64,000 nt of DNA from contig JAODBD010000006.1 in the NCBI GenBank assembly GCA_025463785.1, forward strand, positions 100,577-164,576. Reading direction: 5' to 3'. The notes below the pieces were generated by a model, which was not told the DNA's origin, made no database searches, and saw only the letters and a program-made list of their open reading frames with translations. Made by a program: the position numbers and the translations under genes. Of this stretch, positions 1-64,000 are shown in pieces; position 1 is the stretch's first letter, and each line of letters starts with the position of its first letter. The DNA is from Glaciihabitans sp. Lineage in GTDB: Bacteria > Actinomycetota > Actinomycetes > Actinomycetales > Microbacteriaceae.

Positions 1-21
1 TAGTCAGGGTCACGGTCGACG

Positions 22-58
22 ATTCTCCTGCACAACGGGGGTCTTGCGGCAAGCCCCC
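22..58 (-). promoter_or_regulatory. Rifamycin-associated-element-like inverted repeat plus -10-like hexamer for a leftward gene
   Basis: GGGGGTCTTGCGGCAAGCCCCCC at 37-59 has core CTTGCGGCAAG (43-53) with G/C arms. On the minus strand it is followed by GAGAAT (27-22) and GTG at 13-11. Confidence 0.55.
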
Positions 59-164
59 CATGGCGCGGTAGATTGAAAATAGAGGGGCTCGGGATTTCCC
101 ACCCGCTCGTCACCTACGGCAGCACGTTGAGGCTTTCCGCGTGTAACTGGGGCAAGAAGTATCT

Positions 165-1100
165 CTACGGCGAGAAGCCAAACGCCTTCGACAACGACGA
201 CGCGGTCGCTGCATGGGCCAGATGCGGCACACCGGCCACATCCTCGTAGAGCCGCGTCAGCGAGTAGTGGGTGAGGGGTGTGCTCACGATGCGCGGAGTT
301 TCGCCACGGAAGGCGACTGTCGTGAGCACGCTGTTGCCCGGCAGGTTGTTATAGTCCTCGTCGGCGGTGACGATGATCGCGAGACGTCCCGAGGCCCAGT
401 CGGGGCCGGCCATGACTCCCGGCATCCAGATCTTCATCCAGGCATCGGCCGTGCTCAATGGGCAACTGTGCGCGTCATCGCAGGTATCCGGAACGACCAT
501 GCCGACATTGGGACGTGTGCCAGCAGAGATCGCGGCCGGAAGAGCGGCAAGCGGAACATCATATTTCTGGCAGTCCGCGCGTTCCGCCCGGTAGTAGGTC
601 CACGGATTGTGGCGAACGGCGTACGAGCCGTCGTTGACGGTCTCGCAGTTGCTCTTCATGGCATCCGCGTAAACCCCCGCGGTCTTGCCAGCAGCGATGG
701 CCTGGCCGAACACCGAAGCCCCGAGGACCGGGACCTGTGACGGGTCAAGATCATTGGTCACGCCCGCGGTCTGGCCGCCGGAGATGGCCAAATAGTTCGG
801 AAGAGAAGGATGCGTGATGGCGGTGTAGTGGGTCGCGTAACCATACTGCTTTGCGATACCGAAGGTGTACGGCAGGTCTTGCATCATCTGCTCGAGCGAG
901 TGATTTTCGAGGACGAAAACGAGCACTTTTGTGATGTGTGTGCCGGATGCCGACGTCGGGATGGCCGTCTGGCCCATGCTCGGCACCGGTTGCACGGCGC
1001 CGGACTGTGGCGCACCCGCGGTGCCTCCCGCGGCGCACCCTGTGATCGCGAGAACGGCTGCGAGACAGAGTCCAGCGACGAGCCGTGCGCTTTTTGGCAT
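165..1100 (-). CDS. Secreted phosphoesterase / acid phosphatase family protein
   Basis: Lipoprotein-like N-terminus (MPKSARLVAGLCLAAVLAITGCAAGG) and VFVLENHSLEQMM...HPSLPNYLAISGG phosphoesterase motifs. Start trimmed to 1100, overlapping the upstream stop. Confidence 0.8.
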   Translation of the reverse strand: MPKSARLVAGLCLAAVLAITGCAAGGTAGAPQSGAVQPVPSMGQTAIPTSASGTHITKVLVFVLENHSLEQMMQDLPYTFGIAKQYGYATHYTAITHPSLPNYLAISGGQTAGVTNDLDPSQVPVLGASVFGQAIAAGKTAGVYADAMKSNCETVNDGSYAVRHNPWTYYRAERADCQKYDVPLAALPAAISAGTRPNVGMVVPDTCDDAHSCPLSTADAWMKIWMPGVMAGPDWASGRLAIIVTADEDYNNLPGNSVLTTVAFRGETPRIVSTPLTHYSLTRLYEDVAGVPHLAHAATASSLSKAFGFSP

Positions 1101-2005
1101 CACGACAAAACGTCCTTCGTACTGAACCGGCCGAAAGCAAGTGCGCCGAAAATGATGAAATATGCGCCCTGCAGGAGAGCATTCTCGCCAAACGAGGTCC
1201 ACGAGATTGGGTCGCGAAGCAGATCGCCGAAGCTCAGCCAGTAGTTGCTGAACAGCCAGGGATGCAACCAGTCGAGCTGAGGCAGATTATCGAGCACCTG
1301 CGAAACGACCGACACGACAATCGTCGCCGCCATCGCGCCAACGGGTACGTCGGTCAGGGTCGAGAAGAACAGCCCGATGGCCGAGAGACCGAGCAACGAG
1401 ATCGTGATGAAACTCGCGATCAACAGCGAACGCACAAGCGATTCGCCAACTCCGATGGTGTTGCCCGAGAGCAGCGTGACCGGACCGATGGGAAACAGGG
1501 CGGCACCGATTAGCGCCCCCGCGGCCGCGACGGTGAGCGTCGCCGCGAGACTAAACACCGCTGCCCCGATGTATTTGACGACCAGCAGCCGCAGGCGTCC
1601 GGCCGGCGCTATGAGGAGATACCGGAGCGTCCCCGCCGACGCTTCCCCGGCGATGGTGTCGCCGGCAACGACGCCCACCGTCAGCGGCAGAAATAGCGGG
1701 ATGCAAACCGTGAGACCGAGGGCAGCGACGAACAGCCCGTTGTGCGTGATCTCGTCGAGAAAGGCCGGCCCGGACCCCCCGTTGCTGCGCGGGTTCGACT
1801 CGGTGAGGCGCACGGCAAGGGCGATCAGGATGGGAACTGCCGCGAGCGCAACCAGCATTGCCCAGGTGCGCTTGCGCCGGAACAGCACCGAGATCTCGGA
1901 GCGAAGCAGTGCCCAGCCCGCCGCTGGCCGAGCACGAACGTCGACCTCATCGCCCAGGGGCTGCCCGCTCACTGTCGGCACGGTCATGGGTTCACTGCTC
2001 AACAT
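1100..2005 (-). CDS. ABC-2 type transporter permease
   Basis: Multiple TM segments; directly follows an ABC ATPase on the same strand. Confidence 0.85.
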   Translation of the reverse strand: MLSSEPMTVPTVSGQPLGDEVDVRARPAAGWALLRSEISVLFRRKRTWAMLVALAAVPILIALAVRLTESNPRSNGGSGPAFLDEITHNGLFVAALGLTVCIPLFLPLTVGVVAGDTIAGEASAGTLRYLLIAPAGRLRLLVVKYIGAAVFSLAATLTVAAAGALIGAALFPIGPVTLLSGNTIGVGESLVRSLLIASFITISLLGLSAIGLFFSTLTDVPVGAMAATIVVSVVSQVLDNLPQLDWLHPWLFSNYWLSFGDLLRDPISWTSFGENALLQGAYFIIFGALAFGRFSTKDVLS

Positions 2006-2954
2006 TGAACCCCGCTCCCGTCAGGTCGACGAAACGATCTTCGAGACTGGTCTGTTCGACAGTGAAACCGTTCACTCGAACACCGGCCTCCACAAGCGCA
2101 GCCACGATGTCGCTCGCTTCGGTGGTTGCTCCGATGAGGTCGGCGGTGAGCTCGGCCATGGCGCCGCTTGCGACGGGAGTGGACTGGACCGTCAGACCAA
2201 GCCGCGACAGCACGGAATCGGCGAGGGCGGCATCCGGAGTCTTCAGAATCACAGCGCCGCGCCCGCTGCCTCGAAGCTCATCGAGCGTGCCCTGCGCGAC
2301 CAGGGCGCCCGCACTCATGATGGCGGCGTGAGTGCAGATCTGCTCGATCTCGGCGAGAAGGTGACTGGAGACGAAGACCGTCGTGCCCTCGGCGGCGAGT
2401 TCGCGCACCAGGGATCGCACTTCGCGGGTGCCCTGAGGGTCAAGTCCGTTAGTTGGTTCGTCAAGCACGAGCAGTTCCCGCGGGGTCAGCAGCGCGTTGG
2501 CAATGCCGAGTCGCTGTTTCATACCGAGCGAGTAGGCCTTCACCTTTTTCGCGGATGCCGCGGACAGCCCTACACGGTCGAGCGCGGCCGCGACGCGACG
2601 CTTGCGGGAGGCGCCCGTCGCGTACCGGTCGGCGGTGTCGAGGCGATGAAGGTTGTCGCTACCCGAGAGGTACGGGTAGAAGCCTGGGCCCTCGACGAGC
2701 GCGCCGACTCGGGGCAGCACCGTTGCGGATTCGCGCGGCATGGCTCCGCCGAGTACTACCGCTTCGCCGCTGGTCGGGTTCGCAAGGCCCAGCAGCAACC
2801 GAATTGTCGTCGTCTTGCCAGAGCCGTTCGGACCGAGGAACCCGAAGACGGCGCCGTGCGGCACGGCGAGATCAACACCTTTGACGGCATCGTGCTGGCC
2901 GAAGCGCTTGGTCAGCCCGTGGGTCTCGATCGCGAGCGATGCTCCGTCGCTCAC
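1992..2954 (-). CDS. ABC transporter ATP-binding protein
   Basis: Walker A GPNGSGKTTT, signature YSLGMKQRLGIA, Walker B LLVLDEP. Confidence 0.95.
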   Translation of the reverse strand: MSDGASLAIETHGLTKRFGQHDAVKGVDLAVPHGAVFGFLGPNGSGKTTTIRLLLGLANPTSGEAVVLGGAMPRESATVLPRVGALVEGPGFYPYLSGSDNLHRLDTADRYATGASRKRRVAAALDRVGLSAASAKKVKAYSLGMKQRLGIANALLTPRELLVLDEPTNGLDPQGTREVRSLVRELAAEGTTVFVSSHLLAEIEQICTHAAIMSAGALVAQGTLDELRGSGRGAVILKTPDAALADSVLSRLGLTVQSTPVASGAMAELTADLIGATTEASDIVAALVEAGVRVNGFTVEQTSLEDRFVDLTGAGFNVEQ

Positions 2955-4069
2955 TTCGCGGAAGCTACTGCCTGCAACCGATCGGCCGAAACCGAACCAA
3001 CGAGAACCCGACCATCAGTCGTGAACAGGATGTTGAGCAACGACGTGTGGAAGAGGTGCCCACCGGGCACCGATGTGGTCAGCAGCCCGAATTCACTCGA
3101 CGTCTGCAGCTTCGTCAGCGACGGGATGTTCGAGACGCTGACAACGGCATCCCAGCCGGTGCCCGACACGGTCGCCTTCGGCTTAGTGACCGACTTCGTC
3201 GACGGCTTCGCACCCGTGTCTGCCTTCTTCGTTGACTCCTGGGTCACCTTCGCACCGCTCGGCGGCGTGAAGGCGAAGAGAGACGCGCTCGGCTTGCTGA
3301 AGTCGATGGAGGCGAACTCGACGCTCACCGCCGGCGTCGTCTCGCCGCGAGCGGTAAGGTCAACTCCCAGTGGCAGGCCGGTCGCGGAATCGACCGCGAT
3401 CGAAACAGTGCCGATGAGGGTATCTGTCGCTTTAGGTGTCAGGACGAGATCGTAGGCTGCGCGACCAGCCACGGTAACCTGATCGCCGACCGTGACGGTG
3501 CTGGACGACTCCAGTTTGGCCAACAGAGCGGTCGCAATATCGCTCGGCGTCATGGATTGCTCGGGCTTCGTCTGGCGGGGCTTCGACTGGCCCGGTTGTG
3601 ACTGGCCCGGTTGCGACTGCCCGGGCCGCTTCATGATCGAGGCGTGCCCCTGAAGCGTTGCGTGCTGGGCGGTGTTGGCCTTCGAGTCGTAGATCCACAC
3701 GGATGAACCATTGCGAATGACATCCCGCTCGGCCAACTGGTCTATCACCTGGGCGCGCTCGCGCGATGGCCCGTCAACGTAGACACGAACGGAGTGGGTG
3801 CCGGTGAGAAGAGCGAGCGTCGAGGCTACCTGTGAACTCGAGCCCGGCCCGGTGCTCGGCAGCGAAGGCAGGCCGAGATTGGAGGTCTGCTGGACCGTCC
3901 CCGAGAACGAACTCACGCGTGACCCGGCAACTAGTGCAATGACCTGTGCTGGAGTCTTGGTCGGCAACGTCGCCGACGCCTCAGCGACCATCGGAACGGT
4001 GATCGCGACCGAGGCCACGACGCCCACCGCGATCACTGCGGGGACCCATCTCTTCCACATACTTGCCAT
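2951..4069 (-). CDS. LolA-like / sigma-E regulator-type secreted lipoprotein-carrier domain protein with QPGQS repeat linker
   Basis: Signal/TM N-terminus MWKRWVPAVIAVGVVASVAIT; beta-rich LolA-like sequence. Start set at ATG 4069. Confidence 0.7.
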   Translation of the reverse strand: MASMWKRWVPAVIAVGVVASVAITVPMVAEASATLPTKTPAQVIALVAGSRVSSFSGTVQQTSNLGLPSLPSTGPGSSSQVASTLALLTGTHSVRVYVDGPSRERAQVIDQLAERDVIRNGSSVWIYDSKANTAQHATLQGHASIMKRPGQSQPGQSQPGQSKPRQTKPEQSMTPSDIATALLAKLESSSTVTVGDQVTVAGRAAYDLVLTPKATDTLIGTVSIAVDSATGLPLGVDLTARGETTPAVSVEFASIDFSKPSASLFAFTPPSGAKVTQESTKKADTGAKPSTKSVTKPKATVSGTGWDAVVSVSNIPSLTKLQTSSEFGLLTTSVPGGHLFHTSLLNILFTTDGRVLVGSVSADRLQAVASAK

Positions 4070-4199
4070 GAAACACAACCTCCGGTGCCGATGTAGTGCA
4101 GTATCGGCTCGATTTCGGGTTAGGCTACGCCGATTTTCTGCCTGTTGGCTGAATTCTGCGGAGTTCGCCGCGCGGGTCAAACCTGGTTGGCACGCGCCC

Positions 4200-4964
4200 T
4201 CACGCGTTGTCTTTGCGGAACGTTCTCGTGCCGAACCAGAGACCGAGCCCGAACAGCACGAGGGTCCAGAGGACGCCCCACATCGTGGTGATCGTTGCGA
4301 TGTTGCCATTGAACAGCTCGCGGAGTGCATCGACCAGGTACTTGATCGGCATGAAGTCGCTCAGCGTTACGAGCCACTGCGGTGCCCCTGTCGCAACGCT
4401 GATGGGCAATAGGATGCCGGCGAGCAGCAGCACCGGAAGCGCGATGCTGTTGAGGATGGGAGCGAGGGCGTCCTCGCTCTTGAGCGTCAGCGCGAGCGCG
4501 TTGGACGCGGCGGAGCACGCACCACCGAGCAGCATTGTCAGGATGAGGCCGAGCAGCATGCCGCCGATCGATCCGCGCATCCCGAAGGCAAAGCCGAGCG
4601 CTACCAGGATGACGCCCTGCGCAAACAGCAGCGAGATGTCACGCAGGATGCGGCCCAGCAGCAGCGCGGTACGGCTCGCGGGAGTCACCCGCTCGGCTTC
4701 AATCACGCCCTCGCGCCACTCGGAGACCAGGCCAAACCCCGCGAAGAGCGCGCCAAACAGGCCCAGCTGGATGAGGAGGCCAGGTACGAAGAACGTGTAC
4801 GCATTGGTCGTACCGATCTGGGCGGCCAGGGGCTTTAGCAGCGGTCCGAACAGACAGAGGTAGAGCACGGGCTGCGCCAACCCAATGATGACCCAGGCGG
4901 GATTGCGGAGAGCGAGCCGCATCTGGCGGCGGAAGATGACCCAGGTTTGGAAGGCGAATGTCAT
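4200..4964 (-). CDS. ABC-2 type transporter permease (DrrB-like)
   Basis: MTFAFQTWVIFRRQMRLALRNPAWVIIGLAQPVLYLCLFGP, typical daunorubicin-type permease; adjacent ATPase. Confidence 0.9.
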   Translation of the reverse strand: MTFAFQTWVIFRRQMRLALRNPAWVIIGLAQPVLYLCLFGPLLKPLAAQIGTTNAYTFFVPGLLIQLGLFGALFAGFGLVSEWREGVIEAERVTPASRTALLLGRILRDISLLFAQGVILVALGFAFGMRGSIGGMLLGLILTMLLGGACSAASNALALTLKSEDALAPILNSIALPVLLLAGILLPISVATGAPQWLVTLSDFMPIKYLVDALRELFNGNIATITTMWGVLWTLVLFGLGLWFGTRTFRKDNA

Positions 4965-4975
4965 GGTGATGCTCC

Positions 4976-5941
4976 TCAGGCGTCTTCGCGAAGCGAACGG
5001 CCGGTCATGGTGAGAAAAACGTCGTCGAGCGTCGGCCTTCGAACCTCGATTGCGGCGAGGGAAACACCCGCGCGGTCGAGAGCACGCAACAGCGCGGGTA
5101 GCTCGGTGCCAGCGCTCGGTACCCGCATGGAAACGACCCTGCCGTTGACATCGGCTTCGGAGCCGTCGACCAGGCTGGCCAGATGACTCGCCGCGAGTGA
5201 GATCTGCGTCTCGTCGGCCAGGACCAGTTCGATGAGGTCCCCCGCGACCTGCCGCTTGAGTGCGTCGGGCGTATCTGAGGCGACGATCACTCCGTGGTCG
5301 ATCACCAGGATGCGGTCGCAGAGCGCATCGGCCTCATCGAGGTAGTGGGTCGTGAGGAAGATCGTCGAGCCAAGCTTCGTGCGCAGGCCGGAGATGTGAA
5401 CCCACAGGTTTGCACGTGCCTGCGGGTCGAGCCCCGTGGTCGGCTCGTCGAGGAAGACGAGCTTCGGGTCGTGAACGAGCCCCATCGCGATGTCGAGGCG
5501 GCGACGCTGCCCGCCGGACATCGTCTTGGGTTGCCGCTGCCACATCCCGTCGAGTTCGAGCTGGTCGAAGAGTTCTTTGCCGCGACGTTCGGCCCGGCTC
5601 GCGCTGATGCCGTAGAGCAGCGCGTGGTCGACTATCTCTTCGCCCGCGCGCGCGATGCCGGCGGTCGACCCGCTCTGTGAGACGTAGCCAATGCTTTGCC
5701 GCACCTTGATGGGCTCTTTGGCGAGGTCGAAGCCCGCGACAGTGGCGGTACCGGATGTCGGCTTGAGCAGGGTGGTCAGCATCCGAAGCGTCGTGGTCTT
5801 GCCCGCACCATTCGGGCCGAGGAAGCCGACAATCTCGCCCTCCTCGACGTCGATGTCGACGCCTCCGACCGCATTGACCGCAACCTTCTCGCGCCCGCGT
5901 TTCGTATCGAACGTTCTGGCCAGGCCTCGTGCGTGGATCAC
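4976..5941 (-). CDS. ABC transporter ATP-binding protein (DrrA-like)
   Basis: GPNGAGKTTTLRMLTTLLKPTSG, SGGQRRRLDIA, LVFLDEPTTGLDPQAR. Confidence 0.95.
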   Translation of the reverse strand: MIHARGLARTFDTKRGREKVAVNAVGGVDIDVEEGEIVGFLGPNGAGKTTTLRMLTTLLKPTSGTATVAGFDLAKEPIKVRQSIGYVSQSGSTAGIARAGEEIVDHALLYGISASRAERRGKELFDQLELDGMWQRQPKTMSGGQRRRLDIAMGLVHDPKLVFLDEPTTGLDPQARANLWVHISGLRTKLGSTIFLTTHYLDEADALCDRILVIDHGVIVASDTPDALKRQVAGDLIELVLADETQISLAASHLASLVDGSEADVNGRVVSMRVPSAGTELPALLRALDRAGVSLAAIEVRRPTLDDVFLTMTGRSLREDA

Positions 5942-6021
5942 GGCATGCTCCTTATCGTTGCGAACGGGAATTGTCGCAAACGGCAGTTTGGCAGGAGCCT
6001 ACGACGCTGGCCAGAAACGCG

Positions 6022-7032
6022 CTACGACTCGCGGGCCTTCGGCGACATCTCCGCGGTCCTGGCCGGATCCCGCTCGACAACCTCGGCAAGCACGTCGTCG
6101 ATCTGCGCCAGAAGCTCTGCCGGAATCACCACACCCGAAGCCCTGGCGTTCTCCTTCACCTGCTCGGGTCGGGATGCGCCGATGATGGCCGACGCCACGT
6201 TGTCATTCTGCAGCACCCACGCGACGGCGAGTTGCGCCAGCGAGAGGTCGAGCTGCTGCGCGATCGGCTGGAGATTCTGCACCCGCGCGAGCACGTCATC
6301 CCCGAGCCAGCGCTTGACCATATCCGCGCCGCCCTTATTATCGGTAGCGCGACTGCCGGCGGGCAGCGGTGCGCCCGGCTTGTACTTGCCGGTGAGCGCG
6401 CCCTGTGCGATAGGCGACCAGACGATCTGCGAGATGCCGAGTTCCTTCGAGGTCGGGACGACCTCCTCCTCGATGACCCGCCAAAGCGCGTTGTACTGCG
6501 GCTGGTTCGAGATGAGCTGGATGTTCAGCTCCTTCGCGAGCGCCGCCCCGGCACGCAGCTGGTCGGCCGTCCACTCGCTGACGCCGATGTACAGCACTTT
6601 GCCCTGCCGAACGACATCGGCGAATGCCTGCATGGTCTCCTCGAGCGGCGTCTCGACGTCGTAGCGGTGGGCCTGGTACAGGTCGATGTAGTCGGTCTGC
6701 AGGCGACCGAGCGAACCGTCGATGGACTCGAGGATGTGCTTGCGCGAGAGCCCGACATCGTTGTGTCCCTTGGGACCGGTCGGCCCGAACACCTTGGTGA
6801 AAATCTCGATCGACTGACGGCGCTCGCCCTTGAGAGCTTGACCGAGAACGGTCTCGGCGGCGGTGTTTGCGTACACGTCGGCGGTGTCAAAGGTCGTGAT
6901 GCCGTTCTCGATGGCGGCCTTCACGCAGGCGGTGGCGGCATCGTTTTCGATCTGCGAGCCATGGGTTAGCCAGTTGCCGTAAGTGATCTCAGAGATTTTG
7001 AATCCGGAGTTGCCGAGGTAGCGAAATTTCAT
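6022..7032 (-). CDS. Aldo/keto reductase family oxidoreductase
   Basis: MKFRYLGNSGFKISEITYGNW..., FDTADVYANTAAETVLGQAL, YIDLYQAHRYD. Confidence 0.92.
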   Translation of the reverse strand: MKFRYLGNSGFKISEITYGNWLTHGSQIENDAATACVKAAIENGITTFDTADVYANTAAETVLGQALKGERRQSIEIFTKVFGPTGPKGHNDVGLSRKHILESIDGSLGRLQTDYIDLYQAHRYDVETPLEETMQAFADVVRQGKVLYIGVSEWTADQLRAGAALAKELNIQLISNQPQYNALWRVIEEEVVPTSKELGISQIVWSPIAQGALTGKYKPGAPLPAGSRATDNKGGADMVKRWLGDDVLARVQNLQPIAQQLDLSLAQLAVAWVLQNDNVASAIIGASRPEQVKENARASGVVIPAELLAQIDDVLAEVVERDPARTAEMSPKARES

Positions 7033-7218
7033 TATTCAAGCGTAGCAAAGTGAGCGCTAACGAAAATCGTGGAGCCGACGGCGTTGGCCCGCGTCCGAGC
7101 TATCGCCCGACGGCGCAAAATCCGGCGCCGTCAAGGCCCACGCGTGAGCAGCGCGAGCGCATACTGATGAGGGCACGGGTAGCGCACCACACCCTCCCTG
7201 AGCTGAAGTGGGGCATAC

Positions 7219-8793
7219 ATGTCGATCGCTCGCGATGCGGAGATGCGCGGCGAGCCTCTCGTGGTGACGATTACCGGGGGGCGCATTTGCGGCGTTCGAG
7301 AAGGTCCCGTGCGGGCCTGGCGCGGCATCCCATATGCCGCTCCGCCCGTTGGCCAGCGCAGATTTCGCGCACCGGAGCCGGTGATCCCCTGGCCCGGCAT
7401 CCGCGATGCAACCACGTTCGGCAATGTTGCCGTGCAGGCCTACCACGGTCAATTCACAGGCGTGGGGCCGGGTGTTCCCTCGGGTGAAGACTGTCTGAGC
7501 ATCAATGTCATTGCGCCGGTACGCCCGACGAACGACGCGGCGGCCGGCATCCCGGTCATGGTGTTCGTTCACGGCGGCGGTTACAGCGCCGGCTCATCTC
7601 GTGACTTCTCTGGGCAGGGCCGGGGGTTCGTGCGGGGCGGTCGGGTGATCTACGTCAGTTTCAACTACCGGCTTGGAGCACTGGGCTACCTTGATTTTTC
7701 GCACTACTCCACCGCCGAGCGGAAAATCGACAGCAACCTCGGGCTTCGGGACCAGGTCGCAGCGCTGGCGTGGGTGCGCGCGAACATCGCCGCATTCGGC
7801 GGCAACCCCGACAACGTCACAATCTTTGGGGAGTCTGCTGGTGGCAATGCTGTCACTACCCTGCTTGCGACGCCCGCCGCCAGGGGGCTCTTCGCTCGAG
7901 CGATTGCACAAAGTTCCCCCGGGAATGCCGTCTACTCGTCCGAGCTCAGCGCGAAATGGGCTGCCGAATACATTGATGCCCTGCGGGCTCGGCTCCGAGA
8001 GAGCGGCTCGCCCCTCGCCGACGAAAGCGAGTTGGCAGTGCTGGAAGGCACCCCCGCGACCGAGTTGGTGACGGCGGCGCTCTCGATCCAAATGAACACG
8101 CCGGATGCCTATCCGGGCAGCTTCTGCCTCGCACCCGTCATCGACGGCAGTTTTCTCCCCGAACACCCCATTGCTGCATTCCGCGCTGGCCGCGCTCATC
8201 GCGTACCTCTCATCATTGGAACCAACGATCGCGAGGGGTCAGCGTTCCGGGGTCGGATCGACATCCTGCCGCGTTCGCCCAGGCGAATTCGCGCGCTCAT
8301 CCGACAGGCTCCTGCATCATCGCGAGGGCCAATGCGGAAGGCATACCCTGACTTGCCAGCACGCCGTGCGGCCGCCGACTTCGCTGGCGACTATGCCTTT
8401 TGGTACCCGAGCGTGAAGATCGCCGAATTGCATTCCCGGTTCGCCCCCGTGTACTGCTATCGGTTCGACGTCGCGCCGCGTCTGCTTCGATTCGTCGGGC
8501 TGGATGCCACACACGGAATCGAGATGTACGCCCTCTTCGATGAGACGAATGCGCCATTCGGCCGGGCCATGGTATCCCTTGGTGGTCGAGTCCAGTTCGC
8601 CAGCGCTGGCAAACGGATGCGAATCAATTGGCTTCGGTTCGCTTGCGGTCTGCCGCTCGCTGACGGATGGCCGCAGTACGAGGAAAAAAATCGATTCACC
8701 TGCATCATTGGCGAAGTCGACCGCATAGAAAGCGATCCGCGCGGGGACAGGCGCCGGGCATGGGATGCGTTCCTCCCGCTACCGGCCGCCTGA
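7219..8793 (+). CDS. Carboxylesterase/lipase family protein
   Basis: GIPYAAPPVGQRRF, EDCLSINVIAP, GESAGGNAV type-B carboxylesterase motifs. Confidence 0.92.
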   Translation: MSIARDAEMRGEPLVVTITGGRICGVREGPVRAWRGIPYAAPPVGQRRFRAPEPVIPWPGIRDATTFGNVAVQAYHGQFTGVGPGVPSGEDCLSINVIAPVRPTNDAAAGIPVMVFVHGGGYSAGSSRDFSGQGRGFVRGGRVIYVSFNYRLGALGYLDFSHYSTAERKIDSNLGLRDQVAALAWVRANIAAFGGNPDNVTIFGESAGGNAVTTLLATPAARGLFARAIAQSSPGNAVYSSELSAKWAAEYIDALRARLRESGSPLADESELAVLEGTPATELVTAALSIQMNTPDAYPGSFCLAPVIDGSFLPEHPIAAFRAGRAHRVPLIIGTNDREGSAFRGRIDILPRSPRRIRALIRQAPASSRGPMRKAYPDLPARRAAADFAGDYAFWYPSVKIAELHSRFAPVYCYRFDVAPRLLRFVGLDATHGIEMYALFDETNAPFGRAMVSLGGRVQFASAGKRMRINWLRFACGLPLADGWPQYEEKNRFTCIIGEVDRIESDPRGDRRRAWDAFLPLPAA

Positions 8794-8829
8794 ATCCTGC
8801 CGACCGTAGGTCTTGTCCACTGTCCCGGC

Positions 8830-10791
8830 TCAGTTGACGTGAACGCTCGGCCGCCGTTTCACGACCGGCTCCGATTCCCGCAGCACTTCGCGGGTCACCG
8901 GCGCGATCTCGCCCTTACCCGTGATGAGAAAGCGGAACATATTCTGCAGCGGGTTGCCCTCGGTCCACTCGAAGTAGATCTCGGGGACGACACCCGTGAC
9001 ATCCCGAATCTCAAGCAGCACCGCAGCGGCAGCAGCGGGCACACTGCTGCTTGAGACCTCGAGGACGCGGTAGCCGAACTTCACGAGACCGCGAACCTCC
9101 AACGCTTCCTCGAAGTCGGACGAGTCCGACGGGATCACCTCCAGGAAGATGATCGGCACCCGACTCGGGATGTGGCTGTACCGCCGTTCGTCTCGACTCT
9201 TGTCGCGATACTCCTCTTCGGTGTTCACGCCCGGCGTGTGGGAGACGATACGGATCCCGTCTGTCTCCTCGGCATCCTCCTGGACAAAGCCGGTTGCGGC
9301 TTCGTCGAGTGAAACCGACGTGGCCCGCAGCTGGAACGAGCGTCGAACTCGCGACAGGATTGAGATGGTCAGGATCGCAACGATGAAGAGCGCCGCGATG
9401 CGCACACCGTCGGGCCGTTCGACCATGTTCACGATCGCCGTGTACACGAAGATGACCGAAATCACACCGAATGCGATGGTACGTGCCCGCTGCTTCTTAC
9501 GGCGGGCAGACAGGGTGACCGCGATCGCCGCCGAGGTCATCAGGACCAGCACACCCGTCGCATATGCTCCGGCCTGCTTATCGACGTTCGCCTGGAAAAC
9601 GAGGGTGACGAGAAATGCGATGAAGGTGAAGACGAGCACCAGCGGACGCACTGCTCCCGCCCACTGCGGCGCCATGCCGTAACGGGGAAGATAGCGCGGC
9701 ACCAGGTTGAGGAGACCTGCCATCGCGCTCGCGCCGGCGAACCACAGGATCGCAATCGTGCTGAAGTCGTAAAACGAGCCGAACCACGGCCCAAGCAGTC
9801 CGTGCGCGAGAAATGCCAGCGCTCGGCCGTTGGCAGCACCGTTGAACTGCGCGGGAGTGATGAGAACGCTCGTGATGATGCTCGTCGCAATGAGGAAGAA
9901 ACTCATGATGACCGCGGCCGAGGTGAGCAGACGGCGTGCGCCGCGGATCCGGCCGGCCGGCGCATCGTCGGTGTCTGCTGCGTCGCCGCGGATGTGTGGC
10001 ATCACGGCGACGCCGGTCTCGAATCCGGACATCCCGAGAGCCAGTTTGGGAAAGGCCAGCAGCGCGAAGCCAATCGCCAGGAACAGGTTGCCGCGCTGCC
10101 CGAACACCTGCTGGTGCGCGACGTTCGCCCAGAACCCGTTGGCTCCGGTGATGAGCTGCGGGGCTTCGGCGATGTGGACGGCCGAAACGCCTACCACGAT
10201 GATGTTCAGCAGCAGGTAGACGCTCACGAGACCGACGGCGATGCCGATTGCCTCGCGGAAGCCCTTCAGGAACACGATGCCGAGCGCGGCGATCAGCAGA
10301 TAGGTCAGCAGCGCGTTCTGGCCATGGAGCCAGGTCGGCATGAGCGGGTTTTGCACGAAGTGCTGGGCGGCATCCGCAGCGGAAAGGGTGATCGTGATCA
10401 TGAAGTCGGTTACCGCGAATCCCAGCAGCACCAGGACGAACAGTTTGCCCGCCCACCACGGCAGCAACCGCTCGAGCATGGCGATTGATCCCGACCCGCG
10501 GAAGCTCTCCTGCGCCACCCGCCGATAGACCGGCAGGGCGCCGAGCAGCGTCAACGCGACAAGGACAATCGTGGCGAACGGCGAGAGAAACTGCGCGGCA
10601 AGAAATGCGATGGCCGGTGCGTAGCCGAGTGACGAGAAGTAGTCGACGCCGGTCAGGCACATGACCTTCCACCACGAGTCTGGCTTGTCGACCTCTCTCG
10701 CGTGCGGACCCCGACCGCGGCTTCGGGGATCGACGAGACCGTTCAACATCCAGGTACGCACTGTGCCGCGCCTCGTCGTTTCGTCCAACAC
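8830..10791 (-). CDS. APC family amino acid permease with C-terminal cytoplasmic domain
   Basis: [34 protein letters not shown] and about 12 TM segments. Confidence 0.88.
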
Positions 10792-10872
10792 CTCGTAAGG
10801 CTACGACGGCCACCCGTGAACTCGGCGGGATCGGCCGTTAGGATCCCGTTAGGAAATACTTTGTTGTAAGCC

Positions 10873-10895
10873 AGTACTATTGCTGATACAGTACT
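10873..10895 (+). promoter_or_regulatory. Candidate PadR operator
   Basis: Two AGTACT palindromes (10873-10878, 10890-10895) 17 bp apart, immediately before the padR start at 10900. Confidence 0.45.
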
Positions 10896-10899
10896 TGAC

Positions 10900-11286
10900 A
10901 TGGCACTCAACAACGAGGACAACCCGGTCGTGCAGGCGCACTCTGAGCCGTTCGCATCCGACCTCCTTCGGGGCCACACCGACACCATCGTGCTCGCTGT
11001 GCTGCGCCGCGGAGAGAGCTACGGCTACGAGATCTACAAGACGATTCGGGATGCAACGGGCGGCGACTACGAAATCAAGGAAGCGACCCTCTACGCCACG
11101 TTTCGCCGTCTCGTCAAAGACGGTCTCGTGGAGGCCTACTGGGGTGATGAGACGCAGGGCGGCAGGCGCAAGTACTACCGCGTCACCGAGGCGGGCCGAG
11201 CGGTCTACCACCAGAACGTCGCGGACTGGGCGGCAACCCAGCGCATCATCAACACACTGCTGAACCTGGAAGGCGCAAGCGAATGA
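10900..11286 (+). CDS. PadR family transcriptional regulator
   Basis: LLRGHTDTIVLAVLRRGESYGYEIYKTIRDATGGDYEIKEATLYATFRRLVKDGLVEAYW...GGRRKYYRVTEAG. Confidence 0.95.
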   Translation: MALNNEDNPVVQAHSEPFASDLLRGHTDTIVLAVLRRGESYGYEIYKTIRDATGGDYEIKEATLYATFRRLVKDGLVEAYWGDETQGGRRKYYRVTEAGRAVYHQNVADWAATQRIINTLLNLEGASE

Positions 11287-11424
11287 ATACGACAGACAGC
11301 TCGAATATCCACCGGTATCGTGGTCGGGTTCGTCTGGTCGTGGCTCGCGCTCGTCGCCGGGCTCATCGTGTTCATGCTGGTTCTGGCGAGGATGCTGTTC
11401 CCCGCCAATTCGAAAGACAACTAA
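11283..11424 (+). pseudogene. Small membrane protein, apparent frameshift after the coupled ATG
   Basis: ATG 11283 overlaps the padR TGA. The +1 frame encodes STGIVVGFVWSWLALVAGLIVFMLVLARMLFPANSKDN* ending at 11424. Confidence 0.5.
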
Positions 11425-11534
11425 ACAGCACGCAAACGGTGGCCAACGCGACCGGCGCGCGTGTCGCCGGTCGTCGATCCACCTCTCGTGCCAGCGTAAA
11501 CTCAGGGTAGGGGTCGCACACCGGGGGTCGTTGT

Positions 11535-12749
11535 ATGCGAGGAATTGCACGATTGGCTTTGCAACCAATCATGCGTGGTTGGAGCGCCACAATTCTTCGA
11601 AATCTCAGTTTCGTCGAACGACCGATCGGCTACCCGCATGCGCACGCGAGTGGGGTGGACAGTCACCGAGTGCTGCTGTTCGGCAGCGGCGCTTCGGTCG
11701 GGTGGGGCGTTCTTTCCCACGAGCTCGCACTCCCGGGCAATCTGGCGAGGGCTCTGTCTGTTGAGACGGAGCGTGGCGTCGACGTGGATGTCATCACAGA
11801 CGCTCATCTGGTCGCGGCGAACGCGATACCGATGCTTGCGAAACTGCAACTGTGGAAGTACGACGCCATCGTCATCACGCTTGGGCTCAATGAGGCGGTG
11901 GGGCTGGATTCGCTCGTGGACTGGCGTCGCGACTACGACACCCTGCTCGACTATGTGGCGCGGAACAAGGCGCCGACCTGCCGAGTGTTCGCGCTCGGGG
12001 TGCATGCCATCACTCAAATCACTCGCTTTGACGCACTGATGGCGCCGATCATCCACGAGCATCGAACGGCGCTCAACGAGATCACAACGCACCTGTGTGA
12101 CGACCGATCCCGGGCGACGTTTGTGCCATTCAATCCGCCTCCGTTCCTGCACAAGCGCCGGTATCGGACCACCGGCGATTATCGTATTGCCGCAGAGATC
12201 CTGGCCTCGACAATGGCTCCCCAACTCACCCCGGGCATCGGCACGATCGCCTCCTCAGGAGGTGACTCGGTGCGCTCCCCCAGCGAATCGGATCGACAGC
12301 GCGCAGTCGACGCGCTGAGGATTGTGGACACCCCGGCCGAGTCAGACTTCGACAGGATCGTCGCTTTCGCGAAACAGGCGTTCGGCACATCGTCCGCGGC
12401 GTTCACGATCATCGACCGCGACCGGCAGTGGGAAATGTCCAGAGCGGGAACGCTCGGCCTGGAGGTATCGCGGGTCGACTCGTTCTGTTCGACAACGATC
12501 GAGGAGTGCGGCCCTCTCGTGGTAGCCGATGCCCGGTCTGACCCGCGATTCATGAACAGTTCACTCGTTGCGAGCGAACCGCACATTCGGTTCTATGCCG
12601 GTTTTCCCATCGAGAGTCCCACGGGCGAGAGGATTGGTGCGCTCTGTGTTTTTGACCACAGGGCTCGCCCTGCCGACTCGGTCGACCTAACGCTGCTGCG
12701 CGACCTGGCGATCATGGTGCAAAAGAACCTCTGGTATCGCACGCCATAG
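11535..12749 (+). CDS. SGNH/GDSL-like hydrolase domain fused to a C-terminal GAF domain
   Basis: RVLLFGSGASVGWGVLSHELALPGNLAR...DAIVITLGLNEAVG, then GAF-like FDRIVAFAKQAFGTSSAAFTIIDRDRQWEMS...FYAGFPIESPTGERIGALCVFD. Confidence 0.75.
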   Translation: MRGIARLALQPIMRGWSATILRNLSFVERPIGYPHAHASGVDSHRVLLFGSGASVGWGVLSHELALPGNLARALSVETERGVDVDVITDAHLVAANAIPMLAKLQLWKYDAIVITLGLNEAVGLDSLVDWRRDYDTLLDYVARNKAPTCRVFALGVHAITQITRFDALMAPIIHEHRTALNEITTHLCDDRSRATFVPFNPPPFLHKRRYRTTGDYRIAAEILASTMAPQLTPGIGTIASSGGDSVRSPSESDRQRAVDALRIVDTPAESDFDRIVAFAKQAFGTSSAAFTIIDRDRQWEMSRAGTLGLEVSRVDSFCSTTIEECGPLVVADARSDPRFMNSSLVASEPHIRFYAGFPIESPTGERIGALCVFDHRARPADSVDLTLLRDLAIMVQKNLWYRTP

Positions 12750-12794
12750 CGAAGGCCTTGCACGATTTACATAACAGGTTTATATTCTTCTGCT

Positions 12795-13241
12795 ATGGGA
12801 AACGATGCTTTGAGCGATGAGCAACTAGCCGTTGCCCGATCCCTCGAACGCGTCATCGCGTGGCTCCGGGATTCCCGCGAGGTCGCCGGGCTCTCAGCCA
12901 GCGCCCTCAGCGCGCTGAGCCGTCTGCAGTCGATGGGGTCGCTCCGCGTGACCGAACTCGCCGATCGCGAGGGTCTGACCCAACCCGGGATGACCACCCT
13001 CATCCATCGGCTCGAAGAGGCCGGCCTCGCCGTACGAGAGCCGGATCCCACAGACGGGCGCGCGGTGCGGGTGACCGTCACCGCTGCCGGCATCGCACGA
13101 GTGACGGCACATCGCAACGCCCGCGCCCAACTCATCGGCGCCCGGCTCACCGAGCTGACTGCCGAAGACCAGAACGCTTTGAGAGCGGCACTCCCGGCGC
13201 TCGACCATTTCGCACATCCAACACCCTCGCTACAGAACTGA
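12795..13241 (+). CDS. MarR family transcriptional regulator
   Basis: LSALSRLQSMGSLRVTELADREGLTQPGMTTLIHRLEEAGLAVREPDPTDGRAVRVTVTAAG. Confidence 0.92.
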   Translation: MGNDALSDEQLAVARSLERVIAWLRDSREVAGLSASALSALSRLQSMGSLRVTELADREGLTQPGMTTLIHRLEEAGLAVREPDPTDGRAVRVTVTAAGIARVTAHRNARAQLIGARLTELTAEDQNALRAALPALDHFAHPTPSLQN

Positions 13242-13252
13242 GGCAGTACTTC

Positions 13253-14536
13253 ATGACGTCCCACACGTCTACACCAGATGGTTCGCGCCCAAGCCCGTTT
13301 AAACAGCCAAGAGCGGTGTGGGCGGTCGCCTTCGCGTGCGTCGTCTCGTTCATGGGCATCGGCCTCGTTGACCCGATCCTGAAGACGCTCGCTGGCCAGC
13401 TCAATGCGACGCCGTCGCAGGTCGAGCTGCTGTTCACAAGCTACCTGGTCGTTACCGCCGTCGCCATGTTGGTCACAGGATGGGTTTCAAGCCGGATCGG
13501 CGCGAAGAAAACCCTGATCGCCGGGCTCATTCTCATCGTGGTGTTTGCCGCGCTTGCCGGGTCGACGAACAGCATTGCGGGGATCGTCGGCTTCCGCGCA
13601 GGATGGGGACTCGGGAATGCGCTGTTCATTGCGACATCCCTCGCCGTCATTGTGAGCTCGGCGGCGGGCGGATTCGCGGGCGCCATCATCCTGTACGAGA
13701 GCGCACTCGGGATCGGGATCGCGCTCGGCCCGCTCATCGGCGGCACCCTCGGCCAGATCAGCTGGCGCGGCCCGTTCTACGGCGTCGCGGTGCTTATGGC
13801 CATTGCGCTCGTTGCGACCGCCGTTTTCCTGCCGAAGACGCCCCCGGCCCCGCACAAGCAGCGGCTCTCCGAACCACTTGCTGCCCTCAAGCACCGCGCT
13901 CTCGCCATCACCAGCGTGGTCGGACTCCTCTATAACTGGGCGTTCTTCACGCTGCTCGGCTACTCGCCGTTCCTGATGGGGATCGACAGTCCCATCCAGC
14001 TGGGCGCCGTGTTCTGTGGATGGGGCATCCTGGTCGCAATATTCGCTGTGCTCGGTGCGCCTCGGCTTCAGCGACGTTTCGGCACGCCGCGCACCCTGTA
14101 CGTCAACTTCGTGCTCATGGCGATCGACCTCGCCATCATCGGGATCTTCCCGAACAACCACGTCATCGTGATCGTCTGCGTCATCGTCGCCGGTGCATTC
14201 ATCGGCGTGAACAACACGCTGGTGACGACCGCCGTGATGAGTATCGCGCCCGTCGAGCGGCCGGTCGCGTCGGCGACCTACGGATTCGTCCGATTCATCG
14301 GCGGCGGTCTCGCGCCCTGGGTCGCCGGCATCCTGGTCACCCGATTTAATAGCAGCGTGCCGTTCCTGTTGGGCGCGGGCACGCTCCTCACAGCAGCGAT
14401 CGTTCTCAGCACAGTTCACAGATCATTGGATGCCGCCGACCGCGGCGAAATCGCCCAGCCGGCCACTACCGAGTTGGACGAAATCGAGAACGAAGACCCG
14501 CTGCCGGGTGCCGCGGGAATCGGCAACGCAGACTAA
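13253..14536 (+). CDS. MFS transporter
   Basis: 12-TM-type sequence (VWAVAFACVVSFMGIGLVDPILKTLA). Start set at ATG 13253, just after marR. Confidence 0.9.
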   Translation: MTSHTSTPDGSRPSPFKQPRAVWAVAFACVVSFMGIGLVDPILKTLAGQLNATPSQVELLFTSYLVVTAVAMLVTGWVSSRIGAKKTLIAGLILIVVFAALAGSTNSIAGIVGFRAGWGLGNALFIATSLAVIVSSAAGGFAGAIILYESALGIGIALGPLIGGTLGQISWRGPFYGVAVLMAIALVATAVFLPKTPPAPHKQRLSEPLAALKHRALAITSVVGLLYNWAFFTLLGYSPFLMGIDSPIQLGAVFCGWGILVAIFAVLGAPRLQRRFGTPRTLYVNFVLMAIDLAIIGIFPNNHVIVIVCVIVAGAFIGVNNTLVTTAVMSIAPVERPVASATYGFVRFIGGGLAPWVAGILVTRFNSSVPFLLGAGTLLTAAIVLSTVHRSLDAADRGEIAQPATTELDEIENEDPLPGAAGIGNAD

Positions 14537-14627
14537 TAGTCTCCCCGATGAATCACCCCTGGCGACAACACGGCAATAGCGACGCGGCTACGCACCAACC
14601 CGCAGCAGCCCCGCCATACTGGGAATC

Positions 14628-16124
14628 GTGCGCGTCGCAAGAGAGTACCCGGTGCTTCGTCCGTGGCGGTCGGTGCGCGTTCGTTTGCTGACCGGGCTCG
14701 TTATCATCTCTGCACTGGGTCTGGTGGGCGGCGGCTCAACCACCTTCCTCATCCAACGCGCGCGAATACTCTCAGGGGTCGATTCGAATCTCTCGTCCGA
14801 GATCGCAGCAGCCAGGTCGATCGTTCTGGGCGCGGCAAACAGTCGGTCAGCGGATTCGACCTCGCCCGCCTCGAAACCGCAGCCCTTTCGCTCCGCCACA
14901 ACCGCGCTCAATGCCGTTGTTGGCCGAGTGCTACCCGATACGAGCGAGAGTTCGCTCGGCATCCTCAACGGGCGTGCGACCTACGTGCCCGGCGTCACGA
15001 CTAGCTTCCATCTGGAGGATATCCCCGGATTCGTCACGCGCATCGTCACGCTGAGCGACGACGGCAGGGTGCATATCGGAACAGTCGCGAGTCGCTGGGG
15101 ACCGCTGCGGTACGTTGCCGCGCCACTGACCGTCACCGGAAGCAGCGACAAGGGCATCTTTGTGGTTGCTTCCAGACTTGATGTCGCGCTCGGCGACCTG
15201 ACTGGCGCATTTCAGACCTATTGGATGGTCGCTGCCGCCGCCATTGTCATCGTCGGATCGTTGGGTTGGTTCATTGCCGGGCGACTGCTCCGACCGATCC
15301 ACACCCTGCGGCTGGCGGCATCCCGAGTCACCTCAAGCCATCGCGGAGAGCGGATCGCCGTTACCGGCAACGACGATATCTCCCAGTTGACCATGACCGT
15401 CAACCTGATGCTCGATCGACTGGATGAAGCAATTACCGACCAGCGACAGCTGCTAGAGGATGTCCGCCACGAACTCCACACCCCCATCACGATTGTGCGC
15501 GGACACCTCGAGGTCATCGACCCGAACGATCCCGCCGACGTTCTCGAAACTCGTGCGCTCGCCATCGAAGAACTCGATCGGGTCTCCGGACTGGTGGAGG
15601 ACCTGGCCCTACTCGCCGATGCGCAGAGGGAACCGCCAAGACTCGAGGTGACGGATGTGGCGAAGCTGACGAAGCAAATCTTTGCCAAGGTTTCTGTCCT
15701 GCCCGATCACACCTGGACCCTCACTGACATCGCCCGGATATCCAGTCCGCTTGACCGAGCACGAATCACGCAGGCCTGGCTGCAACTCGTCGACAACGCC
15801 GCCAAATACTCCCCCATCGGCTCGCCCATTGAGCTGGGTTCCACGAATGGGACGGCGGAGCTTGAACTGTGGGTTGAGGACCACGGCCGCGGTGTACCCG
15901 CGGAGGCCGCCGCACGGATCTTTGAGCGATTCGGGAGGGCCGACCCCGGGCGGGGAGTCGGGGGCTCGGGGCTCGGCCTGTCGATAGTCGAGACCATCGC
16001 CCTGTCGCACGGCGGTCGCGTGACGTTCGATTCATCCCCGGAGCGCACCAGATTTTCGCTTCTCTTACCGCACGCAACCGCGTCGACCGCCGCGGAATCG
16101 AGTGGGAAGAGTGGATCGGTATGA
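14628..16124 (+). CDS. Sensor histidine kinase (HAMP, HisKA, HATPase)
   Basis: LLEDVRHELHTPITIVRGHLE H-box; GRGVGGSGLGLSIVETIALSHGG G-box; GTG start. Confidence 0.93.
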   Translation: MRVAREYPVLRPWRSVRVRLLTGLVIISALGLVGGGSTTFLIQRARILSGVDSNLSSEIAAARSIVLGAANSRSADSTSPASKPQPFRSATTALNAVVGRVLPDTSESSLGILNGRATYVPGVTTSFHLEDIPGFVTRIVTLSDDGRVHIGTVASRWGPLRYVAAPLTVTGSSDKGIFVVASRLDVALGDLTGAFQTYWMVAAAAIVIVGSLGWFIAGRLLRPIHTLRLAASRVTSSHRGERIAVTGNDDISQLTMTVNLMLDRLDEAITDQRQLLEDVRHELHTPITIVRGHLEVIDPNDPADVLETRALAIEELDRVSGLVEDLALLADAQREPPRLEVTDVAKLTKQIFAKVSVLPDHTWTLTDIARISSPLDRARITQAWLQLVDNAAKYSPIGSPIELGSTNGTAELELWVEDHGRGVPAEAAARIFERFGRADPGRGVGGSGLGLSIVETIALSHGGRVTFDSSPERTRFSLLLPHATASTAAESSGKSGSV

Positions 16125-16777
16125 CATCCATTCTGATGGCCGAAGACGAGGAACGAATTTCGACGTTCGTCGAGAAGGGCCTGCGAGCGGCCGGATTCGA
16201 CTGCACGATCGCCACCGATGGAGCCACCGCTCTCGCGCTGGGGCAGAGTGGCCAGTTCCAGCTCATGATCCTCGACATTGGCCTGCCTGTCCTCAATGGA
16301 TTCGAGGTGCTTCGACGGCTGCGGCGCACCGATGCGTCCCTCCCCGTCATCATGCTCACGGCCCGACACTCGATCGATGACACGGTCGCGGGCCTCGACG
16401 ACGGCGCGAATGACTACCTGACAAAGCCGTTCCGGCTCGATGAGCTCCTCGCGAGAATCCGGCTCCGCCTCCGTGAGAGTGGAGCAAGTGAGGGTTCTGA
16501 GCTTCGGCACGGTTCACTGCGGCTCGATTTGCGCACGCGCAAGGGCCAGGTCGGTGACACTGTGGTGGAACTGTCTGCGCGCGAATTCGCGCTTGCCGAG
16601 GAGTTTCTGAAGCACCCTGGCCAGGTGCTCACCCACGAACAGCTTCTCAGTCGCGTGTGGGGCTACGACTTCGATCCGACCTCGAACGTCGTGGAGGTAT
16701 ACGTGCGTTACCTGCGAACGAAGCTCGGCCCGGATGTGATCGAGACAATTCGCGGAACAGGCTATCGACTGAGGTAG
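16121..16777 (+). CDS. OmpR/PhoB-type response regulator
   Basis: ILMAEDEERISTFVEKGL..., LMILDIGLPVLNGFEVLRRLR, KPFRLDELLARI, winged helix at C-terminus. Confidence 0.95.
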   Translation: MTSILMAEDEERISTFVEKGLRAAGFDCTIATDGATALALGQSGQFQLMILDIGLPVLNGFEVLRRLRRTDASLPVIMLTARHSIDDTVAGLDDGANDYLTKPFRLDELLARIRLRLRESGASEGSELRHGSLRLDLRTRKGQVGDTVVELSAREFALAEEFLKHPGQVLTHEQLLSRVWGYDFDPTSNVVEVYVRYLRTKLGPDVIETIRGTGYRLR

Positions 16778-16821
16778 GACGCCGTCTCGGACGGGCTACG
16801 GGGCAATCCCCGCGACTGACG

Positions 16822-17325
16822 CTATGGCTTTTTAGGCTTCGTTGGCTTCGGAGACTTCGTTGGCTTCGGGGCCTTCGGTGGTTTGGGAGCCTCGGGTGGC
16901 TCGCCGGCTTTCGGCGGCCGGCTGCTGTCCGGTGTGCCAGCAGCATCCTTACCGTCACCCTCGGACGAAGGCGGTGGTGCGCTCTCGCCCGGCCCGGCCC
17001 CGACGCCATCCGAACCCGACGGATCCGATCCTGGCGGCGTGCCCGGAGAAGCGAGATCGAGCCCCGAATCCCCCAGCATCTTTGCGTCATGCTCGCCAAC
17101 GACGATCACGGACTTGCCCGCGGTCGTGACAGTTGGGCCCGTCGCGAAGTGAGTGGGGTGATAGTTCTTCGGGATGAGCAGGGCAGCAACGCCCTTCAGC
17201 TCAGCGGTTTGCTGTGGCACTGGTGAAGCGAAGGCTCCCGCTGCCGCTCCACACAGGGCACCCACCAGAACCGCGGCAAGCGCGGTGGTCATGAGCAGCG
17301 GGCGTTTCACAAGGTCATTCTGCAC
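16822..17325 (-). CDS. Secreted small protein with Pro/Lys repeat tail
   Basis: Signal-like MTTALAAVLVGALCGAAAGAFA; C-terminal PPKAPKPTKSPKPTKPKKP. Confidence 0.6.
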   Translation of the reverse strand: MQNDLVKRPLLMTTALAAVLVGALCGAAAGAFASPVPQQTAELKGVAALLIPKNYHPTHFATGPTVTTAGKSVIVVGEHDAKMLGDSGLDLASPGTPPGSDPSGSDGVGAGPGESAPPPSSEGDGKDAAGTPDSSRPPKAGEPPEAPKPPKAPKPTKSPKPTKPKKP

Positions 17326-17398
17326 GAGGAACGCCGGCGCAGCGCCCAGATAAGAAGAATCTAAGCCAGTCGTCTATGCCGAGCTTCGGCAGGCGCGA

Positions 17399-18634
17399 TC
17401 AGCCGTGATGCTTGTCCTTCCCATGGCCGGGCCCGTGCTTGGGGGGCGGGGGACTCGGGACGGTCTGCGTGGGAATGGGGGTGAAAGTCACCACGGGCGT
17501 CGGGACCAGGCTGCTTCCTACAGCTGGCGTGGTCGGCACGGTAGACGGGTGGATGAGCTGGTTGAACTCGGTACCTCCGAGCACTGCCGCGGTAGTCAGG
17601 ACCGCGGCCGCGACAAGGACGAGCGCCACGATCGGAGCAACACGGCGTGCGCGGCGTCGCTGCACAGCGGCCTCCGCCACGTCGGCTCGCGGCATGAGAA
17701 CAGTTGGTGTGGTCTCGAGAACTCGTGTGGGAGCGAGTCCCTCATCCGACCCATCGACTATGGGAGCAACGGCCTCCCCGGCCAATGATCGCGCAGCCAA
17801 GACGGCGCGCGCCTGCGCGGCGACCTCCGTGGCCGTGGGCCGGGATGTGGGTTCTCTCGCTGTCATCGACAGGAGCAGCGATCGCCATTCGGCGTCGACA
17901 CTTCCGGGTATGGTCGGGTCGCGCACCAGGCGAGCGCTGACGGCTTCCACCATCGTGCCGGGAAATTCACGCGTTCGAGTGAGGGCCTCGAGCAGCACCA
18001 GCCCCAGCGAGTAGATGTCGCTTGGTGCGCCCAGTTCGCCGCCCCGCGCCTGCTCCGGGCTCAGATACGCGGCCGTGCCGATCAGCATCCCGGTCTGGGT
18101 CAGCCTGGTGGAATCGGCAAGATGGGCGATTCCAAAGTCGGCCAGCTTTGCCGAAAACTCGAACCCCGGGATCGGCGAGGGGCCGAGGAGGATGTTCGCT
18201 GGCTTGATGTCGCGGTGGATTATCCCCCTCGCGTGAACGACGCTGAGTGCCTCCGCGATATCCGCGGCCATTTTCCAGCCATCAGCCCAAGGGATCGGGC
18301 CCGCTTCGATTCTGGTGCCGAGATTGGGGCCCTCGACGAATTCCATGACCAGGAAGGTGCGCTCCTCCCCGTCGATCGAAGTCACACCGGCGTCGAACAG
18401 GGTGATGAGCGCGGGGTGGCTCACCGCTGCGAGCAGCCGGATTTCCGCCCGCTCGCGCTCGGCAGAGACGTTATCGTCTGGCGCGGCACTCATGATCTTG
18501 ACGGCGACCACACGGCCAAGTAGTTCATCGTCGGCACGGTAAACGGAGGCCATGCCGCCGACACCGATGGGCGACAGGATGCGATAACGAGAACCTACAA
18601 GATCGCCGGCCCGGTCGTCACGCGGCTCGTTCAC
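17399..18634 (-). CDS. Serine/threonine protein kinase (PknB-like) with C-terminal TM segment
   Basis: YRILSPIGVGGMASVYRADDELLGRVVAVKIM, IIHRDIKPANILL, ADFGIAH. Start set at GTG 18634. Confidence 0.93.
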   Translation of the reverse strand: MNEPRDDRAGDLVGSRYRILSPIGVGGMASVYRADDELLGRVVAVKIMSAAPDDNVSAERERAEIRLLAAVSHPALITLFDAGVTSIDGEERTFLVMEFVEGPNLGTRIEAGPIPWADGWKMAADIAEALSVVHARGIIHRDIKPANILLGPSPIPGFEFSAKLADFGIAHLADSTRLTQTGMLIGTAAYLSPEQARGGELGAPSDIYSLGLVLLEALTRTREFPGTMVEAVSARLVRDPTIPGSVDAEWRSLLLSMTAREPTSRPTATEVAAQARAVLAARSLAGEAVAPIVDGSDEGLAPTRVLETTPTVLMPRADVAEAAVQRRRARRVAPIVALVLVAAAVLTTAAVLGGTEFNQLIHPSTVPTTPAVGSSLVPTPVVTFTPIPTQTVPSPPPPKHGPGHGKDKHHG

Positions 18635-18873
18635 CGAGCACCTCCACATCGCGAGCGCCGGGCACACCCGCCATTCCACACTATGGCAACCGGATACCCA
18701 ATAAGTCCGGCCGGAGCCCCGTCAGGGGAAGATAAGAGCATTCTAAGCAAAACCCCCCTCCTGGGGGTCGACCAGCCGTGCGGTGCCTCGTAGTGTAGAA
18801 ATATCCACTTGGTGCGGAGCTGACGGGGGTCAGCGAATCGCGAAGCTCATTGAGCCCGAGTGCAAGTCGAAAT

Positions 18874-18904
18874 GGTGTGGGCGAATTCGGGTTTCGCCCA
18901 CACC
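18874..18904 (-). terminator. Candidate intrinsic terminator downstream of the MFS gene
   Basis: GGTGTGGGCGAA-TTCGGGT-TTCGCCCACACC, a 12-bp stem hairpin just beyond the stop at 18920. Confidence 0.6.
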
Positions 18905-18919
18905 TTTCACACACCTTTC

Positions 18920-20371
18920 TTAGCCGACCTCTGCCGGCACCCGAAGCTCTGTCGTTGGCTCAGCAACTCCCGCCGGCTCGAGGCGAACGCGCGACCGCCG
19001 CACCGACGGCACCAGGAATGCTGCGACGAATGCGGCGAGCGAGAAGACTGCGAGCACGGTGAACGCGGTCGTGTACGACGATTCGAGCGGCAGCCCGAGT
19101 GCATCCGTGTGGCTGGTCACGATCGCACTCACTACGGCGGTGCCAATGGCCCCACCGATCGTGCGGATGTTCACGCTCATCCCGCTCGCGGCTCCGGTCT
19201 GGTGCGCTGGCACCCCCTGCACGATGAGGCTCGACATCGCCGAGTAGGCGAGCCCAAGCCCTAACCCAAAGACGCCGGAGGCAACCGCGACCTGCCACGG
19301 CGCCGAGTGCAGGAAGACGAACAGGGTGGCCGCCACCGCGATCGCCGCCGACCCAAAAGCCAGCTGGGACTTGAAGCTCAGGACGGGCGCGATCGGGCCG
19401 CTCACGAATCCGGTAATGGCCATCGTCACGAGCATCGGCAGCAGAAGCAGCCCGGACTCGGTGACGGTCGCCCCGAATCCATAGCCGGTGCTGGCCGGGG
19501 TCTGCGTGAATTGCGGCAGGAATGCGTAGGTTGCGAACATCCCGGCCCCGAAGAGCAGCGCGACCAGGTTGGTGGTCCAGATGGCGGGCAGCCGCATCAT
19601 GCGCATGTCGATCACGGGATTGCTCGAGCGGTACTCGACGAAGATCCAGAGCGCGATCAGGATGGCAGCGAGAGCGAACAAGCCGATCACGAGCGGCGAT
19701 CCCCAGCCCCATTCGTGCGCCTCGCTCAGGGGCAAAAGCAGTGCGACGAGCCAGCCAGCGAGCAGAATTCCACCCAGCCAATTGATGCGACCCCCCGAGC
19801 GCGACGCCGACTCGGGCACGAACACGAAGGCAAGGACCCCGACAATCGCGGTAACGATCATGGGGATCCAGAACAGCCAGCGCCAACCGAGCGCGCCAAC
19901 GATCGGGCCGGCAAGGACAACGCCCAGGCCGCCCCCGACCGCGATGATCGCCGAGATCGCGCCCACCGCAGAGGACACCCGGCGAGCGGGGAAGACGTCA
20001 CGCACGATGCCGAAGGCGAGCGGGAAGATTGCGCCGCCGAGGCCCTGAATCAGCCGCGCAACGATGAGCACACCGAGGGATGGGGCGAGGGCTGCGATCA
20101 AATTGCCGAGCACGATGGCGCTGAGCGCGATGAGGAAGGTCCGACGCTTCCCGACCATGTCGCCGACTCGACCGAGAAGGGGCGTCGCGATGGCCGCCGA
20201 GAGCAGCCACGCGGTGATGACCCAGGTGACGGCCGATTGGGTCGTTCCGAGGTCGTGTTGGATGGTCGGTAGAACGGGGTTGAGCAGCGATTGCAGGAGG
20301 GAGAATGACGCGGCGGCGGCGGCAAGCACCGCGAACGTAATGCCGGGCCTGGTACGGCTGAGGGATGACAT
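18920..20371 (-). CDS. MFS transporter (EmrB/QacA-like DHA family)
   Basis: LNPVLPTIQHDLGTTQSAVTWVITAWLLSAAIATPLLGRVGDMVGKRR. Start set at ATG 20371. Confidence 0.93.
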   Translation of the reverse strand: MSSLSRTRPGITFAVLAAAAASFSLLQSLLNPVLPTIQHDLGTTQSAVTWVITAWLLSAAIATPLLGRVGDMVGKRRTFLIALSAIVLGNLIAALAPSLGVLIVARLIQGLGGAIFPLAFGIVRDVFPARRVSSAVGAISAIIAVGGGLGVVLAGPIVGALGWRWLFWIPMIVTAIVGVLAFVFVPESASRSGGRINWLGGILLAGWLVALLLPLSEAHEWGWGSPLVIGLFALAAILIALWIFVEYRSSNPVIDMRMMRLPAIWTTNLVALLFGAGMFATYAFLPQFTQTPASTGYGFGATVTESGLLLLPMLVTMAITGFVSGPIAPVLSFKSQLAFGSAAIAVAATLFVFLHSAPWQVAVASGVFGLGLGLAYSAMSSLIVQGVPAHQTGAASGMSVNIRTIGGAIGTAVVSAIVTSHTDALGLPLESSYTTAFTVLAVFSLAAFVAAFLVPSVRRSRVRLEPAGVAEPTTELRVPAEVG

Positions 20372-20427
20372 GATGTCCTTTCGAACGCGCAGCACCATCC
20401 ACCAGCCGAATGGCAGGTGGTAGAGTG

Positions 20428-20463
20428 GAGGGGTACCTCCGATTATACGGAGGGGTGCCTCCA
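20428..20463 (+). promoter_or_regulatory. Tandem TetR operator in divergent MFS/tetR promoter
   Basis: GGAGGGGTACCTCC (20428-20441) and GGAGGGGTGCCTCC (20450-20463), 22 bp apart; CCTCCG-ATTATA-CGGAGG lies between. Confidence 0.7.
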
Positions 20464-20487
20464 GTTCGCAAGCCCGGGAGTTGATGG

Positions 20488-21084
20488 ATGCCTGACGCAC
20501 CTCGCGGCACAGCCGCTCCACGTGCATCCGTCGCGGCCCCACGGCCCCAGCGAGCGGATGCCCGCCGCAACTTCGAAGCCGTCCTCGCGGCCGCCAGCGG
20601 CGCATTCGCCGAGAACGGTCCCAATGCCTCACTGGAAGAGATCGCGCGCCGAGCCGGAGTGGGGATCGGCACGCTCTACCGCCACTTTCCAACCCGGTCC
20701 GACCTAATCAATGCCCTCTACGTGGAGGAGGTCGAAGACCTCTGCCGCACCGCAGAAGACCTCTACGACCTGCCCCCGTGGGACGCGCTCCTGATCTGGC
20801 TGCGCAGCTTCGTCGAATACTGCGCACGAAAGCGGGCTCTGGTAGAGGGGCTCAATCGCGACTCCGACCTGTTCAAGAATGCTCGGGATGCCATGTACGG
20901 CACGAGCGCGCCGCTCCTGGCCCGGGCACAGCAGGCTGGCGAAGCACGCACCGATGTCGAAATCGACGATGTCATGCACCTGGTCACGGGCCTGATGTCG
21001 GTCGCTTACCGCACTGACGAGCAGCGCGAACGCGTGCTGACTATCGCGCTGGACGGCGTCCGCGCCATACGATCCACCCAATAG
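20488..21084 (+). CDS. TetR/AcrR family regulator
   Basis: RRNFEAVLAAASGAFAENGPNASLEEIARRAGVGIGTLYRHFPTRSDLI. Confidence 0.95.
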   Translation: MPDAPRGTAAPRASVAAPRPQRADARRNFEAVLAAASGAFAENGPNASLEEIARRAGVGIGTLYRHFPTRSDLINALYVEEVEDLCRTAEDLYDLPPWDALLIWLRSFVEYCARKRALVEGLNRDSDLFKNARDAMYGTSAPLLARAQQAGEARTDVEIDDVMHLVTGLMSVAYRTDEQRERVLTIALDGVRAIRSTQ

Positions 21085-21106
21085 TGACGACCGCGACAGA
21101 GGCGGG

Positions 21107-21916
21107 TCAGCTCACGTCGGCCGCATGATCGGGCACGTACTTGAACAGCTCCCGCGGCGGGCGGTCGTAGTCGTCCGCGCCCGGTCGATCCGGAATCGTG
21201 ACCTCGTCCGGGTCAAGGTGCTCGTACGGAACCTGCGACAACAGGTGGCTGATGGTATTGATCCGGGATGCTCGTTTGTCGTCGCTCTCGACCGTCCACC
21301 ACGGCGCGTGCTGCGTGTCCGTGTGCTCGAACATGGCATCCTTGGCGCGCGAGTAGTCCTCCCATTTCGTGATTGACAGCAGATCCGTTTCGGAGAGCTT
21401 CCATCGGCGCATCGGGTCTTTGAGGCGCGACCTGAACCGCTTCTCCTGCTCTTTGTCGGAGACAGAAAACCAATACTTGACCAGGATGATGCCGTCATCA
21501 ACCAGCATCCGTTCGAGCACCGGCGTCTGCTCCAAAAACCGCTCGTACTCTTCTTGCGTGCAGTACCCGAGGACGTGTTCGACGCCGGCCCTGTTGTACC
21601 AGGAGCGGTCCATCAGGACGATCTCACCGGCGGTCGGAAGGCGCTCGACATACCGCTGGTAGTACCACTGGCCGCGCTCGCTCTCGCTGGGCTTCGGGAG
21701 AGCGACCGCGCGAGCCGAACGCGGGTTGAGGTACTGCATGATGCGCTTGATCGAGCCGCCCTTGCCTGCTGCATCGCGGCCCTCGAAGATGACGAGGACT
21801 CGCGCACCGGTTGCGTTGATCCACCGCTGCATGGTGACCAGCTCGACCTGGAGTCGCTCCAACTCGGCCTCGTAGCTCTCTTTCGGCATCCGGGCGGCGT
21901 TCGACTTCCTTGCCAT
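21107..21916 (-). CDS. ppk2: Polyphosphate kinase 2 family protein
   Basis: VLVIFEGRDAAGKGGSIKRIMQYLNPR, DRSWYNRAGVEHVLGYCT, KYWFSVSDKEQEKRFRSR. Confidence 0.93.
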   Translation of the reverse strand: MARKSNAARMPKESYEAELERLQVELVTMQRWINATGARVLVIFEGRDAAGKGGSIKRIMQYLNPRSARAVALPKPSESERGQWYYQRYVERLPTAGEIVLMDRSWYNRAGVEHVLGYCTQEEYERFLEQTPVLERMLVDDGIILVKYWFSVSDKEQEKRFRSRLKDPMRRWKLSETDLLSITKWEDYSRAKDAMFEHTDTQHAPWWTVESDDKRASRINTISHLLSQVPYEHLDPDEVTIPDRPGADDYDRPPRELFKYVPDHAADVS

Positions 21917-21921
21917 TGCGC

Positions 21922-22941
21922 TCAGGCCTTCCCGGTCGTTTCAGCTGGCATCCTGACCTTCAGCGCACCGGCGTCGATCTTGGCCTTGAGGGCGACCGCC
22001 CTGCCGAAGCCGTCGCCGTCGAGCTCGATTTCTTCGGCCCTCGAGAACCTTGCCGTGATGGATGCTGCGGTGTCGTACTGCAGAGCGCGAACCTCCTTGA
22101 CCTCACCCATGACCTTGCGCCCGATGCGTGTGCGCCGGATGACGCCGTTCTCCCACGCCACTCGTACCCAGATCTGAATCCAGCCGAAAAATCCGTTCGG
22201 TCGCAGGAAGACGACATCGAACACACCGTCGTCCACCACGGCGTCCGGAAGCAGAAGCATGTTTGCCGGGAGCGACCCACAGTTGCCGACGATCAGTGTG
22301 TGCGCGCGAATGCGTCGCGTCGGCCCCTCGTCAAATCGGTACCGGAGGTTCAACTGGTTGCTATCTCGCAGCGCCTTGGAGATTGCGTGAACATAAGCCA
22401 GCCATCCCACGTGCTTCTTAAGGGTCGGATTGGTGTTGGCCACCATCTTGGCGTCGATGCCAAGCCCCGCCATCACGAGGAAGGCGTGCTCGTCGCGCGT
22501 GCCGTCCTCTCGCTCAATGTCGATGACGCCCAGATCGATCTCTCGGTCGATTCCGGTGAACGCAGAGTGGATGGAGTGATCGAGGTCATTGAGTGTCAAC
22601 TCCAGATTTCGCGCAAGCAGGTTACCTGTGCCCGACGGCAGGAGCGCGATCGGGATGCCCGTGCCGCGGAGCGACTCGGCCACCGCCCGGACTGTGCCAT
22701 CCCCGCCAGCGGCGATCACAACATCCACGCCATGGTCGACCGCCTGGCGAGTCACACCTTCGCCCGGATCCTCTTCCGACGTTTCCAGCCAGAGCGACCC
22801 CGACCATCCGTTGGCCGACTCCTCCGCGGCAACGCTTGCGCGAATCGCATCGAGGTCGACCTTGATCGGGTTGTATACGACCGCGGCGACCTGAGTTTTG
22901 GTGGAGGTGGTTTTCGTGGCGGGATCGGTCATGACCCTCAC
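21922..22941 (-). CDS. Diacylglycerol/sphingosine kinase family lipid kinase
   Basis: VVIAAGGDGTVRAVAESLRGTGIPIALLPSGTGNLLARNL. Confidence 0.92.
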   Translation of the reverse strand: MRVMTDPATKTTSTKTQVAAVVYNPIKVDLDAIRASVAAEESANGWSGSLWLETSEEDPGEGVTRQAVDHGVDVVIAAGGDGTVRAVAESLRGTGIPIALLPSGTGNLLARNLELTLNDLDHSIHSAFTGIDREIDLGVIDIEREDGTRDEHAFLVMAGLGIDAKMVANTNPTLKKHVGWLAYVHAISKALRDSNQLNLRYRFDEGPTRRIRAHTLIVGNCGSLPANMLLLPDAVVDDGVFDVVFLRPNGFFGWIQIWVRVAWENGVIRRTRIGRKVMGEVKEVRALQYDTAASITARFSRAEEIELDGDGFGRAVALKAKIDAGALKVRMPAETTGKA

Positions 22942-23067
22942 CCTAGGATGACCCGGCAGCCGGTGCCTCCCCCTTGACTACGGCTCCTTTTACACCCTTG
23001 GCGGGTCGAAGCGCCAGCGTCGGGCGGGGCATGGTGCAGGGGAAATGCGCTGGATACACTGGGGCGC

Positions 23068-23874
23068 GTGAACAGCAATGGAGCTAAAATCGCCGCTCAA
23101 AAGGCCCGAAACAACCCAGCGCTCAGGTTTCTCGCCCGACTCGGATACGCCGTCAGCGGGGTGCTTCACGCGCTGATCGGTTTCATCGCGATCGGCGTCG
23201 CGACCGGCGCCGGCCACAAGGAGGCCGACCAGAGTGGCGCGCTCGGCCAGCTCGCCGCAACCCCGGGAGGCGTGTTCCTCCTGTGGGCCATGGTTGTCGG
23301 GCTCACGGCCCTCGGCCTCTGGCTCCTGGTGAGCGCATTCCTGTTCTCGGGGAGTGCCAAAAATCGAGTCGTCAGCTTTATCACCGACTTCGTGAAAGGC
23401 ATTGTCTATCTGGTGCTCGCCTATACCGCGCTGACCTTCGCGCGCGGCGGGTCATCCAACAGCGCGCACGCCACAAGCCACACACGCACCCAGCTCCTGT
23501 CATCCCCCGGCGGGGTGTTCCTGGTCGTCCTCATCGGACTCGTCATCCTCGCCGTTGGCATCTACCTGTTCGTGAAAGGTGTGACCAAGCGGTTTACGCG
23601 AGACCTGACGATCCCGGCGGGCACGGTCGGTCGGGTGACGCGAGCTCTCGGCGTCTTCGGGTACGTCGCCAAGGGCATCGCCCTCGCTGTCGTCGGGATC
23701 CTCTTCGCGGTTGCCGCTTTCAAGGTCGACCCCGGCAAGGCGAACGGACTGGATGGTGCGCTGAAGACGTTGGCGACACTGCCGTTCGGGACGGTCATCC
23801 TGATCGTCATAGCCGCCGGCTTCATCGCATACGGCATCTACAGTTTCGTGCGCGCCCGCTTCGCTCACCTTTGA
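23068..23874 (+). CDS. DUF1206-type membrane protein
   Basis: Three repeats of paired TM segments with conserved LGYAVSGVLHALIGFIAI / FGYVAKGIALAVVGILF. Confidence 0.8.
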   Translation: MNSNGAKIAAQKARNNPALRFLARLGYAVSGVLHALIGFIAIGVATGAGHKEADQSGALGQLAATPGGVFLLWAMVVGLTALGLWLLVSAFLFSGSAKNRVVSFITDFVKGIVYLVLAYTALTFARGGSSNSAHATSHTRTQLLSSPGGVFLVVLIGLVILAVGIYLFVKGVTKRFTRDLTIPAGTVGRVTRALGVFGYVAKGIALAVVGILFAVAAFKVDPGKANGLDGALKTLATLPFGTVILIVIAAGFIAYGIYSFVRARFAHL

Positions 23875-23896
23875 CGAACTCGCGTTAGCCCAGGCG

Positions 23897-24676
23897 CTAA
23901 GTGTGGCCCGGCACTCTGACCGTGCGACGCGTGTCGAGCGCGATCACTGCGCCCAGGATGACCAGCGAAAGTGCCATCGATCCGAGCGCGTCGGTCGCCC
24001 AGTGATACCCGAGGTAGACCCGGCTGAACGCCGCCGCAAAGATCAGGATCGCGGCCACGACAAAGGCAAGGACCGCCGTGCGCGTGCTCTTTCGCCGCGA
24101 ATAGACGAGGTAGGTCAGGATCAACAGGAAGTCGCAGGCGCCGAGCACGTGGCCAGACGGGAACGAAAAGGTCGAGTCGGTGCCGAACAGCATCAGGTTC
24201 GAGGGCGGTCGATGCCTGCCAACCAGACGCGTGACGATCTGGACGATGATGACGCCCGTGAGGGTTCCGCCGGCGAGCAGGAGCGGTCGCCAGGCGTGCT
24301 TGGCAGCAATGGTCCACGCCACAATGACAACCAGGATGATGATGGGCAGACCGATCGGGCCGAAAACAATTGCGAGCACGATCATCGCCGTCGTCAGTGA
24401 CGGTGTTCGGATGCTGTCGATCCAGTGCTCGATCGGCGCATCGATGGTCGAAAGGTCGTCGTGCTGGAGGACGTTTGTCAGGATGACGACAAAAAAGACC
24501 GCCCCCACCACTGCCAACGCGCCAGCCCAAATGTAGAGATTCCTTCGCGCTGCCGCGGGCAGGGGCCTCACCTGGACCACAAATTTCTCGTGCAGGGCAC
24601 GCAGCCTGCCCGATCGCCGCTGGGGTGTCGTCGTCATCGATTCCTCATCACCTGGGGTGGATATTCTCCAAAACAT
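23897..24676 (-). CDS. PAP2 superfamily phosphatase
   Basis: GRHRPPSNLM, FSFPSGHVLGA, SRVYLGYHWATDALGS motifs. Confidence 0.92.
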   Translation of the reverse strand: MFWRISTPGDEESMTTTPQRRSGRLRALHEKFVVQVRPLPAAARRNLYIWAGALAVVGAVFFVVILTNVLQHDDLSTIDAPIEHWIDSIRTPSLTTAMIVLAIVFGPIGLPIIILVVIVAWTIAAKHAWRPLLLAGGTLTGVIIVQIVTRLVGRHRPPSNLMLFGTDSTFSFPSGHVLGACDFLLILTYLVYSRRKSTRTAVLAFVVAAILIFAAAFSRVYLGYHWATDALGSMALSLVILGAVIALDTRRTVRVPGHT

Positions 24677-24758
24677 CGTGACACCGGCCTCCCGTCGAGA
24701 TCACGGCCTTGCCAACCGGTGGCTGTCGGTACTAGGGCATCTCGCGGGATGATGAACC

Positions 24759-25769
24759 ATGGACCCGATCGAAGCGCTCAATGAGATTGCGTACCTTCTG
24801 GAGCGCTCGCTGGCATCCGGTTTCAAGACGAAAGCGTTTCGGACGGCGGCGAAGGTGCTCGCCGGCATCCCTGCGGACAGGCGCGTCTCGTTGGTTGCGA
24901 ACGGTGAACTGGCCAGGACCAAGGGCATCGGCGGCACGACCTACGAGGTCATCACGCAGGCACTCGATGGCGTTGTCCCCGACTATCTGGCCGATCTGCG
25001 TGCCAGGGACAAGCCGCTCACCGCCGGCGGTAAGGCACTCCGCAAGCAGTTGCGCGGCGACCTGCACAGTCACAGCGATTGGTCTGACGGCACGACATCC
25101 ATCGAGTCCATGGCCGATACGGCACGCTGGCTCGGACACGAGTATCTCGTGCTGACCGACCACTCGCCGCACCTGAAGGTCGCGAATGGACTGACCTCGG
25201 AGCGCCTTCGCAAGCAGCTGGATGTCGTTGCCGAACTGAACGAAGGCTACGAGGGTTTTCGGCTCCTGAGCGGTATTGAGGTCGACATCCTTGACGATGG
25301 CGCACTCGACCAGACTCCCCCGATGCTGGACCGGCTGGATGTGGTCGTCGCGAGCGTTCACTCGAAACTACGCATGGAATCCGCAGAAATGACCGAACGG
25401 ATGCTCGCCGCCATCGCCGACCCCCACACCAACGTTCTCGGCCACTGCACCGGCCGACTGGTTGAGGGCTCACGGGGAACCCGACCGCCCTCGACGTTCG
25501 ATGCCAGGGCGGTCTTCGCTGCCTGCGCGGCGAACTCGGTTGCGGTGGAGATCAACTCGCGACCCGAGCGACGCGACCCACCCGGCCCGTTGATCAACCT
25601 TGCACTGGATGCTGGATGCCTGTTCAGCATCGACAGCGACGCGCACGCCCCCGGGCACCTCGGGTTTCTCGACTACGGCGCCGCCCGCGCTGAGGCGCAC
25701 GGGATTCCGGTCGAGCGGATTGTCACGAGCTGGCCGCATGATCGGCTGCTCGACTGGGCGCGCGGGTAG
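24759..25769 (+). CDS. PHP domain-containing protein (PolX-like metal hydrolase)
   Basis: RGDLHSHSDWSDGTTSI, LVLTDHSPHLKVANGL, HSKLRM; N-terminal HhH-type region. Confidence 0.88.
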   Translation: MDPIEALNEIAYLLERSLASGFKTKAFRTAAKVLAGIPADRRVSLVANGELARTKGIGGTTYEVITQALDGVVPDYLADLRARDKPLTAGGKALRKQLRGDLHSHSDWSDGTTSIESMADTARWLGHEYLVLTDHSPHLKVANGLTSERLRKQLDVVAELNEGYEGFRLLSGIEVDILDDGALDQTPPMLDRLDVVVASVHSKLRMESAEMTERMLAAIADPHTNVLGHCTGRLVEGSRGTRPPSTFDARAVFAACAANSVAVEINSRPERRDPPGPLINLALDAGCLFSIDSDAHAPGHLGFLDYGAARAEAHGIPVERIVTSWPHDRLLDWARG

Positions 25770-25875
25770 GCAGCGATGTGTGGAGTGCCCGGGGAACAGG
25801 GTGGAACGACATGGCGTTGAATAGAAGTGAACGACCCGCTGCAGCCAGCAGCGACGACCAAAGAGGAGAAACACA

Positions 25876-26388
25876 ATGAGCACAGAGACTGCAATTCTTG
25901 CCGGCGGATGCTTTTGGGGAGCGCAGCAGTTGCTGCGCCGACGGCCGGGAGTAATTTCGACCCGGGTCGGATACTCGGGGGGCGAAGTCGCGAACGCGAC
26001 CTACTACAACCATGGCAACCACGCAGAATCCGTTGAGATCGTGTTCGACCCGTCGCAGATCTCCTTCCGAGACCTGCTGGAGTTCTTCTTCCAGATTCAC
26101 GATCCGTCGACGCAGGACCGCCAGGGCAACGACGTCGGTGCCAGCTACCGGTCGGCGATCTTCTACACGAACGAGGAGCAGAAGCGCGTCGCCCTCGAGA
26201 CCATCGCGGATGTCGACGCGTCAGGGCTGTGGCCGGGCAAGGTCGTCACCGAGGTGACAGCGGCTGGCCCGTTCTGGGAGGCCGAAGAGGAGCACCAGGA
26301 CTACCTCGAGAAGGATCCGCACGGCTATACCTGCCACTACGTACGCCCGGGATGGAAGCTCCCGCATCGCGAGCAGGCCGGGGTCTAA
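25876..26388 (+). CDS. msrA: Peptide-methionine (S)-S-oxide reductase
   Basis: [57 protein letters not shown]. Confidence 0.95.
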
Positions 26389-26454
26389 CCCCTGGCAGCC
26401 AACGGCATCCGGCTCGCCGATCGCGATCCCCCCAACCCGCGCGCCTTTGGTCCG

Positions 26455-26694
26455 CAACTCATGCTGGAGCGCCCGCCGAACTACTCCTGGCGGCGTGTCG
26501 CTCTCTGCGGGCGGCAACTGGCATGAGTTATGGGCGGGTGGAGCGCACGCCCGCGCGCGACGTTTCGCGCAGCCAGAACTTTTCAGCGTGATGGGCGCGA
26601 GCCCGGCACCTGCCCATAACTCCGGCTAGCTACCTCCGGGAAACCCGTCGGCCGGCGTGTCGCGGGCGCATGGTCGCCCGCAGCATGAGTTATG
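26455..26694. repeat. Cluster of inverted GAGTTATG/CATAACTC-type motifs
   Basis: CAACTCATGC 26455-26464, GCATGAGTTATGGGC 26521-26535, GCCCATAACTCC 26612-26623, GCATGAGTTATG 26683-26694. Confidence 0.5.
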
Positions 26695-26946
26695 CAAAAG
26701 GCCAAGTGCGCGGCGCGCGGCGCGCGGCGGACGACGGGCGCGCGGTGCAGTCCTAGGTCCGTCCGGCCGCGGCCCACGCCATCGCGTCAATCTCACAGGG
26801 CGCCCGGGGCAGCAACTCGGGGGTGCGCAGCGAGGTCGCTTCGCTGCCGATCGTCCAAGCTCTCGACGTATGCGTCGGCGCTGAGGTTGAAGGACACGCG
26901 AGAAACCTAGACCCGGAATGCCGTTGAACAAGCGAGCTATCGGCCA

Positions 26947-27861
26947 CTACTCCGCGAACCCTGCAGTCACCGCGGGAACCCCTCCCGCCCAACTGATCTC
27001 GTCGATGTACATCTGTCGTTTCGTCAGGGCCGAATCCCACGCGTGATACGCAATCAGGTCGCGCGGGCCAGTGCGCAGAATCGAGCTGTGGCCCGGCCCA
27101 ACGAGACCGGTCAAAGCCGTGCTGAGGACGAGCGGTTTGTCGCCCGGTGCCGCCGTCCACGGCCCAAGCGGGCTCGGCGCGGTGGCGTACGACACACCGT
27201 AGCCGCTGCCCTCCCACGACCCTCCGGAGAAGAACAGGTAGTACGTCCCCTCCCGAACGATGACGGATGGGCCCTCGAGCGTGTGCCAGGTAAACCGGCG
27301 CCCGTACATCTCCCGGTCGCGCTCGTAGATCTGCCAATCTGCGTTCGGCGCCAGGATGGGAATCACCTCGCCGTCGACACTCGTCATGCTGGTCAGGCGC
27401 ATCGCGGCGAGATGCGTTCCTGGCCTTTCGGCATCCAGCACATCGCGCGCAAAGAAGAGGTACCAGGATCCGTCGTCGTCGCGAAACGGATGCGCATCGA
27501 TCGCGAAGGATTGGCCGGCCGTGAGGTTGACACCGGTATCCATGAAGGGTCCGAGTGGTGAAGTGGAGCGTGCCACTCTCACATGGTGCCCGGCGATGCC
27601 ATGGCCAACCGAGTAGTACATCCAGTATTCGCCGTTCTCGAATACGACCTCGGGAGCCCAATAGTCGGTCCCGGCCTCGGCGCTCGGACCGAGCAGAACC
27701 GGTCCGGCTGGTCGCCACGACCGAGCGTCATCGCAAACTATCACCGTGCACTCGGTCGCTTGAGAGTCGTCGGGTCGGCCGGTACCGTACGCGACGAATC
27801 CTCCCGCCGTGCGGAGAAGGAATGGGTCGGCCAGGTAACCGTCATAGACCGGCTTACGCAT
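26947..27861 (-). CDS. Glycoside hydrolase family 43-like protein
   Basis: VYDGYLADPFLLRTAGGFVAYGTGR, YWAPEVVFENGEYWMYYSVG, GPSVIVREGTYYLFFSGG, five-blade propeller motifs. Confidence 0.85.
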   Translation of the reverse strand: MRKPVYDGYLADPFLLRTAGGFVAYGTGRPDDSQATECTVIVCDDARSWRPAGPVLLGPSAEAGTDYWAPEVVFENGEYWMYYSVGHGIAGHHVRVARSTSPLGPFMDTGVNLTAGQSFAIDAHPFRDDDGSWYLFFARDVLDAERPGTHLAAMRLTSMTSVDGEVIPILAPNADWQIYERDREMYGRRFTWHTLEGPSVIVREGTYYLFFSGGSWEGSGYGVSYATAPSPLGPWTAAPGDKPLVLSTALTGLVGPGHSSILRTGPRDLIAYHAWDSALTKRQMYIDEISWAGGVPAVTAGFAE

Positions 27862-29206
27862 GGGCGACATCCGGATGGCCTGTCCCCGGCTCCGACGCGG
27901 ACAATTCACGGAACCGAGCCGCCGCCGCCGTCGGCACCCGCTCGAGGCTGCCATCCGACAACTCCTCCAGGCGAATCAGGCCCATCCGACGGAGAAATGC
28001 CGTCTTGCCGGAGCGTGGGTCGGCAGAGATAACAGTCTGCGCGGATGGCACATCACCGTCGCCACCGAGTGCGGCGACGAGCACGAACTCCTCGACGTTC
28101 TCGCCTCCCGACGCGTACGACCAATCGACGAAGTCGAGCAGGGGCCACCAGGTGTATCCACGGATGTCGAGCCCGTCATTGCGAAGCTCGCTCACGGCCG
28201 CGATTGATTCGTTGAGCCAGTCCATCCGGGACTCGTCATCGCCCTCAATGCTGGTCTCGGTGATCAACACCGGAATCCCGTAGCGATCTGCGAAGTGCCT
28301 GAGGCTGGTCGCCAGTCCCTCGTGCCACCGGTTGGTCGCGACCTGCGCCACCTCGCCGTCTATGCGCACCAGGGTTCTCGGCGACAGGTCGGGGTAATAG
28401 TTCACTCCGATGAAATCGACGGTCGGGATGTCCGTGGCGAACTGGTCCAGCAGCTCCGCCTCGGCGCCGTGGTCGAGCAGCCACCCCCGCATCTCGTGAT
28501 CGCGGGTCACTCGCCCGAGCAGAAGATCGGTTGGCAGCATCCCGAGCGAATGGAGCAGGGCCGCACGCACCTCGAGGTCCGACTCCGACGCCCGGTACAG
28601 CGAGGAGGCCTCGACGTGCACGATGACCGCATCGGGATTGGCCGCGCGCACGGCGCGAATCGTCTCCCTCATGCCGCGAACCATGCCCACAACTACCGTG
28701 GTCCAGCCATCCCAGCCCGTCAGTGCTGGCGGCCAAACCCCCCGCAGCCCGCAGAACGACGCCGTGGTGAGCGGTTCGTTCAAGGGCGTGACGTGGTCGA
28801 CCACGCCGCGATAGCGCGCTGCGAAAGCGCCGGCGAATGCGGCTACCGCATCGGCGTAACCGGCATCCGCAAACGACCCGTTCAACCAGGTCGGCGTCCC
28901 GTAGTGAACGAGATCTGCGATGACCGTGAGTCCGAGAACGGTGACCGCGTAGTCGAAGCGCTCGTCGAGAAACGACCAGTCGAAGACATCCGGGGCGGTG
29001 TGCACGAGCGGCCAGTTGACGCCGTATCTCACCGCGGTTGCGCCATGCGACTTGACGAGGTCGAGGTCTTCTCGCCAGTTGAGTGTGTGCTCGGTGAGGT
29101 CGTACTCATCCAGTGGTTTCATTCCAAAACCGGCGGGCGGATAGACGCAAGTGTCTTCGATGCCGACGATCCAGGTAAAGGTGTCTTTCGAGAATTGGGT
29201 ACTCAT
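27854..29206 (-). CDS. Family 1-like glycosyl hydrolase
   Basis: WREDLDLVKSHGATAVRYGVNWPLV, VIADLVHYGTPTWL, HVTPLNEPLTTASFCG, VLITETSIEG. Confidence 0.8.
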   Translation of the reverse strand: MSTQFSKDTFTWIVGIEDTCVYPPAGFGMKPLDEYDLTEHTLNWREDLDLVKSHGATAVRYGVNWPLVHTAPDVFDWSFLDERFDYAVTVLGLTVIADLVHYGTPTWLNGSFADAGYADAVAAFAGAFAARYRGVVDHVTPLNEPLTTASFCGLRGVWPPALTGWDGWTTVVVGMVRGMRETIRAVRAANPDAVIVHVEASSLYRASESDLEVRAALLHSLGMLPTDLLLGRVTRDHEMRGWLLDHGAEAELLDQFATDIPTVDFIGVNYYPDLSPRTLVRIDGEVAQVATNRWHEGLATSLRHFADRYGIPVLITETSIEGDDESRMDWLNESIAAVSELRNDGLDIRGYTWWPLLDFVDWSYASGGENVEEFVLVAALGGDGDVPSAQTVISADPRSGKTAFLRRMGLIRLEELSDGSLERVPTAAAARFRELSASEPGTGHPDVAHA

Positions 29207-29210
29207 GCGA

Positions 29211-30065
29211 TCACTTCAGCCCGGTCGTCGCAACGCCGGCCACGAAATATCGTTGGGCGAAGAAGAACGCCAGAGCAAGGGGGATGAGCGAAATCGTCGC
29301 ACCCGCGAGGAGCACAGCGTGATCGGTGACGTGTTCTCCGCCAAAGAGCGTCAGGCCCGCCGGAAGCGTTCGCATATCGGGCGAACTGGTCACCACAAGC
29401 GGCCACAGCAGGTCGTTCCAGAGGTTCATGAAGTTCAGGATGGCGACGGTGGCCAGCGCCGGCTTGGCCAGCGGGAGGATGACCTGCCAATAGATCCGAA
29501 AATGCCCGGCGCCGTCGATTCGTGCCGCCTCGTCGAGTTCGGTGGGAATACTGACGAAGAACTGGCGAAGCAGGAAGATCCCGAACGCACTGGTAGCCCG
29601 AGGGATGATCAGTCCCTGGTACGTGTTTAGCCAGTTGAGGTGAAACAGCTCAATGAAGACCGGAATCAGCGTCACCTGAAACGGCACCATGAGTGTCGCA
29701 ATAACCAGCCAGAACGCGATGTTGCGTCCCCGAAATCTCAGGCGGGCCAACGCATAGGCACACATCGAGTCGAAGAGCAGGCAGAGCGCTGTCGTCACGC
29801 CGGCAAAGATGAACGTGTTGAGCAGCAACCGCAGGAATGGCAGCTCCTGCCAGATGCCCTGATATCCGTGCAGTGTCCACGAGGTGGGGAACAGGCTGGC
29901 CGGATTGTGGAACAGGTCGCTCTCGCTGCGGAACGAACCCGACACCATCCAGATAAATGGGATGAGCGCGGCGAGCAGGCCGATGCTGAGAAGAATCCAT
30001 TTGAAGGCTGGCCCGACAGAGCGCCATCGGCGTCGGATGGGGGCCAGTCGCACGCTAGTCGACAT
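29211..30065 (-). CDS. Carbohydrate ABC transporter permease (MalG-like)
   Basis: EAA loop ELDEAARIDGAGHFRIYWQVILPLAKPAL. Start set at ATG 30065. Confidence 0.92.
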   Translation of the reverse strand: MSTSVRLAPIRRRWRSVGPAFKWILLSIGLLAALIPFIWMVSGSFRSESDLFHNPASLFPTSWTLHGYQGIWQELPFLRLLLNTFIFAGVTTALCLLFDSMCAYALARLRFRGRNIAFWLVIATLMVPFQVTLIPVFIELFHLNWLNTYQGLIIPRATSAFGIFLLRQFFVSIPTELDEAARIDGAGHFRIYWQVILPLAKPALATVAILNFMNLWNDLLWPLVVTSSPDMRTLPAGLTLFGGEHVTDHAVLLAGATISLIPLALAFFFAQRYFVAGVATTGLK

Positions 30066-31017
30066 CGTTGTACCTAAAGACTCGGAGAAGGATGGCGGAG
30101 ATCGCCATGATGACCGCGAACAGCACCCAGGAAATTGCGGAGGCGTATCCGGTCTGGAAGTTGACAAACCCGTCTCGGAAGATCTGGGTGACCAGCGTGT
30201 CCGTAGTGAAAATCGGCCCACCGCCGGTCATGACATACACGAGGTCGAAGACCTGCAGCGACTGGATTGTGAGGATGATCGTGGCGAAGAGGATCGTCGG
30301 ACGAATACTCGGCAGCGTTACGTAACGCACGAGCTGACGCCGATTGGCGCCATCCAGTTGAGCTGCCTCGTAACGCTCCTGTGGCACGCCCTTCAACCCC
30401 GCGAGGAAGATGATCATGGTGAACCCGACGTTCTTCCATACGGCCACGAAGATTACGGCGGGCAACGCGAGGGTGGTCGATTGCAACCAGCCAATCGGCG
30501 CGGCGCCGAAGAACTGCGTAATCCCTGCGACGAGACCGATGCTCGGATCGAGCATGAACTTCCACACCAGCCCGATCGAGGTCAACGACACGATAGTGGG
30601 GAAGAAATAGGTCGACCTGAAGATGCGGCTGACCAGCCCCTCGCCCATCAGGGCGACCGCTGTGAGAAAGCCGAGTACGACGAGCAGGATGACGGATGCC
30701 ACCGTGAATTCGAGCGTGTTTCCCAGGGCGTTCCAGAACTGCGGATCCTTGAAGAGTGTCACGTAGTTGCCGAGGCCGACCCAGGGTTGATCGGTGGCGC
30801 CGATCGTCCAGTTGTGCAGGCTGTACCAGAACGAAACCAGAATCGGCCAGATCACGAATACGCCGAGGATGAGCAGGCTCGGTGCCATGAACAGCCAGGC
30901 CGGCTGCCAGCGGAAACGCCGGCGCCTCGACTCGGGGAGCTTATCGGTGCTCACTGCCGGAGGCAGGGCGCGTCCTCCACGACGCACCCCGCCCCGACCG
31001 ATTGTGTCTGCAGTCAC
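30055..31017 (-). CDS. Sugar ABC transporter permease (MalF-like)
   Basis: PAWLFMAPSLLILGVFVIWPILVSFWYSLHNW; ERYEAAQLDGANRRQLVRYVTLPSIRPTI. GTG 31017 overlaps the upstream stop. Confidence 0.9.
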   Translation of the reverse strand: MTADTIGRGGVRRGGRALPPAVSTDKLPESRRRRFRWQPAWLFMAPSLLILGVFVIWPILVSFWYSLHNWTIGATDQPWVGLGNYVTLFKDPQFWNALGNTLEFTVASVILLVVLGFLTAVALMGEGLVSRIFRSTYFFPTIVSLTSIGLVWKFMLDPSIGLVAGITQFFGAAPIGWLQSTTLALPAVIFVAVWKNVGFTMIIFLAGLKGVPQERYEAAQLDGANRRQLVRYVTLPSIRPTILFATIILTIQSLQVFDLVYVMTGGGPIFTTDTLVTQIFRDGFVNFQTGYASAISWVLFAVIMAISAILLRVFRYNDVD

Positions 31018-32279
31018 TACGAACTGCACCCCGTGAGGGCGTTGATCGTCTTCGCAATGGCCGCGGTCTGGGTAGCAACGCTCTTGCCCCGGGTGATCTG
31101 ACCAATCAGCGGAACGTAGCCGTTGGCATCCACCTGGGTCGCGTTCGTCAGGTGCGGCAGGTACAGGCGTGCATCCGCTACCTGCGATGCAAAGACCGAA
31201 ATGATGGGATCGGCCAGCAGCTGCGGGTCGGTCGCAAGGTCGGTGCGAATCGGCGGGAAGCCGGTCGCCAGCGAGAACTTCTTCTGCACGGCCTTGCTCG
31301 TGTAGTAGGCGAGGAACTGCTGCGCCTGCTGCGGGTACTTCGTCTTGGCCGAGATGGCGAGCGGCGCTGTTGAACCGAGCGTCACCGGGCCGCTGACGCC
31401 CACCGGGATCTTTGCGATCCCCAGGTTGATGCCCGCCGACTTGAAGCCGGGCGCTGCCCACGGTCCGTTCATCTCCATGGCCGCCTTGCCCGCCGAGAAG
31501 AGCGAGTCTGCTTCGGCGCCGGTGAGGCCAACGGGAGCAATCTTGTTGTTCACGACCAGGTCGCTCCAGGTCTTTAAGCTGTTCTGGCCAGCGGGGGTCT
31601 GCAGCACGCTGCATCCGGTGGCGTCAACGATATCGCCGCCGGACATCCACTGCAGGATCGGCCACATCTGGATGGTCGCGTTGTCAGCGAGCGCGAGACC
31701 GTACTGCTTCGTTCCCCCGCCAAGCGTGAGCTTCTGCGCGTCGGCCTGGAACTCGGCGAGTGTCGTCGGAGCCGTGGCGATTCCGGCGGCGGCAAACTCG
31801 GTCTTGTTGTAATACAGGCTGAGGGTCGCGTAGTTGGCCGGAACCGCGTAAAGCTTGTTGCTGTAGGTGAATTCTTTGATGAGCGCGGGCGCGATGTTGC
31901 TGACGTCGATCTGGCTCGCTCCGCTGCCCGTGTCGGTGATGGGGAGCACGGAGTTCGTCTTCACGTACTGTGCGATCACGTTCGGGTCGCTGCTCGGAGC
32001 CGCCAGGTCGGGGCCCTGACCGGTCAGCCACGCCGAAGGGAGCTTCTGCTGGATCGTGTCCCAGGGTTCGACATCCATGACGACCTTGATCTTGCTCTGG
32101 GATGCGTTGAAGTCTTTGACGATCTGTGCGTAACCGGGTCGGTCGCCGCCGGTGAAGCCGGTCCACACGGTGAGAGTAACTTTGCCGCCGGACTGGCCGG
32201 AGGGCGAGGCGCCGGAACAGGCGGCGAGGGCGAGCATCACACCGACCGTTCCGATGATTAGCGGGATTTTCCTTTTCAT
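31017..32279 (-). CDS. Extracellular sugar-binding lipoprotein
   Basis: Lipobox GVMLALAACSG; VWTGFTGGDRPGYAQIVKDFNAS. Start set at ATG 32279. Confidence 0.92.
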   Translation of the reverse strand: MKRKIPLIIGTVGVMLALAACSGASPSGQSGGKVTLTVWTGFTGGDRPGYAQIVKDFNASQSKIKVVMDVEPWDTIQQKLPSAWLTGQGPDLAAPSSDPNVIAQYVKTNSVLPITDTGSGASQIDVSNIAPALIKEFTYSNKLYAVPANYATLSLYYNKTEFAAAGIATAPTTLAEFQADAQKLTLGGGTKQYGLALADNATIQMWPILQWMSGGDIVDATGCSVLQTPAGQNSLKTWSDLVVNNKIAPVGLTGAEADSLFSAGKAAMEMNGPWAAPGFKSAGINLGIAKIPVGVSGPVTLGSTAPLAISAKTKYPQQAQQFLAYYTSKAVQKKFSLATGFPPIRTDLATDPQLLADPIISVFASQVADARLYLPHLTNATQVDANGYVPLIGQITRGKSVATQTAAIAKTINALTGCSS

Positions 32280-32328
32280 GGTGCTCTCCTTTGAGCTGCT
32301 TGCTGCGTTGGATGAGGTGTCTGCACTT

Positions 32329-32344
32329 GCTTTATCGTTAAAGC
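32329..32344 (+). promoter_or_regulatory. Candidate LacI-family operator 1
   Basis: GCTTTA-TCGT-TAAAGC, 6-bp arms with CG at centre. Confidence 0.6.
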
Positions 32345-32388
32345 ACATTACCCAAAAAGTACTCCTGCCGCGACTTCCGGCAAGAGAT

Positions 32389-32404
32389 GCTTAATCGATA
32401 AACT
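32389..32404 (+). promoter_or_regulatory. Candidate LacI-family operator 2
   Basis: GCTTAATCGATAAACT, imperfect copy of operator 1 with central CG. Confidence 0.55.
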
Positions 32405-32555
32405 GATCTTGCAACATTTCTTGTCCAGAATCAAGTCAGCTCGATCGGCCAGCTCCAAGACGCGATTCCGGAACGAGCACGAACCACTTCGCCGACAGAG
32501 TAAATTGCTGAGCACGTGGTTTTTCGATGAGACACGCAACAGAACCGAGAGCCCC

Positions 32556-33614
32556 ATGAGCGACAACACGCAGCCGCGAACCCGGGTGAGACTTCGTGAC
32601 GTCGCCGATCTCGTGGGGGTAACCGCCGCGGCCGCGTCGATGGCGTTGGCAGACAGCCCGCGGATCAGCGACAAGACGAAGCGTGCGGTGCGCGCCGCCG
32701 CGACGCAACTCGGCTACGTTCCCAGCTCGGCGGGCCGAGCGTTGCGAAGCCAGCGGGCTGGTGCGATCGCGTTGATCGTGCCGAACACAACCCAGCACGT
32801 CTTTGGGCACAGCTACTTTATGCATGTGTTGACCGGGGTGTCATCCGTTGCCAACGAGCGCGATACCCAGGTGCTGGTGTCGACCAACCCCGATGAGGCG
32901 CACGGCCTCGCCGCATACGAGCGCGTGATGCGGTCGAAGAGCGCGGACGGCGCCATCGTAACCAGCGCCGCCGTCACCGACCTCAACGTCGAGAGGCTCA
33001 GCCAAAGTGGGTTACCCGTCGTATTGATCGGCAACTTTCCCTACCTGTCGACTTCGGTGAGCGTCGGCATCGACGACGTTGGCGCGAGTCGGTCGATCAC
33101 CGAACACCTCATCGAAGTTCACGGGCGCACACGACTGTTGCACGTCACCGGCCCGATGGATCACCAGACGGCAATCGACCGGCGAGAAGGATTCCTTGCC
33201 GCCGTCGCAGCCCACGACCTCGCCGACGCCAGCCGTGTTGTGGAGGGCGACTTCAGCGAAGAAGCCGGGCGGGATGCCGTTCTTGGGCTTGGCCGCGACC
33301 TCACCGGGTTCGACGGTATCGTCTTCGCAAACGACGACATGGCGTTCGGCGGTCTTCGGGCACTCAAATCCCTTGGCGTCTCCGTGCCGCAGGATATCTC
33401 GATCGTCGGCTTCGACGACTTCGGCCTCTCACGTCTGACCACGCCAGGGATCACCACGGTTCGCGTTCCCGCAGAGCGCATGGCCCGGGTCGCGACGGAA
33501 CGCCTGTTCGACCTGATCGAAGGAAGTAAGCCGGGCCCTTCGCATCAGGAGCTGGCGGTCACCCTTGTGCTGCGCGAATCGTGCGGCTGCGAGTCGAAAG
33601 CTGACGACGCGTGA
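32556..33614 (+). CDS. LacI family transcriptional regulator
   Basis: VRLRDVADLVGVTAAAASMALADSPRISDKTKRAVRAAATQLGYVPSSAGRALRSQRAG. Start set at ATG 32556. Confidence 0.95.
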   Translation: MSDNTQPRTRVRLRDVADLVGVTAAAASMALADSPRISDKTKRAVRAAATQLGYVPSSAGRALRSQRAGAIALIVPNTTQHVFGHSYFMHVLTGVSSVANERDTQVLVSTNPDEAHGLAAYERVMRSKSADGAIVTSAAVTDLNVERLSQSGLPVVLIGNFPYLSTSVSVGIDDVGASRSITEHLIEVHGRTRLLHVTGPMDHQTAIDRREGFLAAVAAHDLADASRVVEGDFSEEAGRDAVLGLGRDLTGFDGIVFANDDMAFGGLRALKSLGVSVPQDISIVGFDDFGLSRLTTPGITTVRVPAERMARVATERLFDLIEGSKPGPSHQELAVTLVLRESCGCESKADDA

Positions 33615-33769
33615 GTTCTGTTCGCCGACTAAGGCGCTGACGGCAGTAAACATCCGCGCGCCTGGGGAGTTCGGCCAACCGCGGTCAGGTCGCTGCTATG
33701 GTGCCCGGGAGCGTGCCGATACCCTTGGGCACGTTGCCCCCAAACAGCAAACGTGACGTTCAAATAACT

Positions 33770-33785
33770 GTTTTTCGTTAAAAAC
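33770..33785 (+). promoter_or_regulatory. Candidate LacI-family operator 3 / inverted repeat
   Basis: GTTTTT-CGTT-AAAAAC, 16 bp, resembles operators 1 and 2. Confidence 0.4.
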
Positions 33786-33803
33786 GATCTCTGAATTCTC
33801 GGA

Positions 33804-34222
33804 TTACATTTGGCCGTCCGGCAACTGCGGTGCGGCCGAGTCCGACATGCGCACCAGGAGGTCGTAGAAGAGCGCCTGCTCGTCAGGCGAAAACCCGGCA
33901 AAACTCCTGTCGTTGCTCGCATCGGTGACATCCCGAGCCTGTGCAGCGCGCTCGAACGCGAGTTGGGTGACGTGCACGGGAACGGTGCGGCGGTCGCCGG
34001 TGCTTCGACGCCGCTCGGCAAGCCCGTTTGCGTACCTGCACCCTCGCCATCCAGCACCACAACTACGAGAAATCCGTTGACCGACAAGCCGACGCCGGCG
34101 ATCTCCAGGTCGTAAGACGCGTACCAGGCGTCGAACACGAATTGCATTACGTACCCCGCCCAGCGAGTCAGCGAGGCGGGAAGCGCCACGATCCTCTTGG
34201 CAGTAATCCGGGGCCTTGGCAT
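33804..34222 (-). pseudogene. Degenerate MarR-type regulator (frameshift, recognition helix missing)
   Basis: One frame: RWAGYVMQFVFDAWYASYDLEIAGVGLSVNGFLVVVVLDGEGAGTQTGL. Next frame: AERRRSTGDRRTVPVHVTQLAFERAAQARDVTDA...FSPDEQALFYDLLVRMSD. Confidence 0.6.
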
Positions 34223-34260
34223 CGGGAAATCGTAACAATCTGCACCGTGTCGACACTCAC

Positions 34261-34821
34261 TCAACCCTGGATGCCGGTGCTTTCCGGGAGCACCCGCGCG
34301 TAGAGGTTTGCCCACGCACTCTCGTACTGCACGGGGGTGATTAGACCCTCTGCGTATTCGCGATCGAGTCTCTCGAAGTCGGCGACGCAGCTCTGGAGGA
34401 GCCCCATCTCACCCTCCGTATACGTGGAACCGCCGGCCAGGATGGTAGCGACGGTGACTCCGCGGAGGCTCTTGCGCAGGCGCTTGGTCAACTGCAGTCC
34501 AAACATCAACGCGGCGATGTATGCGACCGCGATGTAGATGGGGCCCATCCAGCCCGGCCAAATTGTGCCAACCAGAAACTCGCCCAACAACGCAGCCAGG
34601 GCACCCCACAGCCGCCATTGGCGGAATCGGAGGAGCTCACGGCGTTCGACGGAGTTGGTTCCGGGCGGGAAGATCTCAAGCCGATACCGTGTAACTCCGG
34701 ACCGACGAGCGGAGGCGAGGTCGGACACCTCGAGGCTCCCCCAGACGCCCGCGTAACGCCGGGCCTGCCCCGGGCGGGCGGAGAAGAATCGTTGATCCTC
34801 TCCACCTCTGACTGTGCTCAT
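34261..34821 (-). CDS. Hypothetical two-TM protein
   Basis: 186 aa with hydrophobic LWGALAALLGEFLVGTIWPGWMGPIYIAVAYIAALMFG; coherent C-terminal region. Confidence 0.7.
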   Translation of the reverse strand: MSTVRGGEDQRFFSARPGQARRYAGVWGSLEVSDLASARRSGVTRYRLEIFPPGTNSVERRELLRFRQWRLWGALAALLGEFLVGTIWPGWMGPIYIAVAYIAALMFGLQLTKRLRKSLRGVTVATILAGGSTYTEGEMGLLQSCVADFERLDREYAEGLITPVQYESAWANLYARVLPESTGIQG

Positions 34822-34829
34822 GATGCTGG

Positions 34830-35404
34830 CTACTTCCCGCAGATCGGGGTCGGGAAGCCGTCACGCTCGTGGTCGACCCGGTCCTCCGACAAGCGCTCGG
34901 GATGCCGTGACCGGCTTTGCACATCGCGCAGAGCGGTGACGCCGAGGCACGGTATCGCCAGCAGGTCCCCGACGCGGAGGTCAACTACCAGGTCGGGGAT
35001 GTACCGCACGGCGTGTGCGCGGACGACGAGTAGATCGCCGCGGCGATCGCGTGCGCGGTCGATGCACGTCCGATCATCCGAGCCTCGGAAAGGATGGCGG
35101 CGCAGGCGTCGAGTTCGCCGTCGATCCAGACGTTCAGCTGCCCGTTCTCGACCACAGCGGCGGTGACCCGCACGATAACGACCGACGCCAGATCGGTCTC
35201 GGAGGGTCGCCCATTCGTGCCCGGGATAACGGCCGCCGCAGTGTGCACGCAGGGTGTCCCGCACCACTGCACCAACGTCACCAGCGAAAGGCCGGCAACC
35301 GTGACGTCGTCGGGAGTCGCGCTGGTGTACTCGGGCCAGCTGTCTCGCGACAGCGGGTCGGGCAGGCTGCGGCGGAGGGAGGGGATGATGTGGGTGAGCG
35401 TCAT
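34830..35404 (-). pseudogene. Hypothetical protein interrupted by a frameshift
   Basis: Frame 1 MTLTHIIPSLRRSL...ARMIGRASTAHAIAAAIYSSS continues in another frame as AHAVRYIPDLVVDLRVGDLLAIPCLGVTALRDVQSRSRHPERLSEDRVDHERDGFPTPICGK*. Confidence 0.5.
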
Positions 35405-35636
35405 GAGACGCCCGCCGAGTGGGATGAATTGTTCACGAATGCAGGTCTACGCCGGTCGTCGGCTGTCGCTGCGATTCCTAACGACGTTCCAACGGGGTTG
35501 AGGCGAAAACTAACGCGACGCTCGCGTCGGGCGGGATTCTCGCCCCAACTAAACGCGCTAGGTTACGTACGCTCTACCCCGTCAAATGCGCTCAAACACC
35601 GAGCGTCAGTTTCGAGAAGATTGCGTAGGTGGCGTT

Positions 35637-35867
35637 GTGAAATTGCAAATGGAGGCAGTAATCATTTTGGCGATCGCTGCGTCTGGGGCGGTCGTTTGCT
35701 CGATCGCGCTCTACCGAGTTCGTCGCGCGGCGAGAGAGCGAGCGCGCTCCGGGGATCCAACGGTGCTCTCCCCGCGACAGCCGAGGGCCCGCATCGTCCT
35801 CGTGATTGTGGCGGTGGCCGTACTTATTTTCCTTGCCACTTTGGCCCAGCGGCAGGCAGGTGGCTGA
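35637..35867 (+). CDS. Small two-TM hypothetical protein
   Basis: VKLQMEAVIILAIAASGAVVCSIALYRVRRAARERARSGDPTVLSPRQPRARIVLVIVAVAVLIFLATLAQRQAGG. Confidence 0.5.
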   Translation: MKLQMEAVIILAIAASGAVVCSIALYRVRRAARERARSGDPTVLSPRQPRARIVLVIVAVAVLIFLATLAQRQAGG

Positions 35868-36019
35868 CACCATCAATCTGTGCCTGCGCCCGCGGGCTTG
35901 CCGGATGGGCGAGCTTTGCTCAGCGAAACGGTCCCGTACTACCTTTTCGGGGGTGGTACTAACTCGAGCGGCCGAAAGGGTCTGTCGGCCGCAATGCGAC
36001 CGGGGACAGCTCTACTCTT

Positions 36020-36229
36020 CTACTGCGTCGTCAAATGCTCGATGTACAGGAACGTCGCGAGGACGGCTAACAGGACACCAAAGGTGATCCACGTCGAGGT
36101 GATGCGGGCACGACTTTCCACGACTGCCGACCGGTCATCCTTCGCGCGCGCCGCCCTCAACTTCTTACGCTCCTCCGAGGCCTTCGTAACTTGGTCCAGC
36201 AATTGCTCAATCAGGTCGAATACCCACAT
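36020..36229 (-). CDS. Small membrane protein
   Basis: Charged coil then single TM: SRARITSTWITFGVLLAVLATFLYIEHLTTQ. Confidence 0.5.
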   Translation of the reverse strand: MWVFDLIEQLLDQVTKASEERKKLRAARAKDDRSAVVESRARITSTWITFGVLLAVLATFLYIEHLTTQ

Positions 36230-36359
36230 GCCCCAGACTTCAATCGCTTAGCCAGTTCCCGTGCGACCCTCGACCGAGCGCCGGATCGCTAAGACATCGT
36301 CGGCGTCAGAAGGGTCTCCAGGCCCAGTATTTTTTCTCTGCCAGTTCGGTTCGGTGGAT

Positions 36360-36620
36360 CTAGTCAATCCGCGGGGCTTGGCGCGGGACCCCATTGCGGA
36401 GAGCTTTCACCAGCCACACAACGCATAGCGCGAGCACTGATGCCGTGGAAACGAAGAGCACCAACGAAGAGGCCAACGCCAGAGCTGCAGTTTCCCCGCC
36501 GGGCGACGAGTTGTCCTGGAAATTGACGGTAAGGCGACCTAGACAAAAAATGAATCCAGTCCACCCGAGACCACCAAAGACGAAGCTGACCGCGAGCCAG
36601 ATTAGCAAGCGGATATTCAT
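36360..36620 (-). CDS. Small two-TM hypothetical protein
   Basis: MNIRLLIWLAVSFVFGGLGWTGFIFCLG...LASSLVLFVSTASVLALCVVWLVKAL. Confidence 0.55.
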   Translation of the reverse strand: MNIRLLIWLAVSFVFGGLGWTGFIFCLGRLTVNFQDNSSPGGETAALALASSLVLFVSTASVLALCVVWLVKALRNGVPRQAPRID

Positions 36621-36779
36621 GTGGTCATCCCGCGAGCTCCATCGATGGTTGGCTGCAGGATGAGGAATGTCCCGCGCGAGAAACTCTAGCGGGCAGTGAA
36701 GTGGCGCCATTCAATCTGGCCTCCCCGAGTGTCGAGAAGCTTCTCCTCGAAACCAGAAGTGTGCCCCGACGTTTACCGA

Positions 36780-37217
36780 TCAGTGGAAGATCGGCTCGGT
36801 CGGGGGTTCGTCGCGCAGCTCCCACGGAACATCGCCAGTGAGTTCCACGTCTTCGGCGGGCGGTTGGCTGAATGCCACAGGCGGAGTGGCATACCCGGGG
36901 ATCCGGAAAACGGCCGCCCTATATGGCATAGGTGGCTCTTCGACATCAGCACCGAGTTCGTCACCACGACCGAATAGGATGCCGTGCTCGCGAGCCTCCT
37001 TCACTGTGATCGGCCCCGAATACGGTCGAATCTCATCTTCCGCCGCCCGGAAATGCGCTATGACGTCACCGGTTTCCGGATCGGAGACTTCGACATCGTT
37101 CGAGCCGTCCGCCCAGTCATCGACAATGATTCCGACTGTCCCTTTCGGTGCACCCAACGGCGAAAACCTGTCGGTGACGATCTCGACCCGATCGGACAGA
37201 TGCATACCGTGCGCCAT
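36780..37217 (-). CDS. Hypothetical protein (SH3-like, DUF4926-like N-terminus)
   Basis: HLSDRVEIVTDRFSPLGAPKGTVGIIVDDWADGSNDVEVSDPETGDVIA. Confidence 0.6.
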   Translation of the reverse strand: MAHGMHLSDRVEIVTDRFSPLGAPKGTVGIIVDDWADGSNDVEVSDPETGDVIAHFRAAEDEIRPYSGPITVKEAREHGILFGRGDELGADVEEPPMPYRAAVFRIPGYATPPVAFSQPPAEDVELTGDVPWELRDEPPTEPIFH

Positions 37218-37350
37218 CTGCCCAGATTAGCCAACGCCCACCACTGCGTGGCGAGATACACGCCAACGCTTCCAGGCAACTTCGTTTGCCTATTTTTGTC
37301 GGGTATTCACGCGCTGACCAAACTTCTGCTTGCCGGTCGACGCATCAAAG

Positions 37351-37530
37351 CTAACCAATAATGCTGCTCACTTCGATCGCGACAAATGGCGACAGAAGAA
37401 TTAGACAGGAGACGATACTGATGACGCGATTCGTACCTGCTCCTCTCCCGGCGCCGATGGTCACAATGAACCCCACTATCGACGGCGCCAGCAACAACAC
37501 ACTGACAGCGATCCAGTCGTAGGGGATCGC
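37351..37530 (-). pseudogene. Truncated membrane protein adjoining an IS remnant
   Basis: Minus-strand frame PYDWIAVSVLLLAPSIVGFIVTIGAGRGAGTNRVISIVSCLILLSPFVAIEVSSIIG* with no ATG before the IS-derived sequence. Confidence 0.45.
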
Positions 37531-37544
37531 TGAGGGTTTCGGTT

Positions 37545-37685
37545 ACTCGCTGACCTGCCCCATACTCCGGTTACCCGCTGGGTTTGGAGATCTAGGCGGA
37601 AATTGTTTGGTTTTCGTGGGTTACGTACTCGATCGGGGTCCGGTAGCCGCCACGGGCGAGGCACTCATCGCCCCAGCGTAACTGT
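37545..37685 (-). mobile_element. Remnant of an IS3-type element (transposase C-terminus and putative terminal end)
   Basis: Minus strand encodes RWGDECLARGGYRTPIEYVTHENQTISA*, matching the GYRTPxEY tail of IS3-type integrases; TGACCTGCCCCAT-like end nearby. Confidence 0.6.
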
Positions 37686-37849
37686 GCGGCTCCTTGAGGC
37701 TTTCGCCACCGCGTCAGCTTCGCTACTGCCAGCTCTACCGCCGGCGCCACCGCCAACCGTTAACAGCCCGCGAGGAAGACATGCTAGCCACGGTCGCCCG
37801 TGGTCTCAGCAATGCGGAAATCGCGATCCGGGCGCTCGGGCGCCGGTAG
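37684..37849 (+). pseudogene. LuxR-family response regulator C-terminal fragment
   Basis: VRLLEAFATASASLLPALPPAPPP, then after a frame change PLTAREEDMLATVARGLSNAEIA (LuxR HTH), terminating early at TAG 37847-37849. Confidence 0.65.
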
Positions 37850-37872
37850 CGATGTGTTGTACGGGCAAACCG

Positions 37873-39375
37873 CTACTGAGTTTCGTTTCCGATATTGGAA
37901 TATCGAGCGACTCTCATTCGAATCCGATCGGTCGATTTTCTGGAAGCCAGATCGCTCAGGTGAAACGCGATCGAGTCGGACACTCGTTCACAGAAGAGGG
38001 CTGCGTCTTGTTTCCCCTCGTGCGCCTCTTCGATGATTTCATCGACCACGCCATCCTTTAGGAGGTCATAGGAGCCGATTCGTTGATCGGTTGCAATTGC
38101 TTCCCCGTGCACGAGATCACCAAACAGAATTAGACTCCCACCCTCCGGCGCAAGGGGCGCGAGCCAGCTGTTGCGCGCGATCAGCACCCGGTCTGCGGGC
38201 ATGAGCGCGATGGCGCCACCACCTGCCCCCTCCCCCAGGATGACCGACACAGTCGGGACTGACATGTCGACCATTTGGGCGAGGCAGCGCGCGATCTCCC
38301 TGGCGATACCTTCTTCTTCCGCGCTTTGGGAGAGCTCAGCACCAGGCGTGTCGATGACTGTGACCAAAGGAAGCCTCAGCTCGGCGGCGATCTTCATTGC
38401 TCGCTGAGCCTTTCTGAGAGCCTCGGCCCCCAGAGGTACGTCGATCTGCGCTTTCCGGTCCATCCCCACCAACACGACACCATGCCCTCCGATCTGCGCC
38501 AGCGCGGTTACGACGGTCGAAGACAAGGCGCCCTGCCCGGCGTCGCTCCAAATCATCAACTCCTGGCATCCGAGACGCAGCAATGAACCCAAATCCGCGC
38601 GCCCCTCCCCCCGCGAAATCTGAACAGACTCCCACGCGTCGGACGATGCAGGTGAACTCTGGGGCCCACGCGTTCTGGGTGTCATTCTCGGTCGGGCGTA
38701 AATGATGTCGAGTGCCTGTCTGGCCAGAGCTCGAAGGCGGCCCGGTTCCACGACTGCGTCGACCAACCCGTGGTCATATAAATTCTCTGCCGTCTGCACG
38801 CCGCTCGGAAACTGCTCACCAGTCATGCCTCGATAGACCTTGGGTCCCAAGAACCCAATGAGGGCAGCGGGCTCCGCGATAGTGAAGTGCCCTATCGATC
38901 CCCACGAGGCGTAAACCCCGCCGGTCGTGGGGTGGCGGAGGTACACGAGGTATGGATGCCCGAGAGCCTTGTGCTCGTTAATCGCCTGCACGATGCTCAC
39001 CATTTGCATGAAGGCAACTGTCCCTTCCTGCATTCGGGTACCGCCCGAGGCTGGCGCGGCTATCAACGGAAGCCCCTCGGCCGATGCCCTGCGCACGGCT
39101 GCGGCAATACGCCGACCCGCGCGTACCCCTATCGAGCCGCCGAGAAAGCCAAACTCGCTCACGACGACGGCCACTCTTCTACCAAAAAGTGTTGCAGCGC
39201 CGGTCACGATCGATTCGTCAAGTCCCGTGATGGCGCGCGCATCCGCAAGTTCGCCTCGGTAAGTATGTTCGATCCGGAGGGGCGGAGCGTCGACATCCCA
39301 TGCCTCGAAACTATTTCGATCGAGGACAAGTTCGATCAGCTGGAGGGCTCGGAGATGAGTCACCGCTCCAGCCAC
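37873..39375 (-). CDS. Fused carboxyltransferase (AccD-AccA-like) of a biotin-dependent carboxylase
   Basis: GSIGVRAGRRIAAAVRRA...PASGGTRMQEGTVAFMQM; C-half TVIDTPGAELSQSAEEEGIAREIARCLAQM, GEGAGGGAIAL. Confidence 0.88.
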   Translation of the reverse strand: MAGAVTHLRALQLIELVLDRNSFEAWDVDAPPLRIEHTYRGELADARAITGLDESIVTGAATLFGRRVAVVVSEFGFLGGSIGVRAGRRIAAAVRRASAEGLPLIAAPASGGTRMQEGTVAFMQMVSIVQAINEHKALGHPYLVYLRHPTTGGVYASWGSIGHFTIAEPAALIGFLGPKVYRGMTGEQFPSGVQTAENLYDHGLVDAVVEPGRLRALARQALDIIYARPRMTPRTRGPQSSPASSDAWESVQISRGEGRADLGSLLRLGCQELMIWSDAGQGALSSTVVTALAQIGGHGVVLVGMDRKAQIDVPLGAEALRKAQRAMKIAAELRLPLVTVIDTPGAELSQSAEEEGIAREIARCLAQMVDMSVPTVSVILGEGAGGGAIALMPADRVLIARNSWLAPLAPEGGSLILFGDLVHGEAIATDQRIGSYDLLKDGVVDEIIEEAHEGKQDAALFCERVSDSIAFHLSDLASRKSTDRIRMRVARYSNIGNETQ

Positions 39376-40520
39376 TCCCTGACGATCGCATCGTGCTGTC
39401 CCAGCAACGGTGGTGAGGTGTGATCACGGCCCGTAGTTTCCTCGCCCTTCGAGTCGAAGAACCGCAGGGGAGGGCCAGGAAGGTCGATAGGCCCCAGAGT
39501 CGGGTGGTCGACCCCGACGACCAGTCCTTGTGAACGCGTCTGCTCCCACTCATACACTTCCGACATCGATCTCACCCGGCCAACCGGAATGCCAGCGGTG
39601 TTGAACACTTTAAGCAGGTGTTCCCTGTCGCGAGAAGCAAGAGCCCGCTCGATGGCGAGGATGAGCTCGTCGCGGTTCAGAACGCGGTCAGTATTCGACG
39701 CCCAGCGCAAATCTGCTGGGTCGATTGACACCAACGGCGCAAATTGGCGCCAGAGCAACTCCGAGCCGACCGAGATCTGAATTCCGCCGTCGCGGCAATT
39801 GAAGTAACCGTACGGAGCTATAGAAGGATGATGGTTGCCCTGAGCCCTGCCGACTTCGCTAGCCACTGTCCATCGGGTGCCCTCGAACGCGTGGACACCA
39901 ACGATTCCTGCGAGCAGCGAGGTTCGCACTAACTGACCTTTCCCGGACCGCTCGCGGTCGAGAAGCGCCGCGAGTACTCCGTAGGCACCATAAATTCCCG
40001 CAAGCAGGTCGGCTATTGGAACACCCACTCGCTGAGGATCGTCCGGGCCAGACCCGGTCAGCGACATGAGGCCCGCCTCGCCCTGCGCAATCTGGTCGTA
40101 ACCCGCTCGTCCTCCCTCCGGCCCGTCATGTCCGAATCCGCTAATCGAAAGCTGAACGACCCGAGAATTAATCGCGTGAATACGTTCAAACCCGAATCCC
40201 AATCGCTCCAAAGTTCCCGGGCGGAAATTCTCCAGAACCACATCGGCGCGAGCAACCAATCTCTCGAGGACGACCTTGTCCTCGGATCGCTTCAGGTCGA
40301 GAGTGACAGACTCCTTGTTTCGGTTTGCTGACAGGAAATATGTTGATTCGCCGGCAACGAAGGGTGGCCCCCAGCCCCGAGAATCGTCCCCCACTTGCGG
40401 CTGTTCAACCTTTATGACTCGAGCACCCAGGTCGCCCAGCATCATGCCGGCGTGCGGCCCGGCTAGCGCCCGAGTCAGGTCAACGACGATCAATCCGGCC
40501 AGCGGGCCCGAGCCGGTCAC
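39360..40520 (-). CDS. CaiB/BaiF family CoA-transferase
   Basis: GPLAGLIVVDLTRALAGPHAGMMLGDLGARVIKVEQP, NRNKESVTLDLK. Confidence 0.95.
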   Translation of the reverse strand: MTGSGPLAGLIVVDLTRALAGPHAGMMLGDLGARVIKVEQPQVGDDSRGWGPPFVAGESTYFLSANRNKESVTLDLKRSEDKVVLERLVARADVVLENFRPGTLERLGFGFERIHAINSRVVQLSISGFGHDGPEGGRAGYDQIAQGEAGLMSLTGSGPDDPQRVGVPIADLLAGIYGAYGVLAALLDRERSGKGQLVRTSLLAGIVGVHAFEGTRWTVASEVGRAQGNHHPSIAPYGYFNCRDGGIQISVGSELLWRQFAPLVSIDPADLRWASNTDRVLNRDELILAIERALASRDREHLLKVFNTAGIPVGRVRSMSEVYEWEQTRSQGLVVGVDHPTLGPIDLPGPPLRFFDSKGEETTGRDHTSPPLLGQHDAIVREWLER

Positions 40521-40560
40521 GAATCACTCACCGCACTCCGCGCACGCACGCAATGGCACG

Positions 40561-42108
40561 TCATGTCGCACTGGGACGGCCGATAAGGTTTTCAAACCCA
40601 CCGACTTCCTGTTCAAATGCGCGGGCAACCTGTAGAGCAGTGGCATCTTCGCCGTGTCGAGCCACGATCATGAGGCCAACCGGGAGCCCATCGAGAAGGC
40701 CACACGGGATTGTGGTGGCAGGATGCCCAGTTACATCAAACGGTGATGTGTTTACCATCATCTCTTGGGCTCGACGCTGAACCAGAGCCAACGGGGCGTC
40801 CGTCGGAGGCAGCGGTGTCGCCACCATCGGCGATGTCGGCATGACTAAAACATCCACCTCTGCCAACGCTGCGTCGTACGCGGCAGTAAGTTGCAGCGCC
40901 GCGTTCTGCGCTTTGGCATACCAAGCACCGTGATAGCGCTCAGCAAGATAGTCACTCATCAGCACGGTGATCTTGACCGTCTGCGAAAGCTCGTTGCCCC
41001 GGGCGGCACGCGCCGCCCCGAACTTCGAAACGTAACTCGACGAGTGGAAACCGCTGTGTGCCACTCCGTACCCGTTGCCATGGACCATCTGCGCTCCAGG
41101 TCCCTCAGTGGCAATGACGCTCCAGACGTGGGTGCCATCGCGGTGCCGCGGAATGGCGATTTCCGAAACCGCGCCACCTGCGTGGGCAAGCCGCAGCACG
41201 GCATCCCTCGCACTGCGGTCCACCCCGGGTTGGGAAAGGCCTGGCCATCCGAAGCCCTCAGACACAACTCCGATTCGCACCCCCCGAATGTCATTTTCGA
41301 TTGCCTTGGTATAGGCGGAAGGCGCCGATACTCCTCGCTGTCGTGAATCCAGGCCATCCGGTCCGGCTATCACCTCAAGGAGCAGGGCCGCGTCAGTTAC
41401 GTTGCGCGCCATCGGCCCGATGTGGTCCAGCGTGTATTCGATAGGTCCCGCGCCGGTGTATGGCACCAGGCCGTAGGTGGGCTTGTGCCCCACGATGCCG
41501 CACCAACTCGATGGAATTCGGATCGAGCCCCCCTGGTCTCCGCCCAACGCCATGTCCACTTCTCCTGTGGCCACAAGGATTGCGCTTCCGCCGGAAGATC
41601 CTCCCGATGCGCGCGACGCGTCCCAGGGATTTCGCATAGGTCCTGTGCTGCAGGTATGGCTCCCGCCTGACAGGCACAGGTCCTCGCACGTGGCTTTGCC
41701 CTCGATCGTCCCCCCTGCAGCGAGCACACGGCTGACCACCGTCGCATCGTATTCAGGAACATATCCCTCGAGGAGTCTGCTCCCGTTCATCATCGGAATT
41801 CCGGCGACTGCGATGTTGTCCTTAACGGCAAGCGTGCGCCCTGCCAGCGGGCCAGTAGTTGCATTCGATATTCGTGATCGCCAGTACCACGCCCCCAAAA
41901 GGTTGTCTTCGGGGTTCGGGCGATAGCCAGCGTGGCGGCCCGACGACGGATCGGGGAGCACGGGAGGGAACGCGTCAACGATCGGATATGAGCCGAATAA
42001 CGTCGCTATGTGCGCTGTATATTCGTCGACCGCGGCGGCGTCAAGCCCGAGCCCATGGCGTCCAGCGATTCGTTGGATGTCTTCGCGACTGGGTGGAACA
42101 ACTTCCAC
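40561..42108 (-). CDS. Amidase-signature amidase (resembles nitrile-hydratase-associated amidases)
   Basis: GRTLAVKDNIAVAGIPMMNGS, ATCEDLCLSGGSHTCSTGPMRNPWDASRASGGSSGGSAI, GGDQGGSIRIPSSWCGIVGHKPTYGLVPYTG. Confidence 0.93.
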   Translation of the reverse strand: MEVVPPSREDIQRIAGRHGLGLDAAAVDEYTAHIATLFGSYPIVDAFPPVLPDPSSGRHAGYRPNPEDNLLGAWYWRSRISNATTGPLAGRTLAVKDNIAVAGIPMMNGSRLLEGYVPEYDATVVSRVLAAGGTIEGKATCEDLCLSGGSHTCSTGPMRNPWDASRASGGSSGGSAILVATGEVDMALGGDQGGSIRIPSSWCGIVGHKPTYGLVPYTGAGPIEYTLDHIGPMARNVTDAALLLEVIAGPDGLDSRQRGVSAPSAYTKAIENDIRGVRIGVVSEGFGWPGLSQPGVDRSARDAVLRLAHAGGAVSEIAIPRHRDGTHVWSVIATEGPGAQMVHGNGYGVAHSGFHSSSYVSKFGAARAARGNELSQTVKITVLMSDYLAERYHGAWYAKAQNAALQLTAAYDAALAEVDVLVMPTSPMVATPLPPTDAPLALVQRRAQEMMVNTSPFDVTGHPATTIPCGLLDGLPVGLMIVARHGEDATALQVARAFEQEVGGFENLIGRPSAT

Positions 42109-42157
42109 AATTTCTCCCTCACTTAACGCGACTCATCGCCGCGTGGCCCGTAGCCCG

Positions 42158-42862
42158 TCAGACACCCAGGTATTGATGTTGAAGTTCCCGATTCGTTAGC
42201 GCATCAGCGGTGCGGAGCTTCAGCACCACCTCGCCTTTGTCGATAATTAGCGCGTGATCACAGGCCGCGGCCGCGAATTCCAAGTTCTGTTCTACGAGCA
42301 CGATGGTCATCCCTCGTTGCACATTCATCTCGCGAATCGCGGTAGCGATCTGGTCGACGGTCGATGGTTGGATTCCTTCCGAGGGCTCGTCCAACAGGAG
42401 CACTTTGGGGTCCGACATTAGGGCTCGAGCAAGGGCCAGAATCTGCTGTTGCCCGCCGCTGAGGCTGCTGCCCTGCGCCGAGCGCTTGTCGCGGAGGATC
42501 GGAAACTGCGTCAGGACGTCGTCGAGCATTGATGCGCGCGCACGCACGCTTCTTCCGAAGCCGGACACACGAAGGTTGTCCAGTACCGAAAGGGTCGGAA
42601 AAATATCGCGACCCTGGGGCACGTACGCGATCCCAGACCGCGCGCGCTCATGCGCTGCAAGGTGGCTAATCTCTTGTCCGTCTAGGCGAACCGACCCGCT
42701 CTTCGGCCGCACGGTTCCGATCAGTGACTTCAGCAGGGTGCTCTTGCCCACGCCGTTCCTGCCCAAGATCGCCATCCTTTCGCCCGTTTCGACGGAGAGA
42801 GATATCGCGTGCAGGATATTGGTTCGGCCGTATCCGGAAACAAGATTTTCTACTTCAAGCAC
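42158..42862 (-). CDS. Branched-chain amino acid/amide-type ABC transporter ATP-binding protein (LivF-like)
   Basis: VLEVENLVSGYGRTNILHAISLSVETGERMAILGRNGVGKSTLLKSL; C-terminal HQYLGV. Start set at GTG 42862. Confidence 0.92.
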   Translation of the reverse strand: MLEVENLVSGYGRTNILHAISLSVETGERMAILGRNGVGKSTLLKSLIGTVRPKSGSVRLDGQEISHLAAHERARSGIAYVPQGRDIFPTLSVLDNLRVSGFGRSVRARASMLDDVLTQFPILRDKRSAQGSSLSGGQQQILALARALMSDPKVLLLDEPSEGIQPSTVDQIATAIREMNVQRGMTIVLVEQNLEFAAAACDHALIIDKGEVVLKLRTADALTNRELQHQYLGV

Positions 42863-44657
42863 TGTCGGCTCTCCCGAGGTAGACGTCGAGAATTCGGTCG
42901 TCGTGGCGCAAATCGTCCATAAGACCTTCCGCGAACACGGTGCCGTCATGGAACATCGTCACTTGTGCTTCGAGCTCGCGCACGAACTCCATGTCGTGTT
43001 CGACCACGATCACGGTAGCCGACCGCGCAAGCACCGCGACGAGGTCCACGTAACGTCGCGTTTCGGCGCGCGTCATTCCTGCTGTCGGCTCATCAAGAAG
43101 GACTACACGGGGCTCCCGAGCAATCACCATCCCGATTTCGAGCCATTGAAGTTCGCCGTGTGAGAGTGCGCCTGCAAGCTCCGCGGCGCGGTGCGTCAAG
43201 CCAAGCCCGGCCAGCACGTGCGCGGACATCCTGGAGGCCTCTTGGGTCCTGCGTGAGACCGCCCACGCGGCAATCCACACATTCTCAGCCACGGTGAGTT
43301 CGGAATAGATGCTCGGCACCTGGGTCTTTATCCCGAGTCCGAGCCGAGCTCGCTTCTCGGGGCGAAGCCGGGTCACTCTCACGTCGCCCAGATAGATCTC
43401 CCCCGCAGTAGGACGATAGCGACCGATCATCAGGTTGAAGAAGGTGCTCTTACCCGCACCGTTGGGGCCGATAAGAGTACGCACCGCGTTCGCAGGAACC
43501 TCGAGGTCGATGCCCCGCAGAACTGACAGGCCGCCAAATCGCATGGATACGGCTTTGGCCGTTACCTTGAGCCCTCGTGACGGCGCTCGTCCAAAAGCGG
43601 CATCGGGATCCGGCTCTACGTAATTCTGGACCGACGGCTGAGCCGTCCCCTTTTGTCGAACCAATCCCAGAACACTCGCGACGATTGTCGGAAGTACACC
43701 GTTCGGAAGGAAGAGAACCAGGAGGAGCAGGATGACGCCGAGGACCAGCGGAATCACTGCCCCGGATGTCAGCTGGCCAAGCAGCTCCGACAATCCTTGA
43801 ACTGCGAACGCGCCGATGAATGCCCCAATGAGCGACCGACGACCCCCGACGAGCGCCCAGATTGCGACCAACGATGCTTGTTGCAGGCTGAAAACCTGTG
43901 GGCTAATGAAGTTGCCCCATCCCGCGTAGAGCCCTCCAGCCAACCCCGCGATCAAGCCGCCGACGACAAAAGCGGCGAGGGTTCTTCCTCTCACGTCGTA
44001 TCCGAGAAGCTGGGTGCGGAACTCGTTTTCGCGCGTTCCTGCGAGGATGCGCCCAAACGGCCGGTGGAGGAGTTCGGCTATCGCGAACCAAACAATTACC
44101 GCTACGACGACGACAGTTGCCAAAGTCCCGTTGCTCGTGGAAAGTAGCCCCGGAATCGTGAGGCTCGGCACCCCCACCATCCCGTTGTCTCCACCGAGCA
44201 TTGCGGCACCAATGTGGTACGCGGGATCTCCTGTACTGGTGAAGAAAGTGAGCAATGCAAGCGTCGCTGCGATGGTTATCACCGCGACAAAGACGCCGCG
44301 TATGCCGCCATAAATAACGAAGTAGCCAAGCAGGGCGGCTGCACCGGCTCCGACAACCGCAGCGACGAGCAGTGCGCTCATCGTCTCGTGCGTGGTGGGA
44401 GCCAAGTCGATCCCGGCCACTCCGTATGCGTATCCCCCGAGTCCGAAAAATGCGGCTTGGCCGAGGCTGAAGATGCCGCCGTGGCCCCATACAAAGGTGA
44501 ACGAAAGAGCAAGCAGACCGTAAATAACCCAGAGGCTTACGGTGTGAGCAGTGAATGCCGGGATGATGAATGAAAGACCGACGCCCACAACAATCGTCGC
44601 CGTGGCACCGAGCGCGCGAGTCTGAGATGGCCGAGTGCGAAGGTTTGAAATCTTCAT
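42855..44657 (-). CDS. Fused LivM-LivG: ABC permease plus ATP-binding domain
   Basis: N-terminal LivM-like TM region, then VLRGIDLEVPANAVRTLIGPNGAGKSTFFNLMIGRYRPTAGEI in one 600-aa ORF. Confidence 0.92.
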   Translation of the reverse strand: MKISNLRTRPSQTRALGATATIVVGVGLSFIIPAFTAHTVSLWVIYGLLALSFTFVWGHGGIFSLGQAAFFGLGGYAYGVAGIDLAPTTHETMSALLVAAVVGAGAAALLGYFVIYGGIRGVFVAVITIAATLALLTFFTSTGDPAYHIGAAMLGGDNGMVGVPSLTIPGLLSTSNGTLATVVVVAVIVWFAIAELLHRPFGRILAGTRENEFRTQLLGYDVRGRTLAAFVVGGLIAGLAGGLYAGWGNFISPQVFSLQQASLVAIWALVGGRRSLIGAFIGAFAVQGLSELLGQLTSGAVIPLVLGVILLLLVLFLPNGVLPTIVASVLGLVRQKGTAQPSVQNYVEPDPDAAFGRAPSRGLKVTAKAVSMRFGGLSVLRGIDLEVPANAVRTLIGPNGAGKSTFFNLMIGRYRPTAGEIYLGDVRVTRLRPEKRARLGLGIKTQVPSIYSELTVAENVWIAAWAVSRRTQEASRMSAHVLAGLGLTHRAAELAGALSHGELQWLEIGMVIAREPRVVLLDEPTAGMTRAETRRYVDLVAVLARSATVIVVEHDMEFVRELEAQVTMFHDGTVFAEGLMDDLRHDDRILDVYLGRADSA

Positions 44658-45523
44658 TGGCGAGCCTTTCTCCACAGGCCCGTCAGGCCTGTCGGCAGGA
44701 AGCGCAGCACAAGCATTGAAACAAGCAGCAGTGCGAGCGTTCCAGCTACTGGCGAAACAATGTTTGATACGCCGGCGTAGATGCCGCCGAGGAGCAATGA
44801 AGCTGTCGAAGCACCTAGCAGTGGGCTTGCGCCTCCGACCACAACAGTCATGAAAGCGTCACCGATGTAGCCCTGGCCGAAAGTCGGCGAGACGCCGCTC
44901 AGGGGCGCGAGCAGGCCCCCGCCAAGACCCGCGAGAGCGGAGGCAATGCCAAATGTAATCATGTTCACGCGGGACACATTGATCCCAACCGCCGCGGCCA
45001 TCTCGGGTAGAGAGGCAGCCGCTCTCGCCATGGTGCCGTAGGGGGTGCGGGCAAACACTAGATAGGTGGTGGCGATCAATACGCCGGCCAGAGCGATGAG
45101 AACCAAGCTGTATTGCGAGAGCATGTAGCCCCCGAGGTGGATCGTACTGAGCGGGGTCGGAATACCGTTCGAGCTCGTGCCGAATACCAGCTGCACGACA
45201 CCAACGATCAGCAGGCTGAGGCCCCAAGTGGCCAGCATTGTTGCCCAAATCCGGCCATAGAGCTGACGCAGCACGATCCTTTCGATGACCATGCCGAGCC
45301 CGCCCATCGCAATGGCACTGATGAGAATCGCGACGGGAAGAACGATCCCGGCATTCACCGCCGTAATGGTGAAATACGCGCCCAGCATGAGGAATTCGCC
45401 GTGGGCCATATTGATGACCCCCATCATCCCGAAGGCCAGCGCGAGACCCAACGAAACGATCACCAGGAGGGAAACGCTGCTGAGTAGCGAAACCATGATG
45501 ACTATGAACTGATCCACTTTCAC
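44654..45523 (-). CDS. Branched-chain amino acid/amide-type ABC permease (LivH-like)
   Basis: LGLALAFGMMGVINMAHGEFLMLGAYFT. Confidence 0.93.
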   Translation of the reverse strand: MKVDQFIVIMVSLLSSVSLLVIVSLGLALAFGMMGVINMAHGEFLMLGAYFTITAVNAGIVLPVAILISAIAMGGLGMVIERIVLRQLYGRIWATMLATWGLSLLIVGVVQLVFGTSSNGIPTPLSTIHLGGYMLSQYSLVLIALAGVLIATTYLVFARTPYGTMARAAASLPEMAAAVGINVSRVNMITFGIASALAGLGGGLLAPLSGVSPTFGQGYIGDAFMTVVVGGASPLLGASTASLLLGGIYAGVSNIVSPVAGTLALLLVSMLVLRFLPTGLTGLWRKARQ

Positions 45524-45554
45524 AACGTCTCCCTCCTTGAATCCGTGATTCCGT

Positions 45555-46823
45555 TTAGTTGCTTGGAATGTACTGCGTGTTGGTGGTCGGGCTCTTGATC
45601 AAATTGCACTTCGATTCCTCGAACGCAGGCGCAACCTGGTTGTCCACCTCAAGCACACGGAAGTTGCCCTCGGCTGTTCCCTCGGCGACGACCACGTTTT
45701 GAACTACGTGGTGGGACGCGCCGTTGATGGTGACCTTCCCGCCAGGGCCGTCATAGCTAATGCCGGACTGCAATGCGGCCAGGACCTTTGCTCGATCGAG
45801 GGACCCCGCCTTGTTGACGCCAGCTGCCCAAAGATGCCAGCTGTTCCAGACCGCTACAGCCGATGGTGTTACATAGGGGTAGCTTTTGCCGTACGCGGCA
45901 TACCACTGTTTCAGGAAGGCGGAATTTGCCGCGGCCGTCCGCTCCTGCAGATACAGGTTGGCCACGACGATGCCCTCCGTCGCTTTCGCGCCGATTGCGA
46001 GTTGCTCTTGCCCATCTCCGAAGGTCGGACTAATGATGTGGCTTGTACCGCTCAGGCCGGCGGCGGCGAATTGTTTGTAGAACGACATCTGGTTGCCGCC
46101 CACAAGCAGCGAGACGACAACTGACGGCTTGTCTCGTTGCAAATTGTTGATTGACGATCCGAAATCCGTCTGATCAAGCGACAGGAACTCGGTCTTTACT
46201 ACGGTGCCGCCGTTCTGCTTAATATATTTTGCTGCCCAGACGGCTTCAGAATGTCCAAAGTTGTAGTCGGCCGCAAGGATCGTGAATGTCTTGCCATAGT
46301 GCTTCGTGGCATAGGGAATCATCGGTGCAAGCTGCTGTGACGGAACCATTCCGGTCGCGAAGACGTTGGCATCACATACCCCGCCTTCGTAAAGCTGGCT
46401 ATAGAAGTATGGGATCTGCGCCGAGTCGAGAATCGGTCGAATAGCTTCTCGCGCCGCACTCGTGATGCCGGCCTCTACGACTGCTACGTGGTCCTGCTGT
46501 GCGAGCTGATTTGCGTACTGGATGTATTTGGTATTGTCCGATTGAGCATCGTACGCAACCAACTTGAGCTGTCGACCGAGAACTCCGCCGTTCGAATTGA
46601 TGTCTTTGATGGCGAGTTTCGCCGCGTCAGCTTTCGGCTGGCCAATCGAGCTCAAGCCGCCGCTGACATCATCGATGCTGCCCACCGAGATTGGGCCCTT
46701 CGTGGTGCTCGACGGCTGGGCAGCCTGACATGCAGAAAGTCCGAAAAATAGTACGACAGCTGTCGTAGCAATGCCGACGCGGCCGATGCCACTGCGCCAG
46801 TGACTGAATGATTCATTTCTCAA
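45555..46823 (-). CDS. Amide/urea-type periplasmic binding protein (Peripla_BP_6)
   Basis: ISVGSIDDVSGGLSSIGQPKADAAKLAIKDINSNGGVLGRQLKLVAYDAQSD; YEGGVCDANVFATG; lipobox ALSAC-like. Confidence 0.88.
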   Translation of the reverse strand: MRNESFSHWRSGIGRVGIATTAVVLFFGLSACQAAQPSSTTKGPISVGSIDDVSGGLSSIGQPKADAAKLAIKDINSNGGVLGRQLKLVAYDAQSDNTKYIQYANQLAQQDHVAVVEAGITSAAREAIRPILDSAQIPYFYSQLYEGGVCDANVFATGMVPSQQLAPMIPYATKHYGKTFTILAADYNFGHSEAVWAAKYIKQNGGTVVKTEFLSLDQTDFGSSINNLQRDKPSVVVSLLVGGNQMSFYKQFAAAGLSGTSHIISPTFGDGQEQLAIGAKATEGIVVANLYLQERTAAANSAFLKQWYAAYGKSYPYVTPSAVAVWNSWHLWAAGVNKAGSLDRAKVLAALQSGISYDGPGGKVTINGASHHVVQNVVVAEGTAEGNFRVLEVDNQVAPAFEESKCNLIKSPTTNTQYIPSN

Positions 46824-46962
46824 TGCGGAACCCTTTCATTGTGCGGTTGCCCGGGAAGCGCGCACGAGCTGTGATGGCGTCGTCTCTGCCGGTTGTACTC
46901 GACAAGATATTGGGCCCTGTCCCGCCCGCCGTTTCTGGAATGTGAACAGACTGTAAGATCAT

Positions 46963-46984
46963 GTTGTCGAAGTTGGTCGACACC
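46963..46984 (+). promoter_or_regulatory. Operator copy 1 (TGTCGA-N6-TCGACA)
   Basis: GTTGTCGAAGTTGGTCGACACC, between the SBP gene and the trmB-like gene. Confidence 0.7.
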
Positions 46985-46997
46985 ACACGGAGGCGAA

Positions 46998-47750
46998 GTG
47001 CTAGAGCAACTCTTGGAACTCGGCTTGGACCAGCGGGAGGCGCAGTTCTACATAACAGTGCTGTCGCTGGGTCGAACAACCGTTGCCAAAGCGGCACTGC
47101 AAGCGAACGTAAGCCGAACAAGTGGCTACGACCTCGCCCGCCGGTTGGTTGGACGGGGATTCCTGCAAACAGTTGAATTTGGCGACGCTGGCCGCAAACA
47201 AGACCGAATCCGAAGCGAACTTGCGGCGGCGGATCCCTCGAGTCTCTTTGCCGACCTCGAAAAACGCCGAGCGCTACTCGAAGATCTAGTGCCGCAACTT
47301 AGAGCGATCCAGTCTGCCTCAGCAGCACGGCCGAAAGTGCGATATCTGGAAGGCGTCACAGGGATCAGAGAAGCTCTATTCGAAACGTTGACCTGGCCCT
47401 CGCCGATCCGCGGCATATTTTCGATGAAAGATCTTTTTGTCGTGCCGGGCGAACAAGCGCTGGAGGAATACATCGAAGGGCGTCGAGCTCGAGGTTTGAC
47501 GTTGCGCGTTGTGCGGTCAACCGAAAGGGACATCCCGCAAGGGTGGCCAACGAGCGCGGGAGATTTCCGAGTCGCCCGTCACACTCCGTCCAGCTACGTA
47601 TTCACGATGACCACTGTCATCGGCGAAGACGCCGTTGCAGTCATATCCTCTCGGCGCGAGGGCTTTGCGATGATCATTTCCAGCAGTGAGTACGCGCAGA
47701 CGCAGGCCAGCCTGTTCGAAGTTTTGTGGAACGCGAGCGACCCGGCATAG
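46998..47750 (+). CDS. TrmB-like / helix-turn-helix transcriptional regulator
   Basis: VLEQLLELGLDQREAQFYITVLSLGRTTVAKAALQANVSRTSGYDLARRLVGRGFL, then an effector-like domain. GTG start assumed. Confidence 0.82.
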   Translation: MLEQLLELGLDQREAQFYITVLSLGRTTVAKAALQANVSRTSGYDLARRLVGRGFLQTVEFGDAGRKQDRIRSELAAADPSSLFADLEKRRALLEDLVPQLRAIQSASAARPKVRYLEGVTGIREALFETLTWPSPIRGIFSMKDLFVVPGEQALEEYIEGRRARGLTLRVVRSTERDIPQGWPTSAGDFRVARHTPSSYVFTMTTVIGEDAVAVISSRREGFAMIISSSEYAQTQASLFEVLWNASDPA

Positions 47751-47808
47751 ACCCTGCATGTCTGGTCCAGAGGGTAGCAACGAGAATTTGGCATCTAAGA
47801 CGGCGAGA

Positions 47809-47830
47809 GGTGTCGACCTGGCTCGACAAC
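47809..47830 (+). promoter_or_regulatory. Operator copy 2 (TGTCGA-N6-TCGACA)
   Basis: GGTGTCGACCTGGCTCGACAAC. Aligned with the reverse complement of copy 1, 18 of 22 positions are identical. Confidence 0.7.
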
Positions 47831-47926
47831 ACGTTCTTACAGGTTATTCACACGATCGTAACTACGAGGCCCGTGCGCTGGCTTAATCTGTCGGAAGAAA
47901 CCGACTAGCGATACCGGAGAGCCTCG

Positions 47927-49030
47927 ATGACAGAAACTGGAGGTACGTTGCCTTCGCCCTGGACCATCGACTACCCGCGACGCATACCTGCCCGGCGGCC
48001 GCCAGACCATGAACCTCGTGCTCCGAGGTGGATGGCGACTTTTGTTGAGGCAGTGTCGATGATGACTGCCGACTACATTGCTATCCAGACTTCGGACAGC
48101 AACTCCCCCGAATCGATCAACTTCCTGAACCTGATCCGCTCGGCGCATCGCACGCCCCGTCAGGATTCACCAGAAGCGTGGGAGCTCACCTCGTTTGTTG
48201 ATGGAGCGGGCCGATTCAACCTTGTGCACATTGGCTACTGGCGAGACCCGAACAAGCATGCTGCGTGGATATTGGGCGCGCCCCTGGGTAAGTGGTTCAC
48301 ATCCCTGGACGCCCGGCACGCGAACTTCGGTGCATGGCGAGAGACGATTCAGGTCCCCGTCGACCGCCTAGAGACCATCGTCTCCAAAGAGGGATGGTCC
48401 TTCGGGCTAGCCAACTGCCCCATGATCGAGATGAGACTGACCACGACCAACGGCTATTTTGGAGCCGCCCGTGACCGGTTCCCACTGTCGGCAATTGATC
48501 GGCTGGAGGCGCCTTCGCCCCATCGACGTCGAGCAACTCCTGCTCTGAGCTTAGGCCGACGCCTTCGAGCCGAATGCGGACATAACACCGCAGTCATTCG
48601 CTCTGGCCAGCATTGGGCTTCGTCGCTCGGGGAGCAGCTCGTGGATTACGAGTCATCTCTCCAACCAAAGCTAATGGCGGGGATGGATCACCTAAGCCGC
48701 AACCAAGAAACTGAAGGCGTGCTATCTCTTCGCGTAATGACAAATCATGATCTGGAAACCTTTGCATCAGTTCAGCAGACGTCCGTGCTCGCTTATTTCA
48801 ACTCACTTGAACCGCTCGAAAAATGGGCTGAATCACATGCAACCCACGCGGCCATCTACGAGCACGCAATCGACAAGCAGCGTGAATTCGGGGCGGACCG
48901 GCAAGTGGTGACTTGGCACGAGGTCTTTATCGTTACGCGCAACTCGAACTTTGAGTACGTCAATTGTCATGCGGACACAGGAATTCTTCCCTTCGCGCAA
49001 ACTCTGATGGCTGTCGATGACGCGAATTGA
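47927..49030 (+). CDS. oxd: Aldoxime dehydratase (heme-dependent, phenylacetaldoxime dehydratase family)
   Basis: FNLVHIGYWRDPNKHAAWI, NTAVIRSGQHWAS, MAGMDHL, LEKWAESHATHAAIYEHAI, VTWHEVFIV, FEYVNCHADTGILPF. Confidence 0.9.
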   Translation: MTETGGTLPSPWTIDYPRRIPARRPPDHEPRAPRWMATFVEAVSMMTADYIAIQTSDSNSPESINFLNLIRSAHRTPRQDSPEAWELTSFVDGAGRFNLVHIGYWRDPNKHAAWILGAPLGKWFTSLDARHANFGAWRETIQVPVDRLETIVSKEGWSFGLANCPMIEMRLTTTNGYFGAARDRFPLSAIDRLEAPSPHRRRATPALSLGRRLRAECGHNTAVIRSGQHWASSLGEQLVDYESSLQPKLMAGMDHLSRNQETEGVLSLRVMTNHDLETFASVQQTSVLAYFNSLEPLEKWAESHATHAAIYEHAIDKQREFGADRQVVTWHEVFIVTRNSNFEYVNCHADTGILPFAQTLMAVDDAN

Positions 49031-49104
49031 TTCAGCGAGGAGACTCGACGCGGGTCGAAAGTTGCGAAATGCGGGCATCCGGTACGGCGATCAGAGAGAC
49101 GAAA

Positions 49105-50145
49105 ATGTCAACGAATAGAAGGACCATCGCAGCAGCACATCTCGCCCCGGTCTTTCTCGACTCCGCTGCGACGACAGCCAAGGCCGTTGACGCAATAGAT
49201 GAAGCGGGCCGGAGTGGTGCCGAACTCATTGCTTTTCCAGAATCCTTTATCCCTGGGTTTCCCGTCTGGGCGGCCGTCAGCGCGCCAATTTACAACCACG
49301 CCCTCTTTGAGTCCTTCGTAAATGCGTCAATCTATATCGACGGGCCCGAGATACGTTCGCTGAGGCACGCCGCATTGCGAAATCAATTGACGGTGTCCGT
49401 GGGGATCAGCGAACGAAGCCGCGCGAGTGTCGGAAGTGTCTGGAATGCAAACGTACTTATAGGCCCAGACGGATCGATCCTCAATCACCACAGGAAAATT
49501 GTGCCTACCTTCTACGAGAAGATGATTTGGACCCCAGGGGACGGCAGCGGACTCAAGGTTCACCACACCCAGGTAGGCCGTCTCGGAATGCTGATTTGTG
49601 GCGAAAATACCAACCCTTTAGCGCGCTTTACGCTGATCGCCCAGGGTGAGCAGGTTCATGTCTCGAGCTATCCCCCTATTTGGCCAACTCGAGATCCGAG
49701 TTCAGGAGGTAAGCCCTATGACCTTGAGGCCGCGATCCGAATACGCGCAGGGGCTCATTCCTTCGAAGCGAAGGCGTTCAACGTAGTCGTGTCGGCGGCA
49801 ATTGATGCCACCATGATTGCCGGCCTCTCGTCGTTGGGCGTCGACGCACTTCGCATTCTCGAGAGGACGGCACGAGGCGTGTCCTTAGTAATCGATCCCT
49901 TCGCGGACGTAGTGAGCGACGTGCTCAGGGACGACGAGGGGCTACTACTTCAAGAAATCGACCTCGATGCCTGCATGGAGCCCAAGCAGTTTCACGACCT
50001 TTCCGGGTATTACAACCGATTCGACATATTCGACTTACGAGTCGATCGGAAACGAGTTCGACCCATCACCTTCAGCGACGTCGATTCCGATGCGGAGTAT
50101 GCGGCCCTTTACGACGCTTCCGGAGTCCAGGCGGTTGAGAGCTAG
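49105..50145 (+). CDS. Nitrilase
   Basis: Cys-Glu-Lys triad context: AFPESFIPGFPVW, HHRKIVPTFYEKMIWTPGDGSG, LICGENTNPLARFTLIAQGEQVHVSSYPP. Confidence 0.95.
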   Translation: MSTNRRTIAAAHLAPVFLDSAATTAKAVDAIDEAGRSGAELIAFPESFIPGFPVWAAVSAPIYNHALFESFVNASIYIDGPEIRSLRHAALRNQLTVSVGISERSRASVGSVWNANVLIGPDGSILNHHRKIVPTFYEKMIWTPGDGSGLKVHHTQVGRLGMLICGENTNPLARFTLIAQGEQVHVSSYPPIWPTRDPSSGGKPYDLEAAIRIRAGAHSFEAKAFNVVVSAAIDATMIAGLSSLGVDALRILERTARGVSLVIDPFADVVSDVLRDDEGLLLQEIDLDACMEPKQFHDLSGYYNRFDIFDLRVDRKRVRPITFSDVDSDAEYAALYDASGVQAVES

Positions 50146-50509
50146 AGATCAGGGCAACTCGGACTGTCGCCACCGCGTCTTGGACGCTCGGCAAGTTGCG
50201 CTGCGAAAGTCACGCCTCGCACCCCGTTTCAAACAGTCAGATCCGCGCGAGGCTCCAACGCGCTAATCGAGCTGACCGTAGTTGTCGCTACAGCTGCCCG
50301 TGACCGACAACGAGTGTCAAGTTGACGAGGAACTAAGGCGAAGGTGAGAACTCGGCCACGAGCACTCGGCCGCAGATATGTTCCACCGTCCAACTTCGAG
50401 CAATCGCCGTGAGATGCTCACTTCCTCCTCTATTTCCGACTGAACGTTTGTTCATGATCAGGCGGGCAGAAACCGGGAGCTTAACATTTGCGGTCGATAG
50501 CGTCTGGGC

Positions 50510-51787
50510 ATGACGGAGGATCTGCTCGCGGGATCAGCGCCGCCCGGTGACCTGGAGCCCTCCGGGCGTACGCCTGGAAATGGGTCGAAGTTTGCGGGCG
50601 CGCCGGGGCTGCGCGACATTCTGGTTCTGGTCAGAGTGCTGCCGGCATGGCTGAGCGTGACCGCGATCTGGCTCGCTTCCCGGGTGATCACGACGATCGT
50701 GATGGAGGCTTTTGCCGCATCAAAGGGGCGGACCTACTGGGCGGGCCCGCATCCAAATTATCTTCAACTCGCCGAATTCTGGGACAGTGGCTGGTATCAC
50801 CGGATCGCGGTGCAGGGCTATCCGAGTACCCTCCCCCTCTCAACCACGGGCCACGTCCTGGACAACACATGGGCGTTCTATCCCGCCTATCCCGAATTCG
50901 TGCGCGCACTAACCGCGGTGACGGGAATTTCCTGGGATCTGCTTGCGATCATCGTTTCGCTAGGGTTCTCCCTTGCGGGGGCGCTGATGTTTCATCGGCT
51001 CATGCGACTATCGTTGCCGCCCGGTCCGTCCTTGTTTGCAGTCCTGCTTCTCTGCATTGCGCCGCTCTCGGCGATCCAGCAGGTCGCGTACGCCGAGTCG
51101 ATGGGCGCATTCCTGCTCACCCTGTCGCTCTATCTGGTTATGCGCCGTCAGTACGTGTGGCTGCTTCCGGTGATGGCGGTGATGGATTTGACTCGGCCGG
51201 TTGGGCCTGCTTTCGCGCTCTTCCTGGTCGTTCACGTAGTGTGCCGGCTCGTACAGGAACCATTCACGCGAAAGAGCCGCTCTGCCGCCTTCTTCGCAGC
51301 GAGTTTCTCGATCGCCATGGCGGCAGCGTGGCCGGTGATCGCCTGGGCGAGTACTGGGTCTGTCACCGCTTACATCGATTCGGAGCTCGCGTGGCGGGCG
51401 CGCCACGCGGCGGCGAGCAATGGGATGCCTTTCGAGGCTTGGTTCGCGGCTCTCTGGAATTTGCATGCGCCCGTGATCGAGTTCCTGGTTGTTGCGGCGA
51501 TGGTTGGGTTCACGTCCCTGCTCTTCTTCAGTCGCACGGTGCGGCGCCTGGGTACTGACCTCCGCATGTGGCTAGGCGCATATGCGATCTACCTCGTCGC
51601 CGTGTTTTTGCCTCAGTCGAGCACATTCCGGTTGCTCGTTCCGATGTCTCCGCTGCTGGGAGCTGCTGCCGTTCCCCGGTCGCGGCTATGGCGGCTCGGA
51701 TTGGTTGTCGGCTCCCTGGGACTACAGTGCCTCTGGATCTGGTTCGCCTGGCTGGATCACGGTGGTGGGGTGTGGTCACCACCGTGA
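50510..51787 (+). CDS. Membrane mannosyltransferase-like protein (PIG-V-like)
   Basis: FWDSGWYHRIAVQGYPSTLP, NTWAFYPAYPEFVRAL, multiple TM segments. Confidence 0.8.
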   Translation: MTEDLLAGSAPPGDLEPSGRTPGNGSKFAGAPGLRDILVLVRVLPAWLSVTAIWLASRVITTIVMEAFAASKGRTYWAGPHPNYLQLAEFWDSGWYHRIAVQGYPSTLPLSTTGHVLDNTWAFYPAYPEFVRALTAVTGISWDLLAIIVSLGFSLAGALMFHRLMRLSLPPGPSLFAVLLLCIAPLSAIQQVAYAESMGAFLLTLSLYLVMRRQYVWLLPVMAVMDLTRPVGPAFALFLVVHVVCRLVQEPFTRKSRSAAFFAASFSIAMAAAWPVIAWASTGSVTAYIDSELAWRARHAAASNGMPFEAWFAALWNLHAPVIEFLVVAAMVGFTSLLFFSRTVRRLGTDLRMWLGAYAIYLVAVFLPQSSTFRLLVPMSPLLGAAAVPRSRLWRLGLVVGSLGLQCLWIWFAWLDHGGGVWSPP

Positions 51788-51945
51788 CTAACGACTGCCG
51801 ACATGGTCGGTCTCCCAAATGCTGCACAATCGCCGCTGGATCGGTCTATTCTGCCGCGGTGCGTACGGGGCGACCGCTTGGGCTCTTGCCGTCGACGGGT
51901 CGCGACCTAACGTGAGTTCCCGGCATTGCGAAGGAAGTACAAGCG

Positions 51946-53376
51946 TTGACCGCTAGCGTGCCGCTCGTTCGGGAGCCGAGGCCCTTCACCCCTTCGGTAT
52001 TGCTCGGCCGCGTCACTTTATGGATGCGCCGTCAGTGGCTGGAACTGACCTCTTTCGGAGCGCTGGCAGTGCTTTATTCGGCCGTGGCGATTCAGCGCCA
52101 GATCACGTTTCGAACTGCGGGATGGGATCTCGGAATCTTTGTTCAGGCCATCCGCAACTACGCGCAACTGCGCCCTCCCATCGTCATATTGAAAGGCCCG
52201 GGCTACAACCTTCTTGGTGACCACTTTCACCCGATCCTCGCGGTGCTCGCACCGTTCTATGCGATGTTCCCGACAGCCATCACCCTCCTTGTGGCCCAAG
52301 CCATATTGTTTGCGCTCGGTTCGGTGCCGCTGGTGCGATGGGCACAGCGTGCGGTTTCCACCCGTGCCGCCGCCGCGGTCGCCCTCGTCTATGGATTGTC
52401 ATTTGGGCTAGGCGCCGCGCTTGCGTTCGATTTCCATGAGATCGCGTTCGCTGTCCCGCTGATCAGTTTTTCCATTTCCGCTCTCGGCCAGCAACGATCC
52501 GTCGCGGCGGTCGCGTGGGCGATGCCGCTTATCTTCGTCAAAGAGGACCTCGGCCTCACATTCGTGGCGGTCGTGGGCGTCATCCTGTTTGCGCGTGGGA
52601 ATCGGAAACTCGGCCTGGCGACCGCGATTGTGGGCACCATGGTGTCCATCATCGAGGTCACGGTTGTCCTGCCGTTCTTCAGTAGTGACGGCACCTATGC
52701 CTATTGGTCGCGCATCCCACAACAGTCCTTTATCTCTGCTCTCGGCACCGACACGGGAGTAAAGCTGGCAACGCTGCTCCTGACGGCGGCCATCGCCGGT
52801 TTCGCCTGCTTTTTCTCCCCACTCGCTCTGGCGGCAGTTCCCACGCTGCTGTGGCGTTTTGTGAGTAATGACAGCGTGTACTGGGGCATCACTTATCACT
52901 ACAGCGCGGTCTTGATGCCCATCATGGTTGCAGCCCTGATCGATGGCGTCGTGAGGTTCCGTCGGCGGGGCACCAAACGAGCCCGGATAGTTTCACATGG
53001 CTTCCTCGCCATAGCGGTTACGACGACCCTCGGCATGCTGCCCTCTACAGGTTTTGCGCCGATGGTAGAACCGAGCCGATGGGCTTGGACAAACCGCAAT
53101 ACCGCGATCACCACGGCACTGGCGATCATTCCATCTGATGCGAGTGTTGCCGCGTCTGACGATCTGATTCCGCAGTTGACCTCGCGCGACACCGTCATCG
53201 AATTCGCAAACGCCACCACAACAACGATCTCACCGAAGTGGATCGTTGTGGACGCAGGAAGCACGCGCCACTTCAAAATCACAAAACAAGCAGAGCAACG
53301 CGACATCGTGCTAGCTGAGTCGAGCGGCTATCGAATCCGACTGAACGAATACGGGGTCACCCTACTTGAACGTTGA
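51946..53376 (+). CDS. DUF2079-type membrane protein
   Basis: GWDLGIFVQAIRNYAQLRPP, LLGDHFHPILAVLAPFYAMFPTAITLLVAQAILFALGSVPL. Confidence 0.85.
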   Translation: MTASVPLVREPRPFTPSVLLGRVTLWMRRQWLELTSFGALAVLYSAVAIQRQITFRTAGWDLGIFVQAIRNYAQLRPPIVILKGPGYNLLGDHFHPILAVLAPFYAMFPTAITLLVAQAILFALGSVPLVRWAQRAVSTRAAAAVALVYGLSFGLGAALAFDFHEIAFAVPLISFSISALGQQRSVAAVAWAMPLIFVKEDLGLTFVAVVGVILFARGNRKLGLATAIVGTMVSIIEVTVVLPFFSSDGTYAYWSRIPQQSFISALGTDTGVKLATLLLTAAIAGFACFFSPLALAAVPTLLWRFVSNDSVYWGITYHYSAVLMPIMVAALIDGVVRFRRRGTKRARIVSHGFLAIAVTTTLGMLPSTGFAPMVEPSRWAWTNRNTAITTALAIIPSDASVAASDDLIPQLTSRDTVIEFANATTTTISPKWIVVDAGSTRHFKITKQAEQRDIVLAESSGYRIRLNEYGVTLLER

Positions 53377-53560
53377 CCGTGGCCCGAGACTCCCCCACCG
53401 CTAACGAGCGAGTCGCCGGGTCATTTCGGAGGGAACCGATCCCGTCGATCAGGCCCCACGCGCAAGGCCGCTGCGCATCAACTTCGCCGGGTTTAGCGTC
53501 CGCACTCGCGCGGGCCGATTTGACCCCGTGTTCCTAAACTCAGAACTCGCCTACCTTGGC

Positions 53561-53695
53561 CTACTGGCGAGGTGTGATGGCGCTATCGCGGGCCGCCGCC
53601 CTCTTGCGACGTCGCGTGAGTACGACAATCAGAACGACAATGACGACAACCACGACAACGGCGATCCCGATGTACAGAAGTTGGTGCAGGCTCAT
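53561..53695 (-). CDS. Small single-TM protein (44 aa), absent from the supplied ORF track
   Basis: Hand translation: MSLHQLLYIGIAVVVVVVIVVLIVVLTRRRKRAAARDSAITPRQ*. Confidence 0.55.
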   Translation of the reverse strand: MSLHQLLYIGIAVVVVVVIVVLIVVLTRRRKRAAARDSAITPRQ

Positions 53696-53867
53696 TGGAA
53701 TTTACCTTTAGCTCAAGTGGCCGATCTCGCTCAGAAACCGGATCGGATGGTCCTAACGTGCGGAGCGCGTCACGACCATTCTCACCGCGACACTACTCGA
53801 AGACAATGCGGTTGGACTGCGAAGCTCTCGAGAACATGATTGTTCGTTCTGCAAACAAGGATCGGGA

Positions 53868-54340
53868 CTAACGATTCTCCTGGCCTACACACGCCGACGG
53901 ATTCGCGGCGCAGTGAACTATGGTCAATTGACCGCCGCCGCAGCAATACCCCACGTGTGGTTCAACACAGCAGTCCCTTCGCCCCCACACCTTGCTGACT
54001 CGACCAAGCGCGTCATACGCGATCGTGGTGGCTTGGTGGACCGCGTTCGAGGACACCGTCTGGGTCAGGGCACCACCATTGGCTGGTGTGTAGCTTGTCG
54101 AGGTCGTGTTGCCGAGAGGGTCCTCATCCGTGAGTTTGCGACCCAGATTGTCGAACGTGCCGCGATCCGCATTTATCCAGTCAGGCGTACCGCTTGAGGT
54201 GAAACTGTCTGCCACCTCCGCAGTTGTAAGGTCACCCACGGTGGCTTGGGTAGCACCATTGTCTTACATGTACTTGGCGTCGGCGATCACGTCGCGGGGA
54301 TAGCTGATCGGGCCGGACCACGGTGCGAGTCGTCGACGAT
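53868..54340 (-). pseudogene. RHS/YD-repeat protein fragment
   Basis: SYPRDVIADAKYM*DNGATQATVGDLTTAEVADSFTSSGTPDWINADRGTFDNLGRKLTDEDPLGNTTSTSYTPANGGALTQTVSSNAVHQATTIAYDALGRVSKVWG, with an in-frame stop. Confidence 0.65.
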
Positions 54341-54365
54341 CGCTGCGCTGCGCTGCGCTGCGCTA
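54341..54365. repeat. Short tandem pentamer repeat (CGCTG)x4 plus CGCTA
   Basis: cgctgcgctgcgctgcgctgcgcta read directly. Confidence 0.85.
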
Positions 54366-54631
54366 CAACTCTGTGGCAATCAGCGAATTTCGTCTTGCCG
54401 ACTTCGACGCATCAGCTCTTCTCAACAGCGGTCCCAGAGAACTAACCCAGCGGGTCGGCCGATTCATCTATGAGCTGCCCCGAAACATCGGAGTACCATT
54501 CGACGCGTCCGCATCGACCACATCAGCGCTTGCATTCTTCCGCGACCCGTGGGCAACATGTTTGAGCTCTCCGAGCGGATCGACGGCAATCACGCACACT
54601 GACGAACTCTCATGCCGGAGAATCAGAGACT

Positions 54632-55885
54632 ATGACCCAGCAACCGCCGGCCGGCCATGGCCACCGTCTAAGACGGATGGTTGGCCGCGATCCTCAAGAC
54701 CTGCGCCGCGCTTCGACACCGCTCGAGCTACTTTTCGATCTGGCATTTGTCGTAGCCTTCGGCCAGGCGGCAGACCAGTTTTCGCACCTTCTCGCAGCGG
54801 ACCATGTCACGGCGGGTCTCGGAGCGTTCGCGTTCGCCATGTTCGCCATCTGCTGCGCGTGGATCAACTTCTCCTGGTTCGCGTCAGCATTCGACACCGA
54901 CGACTGGTTCTTCCGTGTCGCGACGATGGTCCAGATGGTTGGCGTCGTTGTCCTGGCCCTTGGCATTCCGGCGATGTTCGCCTCGGTCGAGCAGGGCGAC
55001 CATCTCGACAACGGGGTAATGGTCGCTGGTTACGTTGTCATAAGAGTCGTGCTCGTTACGCTCTGGGTGCGCGTGGCGGTGCAAGATCCGGCTCGAAGAC
55101 GGGTGGCGCTCACCTACGCCGGGTCCGTTACGCTTGCGCAGGTCGGGTGGGTGGTGCTCGCGTTCGCCCGCCCCCCGCTGGTCCCTGTGCTGATTGCAGC
55201 CGTCATCCTATTCGTCATCGAACTCGCGGGTCCTTCGGTCGTTGAGGCGCGAATCGGGGGCACGCCCTGGAACGCGGGTCACATTGCCGAACGGTACGGG
55301 CTCCTAGCGATCATTGCTTTGGGCGAGGTGCTGTTAGGAACGGTGACGTCCGTTGCAGCGCTCGTAAATAGCGATGGATGGAGCGTCGAGGCGACTCTGG
55401 TGGTCGTCGCAGGTGTTGGCCTTACATTTGGACTCTGGTGGTCCTATTTCATCCTGCCGTCCGCGGAAATTCTGGCCAGGTATCGTCGGCGAGCGGTGAC
55501 CTGGGGGAACAGCCACATATTCATATACGCGTCCATCGCCGCAACCGGAGCAGGATTGCATGTCGCCTCAGACGTCATCGCGGGGCACGCCAAGATCGGC
55601 ATAGTCGGAGCGGTATTGAGTATTGCCATCCCCGTCCTCGTCTTCTCGATCATGCTGTTTCTGCTGTATACATATCTGCTCCAGATGGGCGATCCATTTC
55701 ACATTGGACTGTTCAGCGGCACGGTGGCCGTGCTGGCAGGCGCCGTTGTCTTAGCGGCGTTGGGCGCACCGCTTGGTATCAGCTTGATCCTCATTACCTT
55801 CTCGCCAATAGTGATCGTGCTTGGCTACGAGATTGTTGGACATCGCCACACGTCAGCTGCCTTGAATCAGGTGCTCCGTGACTAG
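54632..55885 (+). CDS. Low temperature requirement protein A (LtrA) family membrane protein
   Basis: ASTPLELLFDLAFVVAFGQAADQF...ERYGLLAIIALGEVLLGT. Confidence 0.92.
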   Translation: MTQQPPAGHGHRLRRMVGRDPQDLRRASTPLELLFDLAFVVAFGQAADQFSHLLAADHVTAGLGAFAFAMFAICCAWINFSWFASAFDTDDWFFRVATMVQMVGVVVLALGIPAMFASVEQGDHLDNGVMVAGYVVIRVVLVTLWVRVAVQDPARRRVALTYAGSVTLAQVGWVVLAFARPPLVPVLIAAVILFVIELAGPSVVEARIGGTPWNAGHIAERYGLLAIIALGEVLLGTVTSVAALVNSDGWSVEATLVVVAGVGLTFGLWWSYFILPSAEILARYRRRAVTWGNSHIFIYASIAATGAGLHVASDVIAGHAKIGIVGAVLSIAIPVLVFSIMLFLLYTYLLQMGDPFHIGLFSGTVAVLAGAVVLAALGAPLGISLILITFSPIVIVLGYEIVGHRHTSAALNQVLRD

Positions 55886-56376
55886 ATCCCTCTCTCTGTC
55901 AGCGAGTCTCGGACGTGTCGGCCCGTCCAACTTACGTGTTCCCCCGAATACGGGGATGTCGCGACCGCCCGCGCGCTCACGGTACTCAGAGAAGTAGGGC
56001 CAAAGTGATTCTGCAATGACCCATTGCTGTGCTTTCTCTTCGCCGTGGACTTCCCGGGCGATGCGCTCGGACACGTGGGCGCCATCCTGCACACGAACTC
56101 TCGGATGAGCGACGAGGTTGGCATACCAGGAGGGGTTGGAGGTTGCTCCTGCCGCGGATGCCACGGCGATATAGACGCCGTCGTGGGTGAACCGCATGAC
56201 TGGGTTCTTGCGTACTTTGCCGGACTTGGCTCCGACCGAGGTCAGGATGACGACTGGACGGTCTTCCAGGGTGCCGCCTTCGGCACCGTTGGTGGCTTGG
56301 TAGAGCGCGACCTGGTCTCGGATCCGAGGAATCGGGCTGGGCTCGTATTGACCGTCGAGCGGGTTTGGGTGGCCAT
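55853..56376 (-). pseudogene. Deazaflavin (F420)-dependent nitroreductase family protein with 1-nt frameshift near the start
   Basis: Frame DGQYEPSPIPRIRDQVALYQATNGAEGGTLEDRPVVILTSVGAKSGKVRKNPVMRFTHDGVY... is out of register with the coupled ATG at 56376. Confidence 0.7.
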
Positions 56377-57113
56377 CAGATCGCCGTCCGTCCGCCGTCA
56401 GCCGCGATCGTCGTGCCGGTGAGGTAACTCGACGCCGGAGATGCGAGAAACAGGATGGTTTGAGCGATCTCGTCCGGCTCGGCTGCCCTTTTCAGAATCG
56501 TTGTTCCGCCGAGCGAATCGTAGAGGCCACGGGAACCCGGCTTCGTATAGACCGGGCCGGGTGCGACCGTGTTGACGCGCACTCCGAAGTCCGCATACTC
56601 GACTGCCCACGAGCGAGTCATCGCCGCCAGGGCGGCTTTGGTCGCGCCGTATGCCGCGCCATTCTGAAGGCCGATCGCGCCCGCCATGCTGCCGACGTTG
56701 ATGATGCTGCCGCGGCCTCGCTCTGCCATCGCGGGCGCGATGACACTCGAGACGATGAACGGCGCGCGGATGTTGGTGGAATACATTGCGTCGACATCCG
56801 CTGGGTCGAAGTCACCGGTGGGACCCCAGATGGACTGCCCGGCGTTATTCACCAGAATGTCGACAACGCCTGCCTCGATCGCGACTCGCCGCGCCTCGGA
56901 TGCACTCGAAAGGTCGCCGGCGATGAACGACGCCTTCGCACCAGCCGCCTCCAGCTCGGCGACCACGGCCGCAGCGCGCGCCGCGTCACGGCCGTGAATG
57001 ATGACGTCGGCGCCGGCTCGCGCGAGAACCCGAGCGGATGCTCGCCCGATGCCGCTGGTCGCGCCGGTTACCAGCGCCACCAGGCCTGAGAGGTCGTTGG
57101 TTTCGGTGTTCAT
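56376..57113 (-). CDS. SDR family oxidoreductase
   Basis: ALVTGATSGIGRASARVLARAGADVIIHGRD, NNAGQSIWGP, YGATKAALAAMTRSWAVEY. Start set at ATG 57113. Confidence 0.95.
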   Translation of the reverse strand: MNTETNDLSGLVALVTGATSGIGRASARVLARAGADVIIHGRDAARAAAVVAELEAAGAKASFIAGDLSSASEARRVAIEAGVVDILVNNAGQSIWGPTGDFDPADVDAMYSTNIRAPFIVSSVIAPAMAERGRGSIINVGSMAGAIGLQNGAAYGATKAALAAMTRSWAVEYADFGVRVNTVAPGPVYTKPGSRGLYDSLGGTTILKRAAEPDEIAQTILFLASPASSYLTGTTIAADGGRTAI

Positions 57114-58008
57114 GAAATCTCCTTGTCTTTCGTTCAGCGAACTGCGGGGCGACCGCGCTCTATTTGCCTCCGACAACCAGGAGTGCGTAGGTGACGCGTG
57201 CGGTGGCGATCAGTAGGAGCGACCAGCCGACGGGCCAGACGACTCTGCCGACTCGTCGGCTTGGCGTTTCCGATTAGGTGGTTTTGACTGTTGTTGGCAT
57301 TTCCACATTTCCCCTGTTTGCGTTTCTGTAGCGCAGCGACATGGTTCGGTGGGCGAATTAATGACATCACGGACGCTCGCTCAGCGCGAGCGATTCGACC
57401 GAGTTCACTAGGTCCGCAGGTATCTTCGATGCGGCGATCCGCCACACGGTATCCAAGCGGGGATTGTAGATCCCAAGGTGAGCGATCTCCGAGCCGTTTG
57501 CCGGGTCGTCACGGAACGCGAGCCAGTAGGGCAGTCATGAAGTCAATCTGCCCATCCAGATGGAACCGATCAGAATGCCCGTTCCGGGTGCCCGGACGGA
57601 CTGGTCGACCGAATCGCTCAAACACAGCGGGAGACTCGTGCGCGCATTTCGGCGATTTGCATCGGCGTCGCATCCCCTTTGCCTTCCATCGTCCGTTAAA
57701 GTGCACGTATGGGCAGCCTGTGGAATCTGCCGGGCAACTGGACAAGAATGGTTTTGTCGTTGCGGAAGCTCAAAAGACGATGCCAAGCCGCTTCGCGCCG
57801 CTGTTCCACTCGAGGGTGCGTGGCAGCGCTAACCCTTGTGGGGCCACCTTCCGCTTTGCCGGCCCAGGTGTAAACGGTGAGCCGAAGGACCTCGCTTCAA
57901 TCTCAACTCGCGCAGCGATGCAAAGCTGGCAACGCACCCGATACGCGATCAAGGTTGGTGACGAGGAGACGCTCGATCACCCAGAGCTGGCCCTGATGCC
58001 AGATGCTG

Positions 58009-58650
58009 TCACGGGTCGGTTACTTGGAGGGAGCGAATATAGTCCATCATCACTGTGAGCGCGTCGCGCAGCGGGGCTATATCGCGTTGGGTCTGGGCGA
58101 GGAGCAAGCCACCCTGCAATGCGGCCATCAGGGCCGTCGCCAGTGCTGCGGGACTCACATCGCTCTGTAGCTCGCCGCGAGCTTGCATTGTCGATAGCCC
58201 GGCGCGAATCGGCGCTCCCCAGCGCGCGAATCCGTCCGCAAGGTCGGCGCGTGACTCCGGGTCTGCGTCCGCTAGCTCGCTTGCGAGAGATCCAATAGGG
58301 CAGCCGCCACGAAGATTGCGTGAAATTTGGATCGCGATGTGAAGATCGCACCATTCTTGAAGTGCCGCGACGCTGTCGAGCCTGTCGAGGAGTGGACGCT
58401 GTAAATCGAGCGTGGCGTCCGTCTGGAAGGCGATTACTGCTCGAACGAGTGCGTGCTTGTCGTCGAAGTAGTGGTAAAGCTGCGACGCGCTAGCCGATGC
58501 CTTGCCCAGAACATCCTCGATGCTCGTCCCGCTCACGCCACTTTCGAACATGAGCCCGGCGGCCGCTTCGACAATTCTCGTCCTGGTGGCGCGACCTTTT
58601 GCCGTATACCTTCCGACGTCGCGCGCTTGCGCGAGAGTGTCTTCGGTCAT
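58009..58650 (-). CDS. TetR/AcrR family regulator
   Basis: RTRIVEAAAGLMFESGVSGTSIEDVLGKASASASQLYHYFDDKHALVRAV. Confidence 0.94.
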   Translation of the reverse strand: MTEDTLAQARDVGRYTAKGRATRTRIVEAAAGLMFESGVSGTSIEDVLGKASASASQLYHYFDDKHALVRAVIAFQTDATLDLQRPLLDRLDSVAALQEWCDLHIAIQISRNLRGGCPIGSLASELADADPESRADLADGFARWGAPIRAGLSTMQARGELQSDVSPAALATALMAALQGGLLLAQTQRDIAPLRDALTVMMDYIRSLQVTDP

Positions 58651-58679
58651 TTTCTCACCTTAAGCCTTTCCAGGGTAAG

Positions 58680-58974
58680 ACTCCACGCTGCTGGCTCCGG
58701 CGCACCGCTGAAATAGCGGTAGCAATTTCGAGGGTGGATTGACTCCCTGTTGCACCATGCCTGCTCTGTGGGGATGCCGAGTGCAGACCAGCAAAGACGA
58801 CAATCTCGGCCATTGCGGCCTCAATGAAAGTCACGACGTTCCCGTCGCCTGATCGGCGTGACGATTTGGGCCTCCGACTCGATACTCGCACTGAATAGGC
58901 GGCTTTCCCGAGAACGTCGGCCGATGCTCGGCAACCGGACCCGCGCCGATTACTCCAATACTGCGTTCAGACAT
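58680..58974 (-). pseudogene. NADP-binding oxidoreductase (F420 reductase-like) remnant
   Basis: MSERSIGVIGAGPVAE in one frame; ADVLGKAAYSVRVSSRRPKSSRRSGDGNVVTFIEAAMAEIVVFAG in another. Confidence 0.5.
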
Positions 58975-59501
58975 GGGTCCTCATATATTGCCAACTGGCT
59001 TATAACGGCTGCGCTAATGCCGACGACTAACGGCGACCAGCTCGACTTCTGCGAATCCACGATGCGCTAGAGTGGATTGATCATTCCAATAATGGTCCCA
59101 CCCCGACCAGTCGGCAACTCGAGCTTCCGCAGGCAACGCTCTTCGCGCGCGCCACCCAAGCTGCACTCACCAGAGTTCGTGTCGGCGCCTGGCTGCCGGT
59201 CATGCAATCAGATCCGACTCTTGGGGTGAACCAACGACTCCGCCGAGCAAAGGACAAGTGTCACTACAGTCTGCAAGTCAACAGCAGACACCTCGAGTCG
59301 CAACGACAGTTTGGCGCGACAGTCGTTGGAAGCAGTGCCAGGAAACGTCAACTTGGGCGGCGAGAATTCAACACCAGCGGTGAAAGCGCCTCTTGAACCG
59401 ACGTCACCAAGACCGCGCAACTCACCAGCGAAAAACGTCGTCATTAAGCAATAAGGCGCCTGCAATCCACTTGGGGCGCTGTCATCGAAGGGAATGTCTC
59501 A

Positions 59502-60575
59502 ATGGATCTATTTTCGCCAGTCTCATTCGGCGATCTGCGGCTGTCCAATCGCATCGTCATGGCGCCGATGACGCGAATGCGATCTGGAGTTGCTGGAGTG
59601 CCTGATGCGCTCGTCGCAAAGTATTACGCACAACGTGCGAGTGTTGGTCTGATTATCACCGAAGGAACTTTCACAAGTCACGAGTCTCGCTCCTATCTCG
59701 GATCGCCAGGCATCGTCACCGACGAACAGCAGGAAGGTTGGCGCGGCGTCTCTGAGGCCGTCCATGCACGAGGAGGGCTTATTGTCATGCAGCTCATGCA
59801 CGGCGGGCGCGCGTCGCATACGTCCATAACCGGGACGGACCGCATCGTCGCCCCCAGCCCAATCGCAATCGACGGCCAAGCTCGAACGCCAACAGGAAAG
59901 ATGGCTTACCCAATTCCCCATCCACTGACGAGAGCCGAGCTATCAGCAGTGCGCCAGGAGTTCGTCGATGCGGCGGGAAGAGCGATTAAAGCCGGATTCG
60001 ATGGGGTGGAGCTCCACTCGGCTAACGGATATTTTCTTCACCAATTTCTCTCGCCGGCGTCGAACCAGCGTGACGACGCATATGGCGGGACGCCTGAGCG
60101 CCGCGCACGATTCGTCATCGAAGTCGCGCGGGCCGTGTCTGAGGAGATCGGGGCTGGGCGCGTCGGCATCCGAATTTCACCGATGAACGACGTGCTCGAT
60201 CTGCACGAGACCGACCTTGATGACGTTACGGCGACATATAGTCGGCTGATCGACGGTATCGAGCCGTTGGGCTTGGCCTACTTGAGCGCATTGCATCGCG
60301 AACCATCAGGAGCGCTCGTCCAGACTCTTCGCGAACGCTTTGGCGGTCCATTTATCGCTAACAGTGGGTTCGGCTCGATCACGACGCGCGACGAGGCACT
60401 TGCGCTCGTCGAGGGAGCGCACGCTGATGCGGTTGCCGTCGGCCGTCTCGTTCTTTCGACCCCCGACCTCGTCGAGCGGTGGAAAGGATCACATCCGGAG
60501 AATCAGCCCAATAGCGAGACGTACTACGGACCAGGCTCCGAGGGATACACGGACTACCCCCTCCTCAGCGCGTAG
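59502..60575 (+). CDS. Alkene reductase / Old Yellow Enzyme family NADH:flavin oxidoreductase
   Basis: LFSPVSFGDLRLSNRIVMAPMTRMRS, QLMHGGRASH, GFDGVELHSANGYFLHQFLSPASNQRDDAYGG. Confidence 0.95.
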   Translation: MDLFSPVSFGDLRLSNRIVMAPMTRMRSGVAGVPDALVAKYYAQRASVGLIITEGTFTSHESRSYLGSPGIVTDEQQEGWRGVSEAVHARGGLIVMQLMHGGRASHTSITGTDRIVAPSPIAIDGQARTPTGKMAYPIPHPLTRAELSAVRQEFVDAAGRAIKAGFDGVELHSANGYFLHQFLSPASNQRDDAYGGTPERRARFVIEVARAVSEEIGAGRVGIRISPMNDVLDLHETDLDDVTATYSRLIDGIEPLGLAYLSALHREPSGALVQTLRERFGGPFIANSGFGSITTRDEALALVEGAHADAVAVGRLVLSTPDLVERWKGSHPENQPNSETYYGPGSEGYTDYPLLSA

Positions 60576-60921
60576 ACGCCGCGATGTGCAGATGCTTGAG
60601 CTGGCAACCAAGGAGACTGCAGGGCGTCCAGTGCGGGTCGGAAGCCACTCCGCTTTGCTCTTCGAGAGCTGCTTTGGCGCGCAAGTAGACGGGCCGCTAA
60701 ACGAAACAGTGCCGAGCGGTTCTCTTCCAGTTTGGGGCTTTATGACTTGCGTTGGAGTCTGGACATTGCCACGCACGACTGGCATTTCAGCGACAGACTG
60801 ACCGCACTGTTCTCCCCGCTACGCGAGCCATAACGCGACCGCAACAGTCCGCTGCCTCTGCTGTTTTCACTCAAAAACATGCGACTTGTTCGCTGGGTGG
60901 GCGCGCGCGAGGCGAAAACGT

Positions 60922-61491
60922 CTAGACGCTGCGGTTCTCGAGTGCGGCCACCTGACCCAGAAGCTGCTCCGAAACAAGGTCAAATGGCTCCATGCTCTGT
61001 TCTGCGCGGCTGAGGACGATCGCCCCCTCAGTTGACGCGATAAGCGTTGCGGCGAAGCGCTCAGCATCCGCGCCGGCAAGACCTCCCGCCTTGAAGAGCT
61101 CAGTAAGACTGGCCCGCCAATCGCGAAAGACTTTTGCCGCACGCTCGAGAAGAGAAGGCGAGTCGGTCGCCACGGTGACCGCGAGGACCGAACATCCGGC
61201 TTGAAAGTTCGTTCGCATCAGGACCTCCCTCCACAAGTAGAGGAAGTACTCGGTGACCTCGGTGGGTGAAGATCCTGCCTTTGTGTCGAGGAAGGCGATA
61301 GCACGAGCGCCGGCGAAATCTACTGCTTCGCCGATGAGTTGGTCCTTCCCATCGGGGAAGTGGTGGTATATGGAACCGCGCGGAGCTCCGGTCAGTTCGA
61401 GTACCTCGGAGAACGATGTTCCCTGGAGCCCTCGCTCGGCCAAGAGACGGGCCGCCCCCTCGATCATTCGCTGGCGCGAGTCAGACGGCAT
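60922..61491 (-). CDS. TetR/AcrR family regulator
   Basis: RQRMIEGAARLLAERGLQGTSFSEVLELTGAPRGSIYHHFPDGKDQLIGEAV. Confidence 0.95.
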   Translation of the reverse strand: MPSDSRQRMIEGAARLLAERGLQGTSFSEVLELTGAPRGSIYHHFPDGKDQLIGEAVDFAGARAIAFLDTKAGSSPTEVTEYFLYLWREVLMRTNFQAGCSVLAVTVATDSPSLLERAAKVFRDWRASLTELFKAGGLAGADAERFAATLIASTEGAIVLSRAEQSMEPFDLVSEQLLGQVAALENRSV

Positions 61492-61617
61492 CTATTTCTC
61501 CTGCTTGATTGTTCGCGCGACATGGGCCGCCGTAATATGAAGCAAATCATAGTTGCGGTCCAAGGAAGCACCCGCGCACTCGGCTGGCTGAGGGGTCCGG
61601 CGAGGTTGATCCTCGAC

Positions 61618-62451
61618 TCATGAAAGTGAATCGCTCGGCCCCAGGTAATGTCCGAGATTGATCTCGAAGTCGAGGCCGGCCAACGTTGCGCGCTCACGAA
61701 GTAGCTCACGGCGCTTTGCGGTTGATGGCCAACCACCTGACTCGATGAGCGCACCGAAGGTCTCACGGTACTGGTCGATCTCAGGGACCAACCCTCGGCT
61801 CACGAGGCGCTTTGCTTCTCGGAGCGATTCGCCCCCGAAGGACGCCAGCCGACGCGCGAGGGCGTCGACGAAGCTATCCAGGTCGGCATCCGGCAGGGCC
61901 TGATTTATCCAGCCATACTTCTCCGCGGTGACCGCGTCGAAGTCGTTGCTACTCAGGATGATCTCGAGGGCACGGGCACGCCCGACAAGAGCCGGCAGTC
62001 GCTCGATCGCACCACCGCCAGGCAGAAACCCGGCTCCTACTTCTGGTTGCCCGAAGATGGCCTTCTCGATGCTCGCGAATCGCATGTCGCAGGCAAGGGC
62101 CAATTCGGCTCCACCCCTTCGCGCACGCCCACGAACGAGCGCGATGCTCACCACAGACGAGTTTGCCAAACGTGTCGCGATGTCCAGGAAGGGCGACAGG
62201 CCCGTCGTACCGAGGTCCTGCGAACCCGCCCCAACCCCGGAGATGTCGTATCGACCCAGGAAGAATTGCTCGATCGCACTCTCGAATACGACGACCCTTA
62301 GGGTTTCGCTCTCTTCGATTCGGTTGATGATTTCTTGAAGCTCGACGATCGTTTGAGTGCCGAGCATGTTCACGGGCGGGTTGCTAAACGAGATCCGCCA
62401 ATATCCCTCCGCGGGCTCCGAGATGTGGAACTGAGCGAGCAAGTCCGTCAT
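61618..62451 (-). CDS. Enoyl-CoA hydratase/isomerase family protein
   Basis: GYWRISFSNPPVNMLGTQTI, VRGRARRGGAELALACDMRFAS, FGQPEVGAGFLPGGGAIERLPALVGRARALEIIL. Confidence 0.92.
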   Translation of the reverse strand: MTDLLAQFHISEPAEGYWRISFSNPPVNMLGTQTIVELQEIINRIEESETLRVVVFESAIEQFFLGRYDISGVGAGSQDLGTTGLSPFLDIATRLANSSVVSIALVRGRARRGGAELALACDMRFASIEKAIFGQPEVGAGFLPGGGAIERLPALVGRARALEIILSSNDFDAVTAEKYGWINQALPDADLDSFVDALARRLASFGGESLREAKRLVSRGLVPEIDQYRETFGALIESGGWPSTAKRRELLRERATLAGLDFEINLGHYLGPSDSLS

Positions 62452-62518
62452 TGTCTTCTCCGGCGAGACACCGATGAGGTACCCGCGGACAGCCGTGAGT
62501 ACCCCATGAGCGTGCTCG

Positions 62519-62962
62519 TTAGGCTTGAGCAGCCTTGGCCTGAAGTTCGCCGATCTGCTTGCGAGCTGCGTCTACGAGCTCGTCGTTGGTGTTCGCATGA
62601 CCGGCGAGACCCCAACCGCCCTGGACTGCCTCAGTGAGCAGCACCCAAGTGCGCATTGTCAGACCCGTGTCGCCTGCGGCCTTTGCGATGATGTCGGTGA
62701 ACTGCTCAACAACGGCAAGCTGCTTGTCCCGGTCGAGCGCGCCGGCATTGGTGAGGACCTGGACCCGAACGTAGTTCGAGTCGCCATCCACGTTGGAGAT
62801 GTCCCCCGCGGGCAGCTCGTGAACGAATCCGGCAGTGTTCTGGCGGAACATCGGGATGTCCGGAACTGCCTCAATGGTCTTGAGAGTGTCGGCCAGCTTC
62901 TTGGCTAGCTCGTGCTTGTCGGCGAAGGTTCCGGTTGTTGCGTAAACGTCGATCATTGGCAT
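62519..62962 (-). CDS. Tautomerase superfamily protein
   Basis: MPMIDVYATTGTFADKHELAKKLADTLKTIEAVPDIPMFRQNTAGFVHEL; Pro near N-terminus. Confidence 0.75.
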   Translation of the reverse strand: MPMIDVYATTGTFADKHELAKKLADTLKTIEAVPDIPMFRQNTAGFVHELPAGDISNVDGDSNYVRVQVLTNAGALDRDKQLAVVEQFTDIIAKAAGDTGLTMRTWVLLTEAVQGGWGLAGHANTNDELVDAARKQIGELQAKAAQA

Positions 62963-63014
62963 TTTGGGTGTCTCCTTGTTGATTAATTTCAAAGTCTTTG
63001 CCCGGTTATTATGC

Positions 63015-63034
63015 ACTATGACGGTCGTCATAGT
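63015..63034. promoter_or_regulatory. 20-bp perfect inverted repeat upstream of the tautomerase gene
   Basis: ACTATGACG-GT-CGTCATAGT, 9-bp perfect arms. Confidence 0.75.
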
Positions 63035-63709
63035 CAATGCTTCTCCAGTAAGGAGCAATCCCGCCGATCATCTGACATTTCCGCGGAAATAGCTGAATAT
63101 CCGGTCTCCGATCACCCGGCCGCTGCTGGCGACTGGAAAGTCGCGTGGCCTCACTCTTCACGGTAGTTAGGCAGTTCCGCCGTGTGTGACCTGGCGATGG
63201 TGCTGCCAGTCCCAGTTAGTTAGACGTGGTCAGTGGCGCCTGCCACGAGCGCAACCTGACTTTCCAGATCCTTGAGCCGTGTTTCCAACACCTGATGCTC
63301 CGTCCTTCGGCCGAACTTGTACCGCTCTGTCCAAACTGTGAACGACTTTAGACTCACCTAACTAGGCCCGCAAGGTCAACTTGCAACACTAGGGATGTCG
63401 CCGTGCTCAACCGAAGAGCGAGTCACGCTCGTCGTGCGCGTTGACGGTGAAATCCAACCTTGATCGGTGAATTCGGCTGGTGGCACGAGATTGGATAATC
63501 CGGAGTACTCCGGAAAAGGGTGTCGTCGCTCCTTATCCGTCGGCAATACTTGAGTTCGCTTTCACAACTCAATGGAGAAACGCCGCCGCATGCGGAAGTC
63601 TGATCTTTGACTCAGGGTTGCGATCGCTAGCGCGGACACCTGGGGTAGCCTGCGACCGATGGACTTTTTTGGTTGCCCGAGATCCGACGGCTGACTCCGA
63701 TCATCGACG

Positions 63710-64000
63710 CTACGAGATTAGTGCGGCGTCGAGCGTGATGTCGACGCCGGCGAGCGCCTTACTCAAAGGGCAACCCTTCTTCGCTTCCTCCGCTGCGAGA
63801 GCAAAGTCGTCGACCGACAGCCCGCTGATGTCTGCGCGAACAGTGAGGGTGATACCGGTGAGCTTGAACCCTCCGTCCACCTTGTCCGGGCCCAGCGTGA
63901 CGTCGGCTTTCACCGACAGGCTACTTATCGCGCCGCCATGCGACGCGACGACGCCCGAAAGTGCCATGGCGTAGCAAGCCGAGTGAGCAGCACCCACCAG
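63710..64000 (-). CDS. OsmC family protein (truncated by window end)
   Basis: GAAHSACYAMALSGVVASHG...KKGCPLSKALAGVDITLDAALIS. Confidence 0.88.
   Translation of the reverse strand: MVGAAHSACYAMALSGVVASHGGAISSLSVKADVTLGPDKVDGGFKLTGITLTVRADISGLSVDDFALAAEEAKKGCPLSKALAGVDITLDAALIS

Follow-up and report, generated by a model that had tools for sequence, protein, structure and literature searches.

The left end of the window (the whole stretch of 64,000 nucleotides of Glaciihabitans sp. DNA that was analysed, position 1 of which is position 100577 of the source contig, G000:C2) carries at positions 11-74 a predicted promoter built on the rifamycin-associated element (RAE), which would switch on helR, the product of which would free RNA polymerase from rifamycins. 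The RAE, the identity of HelR, both -10 elements, the terminators and their fixed geometry are established at the level of sequence. That two divergent and mutually exclusive promoters use the RAE as their common -35 core, and with it the whole explanation by two promoters and the polymerase, is the reading that we prefer by a modest margin. The presence of RAEs upstream of helR/helD, rox, arr, rph and rgt in Actinobacteria has been reviewed (PMC10719064; PMC8655204), and according to a 2026 paper (PMC12802891) it remains to be elucidated how the RAE senses rifampicin and via which regulator. The mirror-image promoter architecture described below is so far unreported, as far as the literature searched (reviews) allows this to be said.

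The sequence GGGGGTCTTGCGGCAAGCCCCCC occupies window positions 37-59. It contains at 39-57 (no strand, centre at 48) the 19-bp palindrome GGGTCTTGCGGCAAGCCCC, of which the T at 42 is the sole asymmetry and which is extended to GGGGG...CCCCCC over 37-59. By sequence, an element was accepted as an RAE if it was a 19-bp palindrome with the core CTTGCNGCAAG and G/C arms, overlapped the sense -35 and was situated just upstream of a rifamycin-response gene. The first of these was met by window 39-57, which has 0 mismatches to GGGNCTTGCNGCAAGNCCC; the second by the arrangement TTGCCG (52-47), 19 bp, GAGAAT (27-22) together with the alignment of 45 relatives; and the third by the start of helR at 35 nt from the RAE centre. 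With at most one mismatch the 19-mer has a single occurrence in the whole genome. By itself the bare core CTTGCNGCAAG carries no significance: it has 4 genomic occurrences, and the reversed control pattern has 8. A second genomic CTTGCCGCAAG (contig C8) lacks the G/C arms, the core sites on contigs C12 and C15 are seemingly inside genes, and all of these were attributed to chance. An Rfam scan of 501 bases around the element yielded only a sub-threshold narK match, also taken as chance. A generic sigma70 scan called no promoter here, because the spacer is 19 bp long and the hexamers are weak.

Extension of the contig to the left revealed an open frame of 680 amino acids that begins at the GTG at 13-11 (minus strand; window 1-13) and runs to about 98547 of G000:C2 (L006 10013-7971). 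It matches the NCBIfam family NF041254 (motor_HelR) over its whole length with 1102.5 bits, the curated cut-off for membership being 750, and Mycobacterium smegmatis HelD (MsHelD, 6yxu) with E=7e-85. Like HelR and the class II HelD proteins it contains the Walker A and DEAQ motifs. Unlike them, it lacks about 30 amino acids that hold the GDRAQ motif III and about 9 amino acids in the PCh-loop region. These two in-frame deletions, near L006 8393 and about 8580 (on G000:C2, just left of the window), are shared in full by none of the 19 other aligned homologues, and close relatives are intact there. As the GDRAQ segment is conserved in 19/19 of these homologues, the set of ATPase motifs cannot be called intact. 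The Q of motif III is one of the two residues that were changed in the published MsHelD mutant to block ATP hydrolysis. The region of the PCh loop, which in HelR (class II HelD) is expected to extend to the rifampicin pocket, is present here but about 9 amino acids shorter than in the closest relative. Relaxed selection on this HelR was sought and not found, with 93 synonymous and 64 non-synonymous changes on its branch versus 80 and 49 in its sister. The deletions may be real or due to an assembly fault, and they weaken any claim that the source strain in particular is protected. No arr was found in the source genome. The helR gene is placed between two genes of the same strand (window 165-1100, minus; L006 5355-7460), the products of which look phosphoesterase-like by eye.

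The company that RAEs keep was followed across genomes. Among 250 Microbacteriaceae genomes helR is carried by 49. In one member of this family (G107), 1500 bases of the helR region agree without a difference with Diaminobutyricibacter (now Leifsonia) tongyongensis, by which the family was recognised as Microbacteriaceae. The RAE core (at most one mismatch) was present within 250 bases upstream of the gene in 45 of the 50 helR regions of this family, and the 19-mer (at most one mismatch) was found in 37/49 genomes with helR versus 17/201 without a full helR match. The Microbacteriaceae RAEs that do not precede helR mostly belong to rox; among 17 such loci retrieved, 12 have this gene downstream. 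From all prokaryotes, 80 loci with the exact 19-mer were drawn from named genomes, and at least 63 of these precede helR, rox, rph, arr or rgt, 63 being the number of alignments with one of those five genes downstream. Several of the remaining named loci proved to have the same genes (helR at L128, rox at L140, rgt at L164 and L171, arr at L166). In Mycobacterium 32 RAEs were inspected, and every one has arr, rox, rgt or helR downstream. Because RAEs are so regularly found with rifamycin-response genes, the element in the window is considered genuine, and there is little doubt about its identity as the RAE of helR. The original prediction, that 11-59 is a promoter resembling a rifamycin-associated element and that the gene leaving the left edge may be a rifamycin-response gene, was thus confirmed in its observation and supported in its interpretation, with the genuine RAE at 39-57 and the gene annotated as helR after extension of the contig; the comparison with known RAE promoters that it had called for bore out RAE membership by alignments and downstream genes. 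The window element agrees with the published actinobacterial RAE in its 19-bp palindrome, its core, the kind of gene that follows, helR downstream and a sense -35 that overlaps the RAE.

To locate the promoter elements, an ungapped alignment of 45 helR regions of Microbacteriaceae was anchored on the RAE core. All 45 contain [C/G]A.AAT or a near variant at offset 21-26 from the RAE centre, with the A in 45/45 and the T in 45/45. In the window this hexamer is GAGAAT (22-27, minus strand), preceded by a 19-bp spacer and by the -35-like TTGCCG inside the RAE (47-52, minus strand), the TTGC of which is invariant in nearly all aligned RAEs. The GTG at 13-11 follows 9 nt past the last base of GAGAAT, much as had been predicted (a minus-strand GAGAAT about 8 nt before the GTG). 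An in-frame GTG or ATG occurs exactly 35 nt from the RAE centre in 27/45 regions; in the others the start codon is further downstream and the hexamer has remained stationary. Since the hexamer is fixed to the RAE whatever the distance of the start codon, GAGAAT is interpreted as the -10, and helR as leaderless or nearly so. The predicted leaderless leftward gene is in this way supported by comparative sequence, and a leaderless sense promoter is likely. It remains inferred, as neither 5'-end nor rifamycin-induction data exist for the source organism. Microbacteriaceae helR would then usually be leaderless, unlike the genes in published accounts of the RAE. At 61-59, where the palindrome has its far edge, an in-frame ATG is present upstream of the GTG, and an automatic start call at this ATG would be wrong if helR is leaderless, as is probable.

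Alternatively, GAGAAT could belong to a Shine-Dalgarno site (AGGAG, situated 11 nt upstream of the GTG), in which case helR would have an ordinary leader transcribed from an upstream promoter. In favour of this, AGGAG is present in the window (29-25, minus strand) and in one close relative. Against it, the 45 relatives have [C/G]AnAAT or a near variant at offset 21-26 even with the start codon 70 nt or more away, and most of them have CAGAAT or CACAAT without AGGAG. This reading is very improbable and was rejected on the basis of the comparative spacing, the overlap of AGGAG with the -10 being accidental.

The same Microbacteriaceae alignment showed a second, equally strong block on the opposite side of the RAE, with A at -26, T at -22 and A at -21. 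Read on the opposite strand it is TAnnnT, and its distance from the RAE centre mirrors that of the sense hexamer exactly. In the window it is TAGATT (69-74, plus strand), with the -35-like TTGCGG in the other half of the RAE (44-49, plus strand) as the mirror of the sense -35, and a predicted transcription start near 81. The mirror block was then tested on data that had not been used for its discovery. In 62 named loci the antisense TAnnnT was present at offset 21 in 61 and a single time altogether over the remaining offsets between 10 and 33, while the sense xAnnnT was present at offset 21 in 61; in Mycobacterium the antisense block was found in 31/32 and the sense one in 32/32. A further set consisted of 148 distinct RAEs of Actinobacteria with helR, rox, rph, arr or rgt downstream, chosen without regard to their flanks; here the numbers are 140 (antisense TAnnnT) and 147 (sense xAnnnT, offset 21-26), against a background of TAnnnT at other offsets of 1/3166. 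The counts of 140 and 147 leave out 19 Stenotrophomonas rows, which had been selected on the sense -10. It should be kept in mind that the loci in these alignments do not represent independent events. Eleven 19-mers that match the RAE by chance, in other phyla and in viruses, are flanked by TAnnnT on neither side. Three matches to the RAE in viral contigs, without mirror -10s and without a rifamycin gene, look like chance.

As AnnnT is its own reverse complement, the direction of the block rests on its first base, which is T on the antisense strand in 160/167 loci; on the sense strand the corresponding base of the sense block is C or G in 146/167. The two blocks have essentially only the A and the T in common. 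In sigma70 promoters these are the bases of the -10 that are read by sigma region 2. That only the sigma-read bases are shared argues against the blocks being a mere extension of an operator palindrome. An antisense promoter at the RAE is consequently regarded as likely, in the absence of transcription data. The symmetry of the repeat had been noted in the original prediction and treated as incidental; the mirror-image -10 on the other strand matches it. Its statement that no credible rightward gene follows the repeat was upheld, though a conserved rightward promoter is predicted there.

Another possibility is that the left conserved block serves a second sense promoter (P1, in tandem with P2) as its -10. 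The RAE would then be situated in the 5' untranslated region, and an antisense promoter would not exist. For this pleads that two sense starts have been mapped in M. smegmatis helD (PMC10719064) and that the block reads CAnnnT on the sense strand. Against it plead the T reported above at position 1 of the block as read on the antisense strand, the absence of a conserved sense-strand -35 at the right distance, an adjacent hairpin that terminates leftward transcription only, and the position published for the start of P1, about 20 bp ahead of the RAE, which does not agree with the block as its -10. The P1 reading is therefore unlikely.

If the mirror block is a -10, the antisense transcript is predicted to start near offset 33 from the RAE centre. 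In 39 of the 106 loci tested, and solely on the antisense strand, a hairpin rich in G+C and with a T-run behind it starts at offset 31-39; the controls gave 0-2 from offset 40 onwards and 0-3 when read in the sense direction. The start of the stem peaks at offset 33 (24/40), i.e. 7 nt past the antisense -10, and example terminators have folding energies between -17 and -19 kcal/mol (z about -5). The terminator was found in rph loci in 7/7, in rox loci in 12/23 and in Microbacteriaceae helR loci in only 12/45. At the expected place in the source genome (82-120, plus strand) just a weak, imperfect hairpin without a T-run is visible. The window thus has a canonical antisense -10 but no good terminator, which counts against the proposed mechanism.

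The whole arrangement was also encountered in Stenotrophomonas. A related arr is present in 33/81 genomes of this genus, and an RAE is located 68-70 nt before its start codon in 30/30 upstream regions read. These regions also carry TACTCT or TAATCT at the mirror position and a terminator hairpin that points leftward, and the 20 distinct ones among them have TAGACT on the sense side; the count of TAnnnT at the antisense mirror position, 20/20, is unselected. The arr gene is chromosomal and its neighbours look by eye like ordinary Stenotrophomonas genes (GlnK, ComM). A complete RAE module, consisting of the RAE, TAnnnT on both sides and the leftward hairpin (loci L189, L185 and L277-L306), therefore exists outside the Actinobacteria, as is shown by sequence, and no account of it was found in the literature searched. 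Because the whole module is conserved before Stenotrophomonas arr, a regulator restricted to Actinobacteria is not needed. Whereas published accounts of the RAE describe two sense promoters and an unknown regulator, the present comparison adds a mirror antisense -10, a positioned antisense terminator and a copy outside the Actinobacteria.

The mechanism that we propose is as follows. The sense promoter (TTGCCG-19-GAGAAT, minus strand) would have a weak -10 that lacks the first T, and transcription would begin at the GTG itself or no more than about 2 nt away from it, to give a leaderless mRNA. The antisense promoter (TTGCGG-19-TAGATT, plus strand) would have the stronger -10, of the TAnnnT type, and its transcript, which in many relatives opens with an intrinsic terminator, should yield only a hairpin RNA of about 30 nt. 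Both promoters are inferred to be active and unable to be occupied together. Without drug, RNA polymerase would be drawn mostly to the antisense promoter; sub-inhibitory rifamycin would stall it there, so that the balance shifts to the sense promoter and the polymerase itself is the sensor. This competition is inferred, and we hold it as slightly more doubtful than probable. What makes it plausible is the precedent of B. subtilis, in which a related dual-promoter rifampicin sensor has been shown (PMC12802891). The helD/pps alarm of that organism likewise has a sense and an antisense promoter beside a HelD gene, a stronger-looking antisense -10, 19-bp antisense spacers and the polymerase as sensor. 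However, its promoters converge without overlap, whereas those of the RAE diverge and share their -35, so that the RAE is not of the B. subtilis type and the collision model cannot be transferred unchanged. In M. smegmatis, rifampicin induction of rox, helD and arr occurs without SigB (PMC6529629). A bolder reading, in which the RAE is a self-contained rifamycin-sensing switch that lacks no regulator and works with any sigma70-type polymerase, including that of Stenotrophomonas, is no more than possible.

Several observations plead against this mechanism. If a stalled polymerase acted merely by steric exclusion, helR would be repressed and not induced, unless the complexes stalled at the antisense promoter were quick to fall off. 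With divergent promoters that overlap, it depends on the dissociation rate of these complexes whether the effect is positive or negative, and this rate cannot be read from the sequence. For B. subtilis, loss of induction was predicted when the promoters are moved until polymerases clash (PMC12802891). In M. smegmatis two sense promoters and no antisense one have been mapped around the RAE (PMC10719064); two such sense promoters were not visible as conserved elements in the aligned loci, and this conflict is unresolved. Finally, the conservation of the RAE's G/C arms (GGGG/CCCC) is about as high as that of the -10s; a dimeric regulator would account for this, a shared -35 by itself does not.

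The RAE could accordingly be the operator of an unknown rifamycin-responsive factor, a dimer that binds the 19-bp palindrome over both -35s and is released or activated by rifamycin. This is the view taken in the literature (PMC10719064). It is supported by the conservation of the full palindrome, including the GGGG/CCCC arms, even where it had not been a selection criterion, and by the disappearance of induction in M. abscessus when half of the RAE is missing (as cited in PMC10719064). On the other hand, no such factor has been reported in the reviews (PMC10719064; PMC8655204), it would be needed in all of the many genera over which the RAE is conserved on single scattered genes as well as in Stenotrophomonas, and deletion of half of the RAE takes away a -35 too. 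A regulator is not excluded and is ranked closely behind the polymerase as sensor, at odds that we also judge to fall a little short of even. The mirror -10 and the positioned antisense terminator turn the question of how the RAE senses the drug into a test by mutation of two bases. If the polymerase is the sensor, one rule would link the rifamycin induction of helR, arr, rox, rph and rgt in Actinobacteria with that of arr in Stenotrophomonas, and this rule would resemble the dual-promoter alarm of B. subtilis.

Some individual loci deserve mention. In L047, L050 and L054, which belong to one genus (g59), the RAE upstream of helR has decayed and the left block is apparently partly kept; these are natural cases of loss. 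In Actinoplanes aureus (L138 124) an RAE with both -10s is found ahead of a gene that by eye resembles an MFS drug transporter, and given this by-eye assignment a further class of RAE-controlled gene is a possibility only. In Pseudonocardia xinjiangensis (L165 2669) one exact RAE is situated between a divergent rgt (plus strand, 68 nt) and helR (minus strand, 225 nt), and might serve both.
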